From a bacterium (lineage in GTDB: Bacteria > Verrucomicrobiota > Verrucomicrobiia > Limisphaerales > J093), in NCBI GenBank assembly GCA_021823625.1, contig JAKANS010000025.1, positions 1 to 44,425 of the forward strand: DNA of 44,425 nucleotides, in the 5' to 3' direction. Of this stretch, positions 1 to 44,425 are shown piece after piece. The stretch's first letter is position 1. Each line of letters opens with the position of its first letter. Under the pieces are notes generated by a model that was not told the DNA's origin, did no database searches, and saw only the letters and a program-made list of their open reading frames with translations. The position numbers and the translations under genes were made by a program.

Positions 1-93
1 CGGGTCGCGGGCGATCTATCAGCCATCAAGGCCAATGCCAAGCTGGTGCGCTCCTTTTTTGGCGCCCCAAGTGTAGCCTATGCTAAGGACTGA
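1..93 (+). CDS. C-terminal end of an unidentified protein (partial, left edge)
   Basis: Frame 1 is open from the window edge to a TGA at 91-93 and would encode about 30 residues ending in SVAYAKD. There is no recognisable motif. Its last bases overlap the stop end of the convergent minus-strand gene that ends at 83. It may be the tail of a real upstream gene or a chance open frame; the evidence is only the lack of stops over 90 bases. Confidence 0.25.
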   Translation, partial: RVAGDLSAIKANAKLVRSFFGAPSVAYAKD

Positions 94-670
94 TCAGTAC
101 TTCGCCCAAAACCCAAGCCAGAAATCCCGAATAGTGGGCACACACAAATTCTCCCGAGGGCTTCGACGGGATTTGGAGGAACCATTTCAAAACCGGTTCA
201 AGCCATGAACTCAGATCGTGTATGGGTTTCTGCCGCGTTCGTTCTGCGCGAAGCAGAGAAACCGTCACTAGCGTGGTTTCCCACACCTCATCATACCAAG
301 CACCGGATTCGGGATCGCGGATTCTTTGAAGCCAAGCCACCCCTTGGTCAATTCGTTCGCTCTTGTCGTCCGATGACACCAAAGCGAGTACAGCGAGAGC
401 CGTGTCCCAGGCTTCTGAGGCCCAACTGTAACCTCCATCTTCCCGCCGTGCCTGGCCGACCAACCAAGCTGTTCCGTCACGAACCGCTGTCTGCAATTCA
501 GGGAGTGAGCCAGGTCGGACATTGCGGCCAGCGATGACCTCGTTGAAGGCCCAAACTGCCAGTGCCGTCGAGCGTGTGTCCCCCCAGTGCCCCTGCGGAG
601 TTCTGTTCTTTAGCAGGCTGCCTATCGCTTGGGCGAGGCACTGGGCCAATTTAGAATATGTTTCAGCCAT
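83..670 (-). CDS. Short prenyltransferase/squalene-cyclase-repeat (alpha/alpha toroid) protein
   Basis: A 195-aa protein with repeated helical units around tryptophan/glycine motifs: GHWGDTRSTALAVWAF (about residues 27-42), DGGYSWASEAWDTALAVLAL (about 78-97) and SGAWYDEVWETTLVTVSLL (about 121-139). The pattern resembles the QW-type repeats of prenyltransferase and squalene/hopene cyclase alpha-toroids. At 195 aa it is far shorter than a cyclase (over 600 aa), and no DXDD or DDXXD catalytic motif was seen, so it is unlikely to be a terpene cyclase and is more likely a repeat scaffold or effector. No signal peptide is evident. The gene starts about 18 bases after the stop of a carB fragment copy, the same position the toxin-antitoxin genes occupy in the neighbouring units, so it looks like a third cargo gene of this island. 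The fold call is fair; the function is unknown. Confidence 0.6.
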   Translation of the reverse strand: MAETYSKLAQCLAQAIGSLLKNRTPQGHWGDTRSTALAVWAFNEVIAGRNVRPGSLPELQTAVRDGTAWLVGQARREDGGYSWASEAWDTALAVLALVSSDDKSERIDQGVAWLQRIRDPESGAWYDEVWETTLVTVSLLRAERTRQKPIHDLSSWLEPVLKWFLQIPSKPSGEFVCAHYSGFLAWVLGEVLISP

Positions 671-703
671 GTCTTGTTGGGTTTCGCGTTAGCGGTGGAT
701 TGT

Positions 704-844
704 CGCCAGTTCCTCCTCAAAATCCACGATCTCCTGGATCTGCATCAAAAACCAGCGGTCAATTTTCGTGAGGTTGAAAATCTCCTCATGGTGAAGCCGG
801 CGCGGAGGGCGTGGCGGATGAAGCGCACTCGCATGGCGTCGGGC
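704..844 (-). repeat. carB fragment copy C
   Basis: This stretch aligns with 1958-2099 inside carB. Over the first 118 or so bases only about seven differences are seen, one of them a one-base deletion near 788. Similarity fades over the last 20 bases. On the minus strand it still encodes [20 protein letters not shown] and then stops at 689. The deletion separates this part from the RHALRAGF part, so it is a pseudogene fragment. It lies between hicB (ends 855) and the terpenoid-cyclase-repeat gene (starts 670). Confidence 0.9.
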
Positions 845-854
845 TGATTTGCTT

Positions 855-1070
855 TCAAGCCAAGGCGACTTCGGCGTAATCCGCCGTGCTGCGCGGTTCC
901 GGCACCGGTTCGCCTTCCTCGCGCAGCAGTTCCAGATGGGCTTCAATCGCCTCGTGGATCAGCTTGACGGCTTCCTCCCGAGTTTCCCCGACGGCCACGC
1001 AGCCGGGAAGATCGGGTACGTAAGCTCCGTAGCTGGTGTCCCCGCGTTCAATGACAATCGCGTAGCGCAT
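855..1070 (-). CDS. hicB: HicB-family antitoxin
   Basis: A 71-aa protein with the HicB partial RNase H-like fold signature: an N-terminal strand MRYAIVIERGDTSYGAYVPD, then LPGCVAVGETREEAV and a helix IHEAIEAHLELLREEGEPVP. HicB antitoxins bind and neutralise HicA and often repress their own promoter. No C-terminal DNA-binding (HTH or RHH) domain follows; the protein ends at STADYAEVALA, so it is the short form. It begins 3 bases after the hicA stop and is certainly co-transcribed with it. The carB fragment copy C begins right after its stop. Confidence 0.88.
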   Translation of the reverse strand: MRYAIVIERGDTSYGAYVPDLPGCVAVGETREEAVKLIHEAIEAHLELLREEGEPVPEPRSTADYAEVALA

Positions 1071-1073
1071 AGT

Positions 1074-1262
1074 TCAACTCTTCAATCCTGACTGCTTGAG
1101 GATACTATTCATCGTCCCCTTGGGAATGTCCACACCGCTCTGACCGGCAATCGTGACCAAACCCGGCTTCGTCGGATGCTTGAAGTGGCGATGGCTGCCG
1201 CGTGTCCGGACGAGGAACCAACCGTCGTCTTGGATCAGTTTGATGGCGTCACGAACTTTCAC
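1074..1262 (-). CDS. hicA: HicA-family mRNA interferase toxin
   Basis: A 62-aa double-stranded RNA-binding-like toxin. The motif DDGWFLVRTRGSHRHFKHP contains the conserved G-S-H-x-x-(F/Y) with the catalytic histidine, and LVTIAGQSGVDIPKGTMNSI matches the usual HicA C-terminal half. HicA cleaves mRNA and blocks translation; HicB neutralises it. The start is a GTG at 1262 because MKVRDAIKLI is the usual N-terminus. The start codon lies only 3 bases after the stop codon (1266-1268) of carB fragment copy B, so the toxin reads as if appended to the carB fragment. Confidence 0.9.
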   Translation of the reverse strand: MKVRDAIKLIQDDGWFLVRTRGSHRHFKHPTKPGLVTIAGQSGVDIPKGTMNSILKQSGLKS

Positions 1263-1270
1263 CGCTCAAT

Positions 1271-1394
1271 TCTTCGCCCCCGCCAGTTCCTCCTCAAAAT
1301 CCACAATCTCTTTGATTTGCACCAGAAACCAGCGGTCAATTTTCGTCAGGTTGAACATCTCCTCGAGGGTGAAGCCGGCGCGGCGGGCGTGGCG
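1271..1394 (-). repeat. carB fragment copy B
   Basis: This 124-base stretch aligns without gaps to 1948-2071 in carB with about 11 differences (about 91 % identity by eye). On the minus strand it encodes [20 protein letters not shown] and continues to EEELAGAKN, stopping at 1266. Most differences are at third positions or are conservative, suggesting it was under coding selection, or was copied from a coding version, for some time. It sits between the RelE-type toxin gene (stop 1419) and hicA (start 1262). Confidence 0.95.
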
Positions 1395-1418
1395 TTTTGG
1401 CAATCGAGCGCTCACGGT

Positions 1419-1673
1419 TCAGCGATAAACTTCTCGCCGGTGGCCGACAGTGATGACGACAATTCGCAGAACGCGGTCATGAATCTCGCAAATGACCCGG
1501 TAGTCGCCAACCCGAATCCGCCACGCGTCCCGCCCCTTGAGTTTCTTCACGTCCGCCGGTCGCGGGTCCGTTTCCAATCCCGCCAGCCGGGCCAGGATCC
1601 GGCTGGCGATTTCATCCGGCAAACGATCCAGTTCCTTCTGAACCGATTTGGGCAGGATGACCCGGTATCTCAT
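1419..1673 (-). CDS. RelE/ParE-family toxin
   Basis: An 84-aa basic protein with the RelE/ParE fold pattern: MRYRVILPKSVQKELDRLP, then EIASRILARLAGLETDPRP, KKLKGRDAWRIRVGDYRVIC and VLRIVVITVGHRREVYR. The core R-x-R-x-G-D-Y-R and the terminal H-R-x-x-x-Y are typical of RelE-type ribosome-dependent mRNA interferases. The ATG at 1673 overlaps the antitoxin stop (ATGA). The partner is the 76-aa protein upstream. The carB fragment copy B follows about 25 bases downstream of the stop. Confidence 0.9.
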   Translation of the reverse strand: MRYRVILPKSVQKELDRLPDEIASRILARLAGLETDPRPADVKKLKGRDAWRIRVGDYRVICEIHDRVLRIVVITVGHRREVYR

Positions 1674-1900
1674 TTCGACTTGCGTTTGCGATCAGCCCGG
1701 TAGGCGGTCAGGCTGACGAACTGGCCGGCGGCGATTTCTGAATGCGCCTGATCCCGCAGTGCGTCATAAGCGTGAATGTCGGCCAGTTCCTCCTCGGCTT
1801 CCCGAAGACGTTCATAGGTTTCCAACTTCAGCACCACGCCAGTGCGTTTGCCTTTGGCGTCGGTGAGAAACTGTTCTGCTTTGGCAACCAGCGCTTTCAT
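1670..1900 (-). CDS. Antitoxin partner of the RelE-type toxin (Phd/YefM-like)
   Basis: A 76-aa protein encoded just before, and overlapping by 4 bases, a RelE/ParE toxin; position and size make it the antitoxin. Residues 15-35 (AKGKRTGVVLKLETYERLRE) resemble the strand-helix core of Phd/YefM-type or related small antitoxins, followed by an acidic helix AEEELADIHAYDALRDQAHS likely to wrap the toxin, and a basic tail RADRKRKSK. The family is less certain than the role. It starts 42 bases after the carB stop codon. Its EEELA codons share 14 identical bases with the end of every carB fragment copy (see findings). Confidence 0.78.
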   Translation of the reverse strand: MKALVAKAEQFLTDAKGKRTGVVLKLETYERLREAEEELADIHAYDALRDQAHSEIAAGQFVSLTAYRADRKRKSK

Positions 1901-1942
1901 GGCAAAAACGTTAGCCGATTCAAAACCTTCCGCAACCCGTTC

Positions 1943-3448
<1,506 letters not shown>

Positions 3449-3579
3449 ACCAAAAACGGCGAGGATGAAACACGGCTCGCCACAGAATGGCGACTCTTTT
3501 TCTGCGCCCGTCGCCCCGGCAAAGTCTCGAACCAACGGTGCCGGCAGAGCCGGCGGCCGGCCTCATCGCGCCCGGCGGC

Positions 3580-4776
3580 TCAGCGGTCCGCGAGCCATTT
3601 CTGGAACTGCGGGTCTCCGTTAAGCCGCTGCGCCAGCAGCGCGTAGCCGTCCGTCAGGGGATGGCTGGCGTCCGCGTACAGGGCGCTGGGCAACGCCTCG
3701 GGAGCGACGCAAGGCACGTTGTTCTGTGCCAACCAGGCCACGACGCCATCGCGGAGTTGGCGGTAGGCGGGGCGGTTGTCGGCGGCGATCATGTGTTCGT
3801 TGAACGGGCCCAGCACCACCAGCACATCGTCGTCACGCTGACACAACAGTTCGACCAGGCGCTGAAACGCGCGCCATTGGAGCGAAGCCTCCAGCGGCAC
3901 CCATTCGAAATGCGCGGGGCCACTGCCATTGGCGAACCAGGCTTTGTGCCGCGCACGCTGCGGGCCACGCTGCGGGTCGTCTGCCGGCGCGGCGGGCACA
4001 CGGAACGTGATCTGGGAGAGCGGTGACCGATAACAGTTGGGGTAACGCGGCGGATCGCCGCCGTCGTCGGCCAAGGTCCAGCCCAGGATGCTGCGCTCGC
4101 TGAAGTACGCGCTCTGCAGGTGACCCACCCAGGCGACGAAAGGCACCTCCCGTTCGATGACGGCACTTAACCGCTCGTTCGCGTCGGCCCGGTAACACGG
4201 AATGCGCGGGAAGAACTGCGGGACGAGCCGCGAATGGTTGAACGGCTCTTCCTTCCGCACGCTCAGGTCGGCCTTCGGGCTGGTCAACCAGAGCAAATTA
4301 CATTGTAGGAGAATGTGGCGGTGTTGCAGCGGGGCGCCGAAGTACCGGACGAGGCCCTCCAAAGCCAGTGGAAACAGGCCGTTCACGCCACCGTTCACGA
4401 AACGGCCTGACTGACCGGTCTCGCGATTCAGAAAATGCGGGAGCGTGCCGTTGGGCAACACATACTCGCCCCACACAACCGAGTCGCCGAGCACCACCAC
4501 CGCCGCCGGATCGGTGATGCGTTCCAGCCGACGTTCGTAGAGCCAGTAGTCCTTGCTCAAAGCGTACGGCAGGCGGTAATCCGGGCCGGTGTCGAAGCGC
4601 TCCACGTGCTTCCAGATCCGCGGCGTCAACAGCACAATCACCACCAGAAGGGCGAACGTTACGAGCCATTGCCACGCGGTCAGACGCATTTCGTTCACGC
4701 CAAACACAACGCCATTCCGGCTCGCGACTGGCGGCGGGACAGGGGCTTTCGTCGGCATTGGGGATTCGTCCGCCAT
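3580..4776 (-). CDS. Membrane-anchored SGNH-hydrolase-like protein, partner of the MBOAT acyltransferase
   Basis: A 398-aa protein with one N-terminal membrane segment (LTAWQWLVTFALLVVIVLLT, about residues 31-50) and an SGNH-like domain. The nucleophile block is VVVLGDSVVWGEYV (about residues 93-106) and the C-terminal block is DASHPLTDGYALL, holding the Asp-x-x-His pair. AlgJ/AlgX and DltD-type SGNH proteins pass acyl groups from a neighbouring MBOAT protein to an extracytoplasmic polymer. Here the start codon lies immediately after the MBOAT stop (4778), so the two form one unit. The likely role is O-acylation of a cell-surface or exported polysaccharide; the substrate cannot be told from sequence. 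Confidence 0.8.
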   Translation of the reverse strand: MADESPMPTKAPVPPPVASRNGVVFGVNEMRLTAWQWLVTFALLVVIVLLTPRIWKHVERFDTGPDYRLPYALSKDYWLYERRLERITDPAAVVVLGDSVVWGEYVLPNGTLPHFLNRETGQSGRFVNGGVNGLFPLALEGLVRYFGAPLQHRHILLQCNLLWLTSPKADLSVRKEEPFNHSRLVPQFFPRIPCYRADANERLSAVIEREVPFVAWVGHLQSAYFSERSILGWTLADDGGDPPRYPNCYRSPLSQITFRVPAAPADDPQRGPQRARHKAWFANGSGPAHFEWVPLEASLQWRAFQRLVELLCQRDDDVLVVLGPFNEHMIAADNRPAYRQLRDGVVAWLAQNNVPCVAPEALPSALYADASHPLTDGYALLAQRLNGDPQFQKWLADR

Positions 4777-4777
4777 G

Positions 4778-6379
4778 TTAGAACTGGAAATAGATGAACG
4801 CGCCCCCCCCGGACGAGCAGAGGCAGAGGTACAACACCATGCCGACCGCCAGGCCCACCCGCACCACGCTCGACTTCAGGACCTCGCGAAATCTCGATTC
4901 ATAAAGGAACTCGTAAGCCCAAACCACTGCGGCGAGCGCGAGCATCAGCAACGGAATCTGCGGGTCTTGCCAGGCGGCGGTGAACACGCGGTGGACGATC
5001 AGCCAGGCGTCGCTCAGCGATTCGGCACGGAAGAAGATCCAGGCGAAGCAGACGTAGAGAAACACCCACCCTTGCTTGACCAGTTTGGGCACGCGATCGC
5101 GGTAGAACGCCGAATGTTCGAGGGCCCGCGTCAACATCACGCCCAATCCGTGCAACGCGCCCCAGATGGCGAAAGTCCAGGCCGCCCCATGCCAGATGCC
5201 CGAGACGAGAAAGGTGATGAACAGGTTCCGATACGTGTTGAAAGCGCCGTGCCGGTTTCCGCCCAGCGGGATATAGACATAGTCGCGGAACCACGTCGAA
5301 AGACTGATGTGCCAGCGCGACCAGAACTCGCCCAGGCCGGTCGCAAGATAGGGGTTGTTGAAATTCAGGATGAGGTGGAAACCCATGAGCTTCGCCACGC
5401 CGCGGGCCATGTCCGTGTAACCGCTGAAGTCGCAATAGATCTGCCAGGCAAACGCGACGGTGGCGAGGATCAAGGCCGGCGCGCCAAAGGCCTTCGGATT
5501 GTCATAGACGCGCTCGACATAGAATGAAAGATAGTTGGCCACGGCCAGTTTCTTGAAGAGTCCCACCAGGATCAGCGAGAGGCCGTCGGTGAAGTTTTGG
5601 AGTTGGAAGGCCGGAAACTGGCGAAACTGTGGCAGCAGGTGCTTCGCGCGCTCGATGGGACCGGCCATGAGCTGCGGGAAGAAACACACAAACGTGGCGA
5701 ACCGCAGAAAGTTCCGCTCGCGACCCACGTTGCCGAGATAGAAGTCGATGGTATAGCTCATCGACTGGAACGTGAAGAACGAGATGCCGACCGGCAGCAC
5801 ATACGCCATATCGAATGGCATCAGCGTGGACGGGTCTGGCAGCTTCACGGCGAGGTGGAACCAGCCGAAGAGCGTATTGACGTTCTCGATCGCGAAGCGG
5901 GCGTACTTGAAGAACAACAGGAGCGCCAAGTTGTTGGCCAGGCTGATGAACAGCCACGTGCGGCGGCTGCGGTAAAACGCGCCGACGGCCATCAGTGAGA
6001 CAAGCACACCCAACACGACCGCCGTCGGCCGAAGTGTTTGGGGCCCCACCACGGCCAGAGCCAGGCAAACCAGCGCGCCCAGCGCCGCGATGACAAAGGC
6101 GTTTCGCAGTACAGAATCGTCGAACCGCAGTCGCATGCGGCGGGTCCGCAGGTCCACCTTTTGCCCTTCCCGCGGGCAGTGGTCCATGAGCACGACGAGG
6201 CAGAAATCCAGGACCGTGGAATAGGCGACGAGGAAGAGGTAGTAGGGGTTCCACCAACCGTAGAAGAAATAGGAGGCCAGCGTCAGCCACGGCAACCAGA
6301 GCCGGGTCTTGCGCAAGGCAAAGAATACCGGGAGGACGATCGAGAGAAAGACCACGAACGGCCAGGTATGAAAGAGCAT
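4778..6379 (-). CDS. MBOAT-family O-acyltransferase (AlgI/DltB-like)
   Basis: A 533-aa polytopic membrane protein, about the usual length of AlgI/PatA-like MBOATs, with 10 or more hydrophobic segments. Family motifs are clear: LPVGISFFTFQSMSYTIDFY, FFPQLMAGPIERAKHLLPQF, WQIYCDFSGYTDMARGVAKL, LNFNNPYLATGLGEFWSRWH, YIPLGGNR and LVSGIWHGAAWTF, the last carrying the catalytic histidine. These enzymes move acyl groups, usually acetyl, across the membrane to polysaccharides such as alginate or peptidoglycan. The SGNH partner follows directly. The start ATG at 6379 gives the expected N-terminus with an immediate membrane segment. Confidence 0.93.
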   Translation of the reverse strand: MLFHTWPFVVFLSIVLPVFFALRKTRLWLPWLTLASYFFYGWWNPYYLFLVAYSTVLDFCLVVLMDHCPREGQKVDLRTRRMRLRFDDSVLRNAFVIAALGALVCLALAVVGPQTLRPTAVVLGVLVSLMAVGAFYRSRRTWLFISLANNLALLLFFKYARFAIENVNTLFGWFHLAVKLPDPSTLMPFDMAYVLPVGISFFTFQSMSYTIDFYLGNVGRERNFLRFATFVCFFPQLMAGPIERAKHLLPQFRQFPAFQLQNFTDGLSLILVGLFKKLAVANYLSFYVERVYDNPKAFGAPALILATVAFAWQIYCDFSGYTDMARGVAKLMGFHLILNFNNPYLATGLGEFWSRWHISLSTWFRDYVYIPLGGNRHGAFNTYRNLFITFLVSGIWHGAAWTFAIWGALHGLGVMLTRALEHSAFYRDRVPKLVKQGWVFLYVCFAWIFFRAESLSDAWLIVHRVFTAAWQDPQIPLLMLALAAVVWAYEFLYESRFREVLKSSVVRVGLAVGMVLYLCLCSSGGGAFIYFQF

Positions 6380-6421
6380 GTTGGGGTGGTCCCTGCTTGG
6401 ATCGTCGGACGGAGGGAACTG

Positions 6422-7330
6422 TTACTTCAGTTTGCTCCGGCGTTGCTTCAACTCCTCCGGCATCACCCGACGCACACACCGAAAGCCGCAATAGTCGGTG
6501 TAGAAGCAGGCATCGGTGTCGCCCGTGCGCTGGCCCTGGCGGAAGGAAGCGCGGCACATGTCCGCGCTGGCTTTCCAGTTGCCGCCCCGCAGCACGCGCT
6601 TGACGTCGCGACCGGGGCTGGGCGGACCGGGAGGATCAACCGTCGGACTCTCCTTATAGTAGGTCGGACTATAAACGTCTTCGCACCACTCGGAGACGTT
6701 TCCGTACAGGTCGTAAATACCCCAGCGATTCGCCTTCTTCTCGCCCACCGGATGGGTCTTTTGACCGGCATTCTCCGCGAACCAGGCGTATTGCCGGAGC
6801 TTGCCGGGCGAGGCGAAATCATAGGGACCGTCCGTGCCGGCGCGGCTGGCGTATTCCCATTCGGTCTCGGTCGGCAGGCGATAGCCGTTGGCCGAGTAAT
6901 TACAGTCCCAATCGGGCGTCTTCTCGTTGTAGCACGGCGTCAGGCCTTCCAGTAGCGAACGCTCGTTGCAGTAGCGTTTGGCGTCGAGCCAGCGGACGCG
7001 CTCGACCGGTTTCCGCGGACTGTCCTGCCAGTGCGAGGGATCCGGCAACTGAACCTTGGCAAACAGCTCGTGCGTGACCTCGAACTCATCGATCAGGAAC
7101 GCACTGACCCGGACTTTGTGGGCGGGGGCCTCGTCCGGATTCCCCCGGTTGCTGCCCATCGTAAACTCGCCGCCCGGCAGGTAAATCATCGGGACGCCGG
7201 ACGCCGTGAGAATTTCGAGAGGACCGCTGGCCCCGGTGTTGCCGGTACTCGATCCTCCCTCGCCCGGCTTTCCGCACGAAGTCAGGAGCGCGGCCGCGGC
7301 GAAGGCGAGGAAACCACTGGTTCGGTTCAT
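6422..7330 (-). CDS. FGE/SUMF1-like lipoprotein
   Basis: A 302-aa formylglycine-generating-enzyme-like (DUF323) protein. An N-terminal signal with lipobox LLTSC (Cys about residue 19) predicts an outer-membrane or periplasmic lipoprotein. The domain is complete: GGEFTMGSNRGNPDEAPAHK, FLIDEFEVTHELF, YRLPTETEWEYASRAG, GIYDLYGNVSEWCEDVY, VLRGGNWKASADMCRASFRQ and CGFRCVRR. In true FGE two cysteines lie in the block after R-G-G; here the first is not present and only the one in DMCR remains. It is therefore more likely a structural or binding member than a sulfatase-modifying enzyme. No sulfatase is nearby. It is followed upstream and downstream by other cell-envelope genes on the same strand. Confidence 0.85.
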   Translation of the reverse strand: MNRTSGFLAFAAAALLTSCGKPGEGGSSTGNTGASGPLEILTASGVPMIYLPGGEFTMGSNRGNPDEAPAHKVRVSAFLIDEFEVTHELFAKVQLPDPSHWQDSPRKPVERVRWLDAKRYCNERSLLEGLTPCYNEKTPDWDCNYSANGYRLPTETEWEYASRAGTDGPYDFASPGKLRQYAWFAENAGQKTHPVGEKKANRWGIYDLYGNVSEWCEDVYSPTYYKESPTVDPPGPPSPGRDVKRVLRGGNWKASADMCRASFRQGQRTGDTDACFYTDYCGFRCVRRVMPEELKQRRSKLK

Positions 7331-7367
7331 AGAAAACGAAGAATGTCGTTGAGCGACTTGGGGTCCA

Positions 7368-8552
7368 CTACTGGCCGCTTTTGTGCGCCGGCCGAAACCA
7401 GGCGGGTTCTTTGTTACTGGCGCCGTTGGTCGTCAACATCGTGAAGTCCGCATCGGTTGCGGCGTTCAAATCGAGCGTGCCTTCTCGCTCAGCAGACACG
7501 GCGCAGAGGTTCCAGTCGTTCGCGTACACCCCCACAACTTCGCACGCGGCCTGGAACGTTCCCGGTTTGCTCAGATCGCCTTCGCCATCCGGTCCGCGAC
7601 TGAAACAAAGGAACCGGCTGTCCGGTGACCAATCCACGTGGTAGATCTTGTTCGTCTGGTCCTTGATGCGCAGACGCCACTGGCCGACGACCGGCGTGTC
7701 CGCGGTGGTGTCGATCGGCGCAATCACGATCTCGTGGTCGTCGGCGCCCCACGCGACATGCTTGCCGTCCGGGCTGAGGCACGGCCGGCAGCCGGGGATC
7801 TTCAGGTTGAGAATCGTGTCGCCGTGCGCCGCAAGCAGGAGAATGCCGTGATCGACCCCCATGCCGGCATGGACCGTGGAGACGATCCACTTCCCGTTGG
7901 GCGAGAAATTGGGGTTGTACAGGTGATGCAGGTTCGTGCTGTTCGGGTGCGGCGTGATCGCGCCCGTCGCCAGGTTGTAGAACTCCATCCCCTTCGTAAA
8001 AAAGTCGATCACGTTGAACTTGGGATATTCCTGCGGGAGAAAGCCGATCCGCTGGCTGTCGGTGCTCCAGAACGGCTGGCGCGCGTAGTCCGCCAGCTTT
8101 TTCCGGTTCTTGCCGTCGATGTCCATGACCCACAAGCTGCGCACAGCCTCCCGGCCCTCGCCACGGTCCGCCACGAAGGCGATCCTGCTCCCGTCCGGTG
8201 AAACCTGGGGGTAAAGCTCGTGCTCGCCGGGCGTCTGCGTGAGGTTCACCGGGTTCGATCCGTCCGCGTTCATGGCGAAGATCTCCCAGTTGTCGTTCAC
8301 GTAAGACTCACAGGCGATTTTGAACGGCAGGACCTTCAGGTGCTCGCGCAAGGGCGTCTCCGCCAGGGCGACCCCGGCCAGCGCCAGGCAAACCACGGCC
8401 GTTAACAGCGGTGGGAGAAACCGTCCCCTGCCTGCTAAAAGCGCGTCCCCGCGACGCGTCGATTTGCGGCCAACTGAAGTGGTCAAGCCAGCGGCAGGCA
8501 ACGGTGGGAGGGTCGATGGCGCGAAGAGTGTCGGGGGATGGGGCGGCTTCAT
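7368..8552 (-). CDS. TolB-like beta-propeller protein (exported)
   Basis: A 394-aa protein with WD40-like/PD40 repeats: WEIFAMNADGSNPVNLTQTP, PQVSPDGSRIAFVADRGEG, SLWVMDIDGKNRKKLADYA, FSPNGKWIVSTVH and VDWSPDSRFLCFSRGPDGEG. These are TolB-type beta-propeller blades. A hydrophobic stretch FLPPLLTAVVCLALAGVALA at about residues 45-64 looks like a signal peptide set unusually far from the ATG at 8552; the true start may lie further in, but no internal start fits clearly. There is no N-terminal TolB domain, so it is not TolB of the Tol-Pal system. It probably binds a protein or polymer in the periplasm. Confidence 0.8.
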   Translation of the reverse strand: MKPPHPPTLFAPSTLPPLPAAGLTTSVGRKSTRRGDALLAGRGRFLPPLLTAVVCLALAGVALAETPLREHLKVLPFKIACESYVNDNWEIFAMNADGSNPVNLTQTPGEHELYPQVSPDGSRIAFVADRGEGREAVRSLWVMDIDGKNRKKLADYARQPFWSTDSQRIGFLPQEYPKFNVIDFFTKGMEFYNLATGAITPHPNSTNLHHLYNPNFSPNGKWIVSTVHAGMGVDHGILLLAAHGDTILNLKIPGCRPCLSPDGKHVAWGADDHEIVIAPIDTTADTPVVGQWRLRIKDQTNKIYHVDWSPDSRFLCFSRGPDGEGDLSKPGTFQAACEVVGVYANDWNLCAVSAEREGTLDLNAATDADFTMLTTNGASNKEPAWFRPAHKSGQ

Positions 8553-9026
8553 TTGTTTACGAATTGGATGGCTGCAACGGCGGAATATTCAGTCACCAAA
8601 CCAGATGCGCGCCCCTGGTCGCGGGGGATCGGGCGACGCCGACAATAGATTTCCGGATGGCTGGCAGTGCGCCTGGACATAAACCGGCCCGAAATCAAAC
8701 CGGCAAAGCCCGTCCAAGGCCACTTCTTTTTGCGTCCGCGCCGCTGACGCTCAACGCCGCTGGCGTTTGGCCGCCAATGCTGTGGATTGCGTCACTCGCG
8801 CCGGCGGCAGGTTAGCCAGCAGGTATTCGAGCACTGCCGTGCTGAGTGTTGCGGGGACAAGGCGGGCGGTCGGGAAACTCGATCATGGCCTGCGAATGTT
8901 GGGGGCCGTTCGGAAGGACTTCCATCGGATGCTATGCACCGAGCTGCGCGGCGGTAGCGCGAATTCTGATGTGACACAATGCCGCTTGCGTAACCGTCCG
9001 TAAGACGCATATTAAATGCACAAAAT
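8553..9026. other. 474-base region without a convincing gene
   Basis: Between the TolB-like gene and vapB. Short open frames occur but none has recognisable sequence. The only structured element is the copied polX 3' end at 8714-8780. The last 30 bases before the vapB ATG (9027) are relatively AT-rich (for example ATTAAATGCACAAAATATG) and probably hold the vapBC promoter and autoregulatory operator; no clear -35/-10 pair could be assigned. Confidence 0.5.
8714..8780 (-). repeat. Copy of the polX 3' end, left of vapBC
   Basis: These 67 bases match 9673-9739 with five differences and no gaps. The parental copy covers the last 30 bases of polX (encoding the AAKRQRH tail and stop) plus 37 non-coding bases beyond the stop. 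The copy is in the same orientation as polX, making the two a direct repeat 959 bases apart with vapBC between them. Upstream polX sequence is not present beyond this point. Confidence 0.93.
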
Positions 9027-9242
9027 ATGCGAGTGACCATTGAGGTTGATGCAAGTGATCTGGATAAAATTCAGAAACTTACCGGGCAGAAGAAGAAATC
9101 GCCGGCGATTAGTCAGGCGTTGGCTGAATTCGTACGCCAGCAACAAAAGCGGCAGTTCATCGAGCGCGTGCTGTCGGGCGAGACCGATTACGCGCTGACC
9201 AACGAGGAATTGGAGGCCCGCGACGTGTATGAACCTCGTTGA
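9027..9242 (+). CDS. vapB: VapB-type antitoxin
   Basis: A 71-aa protein beginning MRVTIEVDASDLDKIQKLTG, resembling the ribbon-helix-helix N-terminus of VapB antitoxins (DUF2191-like), followed by KKSPAISQALAEFVRQQQKR and a C-terminal toxin-binding part EELEARDVYEPR. Its 3' end overlaps vapC by 14 bases, the usual arrangement. It would neutralise VapC and repress the pair's promoter. Confidence 0.88.
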   Translation: MRVTIEVDASDLDKIQKLTGQKKKSPAISQALAEFVRQQQKRQFIERVLSGETDYALTNEELEARDVYEPR

Positions 9243-9624
9243 CACCTCCGCCTGGGTGGAGTTCCTGCGCAAGAAAGGCGATCCCGCGGTCAAACAGGCC
9301 GTGGCCCGGCTCATCCAAGCCGACCTCTCGGCCTACACCTGCCCGGTTCGATTTGAACTCCTCAGCGGGGTGAAGCCGGAGGAGGAAACGGACTTGGAGC
9401 AGGCGTTCGAGTTCAGCCACCACCTCCCCTTCGAGCGCGACGATTGGAGGGAGGCGGCCCTGTTGGAGCGACAATTTCGGGCCAAAGGCTTGACCATCCC
9501 GCGCAACGACCTCTTCGTGGCCACCGTGGCCATCCGCGTCGGCCTGCCCGTGGTTTGTCGAGACGCCCACTTCGATGCGATGCGAAAAGCGCTGAGCGGG
9601 AAACTCAAGGTGGAACAAGTTTGA
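9229..9624 (+). CDS. vapC: VapC-family PIN-domain ribonuclease toxin
   Basis: A 131-aa PIN-domain protein. The acidic active-site residues appear in order: MNLVDTSAWVEFLRKKGD (first Asp), FELLSGVKPEEE (conserved Glu), and RNDLFVATVAIRVGLPVVCR (Asp), then DAHFDAM. VapC toxins cut tRNA or rRNA in a metal-dependent way. Length and layout are normal, so it is probably functional. It is convergent with polX, whose stop is at 9710, 85 bases away. Confidence 0.94.
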   Translation: MNLVDTSAWVEFLRKKGDPAVKQAVARLIQADLSAYTCPVRFELLSGVKPEEETDLEQAFEFSHHLPFERDDWREAALLERQFRAKGLTIPRNDLFVATVAIRVGLPVVCRDAHFDAMRKALSGKLKVEQV

Positions 9625-9672
9625 CGCAGGCGGAGCCCGAAGAGAACGGGAGACGGCTGGAAAGGTTGAGGC

Positions 9673-9739
9673 CCAAGGCCATTTCTTTTTGCGCCCTCGC
9701 CGCTGACGCTCAATGCCGCTGGCGTTTGGCCGCCAAAGC
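9673..9739 (-). repeat. Parental polX 3' end copied beyond vapBC
   Basis: The right copy of the direct repeat that brackets vapBC, consisting of the last 30 bases of polX and 37 bases after the stop codon. See the copy at 8714-8780. Confidence 0.93.
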
Positions 9740-11461
9740 CGCTCGCAGTCGGTTCAACGGCAGCGCGTTGATCACGTCCGCTTTCGTCAGCCAGCCTTTC
9801 CGCGCCACGCCGGCGCCGAGCCGGAGGAAGCCGGCGTGCTCGAAACGGTGCGCGTCCGGGTTGATCACGCACTTCACGCCCTTGCTCTTCGCGTACGGCC
9901 AGAGCCGCCAGTCGAGATCGAAGCGCGACGGGTTGCAGTTCAACTCGAGCCAGGTGCCCGTTTCGGCGCAGGCATCGATCACCGCCTGTTGATTCAGCTT
10001 GGCGGCTTCGCGGCGGAGCAGCAATCGGCCGGTCAAATGACCGAGCATGTGGACATGCGGATTCTGGGCCGCGCGGATCAGGCGTTTGGTGTTCTCGGCT
10101 TCGTCGCTGGCGGGAACGTGGAGGCTGGCCACCACCACGTCCAACTCGGCCAGCAAATCGTCTTTGAAGTCCAACCCGTCGCGGAGGATGTCCACTTCCG
10201 TGCCGGTCAGCAGCCGAAACTCGCTGCCGGCGTCAGCCAATCGGGCGTTCACGCCTTTGATCTCGGCGATTTGTTTCCGCAACCGCGCCGGGTCGAGGCC
10301 GTTTGCCTGAAACGAGGCTCGCGAATGGTCAGTGATGGCCCAGTAAGCCAGGCCGAGTCCTTCCATCGCCTGCGCGATTTCAGCGAGCGTTCCACGGCCG
10401 TCGCTCCAGTTCGAGTGGTTGTGCAGCGAGCCTTTGAGATCGGTCCACTCGAGGAGGCGCGGCAACGGCCCCTTTTCAGCGACGGCAAACTCGCCTTTGT
10501 CTTCGCGGAGTTCGGGCGGTACGAACGCCAGGCCGAGCTTCTCGAACAATTCCTCCTCCGTGGCGCACGCCACACCCAATGCCGGGTCGCGTGTCTCCTC
10601 CTTGGCCCGGAACAAGCCGTATTCGTTGAGGCGCAGACCGCGCGCAATGGCCCGTTGGCGCATGACGATATTGTGTTCCTTGCTGCCGGTAAAATAGGCG
10701 AGCGCGAACGGGAATTCCCGGTCGCTCACCACGCGCAGATCGGCCTGGATGCCGCCTTCCAGGATGACGCTGGCCTTGGTCTCCCCCTGCGCGCTCACGC
10801 TTTGCATGCCCGGTTGGTGCGTGAAAAAGTCGATGACGGCCGCTGGCTGCGCCGAAGAAACGACGAAGTCGATGTCCCCGATGGTCTCGCGCCAACGCCG
10901 CAGACTGCCGGCGGTGCTGCAACGCACCACGTCCGGATGCACCCGCAGGTGGTCGAGGATCGGTTCGGCCGCGGCGAGTGCCTCGCTGAGCAGGTGCCGC
11001 GACGCGTACTGGCGCCGGTGCGCGATGCCCTCGAGGATCTTCGCCTGCGTCTTTTCGCCGAAACCGTCGAGGTCGGCGACCTGCCCGGCCTGGCACGCCG
11101 CTTCCAGTTTTTCCACCGAATCGACGCCGAGTCGATCGTGCAGGGCCTTCACCTTCTTCGGTCCCAGGCCGGGCACGTCCAGCATGTCGATCAAGCCCGC
11201 GGGGATGGACGCCTTGAGTTCTTCGTAGTACGGCAACCGTCCGGTCGTGACCAGCAGGCTGATCTTTTCCTGGAGCGCTTCGCCGATGCCTTTGAGGTCG
11301 CCGAGGCGGTTTTCCGCCACCAGCTTCTCGAGCGGCTCCGCCAAGCCTTCGAGCGTGCGGGCGGCGTTGGCGTAAGCGCGGGTCTTGAACGGATTCTCGC
11401 CCTTCAGTTCCAGCAACACGCCAATCTCGGCCAGGACCTCGGCCACCTGATCTTTGTCCAT
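9710..11461 (-). CDS. polX: Family X DNA polymerase with PHP domain (PolX)
   Basis: A 583-aa protein in the standard bacterial PolX layout. The N-terminal helical 8-kDa-like and helix-hairpin-helix region includes LKGENPFKTRAYANAARTLE and VPGLGPKKVKALHDRL. The nucleotidyltransferase core has TAGSLRRWRETIGDIDFVVS, with the G-S-x-R-R and D-x-D metal motif. The C-terminal PHP phosphoesterase has LHNHSNWSDGRGTL, WAITDHS, TGTEVDIL, HMLGHLTGRLLL, LELNCNPSRFDLDWR and INPDAHRFE. It acts in gap-filling base-excision-type repair with 3'-5' exonuclease or phosphatase activity. The start at 11461 gives MDKDQVAEVLAEIGVLLELK, the family N-terminus; an in-frame upstream ATG at 11509 adds 16 unlikely residues. 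Its 3' end is copied on the far side of vapBC. Confidence 0.95.
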   Translation of the reverse strand: MDKDQVAEVLAEIGVLLELKGENPFKTRAYANAARTLEGLAEPLEKLVAENRLGDLKGIGEALQEKISLLVTTGRLPYYEELKASIPAGLIDMLDVPGLGPKKVKALHDRLGVDSVEKLEAACQAGQVADLDGFGEKTQAKILEGIAHRRQYASRHLLSEALAAAEPILDHLRVHPDVVRCSTAGSLRRWRETIGDIDFVVSSAQPAAVIDFFTHQPGMQSVSAQGETKASVILEGGIQADLRVVSDREFPFALAYFTGSKEHNIVMRQRAIARGLRLNEYGLFRAKEETRDPALGVACATEEELFEKLGLAFVPPELREDKGEFAVAEKGPLPRLLEWTDLKGSLHNHSNWSDGRGTLAEIAQAMEGLGLAYWAITDHSRASFQANGLDPARLRKQIAEIKGVNARLADAGSEFRLLTGTEVDILRDGLDFKDDLLAELDVVVASLHVPASDEAENTKRLIRAAQNPHVHMLGHLTGRLLLRREAAKLNQQAVIDACAETGTWLELNCNPSRFDLDWRLWPYAKSKGVKCVINPDAHRFEHAGFLRLGAGVARKGWLTKADVINALPLNRLRAALAAKRQRH

Positions 11462-11517
11462 GCCGGAAGGATAAACGCAGGCCGCCTGCGGGGAAAGCAC
11501 TCCCCGCACTTCGCACC

Positions 11518-12354
11518 TTACTCAGCCCGCGCCGAATCCACGCCATCAGAGGCGGCGGGGTTCGGAGTGGTGGGCGATGCGGAAGCCGGGGGGTCAGTTC
11601 GGCCAAGGTTTTCGGGCAGCAGCAAATCGCCCCAACGCAGGCGCTCCTCCAGGATTTTGCGCTGGACCAGCCAGTCGGCGAGGTCGATCAGTTCCCGCCC
11701 CACCCGGTTCATTTCCTCGCCGGCCTGCACGGCCAGGACCATTTCCGCGTCGTTGAATGGCGGCGTCCGCAAAAACGCCTCGGAGAGCAGCAGGCCCTGA
11801 TCGTAAAAGCGCGCGAGCACGTGCGTCGCCACCAGCCGCAGTTTGGGGGTGAAGATCAGCGGCAACCACCGCTGAATTTCGGGCTGCGAAACTCCCTCGT
11901 GCGTGAGGTGGCCGAAGAAAAAACAGAACTCCCGCACCTCGTCCTTCATGGGCGGAAAATCGTCGAGCGCGTCCGGCGGAAGCTGGTTGAACTCCTGCAC
12001 GAACTCGCGGAGCCGGCGGACGAACGTGCGGAACAGCGGCCCGCCGAGATTGGCCAGGGCCAGGATCGCCACGAAGCGTTGGGTGAAAACCGCCTTCTCG
12101 TTCGCCACCGCCTGGAACAACGACTGGCCCTCGTCGCGCACCGCCACCGCGATGCGCGCGAACACCGCCGCCAACGGATCGCCGCGTTGGCGGCGCTGGT
12201 CGGCAATGGCGGCCAGCGCGTGGGGGAGCAACGTGCCGGCGCGGAGCAGTTCCGCCAGGCTCAACGACAGCTCCGCGGAGGCGATGGCGCGCGCGCGCGC
12301 GCGCCGTCGCCGGTCATCGCCGCCGGGTTTGGTTTCCTGGGGTCCAACGGGCAT
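11518..12354 (-). CDS. GspF-like (type II secretion F domain) protein without clear membrane segments
   Basis: A 278-aa protein with two GspF-type half-repeats. The first (about residues 28-115) has LAELLRAGTLLPHALAAIAD and DEGQSLFQAVANEKAVFTQR. The second (about 150-240) has GLLLSEAFLRTPPFNDAEMV and VQAGEEMNRVGRELIDLADW, including the G-E-x-x-x-x-x-G signature. In GspF/PilC each half ends in a membrane segment; here those places are only moderately hydrophobic, so the protein may be soluble. The N-terminus is rich in arginine (DDRRRRARARA, partly from a GC dinucleotide run). No other secretion genes are near. It may be a degenerate paralogue or an adaptor. The role is unknown. It ends 56 bases before the polX start on the same strand. 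Confidence 0.6.
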   Translation of the reverse strand: MPVGPQETKPGGDDRRRRARARAIASAELSLSLAELLRAGTLLPHALAAIADQRRQRGDPLAAVFARIAVAVRDEGQSLFQAVANEKAVFTQRFVAILALANLGGPLFRTFVRRLREFVQEFNQLPPDALDDFPPMKDEVREFCFFFGHLTHEGVSQPEIQRWLPLIFTPKLRLVATHVLARFYDQGLLLSEAFLRTPPFNDAEMVLAVQAGEEMNRVGRELIDLADWLVQRKILEERLRWGDLLLPENLGRTDPPASASPTTPNPAASDGVDSARAE

Positions 12355-12579
12355 GACAGATTCGGTGCCCCACCGGGCTGCCGCTGTCCCTTACCGCGAG
12401 TTGGGAGACGCGGCAAGCGAGCAGTTGGCTAAACACCGCGGCCGGCGTCAGCGACGTCGCCGCAACCCGGGCCCCAGCGCGTGTTTTCGTCACGCCGGGG
12501 AAGCGGGTCGTCCCAGCCCGGAGCGGGTCGTCACTTTCCGGTGGGCCGAAACCGCTATCGCGCGTAATGGCTGGGCGTC

Positions 12580-12915
12580 ATGAAGACGAACCAACAATCG
12601 GACAGCTCGGCGACCCCGCGACTGCCACAAGTCCAGCGGGAGCGGTTCGAGGGCATCGCGCACTTTATTCTGGCGCTGGCCACGGTGGCCGCCTGCTGGC
12701 AGTTCCAGGCCGCCATCGCCAACTTCATTCCGCGTGCTGGAACGTTCGCGGCCCGACTGGGACAAACGCCGGAAATGCTGGCGAACCCGAGTTACGCGCT
12801 GCGGTATGTGGACACCAACCTGGCCGCGCAGGCCGCCGCGAAAGCCCGGCCAGCCAGCAGTCCGACCGCCGGCCAAACCGTGCCGGGCACTCCGGGCGGT
12901 CAGTCCAGCATCTAG
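12580..12915 (+). CDS. Small hypothetical protein with one hydrophobic segment
   Basis: A 111-aa protein with a hydrophobic stretch GIAHFILALATVAACWQFQA (about residues 25-44), a likely single membrane anchor, and a C-terminal tail rich in Ala, Pro, Ser and Gly ending TPGGQSSI. No family is recognised. It starts 225 bases from the divergent GspF-like gene and lies 87 bases before the sensor kinase gene, so it may share the promoter of the two-component system. Codon use fits a coding region, but evidence is modest. Confidence 0.5.
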   Translation: MKTNQQSDSSATPRLPQVQRERFEGIAHFILALATVAACWQFQAAIANFIPRAGTFAARLGQTPEMLANPSYALRYVDTNLAAQAAAKARPASSPTAGQTVPGTPGGQSSI

Positions 12916-13002
12916 CCTTTGCGTTCCGGAGCGGACTTTGGGGCGGGCGCAAGACACGGCTGGAGTCAGGCGGCGCCGTCGTGTAAGCTCCGGCCGCAAG
13001 AC

Positions 13003-14184
13003 ATGGCAACAGGATGGCAACGCTTCCGCGGTTTGTGCGGCAGCCCGGCAGGCTGGCTGATCTGCTGGTTCGGATTATTCACGCTGCTGGCCCTGATCGA
13101 TGCGGTGCAGCTCTACGCCGGGCAACGCTTCGAGGAGTTCACCGTGACCTGGCCCACCGCGTTGCGGCGCGGCTGCGAAAGCAATTACACCATGGCCGTG
13201 CTCGGCCTGGGCGTGTTGTGGCTGGCACGGCGGTTTCCGTTCGACCGGGCGCACGCCTGGCGGTGGTTCGCTTGCCACTTCGGCCTCGCGCTCCTTTACG
13301 CGGCGGCTTACAGCGCGGCTTACGCCCTGTTGGTGAACGGCCAGACTTCGGTGAAAGGCAAGGTGTTCGTTTTCCCGGACACGTTCAAGAAGCTGATCAT
13401 CTTCTACACGTACGGGAACGTCGGCTTTTACTGGATGGTCGTGCTCGCGCATCACGGGTGGCATTACTACCAGCGATACCGGGAACGGGAGCGGCGCGCC
13501 ACGGAACTGGAAGGCCAGCTCGCCCGCGCCCAGCTCCAGGCCCTGCGGATGCAACTCAACCCGCACTTCCTGTTCAATGCGCTCAACACCGTCGCCGCGC
13601 TCATTCACGAGCAGCCCGAGATCGCAGACCGCACCGTGACCCGCCTGAGCGAGTTGTTGCGGCACAGTCTTGACCGCGGCGACGACCAGGAAATTCCGCT
13701 CGGACAGGAACTCGACTTCCTCGACCGTTACCTCGAGATCGAACAGACCCGGTTCGGCGACCGGCTCCGCGTGGACGTGGAAGTGCCCGACCCGCTCAAA
13801 GAAGCGCTCGTGCCCGCGCTGGTGCTCCAACCGATCGTGGAAAATGCCATCCGCCACGGCATCGAGGAACGGGAGACGGGCGGGCGGATCGCGATTCGTG
13901 CAACGGCCAATGGCGGCCAACTGGAACTGTCCGTGGCCGACAACGGGCCCGGGCTGGCGACGGGCGAAACGAGTTTCAAGCCCGAAGGCATTGGCCTGTC
14001 CAACACCCGGTCGCGCCTGCGCCACCTTTACGGCGAACGCCAGGGGCTCGAACTGCGCCCGGCGGCGGGCGGCGGGCTGGACGTGCGGGTCAACCTGCCG
14101 TTGCGCACGGCCCACGATCCCGCGCCGCGTCCGCAGCCCCCTGCGGCGGTCATCGGCTGCCATCCGGCCCCGCGCCATCCATGA
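13003..14184 (+). CDS. LytS/YehU-type membrane sensor histidine kinase
   Basis: A 393-aa sensor kinase. Four hydrophobic segments fill residues 15-165 (for example WLICWFGLFTLLALIDAVQL and GLALLYAAAYSAAYALLVNG), then a short coiled coil with RERERRATELEGQLARAQLQ. The His_kinase block LRMQLNPHFLFNALNTVAAL carries the phosphorylated histidine, and the ATPase domain has LQPIVENAIRHGIEERETGG, ELSVADNGPGLATG and GIGLSNTRSRLRHLYG. It senses an unknown signal through its membrane part. The start at 13003 gives MATGWQRF; the frame is open further upstream without support. Its stop overlaps the response regulator start (ATGA), so the two are one transcript. Confidence 0.92.
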   Translation: MATGWQRFRGLCGSPAGWLICWFGLFTLLALIDAVQLYAGQRFEEFTVTWPTALRRGCESNYTMAVLGLGVLWLARRFPFDRAHAWRWFACHFGLALLYAAAYSAAYALLVNGQTSVKGKVFVFPDTFKKLIIFYTYGNVGFYWMVVLAHHGWHYYQRYRERERRATELEGQLARAQLQALRMQLNPHFLFNALNTVAALIHEQPEIADRTVTRLSELLRHSLDRGDDQEIPLGQELDFLDRYLEIEQTRFGDRLRVDVEVPDPLKEALVPALVLQPIVENAIRHGIEERETGGRIAIRATANGGQLELSVADNGPGLATGETSFKPEGIGLSNTRSRLRHLYGERQGLELRPAAGGGLDVRVNLPLRTAHDPAPRPQPPAAVIGCHPAPRHP

Positions 14185-14987
14185 CCAGCGCCGCGCCCAT
14201 CCGCACGTTGATCGCGGACGACGAAGCGCCCGCGCGCCTGCGCCTGCGGCACCTGCTCAAAGCCGAGGCTGGCTACGAAATTGTTGGCGAGGCGGCGAAC
14301 GGCCGGCAGGCCATCGAGGCCATTCGCACGCGCCGGCCGGAACTGGTGTTTCTGGACGTGCAGATGCCCCCGCCCAATGGCCTGCAGGTGTGCACCGAAA
14401 TCGGACCCGAAGCCATGCCCACGGTGGTGTTTGTGACCGCCTACGATCGGTTCGCGTTGCAGGCTTTCGACGTGCACGCGGTGGATTACCTGCTGAAGCC
14501 GATCGACCGGGAGCGGTTCCAGAAGACGCTGCAGATGCTCCGCACCCGCCTGCGCGGCGGCGCCCGAACCACCGGTTCCGATCCGCAATTGGTTTCGCTG
14601 CTGGCGAGTCTGCGACGCGAACCCCGCGGCGTGGAGCGCCTGGCCATCAAGGTGGACGGCCGGGTCCTGTTCGTGCGGACGGCCGACATCGAGTGGCTCG
14701 AAGCCGAAGGCAACTATGTGCGGCTGCACGTCGGCGCCGCCAGCCACTTGTTCCGCGAAACCTTGTCGGCGCTCGAGGCGGATCTGCCGGCGGACCAGTT
14801 TCTGCGCCTCAGCCGCTCGGTGATTGTAAACCTGAACGCAGTCAAGGAACTCCAGCCGCTTTTTTACGGCGACTACGCGGTGATCCTGCGGGACGGCCGC
14901 CAGCTCGTCCTGTCGCGGAACTACCGTGCGGGTCTGGATCGCCTCCTGAACCGCCGTGTCGGTCGGGAATCCTGCGGGGCGGCGTGA
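14181..14987 (+). CDS. LytTR-family response regulator
   Basis: A 268-aa regulator. The receiver domain (about 1-120) shows IADDEAPARLRLRHLL, the phospho-acceptor aspartate in ELVFLDVQMPPPNGLQV, and VVFVTAYDRFALQAFDVHAV with the conserved Lys in DYLLKPIDRERF. The C-terminal LytTR DNA-binding domain (about 155-260) shows VRTADIEWLEAEGNYVRLHV, FLRLSRSVIVNLNAVKEL and LVLSRNYRAGLDRLL. It pairs with the overlapping kinase. LytTR proteins usually control surface, fibre or cell-wall functions; the targets cannot be told from the window. Confidence 0.94.
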   Translation: MTSAAPIRTLIADDEAPARLRLRHLLKAEAGYEIVGEAANGRQAIEAIRTRRPELVFLDVQMPPPNGLQVCTEIGPEAMPTVVFVTAYDRFALQAFDVHAVDYLLKPIDRERFQKTLQMLRTRLRGGARTTGSDPQLVSLLASLRREPRGVERLAIKVDGRVLFVRTADIEWLEAEGNYVRLHVGAASHLFRETLSALEADLPADQFLRLSRSVIVNLNAVKELQPLFYGDYAVILRDGRQLVLSRNYRAGLDRLLNRRVGRESCGAA

Positions 14988-15039
14988 GGCAGCCGTCGTT
15001 TCCGATTTACACGTCGCGCCGGGTTGTTAGGCTCGCGCC

Positions 15040-15444
15040 ATGCCTGAGATTTCGGAGTTCGTGAACCGAGGCGCGGCGCAGATCACGCCGGCCATTGTGC
15101 AAACCGTCCTGCGCAAGCTGCCGCTGTGGAAGGCGGAGTTCACGCAGATCAACGCTCCGAAATACCCTCATCTGGTCCGGCAACTCGAGTTCCTGGCGGA
15201 CGCGGTGGAAGATGCCGCCGATGGCGCTTACAACGAACTGCCTTACGTGGCGCTGGCGGGAGCCGTGTTTGCGCTCGCTTACTCCCACAACAAGATGGAC
15301 CTCATCCCGGACAGCAATCAGGAGTTCGGCCGGGCGGACGATTCGAGTGTGGTCCGGGCGGTGTTGATCAAGCACGAGAAGGCGCTCTCACGCTATGCCG
15401 CGTCGCGCGGCACCGATTGGATGCGCATTTCGAGCAAACCATGA
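15040..15444 (+). CDS. YkvA/DUF1232-like small membrane-associated protein
   Basis: A 134-aa protein whose middle part, ELPYVALAGAVFALAYSHNK, followed by MDLIPDSNQEFGRADDSSVV, matches the DUF1232 (YkvA) pattern of a hydrophobic segment then D-L-I-P-D and a D-D pair. The function of the family is not established. Its stop overlaps the next gene by ATGA, making it the first gene of a four-gene operon ending with miaA. Confidence 0.7.
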   Translation: MPEISEFVNRGAAQITPAIVQTVLRKLPLWKAEFTQINAPKYPHLVRQLEFLADAVEDAADGAYNELPYVALAGAVFALAYSHNKMDLIPDSNQEFGRADDSSVVRAVLIKHEKALSRYAASRGTDWMRISSKP

Positions 15445-16934
15445 CGCACTCGACTTTCTGCCTGCTGCGGCCGGCAAAGTCACCTGTCGAGGCGCCCGGC
15501 GGCGGAAGTGCAGCACCTGGGGCCAATCGCCCGGTTCTGAGCACCCACGAGAAGGCGCTGCAGATCAATCTCGATCAGAGCACCTACGGCGCTTTTGCCG
15601 AGATCGGGGCGGGCCAGGAGGTGGCGCGATGGTTCTTCCGGGTGGGCGGCGCCGCCGGCACGATCGCCAAGACCATGTCGGCGTATGACATGGCGGTGAG
15701 CGACGCCATTTATGGCACGTGCGACCGCTACGTGAGCCGGCAACGGCTCCAGACGATGCTGCAACATGAGTACGACCTGCAGCACGAGCGCTTGAGCAGC
15801 CAACGCGGCGCGAACACGCGGTTCTTCGTGTTCGCGGACACCGTCGCGGCGCGCAGTTACTCGCGAAACGACGACTGGCATGGCTGGATGGGCATCCGCT
15901 TCCAGGCCCGGCCGCTGACGCCGCCGTCGGACATCATCATCCACGTGCAGATGCACGACCGAGAGAACCTCCAGCAACAGGAGTCGCTCGGCATCATGGG
16001 CGTGAACCTGGTCTATGCCGCGCTGTACCTGCACGACCAGCCCGAAGTCGCGATCCAGTCGCTCATGGACAACCTTTCGCGCGACCGGGTGGAGGTGGAC
16101 ACGGTGAAGTTCTCCGGACCGGACTTCGCCGGCGTGGACAACCGCCTGATGGCGCTCCAGCTCGTGGCCCGCGGTTTGACCGACGCCGCCATGTTCACCG
16201 CCCAAGGCGAGGTGGTGCAGGCAGCCGAAGTGCTCCACAAAAAGCCGATTCTGGTGACCCGCGGGAGCTTCCGGCCGGTTACGCGCGCGACCATGGACAT
16301 GTTCGAGTGTGCGCATTCGGAGTTCCTCACCGAGCCGCAGGTCCAAGGCGAGCGGATCGTGGTCCTGGCGGAAATGACGCTCAAGAACCTCGCCGAAGGC
16401 GGCGTCATCGACCACAAGGACTTCCTGGATCGCGTGGACACTTTGGGAGCGTTGGGCCAAACCGTGTTGATCTCCGACTATGCCGAGTTCCACCGGCTGG
16501 CCAGCTACCTTTTCCGCTACACCAAGAAGGTGATCGGCCTGGCCTTGGGCGTGCCGATCCTGCACGAACTGTTCGAGGAGAAATATTATCGCGACCTCGA
16601 AGGCGGCATCCTCGAATCCTTCGGACGGCTCTTCAAGAACGACCTCAAATTGTACGTGTACCCCTTCCGCGATCCCCTCACCGGCCGGATCGAGACTGCG
16701 GAGGATTTGAAAGTGTCGGCGCACGTCCGGCATCTCTACGCGTACCTGAAGGAAAGCGGGTGCATTCAGGCGCTGCAGTGCTACTCGGCGGAGTGTCTGC
16801 CGATTTTCGCCCACGAAGTCCTGGCGAAGATCCGCGCCGGCGATGCCGATTGGGAACGCCTGGTGCCACCCGCGGTCACGCGCCTGATCAAAGAGCGGCG
16901 GCTGTTCGGCTACACTCCCAGCCCGAGCGCATGA
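15441..16934 (+). CDS. Conserved protein of unknown function (EIGAGQE family)
   Basis: A 497-aa cytoplasmic protein with no membrane segment. It begins (after about 35 variable residues) with the block [20 protein letters not shown], then [17 protein letters not shown] and [19 protein letters not shown]. Further blocks are GMRIRF-like [43 protein letters not shown] and [21 protein letters not shown] recall closely similar proteins in Bacteroidetes and cyanobacteria that carry unreliable labels such as nicotinate-nucleotide adenylyltransferase or TonB-dependent receptor; nothing here supports either. The start at 15441 overlaps the preceding stop, and the stop overlaps lspA by ATGA. Function unknown; strong operon coupling to lspA and miaA. 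Confidence 0.85.
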
Positions 16935-17449
16935 AACTCTCGGTTAACCGCACGACGCTGTACGTCGCCGCCTCGGTCTATCTGGCGGATCAGTTGACCA
17001 AGCTGGCCGTCCTCAAGCTGCTCGGCCCGCTGGACCAGCACGTCATCGTGGACGGTTTCTTCAAATTCGTGCATTGGGGCAACACCGGCGCGGCCTGGAG
17101 CCTCTTCTCGGGCAACAACGGCCTGCTCGCCCTCGTTTCGCTGGTGGCGCTGGCGGTGCTGCTGCTCACCCGCGAACGCTTCGAAACGCACGTGCTGCCC
17201 GGCCAGATCGCCTTGGGCTTCATCCTCGGCGGCATCCTGGGCAACCTCACCGACCGCCTCCGCGTCGGCCACGTGATCGACTTCATCCGGTTCTACCTCG
17301 AACGACGCGGCGACGGGGCCGAGGTGGGCTTCCCCGCCTTTAACGTGGCCGACAGCGCCATCTGCATCGGCGTGGGACTCCTGTTCCTGCTCTCGGCCCG
17401 CAACGAAGGCCGGCCGGCGCGCGCGGAAGCCACGCCCAGCAAGGCGTGA
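16931..17449 (+). CDS. lspA: Lipoprotein signal peptidase II
   Basis: A 172-aa inner-membrane aspartyl protease of normal length that cleaves prolipoprotein signal peptides. Motifs: [49 protein letters not shown] with the first catalytic Asp, and [17 protein letters not shown] with the second. Four membrane segments are visible. The ATG at 16931 overlaps the preceding stop. miaA starts with a GTG overlapping the lspA stop. It fits the lipoproteins predicted elsewhere in the window (FGE-like protein, ActB). Confidence 0.97.
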
Positions 17450-18393
17450 GCGCCGACCTCGACAACGCGATCCTCCTCGCGGGTCCCACCGCGGTCGGTA
17501 AATCGGCGGTGGCGCTGGCACTCGTCGAAACCTTGGGTGGGGAAATCATTTCGGTGGACTCGATGCAGGTCTATCGCGGCCTGGATTTGGGCACCGCGAA
17601 ACCGACGGCCGCCGAGCGCGCGCACGTCCCGCATCACCTCCTCGATGTAGTCGGGATCGCTGAACCATTCACAGCCGCGGAGTTCGTGCGTTTGGCCACC
17701 GCCGCCGTCGCGGACATCCGGCGTCGCGGCCGGATGCCGGTGTTTTGCGGCGGCACCGGGCTTTACTTCAAGGCGCTGCTGGAAGGCCTGGGCACGGCGC
17801 CGGCGCCGGACCCGCAGTTGCGCGCCGAACTTGAGCGCACACCCCGGCCCGACCTGCTCGCGGAACTCGCCCAGCACGACCCGGCCACGTTCGCCCGCAT
17901 TGATCGCCAGAACCCGCGCCGCGTCGTGCGCGCGGTCGAAATCGTTCGCCTGACCGGCAAACCTGCTTCCGCCCAACGCGCGCCGTGGAGCACCTCCGGC
18001 GGCGAAACCCCGCGTTCGCCGGCCACGGTGATTGCATTCAGCCGCACGCCGGGCGACCTGCACGCCCGCATCGACGCCCGCGTGGACGCGATGTTTGCCA
18101 GCGGCCTCGTGGAGGAAACTCTCGGCTTGCTCGACGCGGGACTCGAACGCAATCACACCGCCATGCAAGCGATCGGGTACCGCCAAGTCGTCGAGCACCT
18201 GCGGGGCGAGCGTGACCTGCGCGCGACGATCGCGCTGGTCAAGCAAAAGACCCGGCAGTTCGCCAAACGCCAGATGACCTGGCTTCGCCACCAACTGCCG
18301 GTGCGCTGGCTGGAAATGGCGCCCGGCGAACCGCTGGCCGTCACTGCCCAGCGAGTCTTGGATCTGCGGCCGCGGACCGAATCCAAGAGCTAG
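17446..18393 (+). CDS. miaA: tRNA dimethylallyltransferase
   Basis: A 315-aa enzyme that adds dimethylallyl to A37 of tRNAs reading UNN codons. The P-loop is [17 protein letters not shown]. Family blocks follow: [53 protein letters not shown] and [20 protein letters not shown]. Length is normal. The start is a GTG at 17446 that overlaps the lspA stop codon (GTGA); this gives the expected spacing to the P-loop. Last gene of the operon; hflX follows after 184 bases, the common miaA-hflX neighbourhood. Confidence 0.96.
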
Positions 18394-18577
18394 CCGATGG
18401 CGCTGATTTTGTCCCAGAAGGAAATCGCGGCCGCGGATTCATCGCTTGCCCATTCCGCCAGCAAAACTGCCAGTCATTCACCTGCGACCCGCAACTCGGT
18501 CGCGGCGCCAACCCTTGCGCGCCATTGCACCACCGGTCCGATATAGGCTACGTTGTCGCCAGCCGGTTAACTGACTG

Positions 18578-19867
<1,290 letters not shown>

Positions 19868-19876
19868 GCTGGACAG

Positions 19877-19901
19877 CCGACCCGCAAGCCGCGCGGGTCG
19901 G
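19877..19901. terminator. Bidirectional terminator-like hairpin between hflX and the TauE gene
   Basis: CCGACCCGC and GCGGGTCGG form a perfect 9-base stem around a 7-base loop. It lies between convergent genes, starting 10 bases after the hflX stop and ending 3 bases before the stop end of the TauE/SafE gene. No long T run follows on either side, so it may slow or stabilise rather than be a classical intrinsic terminator. Confidence 0.65.
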
Positions 19902-19903
19902 TG

Positions 19904-20707
19904 CTACTTCAGGAACCAGGACGCCACGTCGATTTTGAAGACCAGTTCGATGCCGGCGAGGAAGACGAGCAGGTAGATCAGTTTCAGGAACGACTGCTCG
20001 GGGATCCGCCGGTTCATCCACACGCCCAACCACACCCCCACCGGCACCAGTGGCAGATACAGCAGACTGCTCACGAGCGTGCGGTGGGTGATGATCGATT
20101 CCGGCGGCAGCCAGCTCCAGGCGAGCAGCGTCTGGTCGAGGCAGTAAAACGGCAGTTTGATCCAGTTCACCCAGGTGAAAATCAGGACGGTCGTACCGAC
20201 ATAGATCTCCTTCGGCATCCGCTGCGGGATCAAAAACATGCTCACCACCGGGCCGGCACCGTGGGCGAAAGTGGACGTGATGCCCGCCCCGATGCCGAAC
20301 GGCACGCCCAGACGGTGCGACGGTTCGAACGCGCCTTCCGCGCGGAAGATGCGTTCCTTGGCGACTTGGAAAACCACGAAACTGATCGCGAGCAGGCCGA
20401 TCGCGATGTTGAGTTCGTCCTTGGAAAAACGACCGATGAGCCGCACGCCCAGGACCACGCCGATCACCACGCCCGGCAGGAGGAACTTGAGGTTGTCACG
20501 CCGCCATTTGCCCCAATAGTGGTAAAGCGAAAACAGGTCGCCGGCACACAGGAGCGGGAGCAGGATGCCAATGGCGTCCTTGGGCCCGAAGGCCAGCACA
20601 CAGAGCGGCGTGGTCAACATCCCCAATCCGCCGCCGAAGCCGGCCTTCGAAACGCCGATGAACAGCGCGGCCAGCACGGCGATGATCAACTTGCCCGGCT
20701 CGTACAC
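19904..20707 (-). CDS. TauE/SafE-family membrane permease
   Basis: A 267-aa inner-membrane protein with about seven to eight hydrophobic segments. The first family block is IAVLAALFIGVSKAGFGGGL and the second half has VPFGIGAGITSTFAHGAGPV, the two pseudo-repeats of TauE/SafE (DUF81) proteins. Members export sulfite, sulfoacetate or related anions or are of unknown substrate. Nothing nearby points to sulfur metabolism, so the substrate is open. Terminates at the shared hairpin with hflX. Confidence 0.9.
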   Translation of the reverse strand: MYEPGKLIIAVLAALFIGVSKAGFGGGLGMLTTPLCVLAFGPKDAIGILLPLLCAGDLFSLYHYWGKWRRDNLKFLLPGVVIGVVLGVRLIGRFSKDELNIAIGLLAISFVVFQVAKERIFRAEGAFEPSHRLGVPFGIGAGITSTFAHGAGPVVSMFLIPQRMPKEIYVGTTVLIFTWVNWIKLPFYCLDQTLLAWSWLPPESIITHRTLVSSLLYLPLVPVGVWLGVWMNRRIPEQSFLKLIYLLVFLAGIELVFKIDVASWFLK

Positions 20708-20764
20708 CGCTTCCCTTTAAGGAGGCACGGCCGCGAAGTCGAGCCGCGAAACGGCGGGCGGCGA

Positions 20765-21181
20765 TTACTTCTCCGCCGTCTTCGTGTAGATGCTGATCGG
20801 TTTCTTGAAGCCCGCCGCTTTGACGATATCCATCACGTTCACCAACCTGGACACGGCCCCGTCCGCATCGGCGCGAACGCCAACGACCGCCTCCGCATTC
20901 TTTGCCGCGCGGGCGGTGAGTTCGGACTGGAGTCGATCGAGCGTGACCGGCGTCCGGTCCAGGTAGAAGTACGGCGCGGACTTGGCGATGTCGATGATGA
21001 CCTTGCCCTCGTCACCGCCTTCGCGCGGCTGGCGCGATTCGGGCAATACCAGCTTGATGGCCGGCTGCTGTTTGAAGGTGGTGGAGGCGATCAGGAAGAT
21101 GAGCAACACCACCAGGATGTCGATCATCGAGACGATGATGATCGAAGGCGGCTGGCGGCGACGGCGTTCGAGAAAGCGCAT
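20765..21181 (-). CDS. exbD: ExbD/TolR-family biopolymer transport protein
   Basis: A 138-aa protein with a short cytoplasmic basic N-terminus (MRFLERRRRQPPSIIIVSMI), one membrane segment containing the conserved aspartate in SMIDILVVLLIFLIAST, and a periplasmic domain ending in KPISIYTKTAEK. With ExbB it forms the proton-driven motor that energises TonB. The start at 21181 lies 7 bases after the exbB stop; an in-frame start 72 bases further upstream would overlap exbB and is less likely. Confidence 0.93.
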   Translation of the reverse strand: MRFLERRRRQPPSIIIVSMIDILVVLLIFLIASTTFKQQPAIKLVLPESRQPREGGDEGKVIIDIAKSAPYFYLDRTPVTLDRLQSELTARAAKNAEAVVGVRADADGAVSRLVNVMDIVKAAGFKKPISIYTKTAEK

Positions 21182-21188
21182 GGCCGGG

Positions 21189-21863
21189 TCAGTCAGCGGC
21201 GGCGGCCTCCGTGGCGTGCGCTCCCGCGGCCGCGCGCTTCGCTTTGCGACCAACGCTCACCGGCGTGCGGTAAATCTTGCGGAGGAACTCGTCCAGGAGC
21301 GTCTCCATTTCGACGGCCATCGACTCGATCTTCTTGCTGAAGTAGCTCCACGCGATCAACGACGGGATGGCGATGAGCAGACCCATCAAGGTGGTGTTGA
21401 GCGTGATGGAAATTCCGCGGGCAAACACGGAGTTGTCGCCCAATCCCTTCGCGCCGATGTCGCCGAAGAGCGTGATCATGCCGTGCAAGGTGCCCACCAA
21501 CCCGAGCAGCGGCGCGATGCCGGTGATGATTTCCAGGACCACCAGGCCGCGTTCAAGCTGCACCACTTCGTGGCGGGCACGGGTTTGCACACTGTCGGCG
21601 TTGTCGGTTTTCGGGTTCGGCAAGTGTTCGATGGCCACCAGGACCAGGCGGCTGAGCGGGGTCGGTTGCTGCTGGCAGATGACCTGGAGCGAGGCGAGGT
21701 CGTCGCGGCCCTGGCACCGGTCCAGCGCGTCTTCGACCACGTCCGGCGCCACCTTGTTGCGGCGCAAGGCCAGCCCCCGCTCGACGATGAACGCCACGCT
21801 CACGATGGACGTGAGCACCAGGAGAATCATGAACGGTCCGCCCGCCTGAAGGAATTGCAGCAT
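21189..21863 (-). CDS. exbB: ExbB/TolQ/MotA-family proton channel protein
   Basis: A 224-aa protein with three membrane segments: GGPFMILLVLTSIVSVAFIV near the N-terminus, VVLEIITGIAPLLGLVGTLH, and TTLMGLLIAIPSLIAWSYFS. The block GIAPLLGLVGTLHGMITLF is the family signature. Start at 21863 (MLQFLQAG); the frame is open far upstream only because it runs opposite a GC-rich gene. It is 25 bases downstream of the TonB-like gene and is co-transcribed with exbD. Confidence 0.94.
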   Translation of the reverse strand: MLQFLQAGGPFMILLVLTSIVSVAFIVERGLALRRNKVAPDVVEDALDRCQGRDDLASLQVICQQQPTPLSRLVLVAIEHLPNPKTDNADSVQTRARHEVVQLERGLVVLEIITGIAPLLGLVGTLHGMITLFGDIGAKGLGDNSVFARGISITLNTTLMGLLIAIPSLIAWSYFSKKIESMAVEMETLLDEFLRKIYRTPVSVGRKAKRAAAGAHATEAAAAD

Positions 21864-21888
21864 AGATGTTCGGAGGAGCTTCGCCGGC

Positions 21889-23007
21889 TCAGTAATAAAA
21901 GGTAAAGCGCACGTCGCGGTAATCCGCGCCGACCATGCGGCGCACGTCCGTCGGCCACTTCTCGTACGGCGAGGGTTTGGTGATCGCCAGTTGGCAGATC
22001 GTGGTCCAGATGTCGCCCACGTTTTCCTCGACCACGCGCATGTCGGTGATGCGACCGTCTTCGGTGAGCCGAAAATCAATTACCACTTTGCCCAATCGGT
22101 CGAGACTGTAGTGTTGCTGTTCGAGCAGCGCGTCCCAGCATTGCTGAACTGCAGCGACGAAACGCGCGTCGTAATTACCCAGCGACGACGCTTTGACTTC
22201 GAGCGAGGATTCGACACGGAAGCGTTTGACGCCGCCTTCCTGGGCCATTTTCTGGCCGATCAAGGCGCTGTTAGGATTGAGGTCCGTTTGCGCCAAAGCC
22301 GCGGCGACCGTGCGGGGACGAATCCGCGACGGCTCCTTCGCCGCGGCGGGCAGGCTGGGCGCCATGGGCTGCGGAACCGGCTTCTGTTCCGGACCGGGCT
22401 TGGCCATCGCGAGGTCACCCGGCTTGAGTTCGGGTCGCGCCTCGGTCTGCGGCTTGGGGGTTTCTTCCGGCGCCGGACCGACCTTCGCGATGTCCTTCGG
22501 GCGAGTCGGTTTCTGATCCACGCCGGCTTCCAGCGGCTGGGCCACGACGGGCGCTTTCGGCGGTGGCTGGGACGGCTTGGCGCGGTCGGAATCTTTGGTT
22601 TTGAGCACCAGGTTTTGGATCCCCTCGAGCTTTGGCTGACCGGTGTCTTTGCTGGTGTTGCGGTTCGCCGCCACGGAGTTCACAGCGGAGTAGTACTTCG
22701 TGTCCTTGGGGACTTCGTCACTTGCCTGGGCCGGGTCCACGTCCACGAACACGACCGGCACCTCTTCGACCTTGCGCTCGGCCTGACGCGCCTTGGCCGT
22801 GGCGGGATTCAAGGGCTGGGCCTTCAGTTGCGGTTGGAGCCATCTGGCCAGCATGGCCAGCGGGCTGAAGCGCCACAGATTATAGCGATGCCCCAACTCC
22901 ACTGTCGAAAAGAGCAGCAGATGCACGACGACGGAAATGACGAACGCCCGCAACAGCGAATGAGTCGCCGTGCGGACGCGCCAATCCCATGTGAGTGTGT
23001 GCGCCAC
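21889..23007 (-). CDS. TonB-like energy transducer
   Basis: About 372 aa. An N-terminal membrane segment (LLRAFVISVVVHLLLFSTVE) is followed by a long Pro/Lys/Ala-rich periplasm-spanning part (PSQPPPKAPVVAQPLEAG, PAPEETPKPQTEARPELKPG) and a C-terminal domain with LGKVVIDFRLTEDGRITDMR and VRFTFYY, typical of the TonB C-terminal fold. It would couple ExbBD to outer-membrane receptors; the receptor is not in the window. The start is uncertain: GTG at 23007 gives a short cytoplasmic leader, and ATG at 23109 adds 34 residues. The gene directly precedes exbB and exbD. Confidence 0.82.
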   Translation of the reverse strand: MAHTLTWDWRVRTATHSLLRAFVISVVVHLLLFSTVELGHRYNLWRFSPLAMLARWLQPQLKAQPLNPATAKARQAERKVEEVPVVFVDVDPAQASDEVPKDTKYYSAVNSVAANRNTSKDTGQPKLEGIQNLVLKTKDSDRAKPSQPPPKAPVVAQPLEAGVDQKPTRPKDIAKVGPAPEETPKPQTEARPELKPGDLAMAKPGPEQKPVPQPMAPSLPAAAKEPSRIRPRTVAAALAQTDLNPNSALIGQKMAQEGGVKRFRVESSLEVKASSLGNYDARFVAAVQQCWDALLEQQHYSLDRLGKVVIDFRLTEDGRITDMRVVEENVGDIWTTICQLAITKPSPYEKWPTDVRRMVGADYRDVRFTFYY

Positions 23008-23158
23008 CGAGGTCAAGCTTGCCGCAGGGGGTTTGACACGGCAACTGCCAGTTCGGTTCAAGCCAAGTGCGGGCGACAACTCAAACGCGGCACCGACCGC
23101 GTCGGGCATGCCCGGCGGTCGGGTCCGGGATGGAGCGCTCCGGCACTGCGAAACCGCG

Positions 23159-23377
23159 TTACGGGTGCCGGTAGATGATCCGCGCCTTGTTCAAATCGTA
23201 GGGCGACATCTCGATATTGACCCGGTCGCCGACGCTGATGCGAATGAAGTTCTTGCGCATCTTGCCGGAGATATGGGCCAGGACCTCGTGTTTGTTGGGG
23301 AGCGCCACGCGAAACATGGTGCCAGGCAGCACTTGTGTGACCGTTCCGCTCAACTCGATCGGCTCTTCTTTCGGCAC
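23159..23377 (-). CDS. infA: Translation initiation factor IF-1
   Basis: A 72-aa S1/OB-fold protein, exactly the usual IF-1 length when started at the GTG at 23377 ([18 protein letters not shown]). Conserved blocks: [40 protein letters not shown] and [14 protein letters not shown]. It binds the ribosomal A site during initiation. The reading frame is open further upstream, but those residues do not fit the family. It stands alone rather than in a ribosomal protein operon. Confidence 0.95.
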
Positions 23378-23668
23378 ACGATGAAACAGGTTCGACGTCT
23401 CGGCTTCGGCACCGCCGACGGTTCCCAACCCGCTGGGCCCTGGCCGGTCCCGCCAAAGACGGGCCGAACATTGGGAATTCGCTGCCGCCAAATCAAGTCA
23501 CGAATTACAGTCGAATTACTGTCGAGAGGTGGCCCGGCATTGCCCCGCGAAACTTTGGCTGTAAAGTCAACGGCGCGGGCCTGCTGTCGCCACGCCATCG
23601 CCGCCGGGACGGTTCGAAGGCAGGCGTGCCGGCGGTTCGGCGGGCGGGCTGGCAGCGGGCGATCCGAT
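23378..23668. other. Gene-free stretch upstream of infA with an inverted repeat
   Basis: No gene is supported here. Bases 23501-23522 contain the 8-base direct repeat CGAATTAC, spaced by 3 bases, and, within it, ACAGT-CGAATT-ACTGT (23507-23522), a 5-base inverted repeat. It is 130 bases upstream of infA on the minus strand and 150 bases before the divergent membrane protein gene, so it could be an operator or part of divergent promoters. The pattern is short and could be chance. Confidence 0.3.
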
Positions 23669-24043
23669 GTGAACTTAAAACGACTGATGGTGGCCGTGGG
23701 CGGCGGGACGATCCTGGCGATGGGAATCGCCATGGTCGTCCTGCCGGGCCCGGCGGTGTTGGTGATCCCCATTGGCTTGGGGATTCTCGCCACCGAGTTC
23801 GTGTGGGCGCGGCGCTGGTTTCAGCGGGCCAAGAACCTGACCAACCGGCACAAGACCCGCCGGACCGCCTCGGCACTGCGCACCACGTTCCGCCGCCGTT
23901 GGGAACGGTGGCGCGGGAAGCTCCTCCGCCTCCGGCAACGCCGTCCCCGTCCAATTCCGGCCACGCCTACGTCCAAGCGGTCCGAGGCTGCGGCGAGAAC
24001 GGCCGAAGTAGCGGCGGGGGTTGAACGAAACCGCCGCGGATAA
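23669..24043 (+). CDS. PGPGW-type small membrane protein
   Basis: A 124-aa protein started at GTG 23669 (NLKRLMVAVGGGTILAMGIA). Two hydrophobic segments surround the motif VVLPGPAVLVIPIGLGILAT, followed by EFVWARRWFQRAKNL; this matches the PGPGW family (putative transmembrane, unknown function). A strongly basic C-terminal tail (RTTFRRRWERWRGKLLRLRQ) is likely cytoplasmic. No functional context. Confidence 0.72.
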   Translation: MNLKRLMVAVGGGTILAMGIAMVVLPGPAVLVIPIGLGILATEFVWARRWFQRAKNLTNRHKTRRTASALRTTFRRRWERWRGKLLRLRQRRPRPIPATPTSKRSEAAARTAEVAAGVERNRRG

Positions 24044-24095
24044 CGCCCCGAACCGCGGAGCGCGCGCGCCGCCTCCGCATCGCCGACAACGCGGC

Positions 24096-24776
24096 TCAGT
24101 CCTTTAGCGGAACCGCCAGGAGTTCCGGCGCCGTCCAGTAAGTCCCACGCGCCTCGGTGGCGGCGCGGATGGCCTTGACGTGGGCGAGTGTCGCCGGACC
24201 GGCGGTGTTGCCCCACTCCTTGTTGCCACGAACGAAGGTGATGACGGCGGCGATGTCCTCGTCCGAGAGCTGGTCGCGCCAGGGCAACATCACATTGTTG
24301 AACTCCGTCCCGTTGACGGTGATCGGGCTTTGCAGGCCATTCAGGACGATGCGGATCATTCGGTTCGGGCCTTCGGTGTTGACCCAATCCGAACCGGCCA
24401 ACGGCGGAAACTGACCGGTCAAACCGCGGGCGTTCGGCTGGTGGCAAGCGGCGCAGTAGGTGTTGTAAACCTTCCTGCCCTTTGCCACCAAGGCATCGGC
24501 CTCGGAATGCGGCACGCGCGCCTCGACGTCCGCGAGCGACTCACCCTGGTTGAACACCAGCGGCTGGAAGCCGCCGCCATTGCGATCCAGGTACATTGTG
24601 GCCCAGTAAAGCGCCACGCCGAAAATCGCGACAAACCAGATGGGCGTGTACCACGCCGTGCCCGCCACCGGTTCGGCATTTTCGCGCAGCGCGTCCGCAG
24701 CGCCCGCCGCCGCCGGTTGGGCAGCCCCGGGCGGGGGCGAAAACTTGCTGGGGCGAGATTTCGGCGCCGACTTCAT
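24096..24776 (-). CDS. Membrane-anchored monohaem cytochrome c, CcoP-like
   Basis: A 226-aa protein with one membrane segment (WYTPIWFVAIFGVALYWATM, about residues 42-61) and one c-type haem site, YCAACHQPNARGLTG, with a probable axial Met in FNNVMLPWRDQLSD. Canonical CcoP has two haems, so this is a reduced, single-haem form, or a different membrane cytochrome occupying the CcoP place. Its ATG overlaps the stop of the ccoO-like gene. It is the last gene of the act operon and may pass electrons onward from CcoO. The first bases of this gene (MKSAPK) are duplicated after actE. Confidence 0.88.
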   Translation of the reverse strand: MKSAPKSRPSKFSPPPGAAQPAAAGAADALRENAEPVAGTAWYTPIWFVAIFGVALYWATMYLDRNGGGFQPLVFNQGESLADVEARVPHSEADALVAKGRKVYNTYCAACHQPNARGLTGQFPPLAGSDWVNTEGPNRMIRIVLNGLQSPITVNGTEFNNVMLPWRDQLSDEDIAAVITFVRGNKEWGNTAGPATLAHVKAIRAATEARGTYWTAPELLAVPLKD

Positions 24777-24813
24777 GGCGAGGCTGAGGCGTTGGTCGCC
24801 GGTGCGTTCGTTG
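24758..24813 (-). repeat. Repeat shared by the ccoO/ccoP-like junction and the actE end
   Basis: This 56-base segment matches 28736-28791 with six differences. It covers the final codons of the ccoO-like gene (ATNASASP and stop) and the first codons of the following cytochrome gene (MKSAPK). Both copies keep the ATGA stop/start overlap. Confidence 0.85.
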
Positions 24814-25549
24814 CGGGTGGCGTGTTCGTCGCAGGCGCGGTGTTGGTCGCGGGCAGAGCGTTCGTCGTAGGAATCGCGTTGGTACCGCCGACAGCAACGG
24901 CCACTTGATTCGTCTTCTTCGGCGGTTGCGGCGGGAAGACTTCGTAGAAGAGCGTTTCCGACTTCAGGCTTTGAAGGTACGCGACCAGTTGGAGGGCGGC
25001 CGTCGTCGGCACGATTTCGGTGCCCGCGGGCGGCGCGAAAATAGCCGGCAGCGGAAGGGCGTTCGTCGAGGGCGCCTGACCGTATCGCAACTTGCGCGCC
25101 TCGAACAGATACGGGAAGCGCGGCATGGTGGAGCCGGGCATTTCGATGCGGGCGTTGTAAAGCTTCATCAGCAGCCGGGTGGCGTTGGTCTGGCGTTCGC
25201 CGAGGTTCGCGAGATCGGGACCGAAGCGCATTTGGCCCAGCATCGGGGGCAGGTCGCGCAAGTAGTCGCGCGACACGGTACGCCGCTTGCCCCAGCCGCG
25301 GGCGATGTCGGCGCCTTCGCCCCGGGAGCGGACCTGCTGGGTGTGGCAGTAATTGCAGCCTTCGGCGCGATAAATTTCCGCGCCTTGCTTCGCTTCGCCG
25401 TTGCGAGCCAGCGGGTACTCGATGCCGAGGTCGTCCAACTTGAGCAGGGCTTGATCGCCAAACTGCAATTGCGGCGCCACGACCGCGCCGAGCCAGGAAG
25501 CCAGCACGGCGCAGAGGATGCCCAGAAAAATGAACGGCCCGTGCCTCAT
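24773..25549 (-). CDS. ccoO: cbb3-oxidase subunit II-like monohaem cytochrome c
   Basis: A 258-aa protein with an N-terminal membrane anchor (IFLGILCAVLASWLGAVVAP) and the CcoO haem site EGCNYCHTQQVRSRGEG. A later Met ligand candidate lies in MPGSTMPRFPYLF, and RFGPDLANLGERQTN matches the family. The C-terminal 45 residues are low-complexity and rich in Thr, Asn, Ala and Pro (for example ATNTAPATNTPPATNAPATN), not part of normal CcoO. The start at 25549 overlaps the stop of the ccoN-like gene (ATGA). Electron acceptor in a usual cbb3 oxidase would be CcoN; here CcoN has no haem ligands. Confidence 0.9.
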   Translation of the reverse strand: MRHGPFIFLGILCAVLASWLGAVVAPQLQFGDQALLKLDDLGIEYPLARNGEAKQGAEIYRAEGCNYCHTQQVRSRGEGADIARGWGKRRTVSRDYLRDLPPMLGQMRFGPDLANLGERQTNATRLLMKLYNARIEMPGSTMPRFPYLFEARKLRYGQAPSTNALPLPAIFAPPAGTEIVPTTAALQLVAYLQSLKSETLFYEVFPPQPPKKTNQVAVAVGGTNAIPTTNALPATNTAPATNTPPATNAPATNASASP

Positions 25550-27030
25550 GCCTTCACCTCCGCGGACAAGGGCGTCACGAGCGCCTTGGCGGCCGGCACC
25601 CACGCGGCGCGGCAGCACGCGACCAGCGCCAACAACAGGTTCAACGCGAACACGCCGGAGCCGGCGAGGAACAGCAGTTGCGCCAGCGTGCCGCTGGAGG
25701 CGAACGGCAGGTAGCGTTTGACCACGTTGATGAACGGCAGTTCGGGATCGTTCAACGCCGCGCCTTGCGCCTGGCCGCCGCCAAGAAACGCGACTGCGAT
25801 CACCGCCACGGCCGCCGCCGCGAGCAGGAAATGCAGGTTCGCGAAAGCCGGTCGGGGCCAGTCGCGGCCCAGCAGCCGCGGCACCACGAAGTACAGCGCC
25901 CCCAGCGCCGCCATCCCGAAAAAGCCCATCAAGGTGAGCTGGTCCAAGCCCACGGTCACCAAGGTGAACTGGGTGGTGTACCGGACCGAGGCGAGCGAGT
26001 TCAGCGCGCCCAGGCCGCCAGCCACCAGGTACGCGAGAAAAGCGAAAGCGGCGAAGCGCAGCGGGACGCTGGCCTTGAGGGCACTCCCCTGATTTCGCAA
26101 CCCGGGCAGCAGGTTTTGCCCCACGGCGTAAACCGGAAACACGGTCAGCACGTTCGCCACGACCGCCAGGCTGAGCATCCAAGCCGGGAACGGCCCGCCG
26201 GAGTAGCGCGTCAGGCCGCCGAAGCCGCCAAACACCGCCAGCGTCCAAAAACCGAAGAGCGCGAGGTTGCGGCTCGGCACCGCGACTCCGGTCAACTTGG
26301 GCAACAAGTAGAAGATGACCGCCAGGCCGAGAAAGCCGAACCACAGCACCAGCAGATTTTGCAGGAACCAGGCTTGGGCGGCGATTTGCAGAACACCGCG
26401 CAGTGGCAGAAACACCGTCATGACATGGCCGGCCATGAAGAACCACGGGAAGCTGAACACCGCGCCGAGGAGATACCATTGCGAGATGTACACCTCGCCG
26501 GGCCGGCGTCGTCCGAACGTGATCGGCACCCAGGCCGCCATGCACAGATAGCCGAGCAGCAGGATCGGCGAGGCAAAGCGCGGGATTTCCAGGCCTTCGA
26601 TCCCCGTGCTTTCGCCGGCGAGAAGGCCGAAGATCCCCAACTTCAGGCCGACGTTCCAAACCAGGGCGCCCAGGATGATCGTGCCGGTGCCCACAAGCCT
26701 TGTGCCGCCCAGGCGGGCGGTCATCCACAGGGCTATTGCCAGCCCGGCCAGCGAGGCGAAGCCGAAGACGAAAGCGTTCCAAGCCGCGGGTTGCAGGCGG
26801 CCGTACGTGAGCCAGGCGTAATCAGCCAGCATTCCGGGCGCGTGGAGTTTGATCGCCGCGAGCAGAGACAGAACGCCCGCCACCAACAACCAGCCTGCGC
26901 TCAGAACCACCAGCACCATCACCGGCCAGCGACACGAGCGGTCAATCTCGGCCACCGACGCGGCAGGAACCGCGGGCGCGGGGGCGGGAACGGACGCTGG
27001 CGAGGTGGGGGTTGGAGCCGGAGAACTCAT
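25546..27030 (-). CDS. CcoN-like (cbb3 subunit I) homologue lacking all haem and copper histidines
   Basis: A 494-aa protein with about 12 membrane segments and clear CcoN framework: AAIKLHAPGMLADYAWLTYG, FYLLPKLTG, ALFGFWTLAVFGGF, GGPFPAW, LMGFFGMAALGALYFVVPRL. It has only three histidines (63, 202, 400), none at a ligand place. In CcoN the low-spin haem histidine follows G-R-x-R-P; here the text is YGRLQPAAWNAFVF. The copper histidine of Y-x-H-N is Gln224 (WFLQNLL), the H-H pair is Thr274-Arg275 (GGLTRYSGGP), and the G-H-x-H pair is Leu362/Gln364 (VGLDQLTLMGFF). As encoded it cannot hold the oxygen-reducing centre. The frame is intact, so it is probably expressed, perhaps as a scaffold for CcoO and the Act complex. 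Starts 39 bases after the 116-aa gene. Confidence 0.88.
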   Translation of the reverse strand: MSSPAPTPTSPASVPAPAPAVPAASVAEIDRSCRWPVMVLVVLSAGWLLVAGVLSLLAAIKLHAPGMLADYAWLTYGRLQPAAWNAFVFGFASLAGLAIALWMTARLGGTRLVGTGTIILGALVWNVGLKLGIFGLLAGESTGIEGLEIPRFASPILLLGYLCMAAWVPITFGRRRPGEVYISQWYLLGAVFSFPWFFMAGHVMTVFLPLRGVLQIAAQAWFLQNLLVLWFGFLGLAVIFYLLPKLTGVAVPSRNLALFGFWTLAVFGGFGGLTRYSGGPFPAWMLSLAVVANVLTVFPVYAVGQNLLPGLRNQGSALKASVPLRFAAFAFLAYLVAGGLGALNSLASVRYTTQFTLVTVGLDQLTLMGFFGMAALGALYFVVPRLLGRDWPRPAFANLHFLLAAAAVAVIAVAFLGGGQAQGAALNDPELPFINVVKRYLPFASSGTLAQLLFLAGSGVFALNLLLALVACCRAAWVPAAKALVTPLSAEVKA

Positions 27031-27069
27031 CGGTTCGCAAGGCGCGCGGGCCGGAGCCTTCGGGCCGAT

Positions 27070-27420
27070 TTACTCGTATTCATTCGGTTTCTCCGGCGGC
27101 TTGGCGGTGGCCTTGTCGATCCGGGTCAGGAGATTGGACCGGCCGGCCGCGGGAACCTGCCAGAGGCGAAGCATCAATTCGACGGCGTTGGTGATCGGGA
27201 TGCGGTAGATGCCCTTGGTTTTGTCCAGAACCTCGGCGGTGGTTTGGAACTTGTGCGCCTCCGCTTGAACCTCGGCGAGGTACTGAAACCGCAGTTTGAC
27301 GCGAGCGGTGTCCACGCCGGCCGGCTGGGTGCGTTGAAAGATCCACCAGGCCAGACCGCCCACCAACAAGAACGTGCCGGCGGCGCCGATGAACCAGGCC
27401 GCCAGTTTGGTTTTGTCCAT
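27070..27420 (-). CDS. 116-aa single-span membrane protein of the act operon
   Basis: The ATG at 27420 gives MDKTKLAAWFIGAAGTFLLV and one membrane segment (about residues 7-28), followed by a roughly 85-residue soluble part with AVELMLRLWQVPAAGRSNLL and a charged end KPPEKPNEYE. No haem motif or cysteine is seen. No family recognised. It sits 23 bases after actF and 39 bases before the ccoN-like gene, at the joint between complex III and the oxidase-like subunits, so a linking or assembly role is a reasonable guess. Confidence 0.75.
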   Translation of the reverse strand: MDKTKLAAWFIGAAGTFLLVGGLAWWIFQRTQPAGVDTARVKLRFQYLAEVQAEAHKFQTTAEVLDKTKGIYRIPITNAVELMLRLWQVPAAGRSNLLTRIDKATAKPPEKPNEYE

Positions 27421-27443
27421 CCCCGCGCAACAATTCCAAAGCT

Positions 27444-28730
27444 TCACTTGGCACCTCCGTTGGCTTGCGGCGCGCGCGTCAGTCCCTCGGCTTCGTCGAG
27501 TGGCACCCCGGCAGTGGCCGACGCATCGAAAAACAACTGACCCATCGCCTCGCCCAGGCGCGGATCCTTCAACGGATACGGTGGGTGGGCGACGAACGCT
27601 TTCAAAAAGGCTTTGAGAAGCACACCGCCGATCAACGCCGCGCAGGCCAGGTCGAGCCAGGCCCATTGGAACGGATACCCATTCGGGTTCGCGGACGGGA
27701 GAATATTGAAGGCGAGGTCCACGTAATGCATCACCCAGGTCCACGCGCACAGCGGCACCATCCACCAGAACTTGAGTTTGAGGTCGATCCGCAACAGCGC
27801 CAGAAACGGCAGAAAAAAGTGGCCGAAGATGATGACCATGCCGACGTACCACCAGGTGCCCTTTTCGCGGAGCACGTACCAGAAGGTCTCTTCCGGCATG
27901 TTCGCGTTCCAGATGATGAAGTATTGGGCGAAGTGGATGTAGGCGTAAAACACTGTGAAGGCGAACATCAACGAGCCGATGAAATAGAACTGTTGTTCCT
28001 GCAACACCGCGGCGAGCGTGCCGTTGCGTTTGAGCACCATCGCGATGAAGTACACGGTGCCCAGGGCCAACCATACGCTGCCGGCAAAGTAATAGACGCC
28101 GTACATGGTCGAGAACCACTCGTACATGAGGCCTTTCATCCACATGATTGAGGCGAGTGTCAGGGTGATGGCAAACAGGAAAATGCCGACGCTGGCGCGC
28201 TGCCGCAGCTTGCGGGTGCATTCCGGCGACCCGGTTTCGTCCTGCTTCAACGACCATTTGCGCAGGCTCCGCGTGAGCCAGCCCCAGACGAGGAAACAGA
28301 ACACCGCGACCAGGTAGAAACCCGGCTTCGTGAACAACGGAAGTTTCGAATGCAAGGCGTGGTTGGCCGCGGGATCGGCCACCGTCATCCAGCCGTAGAG
28401 CTGCGGGGCCAACAGCGCGATGGGCACGAAGAAGATCGCCATCCACGGAAACAGCAGCGTGGAAAGGTGCTCGCAGAAGCGCCGGATCGGCACCGACCAA
28501 CTGGCGTCAAACAGGTGATGCACGAGCACCAGGAACAACGCTCCCAAGCCCAGGCTCAGGAAGAACATGAAGGCCACCAGCCACGAATAGCCGAACTGGA
28601 CGCGGTTGAGCGCGAGACCCAACAAGGCGCCCAACGCGCCGACGCCGATCAGCAGGTTCGGCAACTTCCGCCAGCGGGTCACATCGAGTGGGCCGTCGGA
28701 AAGCAGCGGCGAATGCGAGGAGTCGCTCAT
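27444..28730 (-). CDS. actF: Alternative complex III subunit ActF (NrfD-like integral membrane protein)
   Basis: A 428-aa polytopic protein of the NrfD/PsrC-like fold, with about 10 membrane segments. Family-like blocks include WLVAFMFFLSLGLGALFLVL, LVHHLFDASWSVPIRRFCEH, AFTVFYAYIHFAQYFIIWNA, MPEETFWYVLREKGTWWYVG and IIFGHFFLPFLALLRIDLKL. In alternative complex III, ActC and ActF are the two NrfD-like subunits that bind or translocate at the membrane; ActF lacks the iron-sulfur partner contact of ActC. It begins 20 bases after the actE stop; between them is a vestigial open frame (see findings). Confidence 0.94.
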   Translation of the reverse strand: MSDSSHSPLLSDGPLDVTRWRKLPNLLIGVGALGALLGLALNRVQFGYSWLVAFMFFLSLGLGALFLVLVHHLFDASWSVPIRRFCEHLSTLLFPWMAIFFVPIALLAPQLYGWMTVADPAANHALHSKLPLFTKPGFYLVAVFCFLVWGWLTRSLRKWSLKQDETGSPECTRKLRQRASVGIFLFAITLTLASIMWMKGLMYEWFSTMYGVYYFAGSVWLALGTVYFIAMVLKRNGTLAAVLQEQQFYFIGSLMFAFTVFYAYIHFAQYFIIWNANMPEETFWYVLREKGTWWYVGMVIIFGHFFLPFLALLRIDLKLKFWWMVPLCAWTWVMHYVDLAFNILPSANPNGYPFQWAWLDLACAALIGGVLLKAFLKAFVAHPPYPLKDPRLGEAMGQLFFDASATAGVPLDEAEGLTRAPQANGGAK

Positions 28731-28733
28731 AGG

Positions 28734-28754
28734 CTATTTCGGCGCCAACTTCAT
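28734..28754 (-). pseudogene. Vestigial start of a ccoP-like gene after actE
   Basis: ATG overlapping the actE stop opens a six-codon frame reading MKLAPK and then TAG. The cytochrome gene at the operon end starts MKSAPK with the same overlap and the same flanking bases (repeat 24758-24813). It looks like the copied first codons of that gene rather than a functional peptide. Confidence 0.55.
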
Positions 28755-28791
28755 GGCGAGGCGGGGGCGTTAGTCGGCGGCGCGTTCGTTG
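28736..28791 (-). repeat. Repeat at the actE end, copy of the ccoO/ccoP-like junction
   Basis: Matches 24758-24813 with six differences in 56 bases. It covers the end of actE (ASP and stop) and the bases after it. Confidence 0.85.
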
Positions 28792-29464
28792 TCGGCGCCG
28801 CGTTCGGCGGCAGCGCAGCAAGCTGGTCGGCCGGCACTTCGTCCACCGTGGCCAGCCGGCTGAGTTGGAGCGCGCGCACGTAAGCGATGACCGCCCAGCG
28901 GTCGCGCGGTTCGAGGTTCATGGCGTAACTCTGCATCAGGTTCTTGCCATAGGTCACGGTGTTGAAAATCTCGCCGTCGGTCATCCGGACGATGCGGGGA
29001 TCGTGCAGGTTGGCGATGACCACCATGCCGTACCGGGGAGTGGCACCCTTGCCGTCCGCACCGGCGCCGTGGCAGGGCTGGCAGTTGATGGTGAACCGCT
29101 CCTGGCCCCGGGCGAGCAGTTCGGCCGTGATCGGCAGCGGGTTCACTTCGACAAAGTTGGTCGCGCCCGGCGGCGTCCCCGGCTGCATCCCGGTGTTGAG
29201 CGGGTTGTCCTCGAACGGAAACACCGCCTTGCCGCCGACCATCACGGGCTGGCTCCGGTCAATGGTGTTAGGCACGTGCAGCCGCGAGCTGTAGCCGTCG
29301 GGGAAAAAGTCGTCGGCGGACTGCGGGCGCAACTTCGCCTGGCGGTCCATGTCCGGAAAGATTTCGATGGGCGGCCGCCGCGACAGGCTGCCGCGGAAAC
29401 CCGCGACGCTGACGACCATCGCGCACACCAGGAGGAATCCGAGAAGGAAGTAGCGCATGGTCAT
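28751..29464 (-). CDS. actE: Alternative complex III subunit ActE, monohaem cytochrome c
   Basis: A 237-aa exported or membrane-anchored cytochrome c. The N-terminal segment MRYFLLGFLLVCAMVVSVAG is a signal or anchor. It has a single haem site FTINCQPCHGAGADGKGATP and a probable Met ligand in YGKNLMQSYAMNLEPRDRW. ActE accepts electrons from ActB/ActA and passes them on. Its last 20 residues (NAAPTTNAPPTNAPASP) are Thr/Asn/Ala/Pro-rich and resemble the tail of the CcoO-like protein; they are outside the cytochrome fold. The start overlaps the actD stop (ATGA). Confidence 0.93.
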   Translation of the reverse strand: MTMRYFLLGFLLVCAMVVSVAGFRGSLSRRPPIEIFPDMDRQAKLRPQSADDFFPDGYSSRLHVPNTIDRSQPVMVGGKAVFPFEDNPLNTGMQPGTPPGATNFVEVNPLPITAELLARGQERFTINCQPCHGAGADGKGATPRYGMVVIANLHDPRIVRMTDGEIFNTVTYGKNLMQSYAMNLEPRDRWAVIAYVRALQLSRLATVDEVPADQLAALPPNAAPTTNAPPTNAPASP

Positions 29465-30002
29465 TCCTCCACCAACTCGATGCGTTTGCTGCCCAGCGAC
29501 TCGAGCAACTGCCGCGTGGCGTCCGGGCGGTATTGCGGATCGTCCGTTTCGATCACCACGAAGAACCGGTCGTGGGTGGCCAGCGCAAAGCGCTTGTGCT
29601 TCAGCAGCGGGTGATGCAGCCGCGGCAGGCGGTTGAGAAACAACATGCCCAGCAGCGCGCCGAACGCGCCGAACAGGATCGTCAGTTCGTAGGAGGGCGG
29701 GAACGCCGAGAACGGGCTGAAGTACGGTTTGCCGCCCACCGGAATACGGTAATCGAAGGCGTTCATGAACCAGATCATCAGCATGCCGGTCGTGTAGCCG
29801 GTAACGCCTCCGAGAAAAGAGAACCAGCCCACCTTCGAGTTCTTGATCCCCATCGCCTGGTCCATGCCGTGAACCGGGTAAGGCGTGAAGACGTCCCAGC
29901 GCGAGAAGCCGGCCTCGCGAACCTGCTCCGCGGCGTGCATCGTTTCGGCGGGATTCTCGAACTCGGCAATCACCCCGTAAGGCTTGGCAACGGACTCGCT
30001 CA

Positions 30003-30003
<1 letters not shown>
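29461..30003 (-). CDS. actD: Alternative complex III subunit ActD
   Basis: A 180-aa protein starting at ATG 30003 (MSESVAKPYGVIAEFENPAE). The N-terminal part is a soluble alpha/beta region (AAEQVREAGFSRWDVFTPYP), then two membrane segments (GVTGYTTGMLMIWFMNAF; ELTILFGAFGALLGMLFLNR) linked by the conserved IPVGGKPYFSPFSAFPPSYE. The pattern is DUF3341, the ActD family, a structural subunit. The frame is open upstream in the overlapping actC gene, but ATG 30003 overlaps the actC stop (TGATG) and fits the family. Confidence 0.94.
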
Positions 30004-31426
<1,423 letters not shown>

Positions 31427-31427
<1 letters not shown>

Positions 31428-34400
31428 CAGTGCGCTCCTTTCTGCTCGCCCGCGCCGGTCGCCGAGCCTTCTTGGGTGTGGCCGGCTGTTTCCCCTTCCT
31501 CATGCATCATGCCCCCCTGATCGAGGAATTCCTTGGTGCTCAAAGGCTGGTCGTAAGCGTCCGGCATCTCCGAATTGGGGTTGCGCACCCGCGCCAGATA
31601 GGTGACTCGCGGCTTGGTCGCCAGGTAATCGAGGACCATGTAGGTGCGGTTGTGGGCCCGTGCCTGGGCTACTTCGCTATGCGGATCCTTCATGTTGCCA
31701 AACACGATCGCGTCCGCCGGACAGGCCTGCTGGCACGCGGTCCGGACCGCGCCGTCCCGGACTTCGATGTCGCCCGACGGCCCCGCCTTGACCTTCTGGG
31801 CGATCTTGGCCTGCTCGATGCGCTGGACGCACAGGGTGCATTTCTCCATCACGCCGCGCATGCGCACCGTCACGTCCGGGTTGCGGGCGAGCTTGAGCAA
31901 ATCCCATTCGTCCTGCGCCTTGCTGCCGCGGTCGGGATTCTTGAACCAGCGTTTCATCTCCCACTCGCCGTCGGTGAAGGACGTGAGCGGGCTGCGATAA
32001 AGCTGGTCGAGCGGCCGGCGGTTGTAATCGAAGAAATTGAAGCGTCGGACCTTGTACGGGCAGTTGTTCGAGCAATACCGCGTGCCAACGCACCGGTTAT
32101 AGACCATGAGGTTCAGGCCCTCCGGATCGTGCACGGTCGCGTTGACAGGGCAGACGTTTTCGCAAGGTGCGGCCTCGCAGTGCTGGCACAGCATCGGCTG
32201 TTGCACCACCTGCGGGTGGTCTTCCGAACCGAGGTAATAGCGGTCCAGCCGGATCCAACTCATCTCGCGGTTCCGACTGACCATGTCCTTGCCGACGATG
32301 GGAATGTTGTTCTCGCTCTGACACGCCACCACGCACGCCGAGCAACCGACGCAGGAACCCAGGTCGATGCTCATCGCCCATTGGTGGATCGCAGTCCCGG
32401 ACACCTCGTCGAGCGGGTTCGGGTAAAGCGGACCCAAGCCATCGGGCGCCGGCGTGTTCATCGCCTGTGCAAACCGCGGGTTCTTCTTGAACTCGGCCAG
32501 GTTCGCCTCGCGGATGATCGGCCGGCCCATCATCGTCCAGTGATTCTGCGTGGTGGCGATCTCGAAATCGCGGCCCGCCGGCTGCAGCTTCGCGCCCGTG
32601 GCCAAATGCGGCGCAACGGTGGTCCGTAAGGCGTAAGCGTTGTAGCCGGAGCCGTGGCCCACGCGACCGGTGCGACGGCGCCCGTAACCGAGCGTCAGCC
32701 CCACCACGTTGTCGGCCATGCCGGGCTGGACCCAGATCGGCCCTTCGAGCGTCCGGCCACCCAGTTCGATCCTGGCCACCGGCATGAACGTCTTCATCGA
32801 GGTGCGGCTGCCCTCGTAATCGTGATCGACGCGGTAAAGGCCCAAGGCTTTCGCCGTCGCCGGGCTGACCAGGAAGGCGTTGTCCCAGGTCAACTTGGTG
32901 ATCGGCTCGGGCAATTCTTGCAACCAGCCGTTGTTGTTGTACCGGCCGTCATCCACTTTCGCGTCGCGCACGAACACGAGTTCGAGGCTCTGCATCGTGG
33001 GAGCGGCAAGTGGCGTGGCGGACGCGAGCACCTTGCGCGCGGCAGCCCAATCGAGCTTGGTGACGCTGACCGCCTTCGCCGCGCTGCCGGCGAGGAATCC
33101 GCTGAAAAGGAAACGCTTCCAAGCCTCCTCAAAATCACCGCCGGGGACGAATTCCTTGAAGGTCTCGCGGACGAGGTCGTACGGTTTGAAGGAAGGCAGC
33201 CCGCCGATCCGCGCCAGCACCTCGAGGTCGGTGATGCCGCCAAACAGTGGCTCGATCAACGGCTGCACCGAGACCAGCGTGCCGTCGAGCGTGCGTGCGT
33301 CGCCCCAGGATTCGAGATAATGCGCCGCGGGCAGGTGCCAGTCGCTCACCGCGAAGGTCTCGTCTTCGTGGTCGCCCAGCCGGATGATGGTCTTCGCCTT
33401 GCGCTGCGTGGCCGCCCAGTCGAGATCGGCCGGGGCGGTGTAAACCGGGTTGCCGCCGAGGATCACCAGCGTTTCGACCTCGCCCGCGTTGAGCGCCTTG
33501 GCCAGGTCCGCCAGCGAGCTGGCGCCAGCACCCGGCGCGGCGATGAACGAGACGGTCTTGCCGACGGCCTGCAGGTGGAAGTTGAGGACGTTGGCCAGCA
33601 CGTGCACCGCGAGCGGCTGTTGATGGCCGACCAGCACCACGCCCTCGCCGGGATGCGCCGCCAAATCTTTGAGGCAGGCCGAAGCCCATTTCTGCGCCTC
33701 GGCGGGGAGACTTTTGGCCAGGTCGCGGAGCGCCTGGACGACTTCGCCCGCGCCCGCTGCGTTATCCGACGCCTTCGTCTGCTCGAGCACGTCCGCGGCC
33801 ATCGCCGCAGTCAGCGCCAGCACCTGACTCGACGGCAGACGCAAACGGTGATCGGCGTTCGCGCCCGTCAAAGTCATCAGGCTCTCGACGGCGTAAAGCC
33901 GGCTCATGTCGGCTTCGGGCGACTTGAGCTTGCGGCCTTGCGCGTAGCCGCGGATGAGTTGCCAGGCATCCTCTTCGGCGCCGATGAAGTCGCAGTCCAG
34001 CGCCAGGATTCGCCGCGCCTGGTCGAGGTGGAACACCGGTTTGACCGGCTCGCCGAAAGCCAGGGTCGCGGCCTCGCGGTGAACGTCGAAATCCACCGGC
34101 TCGTGGATGAAGCCGCGTGCCTGCGGGAATTTCTGCCGCAGCAACCCGGCCACTCGCCAGAGCGAAGGCGAACTGCTCCGCCCCATCAGGAAACGCAGCC
34201 CCTGGCCTTGTTTGGCTTCCGCCTCCTTGCCCACCGCGGCCAGGGCGTCCAGCGCCTTTTCGCGCGCGACGTTGTCGCCCTTGTAGGTAAAACGCTGGGC
34301 GCGGTCCGGGTCATACAAATCCAGGATCGACGCCTGGGTCAGCGCATCCGTGCCACCGTGCGGCCGGGCGGGTTCGCCCTCGCCACGCCGGTTGAGCGGA

Positions 34401-34786
34401 TGCTCCGGGTTGCCTTCGATCTTGATGGGCCGGCCGTCGTAAGACTTCACCAGCACCGGAACCGCGCTGCCGCGAATCGGCCGGGAAGTCGCGTAGTACT
34501 GCGGCACGCCGTGCGTGTAGCCCGGCGGCATTTTCGTGAAGGGGAGAATCTTTTCCTCGGGCCGCCGGCAGCCTGTCGTCATGCCCAGCCCCATCAACAG
34601 AAAGGACGCGGACATGATCTGCACGAAGTGCCGGCGCGACACCCCGTCGGTGAACTCGCTGGCGCCTTCCGGGAACTCGCGTTCCATCCATTCGCGGAAG
34701 GCCGGCGTGTCCGCCAGGTGCTCCAGGCTACGCCAATACTTGGGGCCGGTCTCCGGTTCCGGGCAGGGAGGAGGAACGGTCTTCAT
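31427..34786 (-). CDS. actB: Alternative complex III subunit ActB (molybdopterin-like plus iron-sulfur protein)
   Basis: A 1119-aa fusion. The N-terminus carries a twin-arginine-type export signal ([20 protein letters not shown]) followed at once by a lipobox-like TTGC, so it is an exported lipoprotein candidate. The large middle part is a molybdopterin-oxidoreductase-like domain, which in ActB proteins holds no cofactor. The C-terminal part is a four-cluster ferredoxin-like domain with [69 protein letters not shown] and [15 protein letters not shown]. It moves electrons from the quinol site to the haem subunits. The start at 34786 overlaps the actA stop (ATGA). Confidence 0.96.
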
Positions 34787-35436
34787 CGGTGACAGGTGGA
34801 GCAGTTTTCGAGGCTCTGGACCTTCCATTGCGCGACCAGCTTCTTGCCGTCGGCGAGTTGCTTGGTCGCGCTGTCCGGCTGCCAGTTCAGGTTATAGACC
34901 TGTTCCACCGGGCGGATGAAGGCCGCGGGGTTGCGATGGCAGTCCAGGCAGAAGGTCATGCTCAACGGCTGGGCGTGCTGCACCTCGTCCATTTTGTTGA
35001 TCTGGCCGTGGCAGTGGAAGCAGGAGATGCCGCGGTTCACGTGCACGGAGTGGTTGAAATAGACATAGTCCGGCGTCTTGTGAATCCACACCCAAGGAAT
35101 GGGTTTGCCCGTGGCGGCCGACTCGCGCACCAGTTCCAGCCTGGGATCATCTTTGAGCACCTGGTTGTGGCAGTTCATGCAGGTGCTCGCCGCGGGGATG
35201 TTCGAGTGGTAGGACTTCTCGACGCCGGTGTGGCAGTACCGGCAGTCCATCCCCAACTGCTCGACGTGAGTGTAGTGGGAGTAACTGACCGGCTGGATGG
35301 GCTGGTAGCCCACGCGCGTGTACTTCGGCGTGAAGTAATACCACGCCCCGGCCACGACCGCCGAGCCGACCAAAGCCCCCCCAACGATGAGGTAGGCCGG
35401 CAGTTTATTGGTCCATTTCGGGAAAATGTCCGACAT
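34783..35436 (-). CDS. actA: Alternative complex III subunit ActA, pentahaem cytochrome c
   Basis: A 217-aa protein started at ATG 35436 (MSDIFPKWTNKLPAYLIVGG). One N-terminal membrane segment (LPAYLIVGGALVGSAVVAGA) anchors a periplasmic domain with exactly five CxxCH motifs: CRYCH, CMNCH, CFHCH, CLDCH and CSTCH. This is the classic ActA count. It takes electrons from ActB and delivers them to a downstream carrier. First gene of a ten-gene operon in which most neighbours overlap by 1-4 bases. Confidence 0.96.
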   Translation of the reverse strand: MSDIFPKWTNKLPAYLIVGGALVGSAVVAGAWYYFTPKYTRVGYQPIQPVSYSHYTHVEQLGMDCRYCHTGVEKSYHSNIPAASTCMNCHNQVLKDDPRLELVRESAATGKPIPWVWIHKTPDYVYFNHSVHVNRGISCFHCHGQINKMDEVQHAQPLSMTFCLDCHRNPAAFIRPVEQVYNLNWQPDSATKQLADGKKLVAQWKVQSLENCSTCHR

Positions 35437-35846
35437 GCAAATTCCGCCAAGTGAGCGGGGTCTGAACGGAGCCGTCAACAACTACCCGGCCCTCGACCTG
35501 CGTCCCGCGCGGTCCGCCCAAGGCACTTAATCTTCACCCTGAAAGCCAGCGGTCCAGCGTCCGCCAAAAAAATAAGGCGGATTTGTTCGCAGAACACGTC
35601 CGGCTTTATTAGCCGAGGGTCGGGGCTCTCGACAAGCTTCCAACGCGGCCGAACGCATCTTTTCTGTTTTGTTAATGCATTCTATTAGAGATGTCTGAGA
35701 TGCTTACGGGCCGGGCCGCGGCCGGTTCGGGAGGCCGCTCGCGGCCCCCCGCCGGCGCTCCACCCGCGGATCCGACCGGCCGCGCTTGACCCGCCGGCCC
35801 CCGCACTTAGGATGCGGACCGATTCGCATCACACCGCGAAAGACCG
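35437..35846. promoter_or_regulatory. Divergent intergenic region containing the act operon promoter
   Basis: A 410-base gap between actA (minus) and the WPFY-repeat gene (plus). It holds no convincing gene. In very GC-rich surroundings, 35655-35695 is AT-rich (ATCTTTTCTGTTTTGTTAAT then GCATTCTATTAGAGATG). On the plus strand TTTTCT and TATTAG are 17 bases apart, a weak sigma-70-like pair; no better pair was found on the minus strand. The act leader would be more than 200 bases if its promoter is there. A second short A-rich stretch lies at 35561-35575. Confidence 0.4.
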
Positions 35847-37364
35847 TTGACAACACACGTGCGCAGTCTCTTGCTCGCCGCCCTTTGCGCCTCCGCCGCC
35901 AGTCAGGCCGCGGAGGCGCCGGTTTCGGCCGGTTTCCTGTACCACCAGTTCGGGCTGACGCTCGCGCCGGGCCGGCGTACGGAAGCCATCGGCCCTCTTT
36001 GGGCCGCCCAGGAAACCTGGTCCACAAACGCAGTGCCGGCGGAGACCGATCCGTGGGAAGCCACCCCGCCCGTTACTCAAATCGCGCGGAATTTAACGCT
36101 GGCCCCGCTGTTCTCTTGGACCGCCGATCCCCAAGTTGAGAACGTCTCCTGGGATCTCGTCTATCCGATCATCACTTACGACCGGTTCGGCGGCGAATAC
36201 CGGTTTCAGGTCTTTCAACTCCTCAGCTTCTCGGGCGGCGACACCCCGGCCGGGGCGCACGGACGCGGTTTCTCCCTGGTGCCGTTCCTGTGGTTCCGGC
36301 GCTCGGCCGAGGATCCGTCGCTAAACTACAGCGCTGTCTGGCCGTTTTACGGCCACATGCAAAAGCGGTTGTTCCGCGATGAGATCAAGTTCGTCGCGTG
36401 GCCCGTCTATGCCCAGACACGAAAGCGCGACGTGGTAACCGACAACTACCTCGTGCCGTTTGGCCACGTCCGCCACGGCGACGGCTTGCGCGGCTGGCAG
36501 ATCTGGCCGTTTTACGGCACGGAGCACAAGGACATCACCACGCGCATCGACGGCTTTGGCGACACCCAGACCATTCCCGGCCACGACCAGCGCTTCGTGG
36601 TCTGGCCGTTTTACCTCGCGAACGACCTGGAGATCGGCTCCACGAATCCGGTGACCCAGCGGGTGCTGTTCCCGTTCTACAGCCTCCAGCGCTCGCCGCT
36701 GAAGGATCGCGACACCTACCTCTGGCCGTTCGGCGTGACGATCGTGGACGACCGCGAGTTGAAGTACCACCAGACCTCGGTCCTTTGGCCGATCGTCACG
36801 CTGGCCCACGGCGAAGGCAAACAAGCCACGAAGATCTGGCCATTCTATGGCGACACGCGCTTCGCGAACGCCCGCTCGGTGCTGGCCTTGTGGCCAATCT
36901 ATTTTCAGCGGGATTCGCTCCGCGAACCCTTGGAGGAACACTCGACCCGCATCGTGTTTTTCGTTTACACGGACATCACCCGCAAAAACCGCGACACCGG
37001 ACAGGTGAGCCGGCGCTCGGATTTTTGGCCGCTGTTCATCGCCCGGCGCGACATGGACGGTAACGAGCGGTTTCAACTGCTGGCGCCCCTCGAGCCGGTG
37101 CTCAGCGACAACCCCAGCATCAACCGGCTGTACTCGCCGATCTGGTCGATCTGGCGTTCGGCCAGGAACGCGAAAACCGGCGCGGTCAGCCGTTCGTTCC
37201 TTTGGAATCTCTACCGCTACGACGCCACGCCGAAGTCCAAAAAGTGCTCGCTCTTGTTCGGTTTGATTCAGTATCACTCGACCCCAGAAGGGAAGCGGTG
37301 GCGGTTCCTTTATCTGCCGTCCGGCAAGCGGCAGGCATCGGCGCCCCAACCGCCGCCCCAGTAA
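35847..37364 (+). CDS. Secreted WPFY-repeat protein next to mlaEFD
   Basis: A 505-aa protein started at TTG 35847, with a signal peptide (RSLLLAALCASAASQAAEAP). The body is built from repeated units of 30-50 residues, each centred on a W-P-(F/I/V)-(Y/V) core: AVWPFYGHM, VAWPVYAQTRK, QIWPFYGTEH, VVWPFYLAND, YLWPFGVTIV, VLWPIVTLAH, KIWPFYGDTR, LALWPIYFQR, DFWPLFIARR. Alternating strands of this kind suggest an outer-membrane or periplasmic beta-rich protein. No family with known function is recognised. The mla genes start 70 bases downstream on the same strand, so it might be a lipid-transport partner; that is inference. Confidence 0.75.
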   Translation: MTTHVRSLLLAALCASAASQAAEAPVSAGFLYHQFGLTLAPGRRTEAIGPLWAAQETWSTNAVPAETDPWEATPPVTQIARNLTLAPLFSWTADPQVENVSWDLVYPIITYDRFGGEYRFQVFQLLSFSGGDTPAGAHGRGFSLVPFLWFRRSAEDPSLNYSAVWPFYGHMQKRLFRDEIKFVAWPVYAQTRKRDVVTDNYLVPFGHVRHGDGLRGWQIWPFYGTEHKDITTRIDGFGDTQTIPGHDQRFVVWPFYLANDLEIGSTNPVTQRVLFPFYSLQRSPLKDRDTYLWPFGVTIVDDRELKYHQTSVLWPIVTLAHGEGKQATKIWPFYGDTRFANARSVLALWPIYFQRDSLREPLEEHSTRIVFFVYTDITRKNRDTGQVSRRSDFWPLFIARRDMDGNERFQLLAPLEPVLSDNPSINRLYSPIWSIWRSARNAKTGAVSRSFLWNLYRYDATPKSKKCSLLFGLIQYHSTPEGKRWRFLYLPSGKRQASAPQPPPQ

Positions 37365-37384
37365 GCCGGTCGGCGGCGTCTGAG

Positions 37385-37400
37385 GCCTGAGGTCTCAGGC
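37385..37400 (+). other. Short hairpin between the WPFY-repeat gene and mlaE
   Basis: GCCTGAG-GT-CTCAGGC is a perfect 7-base inverted repeat 20 bases after the stop. The loop of two bases is too tight for all seven pairs to form, and no T run follows, so it may be only partial terminator or an RNA-end stabiliser. Confidence 0.35.
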
Positions 37401-37434
37401 TCCCGCCTGCGGATTTTCCGGCGCGGAAGCCAAC

Positions 37435-38181
37435 ATGTTTCAGAACATCGGAGAAATTGCGCTCCTCTTCGGGCGCACCTTGAAGGCGCTGCCGCAGACG
37501 CGACGGCAGTTTCGCAAGGTGCTCGAACAATTGTTCGAGATCGGCAACGCGAGCCTGCTCATGGCCTGCGTGCTGTCGCTGTTCATCGGCGGCGTGCTGG
37601 CCCTGCAAACCGGACCGGTGATGAGCGAGCGCGGCCTGCAGAGTTTCATCGGCCAGATCGTCGGGCTGTCGCTCTGCCGCGAACTGGCGCCGGTCATGAT
37701 GGCGGTGCTCATCGCCGGACGCGTCGGGTCGGCGATGGCTGCCGAAATTGGGTCGATGAAGGTGTACCAGGAGCTGGACGCGCTTCAAACCATGAACATC
37801 AACCCAATTCACTACCTGGTGCTGCCGCGCATGCTGGCCATCAGCCTCGGGCTGCCCCTCCTGGTGATTTTCGCCATCCTGGTGGGCTGGGTGGGCGGCG
37901 CTCTGGTTTGCGTGTTCAACGCCCAGATTGCGGTGTCCTTCGATGGATACATGAAGAGCCTGGGCAACGGCATCGATGTGCTGGATGTCGTGAACGGCCT
38001 GATCAAAAGCTTCGCGTTCGCCGTGGTGATTGGCACTGTCTCTTGCCACCAAGGCCTCGCCACCATCGGCGGGCCGCGCGGCATCGGCCGCAGCGTCACC
38101 AAGGCGGTGGTCAACTCCATCGTGCTGATCCTGCTCCTCGACTACGTGCTGACCCGCCTCCTGATGCATCTGGATAAATGA
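37435..38181 (+). CDS. mlaE: MlaE-family ABC transporter permease
   Basis: A 248-aa membrane protein with the MlaE (DUF140) family blocks: IGQIVGLSLCRELAPVMMAV, LIAGRVGSAMAAEIGSMKVY, ELDALQTMNINPIHYLVLPR and GLATIGGPRGIGRSVTKAVV. It is the permease of a phospholipid transporter that helps keep outer-membrane lipid asymmetry. The ATG at 37435 gives the usual N-terminal amphipathic helix. The stop overlaps mlaF (ATGA). Confidence 0.94.
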   Translation: MFQNIGEIALLFGRTLKALPQTRRQFRKVLEQLFEIGNASLLMACVLSLFIGGVLALQTGPVMSERGLQSFIGQIVGLSLCRELAPVMMAVLIAGRVGSAMAAEIGSMKVYQELDALQTMNINPIHYLVLPRMLAISLGLPLLVIFAILVGWVGGALVCVFNAQIAVSFDGYMKSLGNGIDVLDVVNGLIKSFAFAVVIGTVSCHQGLATIGGPRGIGRSVTKAVVNSIVLILLLDYVLTRLLMHLDK

Positions 38182-38945
38182 GCGACGAAGCCCCGCAAGG
38201 TGTCCGGCTGGAGGTCCGCCGGTTGACCAAAAGCTACAACGGCCAACCCGTCCTGCACGGGCTCGACTTCGCCGTCGAACGCGGCGAGGTCTTCGTCATC
38301 ATGGGGCCGAGCGGCAGCGGTAAGACCGTCCTGCTGAAACATCTCATCGGCCTCGAGACGCCGGACGAAGGCGACATCCTCATCGAAGGCGAACCCGCCG
38401 GTTCACCCGGCGTCATGGAGCGCTACCGGATGGCGATGGTCTTCCAGTCCGGCGCCTTGCTGAACTCGTTGAACGTGGGCGAAAACGTGGGCCTGTACCT
38501 CACCGAGCACCGGCTCAAACCGCCGGCCGAGATCGCCCGCGTCGTCGCCGAGAAGCTCGAGCTTCTCGGGCTCAAGGGCACCGAGGAGAAACTCCCCGGC
38601 GAACTCTCCGGCGGCATGAAGAAGCGGGTGGCCATCGCCCGCGCCCTGGTGATCGAACCGCAGTTGATCTTCTACGATGAGCCCACCAGCGAGCTCGACC
38701 CGCTCATCGCCGTGACCATTGGCCAGGAAATCCTGCGCCTGAACCACCGGATGCGCGTGACCAGCATCGTGGTCACCCATGATCGCGACCTGGCGTTCGG
38801 CATCGCGAACCGGATCGCCTTGCTGCACGAAGGGCGTATCCTGGCGATCGGCACTCCCGACGCGGTGCAAGCCGACCCGAACCCGCTGGTGCAACAATTT
38901 CTGAAAGCCGATTTCCGCTTCAATCCCGAGACCTCCACGCCATGA
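38178..38945 (+). CDS. mlaF: MlaF-family ABC transporter ATPase
   Basis: A 255-aa ATPase with Walker A IMGPSGSGKTVLLKHLIG, Q-loop region MVFQSGALLNSLNVGENV, signature ELSGGMKKRVAIARALV, Walker B LIFYDEPTSELDPL and the H-loop in VVTHDRDLAFGIANRI. The sequence SGALLNSLNVGENV is typical of MlaF/Mkl ATPases. Overlaps both mlaE and mlaD by 4 bases, so the three are translated together. Confidence 0.95.
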   Translation: MSDEAPQGVRLEVRRLTKSYNGQPVLHGLDFAVERGEVFVIMGPSGSGKTVLLKHLIGLETPDEGDILIEGEPAGSPGVMERYRMAMVFQSGALLNSLNVGENVGLYLTEHRLKPPAEIARVVAEKLELLGLKGTEEKLPGELSGGMKKRVAIARALVIEPQLIFYDEPTSELDPLIAVTIGQEILRLNHRMRVTSIVVTHDRDLAFGIANRIALLHEGRILAIGTPDAVQADPNPLVQQFLKADFRFNPETSTP

Positions 38946-39919
38946 AAAACACGCTCGAAACCCGTCTGGGCCTCTTCTTCGCCCTCGCGTTCGTCGCCGC
39001 GGTCTTGATCCTCGAGACCATCGGCGGCCTCGACTTCTTCAAGAAAGGCAAGGTCGTCGCCGCGCGTTTCAACAACGTGCTCGAACTGAACGTCGGCGAC
39101 CCCGTCAAGATGGCCGGCAAACAAATCGGCCGCGTCGAGGACATCGAGTTCGCCGACACGAAGGTGCTGGTGAAGATGAAGATCACCGACCCAAAGGCCA
39201 CCGTTCGCACGGACAGCCGGGCCATCATCAAGTTCACCGGCCTGATGGGGCAGAACTATGTCGCGATCGACTTCGGCCCCGGCAAAGGCGCCCTGGTCGA
39301 GCCCGGCGCCGAACTGCAGACGGACGAACAACCGGATTTCAACCAGCTCATGACCCAACTCCAAGGCGTCACCACGGGCATCAAGAAACTCACCGACAGC
39401 TTCAGCGAATCCAACATCGGCGACATGCTGCTGCCGTTCACCGACTTCTTGAAAGAGGCCCGGCCGCACATCCTCACCACCCTCACCAATGCCGAGTCCA
39501 TCTCGGCGCAAGTCGCCGCCGGCCAGGGCACGGTGGGCAAGCTCATCTACGACCAGGCCTTGTACGACACCGCCCTCAGCACCGTCACCAACCTCAGCAA
39601 CACGGCCGACGACGCGAAAGGCTTGCTCAGCGACGCGAAAGCCGTCGTCGCCGACATCCGCGCCGGCAAGGGCACCCTCGGCAAGCTCACCACCGACGAC
39701 AAACTCTATACGGAGACGACCGAAGCGGTGACGAACATCAAAGAGATCATGCAGAAGATCAACCGGGGCGAAGGCACCGTGGGCAAAGTCATCAATGACG
39801 ATTCGCTGTTGAACAACGCCAAGCTCACGCTGCAGAAGCTGGACAAGGCCACCGAGTCGCTCGAAGACCAGGGCCCGCTCACGGTCTTGGGCATCCTCGC
39901 CAAACCGCTCGGGTTCTAG
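38942..39919 (+). CDS. mlaD: MlaD-family MCE-domain lipid-binding protein
   Basis: A 325-aa protein with one N-terminal membrane segment (LGLFFALAFVAAVLILETIG), an MCE domain (about 38-120: RFNNVLELNVGDPVKMAGKQ, IIKFTGLMGQNYVAIDFGPG), and a long helical C-terminal part. That part holds three copies of a G-x-G-T-(V/L)-G-K motif: GQGTVGKLIYDQALY, GKGTLGKLTTDDKLY and GEGTVGKVINDDSLL. The MCE hexamer carries lipids between the permease and the outer membrane. MlaB and MlaC are not found next to it. Confidence 0.92.
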   Translation: MKNTLETRLGLFFALAFVAAVLILETIGGLDFFKKGKVVAARFNNVLELNVGDPVKMAGKQIGRVEDIEFADTKVLVKMKITDPKATVRTDSRAIIKFTGLMGQNYVAIDFGPGKGALVEPGAELQTDEQPDFNQLMTQLQGVTTGIKKLTDSFSESNIGDMLLPFTDFLKEARPHILTTLTNAESISAQVAAGQGTVGKLIYDQALYDTALSTVTNLSNTADDAKGLLSDAKAVVADIRAGKGTLGKLTTDDKLYTETTEAVTNIKEIMQKINRGEGTVGKVINDDSLLNNAKLTLQKLDKATESLEDQGPLTVLGILAKPLGF

Positions 39920-39977
39920 GCGCCGGCCGGTTCAGGCGCGCGCTCCGCGCAGAACTGCGCTGGCAAGCCGACCGCGC

Positions 39978-40157
39978 CTATTCACACCGCAGCGCGTGCA
40001 TCGGCTGGACCCGCGTCGCGCGCCGCGCCGGAATGAAACAGGCGAGGCAACCCACCGCCGCCAGCACGGCGGCCACCAGCGCGAATGTGAGCGGATCGGC
40101 CGCGTTGACTTCGTACAGCAGGCTCTTCATGAAACGCGTCAAGCCCGCCGTCACTGC
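39978..40157 (-). pseudogene. C-terminal remnant of a MacB/FtsX-type ABC permease
   Basis: The last 59 codons read TRFMKSLLYEVNAADPLTFA, a membrane segment, and IPARRATRVQPMHALRCE before the stop. This is the typical end of MacB/FtsX permeases of the ADOP type. The rest of the permease is missing: upstream the frame runs directly into transposase sequence. Only the 3' end of the gene survives. Confidence 0.75.
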
Positions 40158-41145
40158 CGCCGGCGGGTGTCGAAGAGACCCAACTGCAGCACGCCGGCTT
40201 TGAGCAAGGCCCGGATTTGCGGGTCGGTCAACGCCGTCACGGAACGGAAGTTGGCCGCGCCCAGCGCCGCCCGGCCCAAGGCCTTGAGCATCCCCCCGGC
40301 CGCCCACCACCGCGATTTCCTCCGTGCCGAAGCGCCCCTTCAACGGCTCCATCGCGTCCAGAAACGTCGGCGGATCGTTCGGGTTCCCCGCAGAGAGCCG
40401 GAGGGACAGCGGCTCCCCCGCCCCGTCGGTCAACCAGCCGGCCACCCTCTGCTGTTTGCCTTTCTTCCCGTCCCGGTGGTAGCCGAAGGCGGCCAGCGCG
40501 TGGTGCTGCCCCTCGAAATACACGCGGGTCACAGCGTAAAGAAACACCGCGCCTGAGGCCGCCCTTCGGTGCCAGGGCCGGCTCGGTCGCGCGCTGCTGC
40601 GCCGCCAGATATTCCAGCGCGGCGTAGAGGTCGTCCTCGTCGAAGGCGCCTACCCGCAGCGCCTCGCGCACCGCGTGATCCTCGCTGGCCCGGGCCGCCG
40701 AGAGCCGGCTGCCCTGGAAGGCCAGGCGGGCGGAAATCAAACAGAGGGCCAGCCGCTGGGTGCGGGTCGTCTCGCCCACCGCCCGGACGATCCCCAACTC
40801 GCGGGCCAGTGCGTGCAGCGCGGCCAGCAAGCCGTAGCACGGCCCCACGTGCACTCCGTCCGCGGGCGATCCTCGCCGGGCGCGGTCCGGGGCCGCGCCC
40901 GGGCAATAGTCTTCGATGAGGGCGACGAGCGCGGCGGGCAAGCGGGAGAGGTTGGCCAGCGTCTCATGGACCACGACCGACCGGGGCGGCGGGGCGGCCG
41001 GGCGGGCGTTGGGCGAGGACGCGTTTGCTCCGGACCAGGCGGACGGATTGGCAGGCTTTGCCGGCGTGCGGGGTGCGATTGCGTTTGATGAACCTGCCCG
41101 GCCCAGGGGGGCGAAAGCAGGGGCGGGCGGCAAGCACAACAACAA
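40158..41145 (-). pseudogene. Truncated, frameshifted IS1634-family (IS4-like) transposase
   Basis: Reading leftwards on the minus strand, transposase-like blocks continue through three frames. The first part has LALCLISARLAFQGSRLSAA and EDDLYAALEYLAAQQRATEP. After a frameshift near 40550 come YAVTRVYFEGQHHALAAFGY, HRDGKKGKQQRVAGWLTDGA and LSAGNPNDPPTFLDAMEPLK. After a second at the C run 40292-40297 come LKALGRAALGAANFRSVTAL and IRALLKAGVLQLGLFDT. These blocks (including the DDE-region D-G-K-K-G-K and G-N) match IS1634-type transposases. The C-terminal third, including the last catalytic residue, is missing; the sequence stops at the permease remnant. Terminal inverted repeats were not found. 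Confidence 0.8.
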
Positions 41146-41554
41146 ATTATTAGAGACAACAGATCAACACGCACAAGGCCCTTGTCATCGTTGGATACAA
41201 CTCGTGGAAACTCGGCGCTAATGGAGGAACATCAGTCGGATGACGGCCCGCGCGTGTCACCGGATTGTCATATTTTTTTACTTGCCTAGGCTGCCGGGTT
41301 TGTGACAGGAGATGCATCGTCGCAACAGCCGGTCTCTCAGACTGGAAGCAACGGCGGTGGGGCCGCGGGCTCGGGAGCCGGAGATGAAAGCGCATGTGGA
41401 AATGGAACCAGGAAAGGCGAACCGCTCGCCGCGCCCAAACTGTTGTCGCCTGGCCCAAGGAAGGTCACTCCTCCGCGCGTTGCCTTCGCCCACCGCCTTT
41501 CTGGCAACGAAAATGCCAAGTCGAACGGCAACCAAAACAACATTCCCTTAGCCC
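41146..41554. other. 409-base region without a recognised gene
   Basis: Between the transposase remnant and the giant secreted-protein gene. Several small open frames occur in all frames, none recognisable. An AT-rich stretch (41266-41286, ATTGTCATATTTTTTTACTT) is the best candidate promoter area for the plus-strand gene. Confidence 0.4.
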
Positions 41555-44425
41555 ATGAACGCGAGAACTGGTGGTGTTGGTCTCGGGCCCCTGTGGGGCT
41601 TGGTTTGCATGGCGACGGCTTGGGCCCAAGCCCCGTCGGTGGCGCCGACGGTCGGAGCGGCGCGGTCCCCCACCGTGTTTGAACGGGGGCCGCACTCCAC
41701 CCGCTGGGAGTACACGCTCCCCATGCTGGGACTGGACGGACAGGTGACCAACGTGCCCCAGCGCTACGTGCAACTGGAGAGCGGCTTGAACTATCGAGAC
41801 CCCCAGGGCCGGTGGCAGGCGAGCGGCATGGAGATCGAACTGGCGCCCGGCGGGGCCCAGTGGGTGCGCGGCCAGCAGCAGGTGACTTTCTCGGCGGAAC
41901 TCAACGAGGTGGGCGCGGTCCAGGTACGCACGGCCGAGGGGCAGCTCCTCAAAACGCGCATCCTGGGGCTGGCTTACTATGACCTGGACACCGGCCAGAG
42001 CGTGCTCATCGCCGAGTTGCAAAACAGCACGGGGGAACTCCTGCCCAACAAACGGCAGGTCCTCTATCCCAACGCGTTCACGGACGTGGCCGCCGACGTG
42101 CGCTACACGGTCACCCGCAGTTCCTTCGAGCAGGACATCGTGTTGCGCGAGCAGCCTCCCTCTCCGGCCGACTACGGCCTGTCCCCCAACGCGGTGCTGG
42201 AAGTGCTGACCGAATTCTTCGATCCGCCGACGCCGGCAGAGGAAACCCGGGCGCCGGCGGCGGCCAGCCAGTTGGTCGCCACCAATCGTCTGGCGGTCGG
42301 GGCGGCGACGCCCGCACCCGTAGGCGACCGGCTGACGTTCGGCAGCCTGTCGGTGGGCGAGGGGCGGGCCTTTCTGCTCGAGGGCACCGATCCGGGGGTG
42401 CCGATCGTCCGGACGTGGCAGCGGCTGGAAGGGCGGCAGTTCCTGATCGAGTCGGTGCCGCTGCCCCTCATTCGAGCCGCCTTGGAGCAACTGCCGCCGG
42501 CCCCGCCGAAGCAGGCGCAACGCTCGGCCACGGACGTGAAGCGCTACGTGCAAGTCCACCGGCCGCCGGCCCGGCGGCAGACGGCCAGCGCCCGCCCCCT
42601 GCGCCGGGCGGCGGAGTACGCGGCCAGCCGGCCGGGACTGGTGCTGGATTACCGCGCCGTGAGCGGGAGTTTCACGAACCTGACCTTCCAGGGCGACATG
42701 ACCTACTATGTGACCGGGCCGTTGTATCTGTCCGGGGTGACCACGATCGAAGGCGGCACGGTGGTGAAGTTCGCCAACACCAACGACCCCTGCTGCCAAG
42801 TTTCTGGAACAATCGTATGCCAGACGGACTTTTACACCCCGGCATTTTTTACCGCCAAGGATGACAACCGGGTGGGGGCGACGATTTCGGGGGGCACGGG
42901 CACTCCGAGCGGGTGGTATGCCAGCACGGCCCTGGCGATCCAGGACAACGTGACTGACCTGCGGAACCTGCGCGTGGCCTGGGCGACCAACGCGATCGCC
43001 TACGCGGCCAACAGCGGCTGGCCGCACTATCTGACCCACGTCCAGGTGGTGAACTGCAACTCCGGGGTGAGCTGTCAGAGTCCGATGTTCTGGGTGCGGA
43101 ACGGGCTGTTTCACAACGTGCAAACGGTGTTTTCGACCGCGAGTTCAGGGGGGGTGGGCCACCTCGAGCACCTGACCGTGGACACGGCCAATTACTTCAA
43201 CGGGAGTTCGTCTTATCTCACCGTCAACGTAACCAACAGTCTGCTGGTAAACGTGACCAGTCCGGGAACCTCCTCTGGAACCGGCAATGCCACCGACACC
43301 GGCGCCGCGTTCCAAACCGTCGGCGCGGGGTCGCATTACCTGGCCAATGGCAGTCCCCATCGTAACGCGGGCACGGGGAACATCGGCTACCAGTTGCAGA
43401 GCGACTTCCGCAACTTCACCACCTACCCGCCGCTGGTGGTTTCCGGCCCCGTCACCGCGAACACCACCTGGGGGCCGCAGGCGGCGCGGGATGCGAGCGG
43501 CACGCCGGACCGGGGCTACCACTATCCGGCCCTGGACTATGCGGTGGGTTCGGTGACGGTCAGCAACTGTGTGGTGACGGTGCAACCGGGAACCGCCATC
43601 GGGCAGTTCGGCCAGCCCAGCTTGCTGTTGGAAAACTCCGCCCAGATGGTGGCCCAAGGCACGGCCGACCAGATGATTCAGTTTGTGCCCTACACGATGA
43701 TCCAGGAGCAGCCACTCGATTGGGGCAATGGCCTGGCGCCGGTGCTGATCTACGGCCCCATTCACCCCCTCGTGATCGATCCCCCACCGCCCTCGTTGAC
43801 GGTGCGTTTCGCCCGGTTCTCGCAGCCGGGGGGCATCGGCTGGAGCATCTACAGCCAGACGGCGTGGTTCGCCTTCACCCTCGTCCGCGTGCAGGACTGC
43901 CAGTTCCTGAACACCTGGAACCAGTTTTGGGGCAATTGGGGCGTGCCCAATACCGTCAACCTGAAAAACAACCTGTTCCAGCGCAGCCCGAACTCGTTTG
44001 TCGGCTGCCAGACGCTCAATGTGTACAACAACCTGTTCTGGGGCGGGAGCAACTATTTCCTGAGCCATCAAGTCGGCCTCTGGACGATCCGCGACAACGC
44101 CTTTCACAATACCGCGATGACGGATTACTCGGCAGCCGGCGACTACGTGGTCAACGATCACAACGGCTACCTCGGAATCGGCCAGGGGCAACTGACCAAC
44201 TCGCGCGGCGGCGACGTGATCACCAACACCTTCACCTACGCCGCCGGCCCCTATGGGCCGTGGTATCGGGCCTCGACCAGCCTGGTGGACCAAGGCAGTC
44301 GGAGCGCGGGCGACGCCGGCCTCTACCATGAGACCACCCAAACCAACCAGATCGAGGAAGCCGCGACTCAGGTGGACGTCGGTTTCCATTACATCCCGAT
44401 CGACCCCGATACCGGCGAAGCCATA
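41555..44425 (+). CDS. Giant secreted beta-helix-type protein (partial, continues past the right edge)
   Basis: From ATG 41555 the frame stays open to the window edge (957 codons). The N-terminus MNARTGGVGLGPLWGLVCMA ends in a signal peptidase-like AWAQA. Residues 45-340 are a non-repeated domain with PQRYVQLESGLNYRDPQGRW and RQVLYPNAFTDVAADVRYTV. From about 360 on the text resembles a right-handed beta-helix with Asn-ladder motifs: YYVTGPLYLSGVTTIEGGTV, LRNLRVAWATNAIAYAANSG, FWVRNGLFHNVQTVFSTASS, LKNNLFQRSPNSFVG, LNVYNNLFWGGSNYF, IRDNAFHNTAMTDYS. The last part (GSRSAGDAGLYHETTQTNQI, then VDVGFHYIP) resembles the segment that, in Verrucomicrobiota, often leads into RHS-type repeats; that lies outside the window. 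Probably surface-exposed or secreted; cargo unknown. Confidence 0.82.
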   Translation, partial: MNARTGGVGLGPLWGLVCMATAWAQAPSVAPTVGAARSPTVFERGPHSTRWEYTLPMLGLDGQVTNVPQRYVQLESGLNYRDPQGRWQASGMEIELAPGGAQWVRGQQQVTFSAELNEVGAVQVRTAEGQLLKTRILGLAYYDLDTGQSVLIAELQNSTGELLPNKRQVLYPNAFTDVAADVRYTVTRSSFEQDIVLREQPPSPADYGLSPNAVLEVLTEFFDPPTPAEETRAPAAASQLVATNRLAVGAATPAPVGDRLTFGSLSVGEGRAFLLEGTDPGVPIVRTWQRLEGRQFLIESVPLPLIRAALEQLPPAPPKQAQRSATDVKRYVQVHRPPARRQTASARPLRRAAEYAASRPGLVLDYRAVSGSFTNLTFQGDMTYYVTGPLYLSGVTTIEGGTVVKFANTNDPCCQVSGTIVCQTDFYTPAFFTAKDDNRVGATISGGTGTPSGWYASTALAIQDNVTDLRNLRVAWATNAIAYAANSGWPHYLTHVQVVNCNSGVSCQSPMFWVRNGLFHNVQTVFSTASSGGVGHLEHLTVDTANYFNGSSSYLTVNVTNSLLVNVTSPGTSSGTGNATDTGAAFQTVGAGSHYLANGSPHRNAGTGNIGYQLQSDFRNFTTYPPLVVSGPVTANTTWGPQAARDASGTPDRGYHYPALDYAVGSVTVSNCVVTVQPGTAIGQFGQPSLLLENSAQMVAQGTADQMIQFVPYTMIQEQPLDWGNGLAPVLIYGPIHPLVIDPPPPSLTVRFARFSQPGGIGWSIYSQTAWFAFTLVRVQDCQFLNTWNQFWGNWGVPNTVNLKNNLFQRSPNSFVGCQTLNVYNNLFWGGSNYFLSHQVGLWTIRDNAFHNTAMTDYSAAGDYVVNDHNGYLGIGQGQLTNSRGGDVITNTFTYAAGPYGPWYRASTSLVDQGSRSAGDAGLYHETTQTNQIEEAATQVDVGFHYIPIDPDTGEAI

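Follow-up and report, generated by a model that had tools for sequence, protein, structure and literature searches.

We report that an alternative complex III (ACIII) operon in a verrucomicrobial genome encodes a homologue of CcoN in which all of the haem and copper ligands have been replaced. The gene lies in a stretch of 44,425 nucleotides that was analysed at full length, here called the window (contig JAKANS010000025.1 of GenBank assembly GCA_021823625.1). We hold it moderately likely that its product is a non-catalytic pseudo-oxidase of the haem-copper oxidase (HCO) fold, which serves as a scaffold in an ACIII-CcoNOP assembly together with a CcoO/CcoP relay. The scaffold status of the ligand-less CcoN is well supported; the physical assembly, the electron route and the absence of bound haem are what we infer from the genes. 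For the superfamily as a whole, it is likely that a cofactor-free pseudo-oxidase has arisen recurrently, with metal sites lost about a dozen times and the protein kept as a haem-c relay scaffold feeding other oxidases, in which case the 'cbb3 oxidase' of verrucomicrobial methanotrophs would be no oxidase.

A CcoN homologue without metal ligands

The frame, read on the minus strand from 27030 to 25546, is open over 494 codons, and residues 37-445 of its product give a Pfam COX1 match (115.7 bits, E 3.3e-33). The nearest solved sequences are the CcoN chains 3mk7 and 9g6b, with which the window protein aligns end to end, and an AlphaFold model built from 57 aligned sequences (mean pLDDT 95.5, pTM 0.92) has its best structural match in CcoN 3mk7 (TM-scores 0.84/0.89); the predicted fold is thus the 12-transmembrane-helix (12-TM) fold of the HCOs. 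The score against the NCBIfam ccoN equivalog is 99.9 bits against a cut-off of 583, under which relatives that keep their ligands also fall (225-234 bits).

Ligands are numbered here as in P. stutzeri CcoN (CcoN1), counted from the alignment with the window protein. Both histidines that hold low-spin haem b in CcoN are gone (H60 to A83, H347 to Q364), as are the CuB ligands (H207 to Q224, H257/H258 to T274/R275) and the haem b3 ligand (H345 to L362), and the catalytic cross-link Tyr251 of the active site is Gly. None of the six haem/CuB histidines remains, nor does the catalytic tyrosine, and the three histidines that the protein has in total all lie outside the ligand columns. An earlier sequence-only reading had described an intact CcoN-like frame overlapping ccoO, three histidines away from the ligand positions, and replacements at an AAWNA site, Gln224, Thr274-Arg275 and Leu362/Gln364, and the frame and the alignment with 3mk7 and 9g6b agree with it on each count. 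Ligands at shifted positions were considered and rejected, the local site contexts of all members revealing no consistent compensating histidine. Because the ligand-poor state is common to three genomes of the same genus and to dozens of families, it is no chance or sequencing artefact.

The gene is part of a ten-gene ACIII operon, actABCDEF-x-ccoN-ccoO-ccoP, made up of the following features:

34783..35436, minus strand: ActA, pentahaem cytochrome c (five CxxCH; Pfam Cytochrome_C7)
31427..34828, minus strand: ActB, molybdoenzyme-like and Fe-S subunit (matches 8k9e_B and 6f0k_B, E<1e-230)
30003..31427, minus strand: ActC, NrfD-like membrane subunit (Pfam NrfD)
29461..30003, minus strand: ActD (position and homologues)
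28751..29464, minus strand: ActE, monohaem cytochrome c (one CxxCH, Pfam)
27444..28730, minus strand: ActF, ACIII membrane subunit (match to 6f0k_F ActF, E 4.9e-58)
27070..27420, minus strand: small protein, gene between actF and ccoN (a single hydrophobic stretch predicted at the N terminus; position conserved)
25546..27030, minus strand: ligand-less CcoN homologue (494 aa; 12-TM HCO fold without haem/Cu ligands; Pfam, alignment, AlphaFold)
24773..25549, minus strand: CcoO-like monohaem cytochrome c subunit (Pfam FixO, 54.6 bits; one CxxCH)
24096..24776, minus strand: CcoP-like monohaem cytochrome c subunit (Pfam Cytochrom_C / Cytochrome_CBB3; one CxxCH)

The assignment to ACIII is firm, given the matches of ActB and ActF to solved chains of that complex, and the cluster presents, in order, a pentahaem ActA, a molybdoenzyme-like and Fe-S ActB, NrfD-like ActC and ActF, and a monohaem ActE. 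Four nucleotides (ATGA, 25549-25546) are shared by ccoN and ccoO. That the partners keep their haem sites, as had been claimed, is seen in the CxxCH counts of ActA (5), ActE, CcoO and the CcoP-like protein (1 each). The small protein is without match in Pfam, NCBIfam, PHROGs and PDB sequence searches, and its homologues occupy the same gap between actF and ccoN in most operons. In family f47 (L176:10253-11047), its place is taken by a protein of 264 aa that has a cytochrome c domain.

Two classes of ACIII-linked CcoN in Verrucomicrobiota

Relatives were found in 52 of the 58 sampled genomes closest to that of the window, using a loose cut-off that also picks up other oxidases, and in 103 of 388 genomes of the phylum at E 1e-25. 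Among 51 named genome loci with relatives, 50 bear Verrucomicrobiota names and one is titled only 'bacterium'; some MAGs in the sample are incomplete. Reading neighbourhoods with profiles built from the window genes, we recovered the order actABCDEF-x-ccoN-ccoO-ccoP in nearly all loci long enough to judge, in line with the constant act linkage that the sequence-only reading had named as a check. More than 100 loci preserve the operon as a unit, and it is intact over whole orders.

Counting operons in which ActF was in view and CcoO was encoded, we sampled about 36 that are ligand-keeping versus about 128 that are ligand-poor. Members of the first class retain all six histidines and the tyrosine, except for two without one histidine; in the second, 0-3 of the six histidines remain, mostly 0 or 1. 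In the thinned set, Y251 is absent in all ligand-poor and present in all ligand-keeping members. The haem motifs of ActA (5), ActE (1), CcoO (1) and CcoP (1) are intact in both classes with very few exceptions. In most ligand-keeping members the position of Glu323 is Gln or a non-polar residue, and they therefore form an atypical C-family branch.

Several loci add detail to this division. Two otherwise ligand-keeping ccoN genes have one ligand replaced (L073 and L046: H207 to Arg, and H257 to Ser with Y251 to Cys), possibly incipient losses or sequence errors. A ligand-poor clade made up of Verrucomicrobiales and of families f47/f52 (L059-L086 and L150-L191) retains the equivalent of H60 in all its members but has lost the haem partner of that residue and most copper ligands; judging by the retained histidine, haem binding might persist in some of these relatives. 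One genome of the window's order (G051) has both classes of ACIII-linked ccoN, one ligand-keeping and one ligand-poor (L021 and L119), and the ACIII-linked CcoN of G156 (L167) is ligand-poor. A further CcoN-like group with all six histidines and an adjoining CcoO-like gene (L201-L205, L207, L209 and L211) occurs in other classes of the phylum (f74, f107).

Conserved residues and proposed function

Columns that are invariant in the ligand-keeping relatives have a mean entropy of 1.67 bits in the ligand-poor members, and the six ligand columns lie above this mean, at 2.4-3.1 bits (Mann-Whitney p 7e-4). Such variability would be as expected with nothing bound there, and the fold is preserved as the metal sites drift. 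Position 258 is Arg or Lys in 25/54 of the thinned set, a charge that could offset that of the missing copper.

In the scaffold explanation, the ancestor would have been an ACIII-coupled C-family oxygen reductase, the all-ligand form of which is still found in relatives. The sites of haem b, haem b3 and CuB would have drifted away after the cell had gained a different terminal oxidase or come to rely on one, and the 12-helix body would have been retained as a membrane scaffold holding monohaem CcoO and CcoP against ACIII. Quinol electrons would then pass through ActB/ActA/ActE to CcoO/CcoP and onward to an A-type oxidase (its gene adjoins the operon in many relatives and sits on a different contig here) or to a soluble cytochrome c. 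The constant gene linkage suggests the association of the ligand-less CcoN with ACIII. That a former oxidase subunit has turned into one free of metal ligands was the central proposal of the sequence-only reading, and it is supported: the gene is linked to act genes wherever the flank is long enough and is under purifying selection, its partners keep their haem motifs, and the genome has separate complete oxidases.

A residual membrane function other than that of a scaffold, such as letting protons or ions through or binding quinone in a manner coupled to ACIII, would need neither haem nor copper. It would suit a confident all-helical 12-TM-type fold with a conserved core, encoded near actF, whose product has been proposed to translocate ions (PMC5928083). 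We consider it unlikely, however: of the residues at least 85% conserved in the ligand-poor class, nearly all are Trp, Gly, Pro, Phe, Arg or Asn, and none is a Lys, Glu, His or Tyr that would hint at a shared mid-membrane proton path. It is quite improbable that the protein is instead a redox subunit that still binds a cofactor through unusual ligands, be it a single haem b or a metal held at a displaced position. The H60 equivalent kept in Verrucomicrobiales members and the two or three of six histidines retained in some members speak for such binding, but the window protein has 0/6 ligands, the replacement residues vary by family (A, Q, S, T, R, L, I), and the conserved residues of ligand-poor members include no alternative His, Met or Cys.

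Other oxidases and the destination of electrons

For the scaffold reading, a separate complete oxidase should be looked for in the same genome, as the sequence-only reading had advised, and several are present. The window genome has coxA with a COX2 gene near it on contig 132 (aa3), a CcoN-CcoO fusion with every ligand kept on contig 309 (cbb3; 1258 bits to the bifunctional CcoNO model), and CydA on contig 227 (bd), together with a quinol-type NO reductase on contig 204; the cell could therefore reduce O2 without need of the window protein. The same genome also holds a 543-aa frame with repeated weak COX1 matches (G000:C60:1018-2202, L005-L007; 55.6 bits together), which is no normal oxidase.

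Most ligand-poor genomes examined have another HCO, and two that have no other COX1 (G006 and G052) possess CydA. Two genomes that are 98-99% complete (G058 and G203, 1.3-1.7 Mb) have no COX1 besides the ligand-keeping form, no COX2 and no CydA; the ligand-keeping form is thus most likely their terminal oxidase and probably reduces O2. A family relative of these two (G262) has the ligand-poor form and another oxidase with COX2.

Where the flank is long enough, 43/86 ligand-poor operons lead directly into an A-type coxA on the same strand, within about 1.1-2.5 kb of ccoN, as against 2/15 of the ligand-keeping ones; as a hint to the electron route this is only suggestive, the cases being clustered in a few clades and not independent. 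The earlier description of a system 'without its own terminal oxidase' was accordingly half right: no oxidase adjoins the ACIII operon in the window genome, where the A-type oxidase is on another contig, but half of the ligand-poor operons run into coxA. At L070 the coxA run continues as coxC-coxD. A missing coxB was suspected in the adjoining A-type cluster, and COX2 was found a few kb further on in the genomes tested.

Repeated loss of the ligands

On a tree of ActB and ActC from 70 operons, 11 changes of ligand state are required. A model without regain gives 18 losses (15-22 over bootstraps), a count inflated by two ligand-keeping entries nested in the window's order; without these two it gives 12 (11-13 over bootstraps). 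The no-regain count could also be too high if ligand-keeping operons had been transferred a few times. A single split on the ActB and ActC tree is rejected with all entries included (AU p 2e-46), and the CcoO tree has 9 state changes, 7 of them forced by strong branches. Roughly 11-13 independent losses, about a dozen, would thus be needed on these trees. A clear recent case is G230, which is without any ligand and shares 92% identity in ActC, 79% in ActB and 61% in CcoN with G105.

A single monophyletic ligand-less clade, the outcome that the sequence-only reading had named as support for a new subunit type, is not borne out: the CcoN tree hints at it, and the ActB and ActC and the CcoO trees contradict it. 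On CcoN alone, 3 changes are enough, most ligand-poor proteins group together and they form long branches. This grouping would be explained if the ligands had been lost once and the ligand-less ccoN had then spread by replacing ccoN in other operons, which we judge very improbable. The overlapping neighbour ccoO and the act genes tell against it, the long branches concerned are prone to attraction, and in the one case tested, that of f49, the CcoN data do not reject keeping the proteins of the family together (AU p 0.151). Even on the CcoN tree, moreover, G230 and the f50 pair are losses nested inside ligand-keeping clades.

That the oxidase module is simply in decay, its useless genes kept by inertia in a relaxed, pseudogene-like state, is largely refuted and hardly credible: losses do recur, ligand-poor CcoN evolves faster than its partners (47% identity for CcoN and 94% for ActC between L149 and L055) and a few matches have one in-frame stop, but nearly all copies have open frames, the operon is conserved over whole orders, the fold of the window protein is predicted with confidence, and dN/dS of CcoN in close ligand-poor pairs is 0.02-0.29, like that of CcoO and above that of ActC, purifying selection that shows the genes not to be decaying pseudogenes.

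Verrucomicrobial methanotrophs

The repeated loss of the metal sites extends to the methanotrophs of the phylum. PmoA is carried by family f48; family f54, once considered as the methanotrophs, has no PmoA. The methanotroph loci (L192 and L197-L200) are members of the ACIII-linked family, and in 5/5 methanotroph genomes sampled the ACIII-linked CcoN is ligand-poor, the six sites reading SESHFV or ADAHQT. A second C-type CcoN was not recognised in any of the five. For the rest, f48 genomes have two COX1 proteins of aa3-like type, one or two of ba3-like and one of NorB-like type, the last two types having been checked by sequence in G099. The ACIII-adjacent 'cbb3-type' oxidase of verrucomicrobial methanotrophs and Opitutaceae has been published as a functional C-type oxidase (PMC8498564, PMC6688271, PMC11102522); given the loss of ligands in f48, the reported methanotroph cbb3 oxidase is probably no oxidase. 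In G129, nosZ and nosD lie inside the ACIII cluster beside coxA, an arrangement described for Methylacidiphilum caldifontis IT6 (PMC11102522). At the methanotroph locus L200 (L200:6479-13046), a nosZ, nosD cluster between actF and the small gene splits ccoN-ccoO-ccoP-coxA from the act genes.

Significance and comparison with known systems

Respiratory physiology is often inferred from counts of oxidase genes, and a ccoN match is read as high O2 affinity. In Verrucomicrobiota, methanotrophs included, ACIII-linked ccoN is usually without metal-binding residues, and proteins now catalogued as O2-consuming 'cbb3 oxidases' probably have a structural role instead. Operon pairs in which one partner has the active site and the other lacks it (for example G105 versus G230, 92% identical in ActC) form a natural series, which makes a non-catalytic role of the oxidase body for ACIII directly testable.

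A literature search did not find a ligand-less HCO, or an ACIII with such a subunit, described, which is no proof that there is none. In the ACIII-caa3/aa3 supercomplexes of Rhodothermus marinus and Flavobacterium johnsoniae, electrons are handed over directly to the oxidase; ActE or ActA contacts the oxidase there, and no CcoN/CcoO/CcoP module between the two is described (PMC5928083). The 'cbb3-type' oxidase of methanotrophs and Opitutaceae has the same gene linkage as the window operon. With CcoN of the P. stutzeri cbb3 oxidase (3mk7), the window protein shares the 12-TM fold (TM 0.84-0.89), framework motifs and ccoO and ccoP-like neighbours, but it lacks the ligands of haem b, haem b3 and CuB and the cross-link tyrosine, scores 99.9 bits where 583 are required, and has a monohaem CcoP in its operon. 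It resembles pseudoenzyme subunits generally, in which, likewise, the active site is lost while the fold and the partners are retained.
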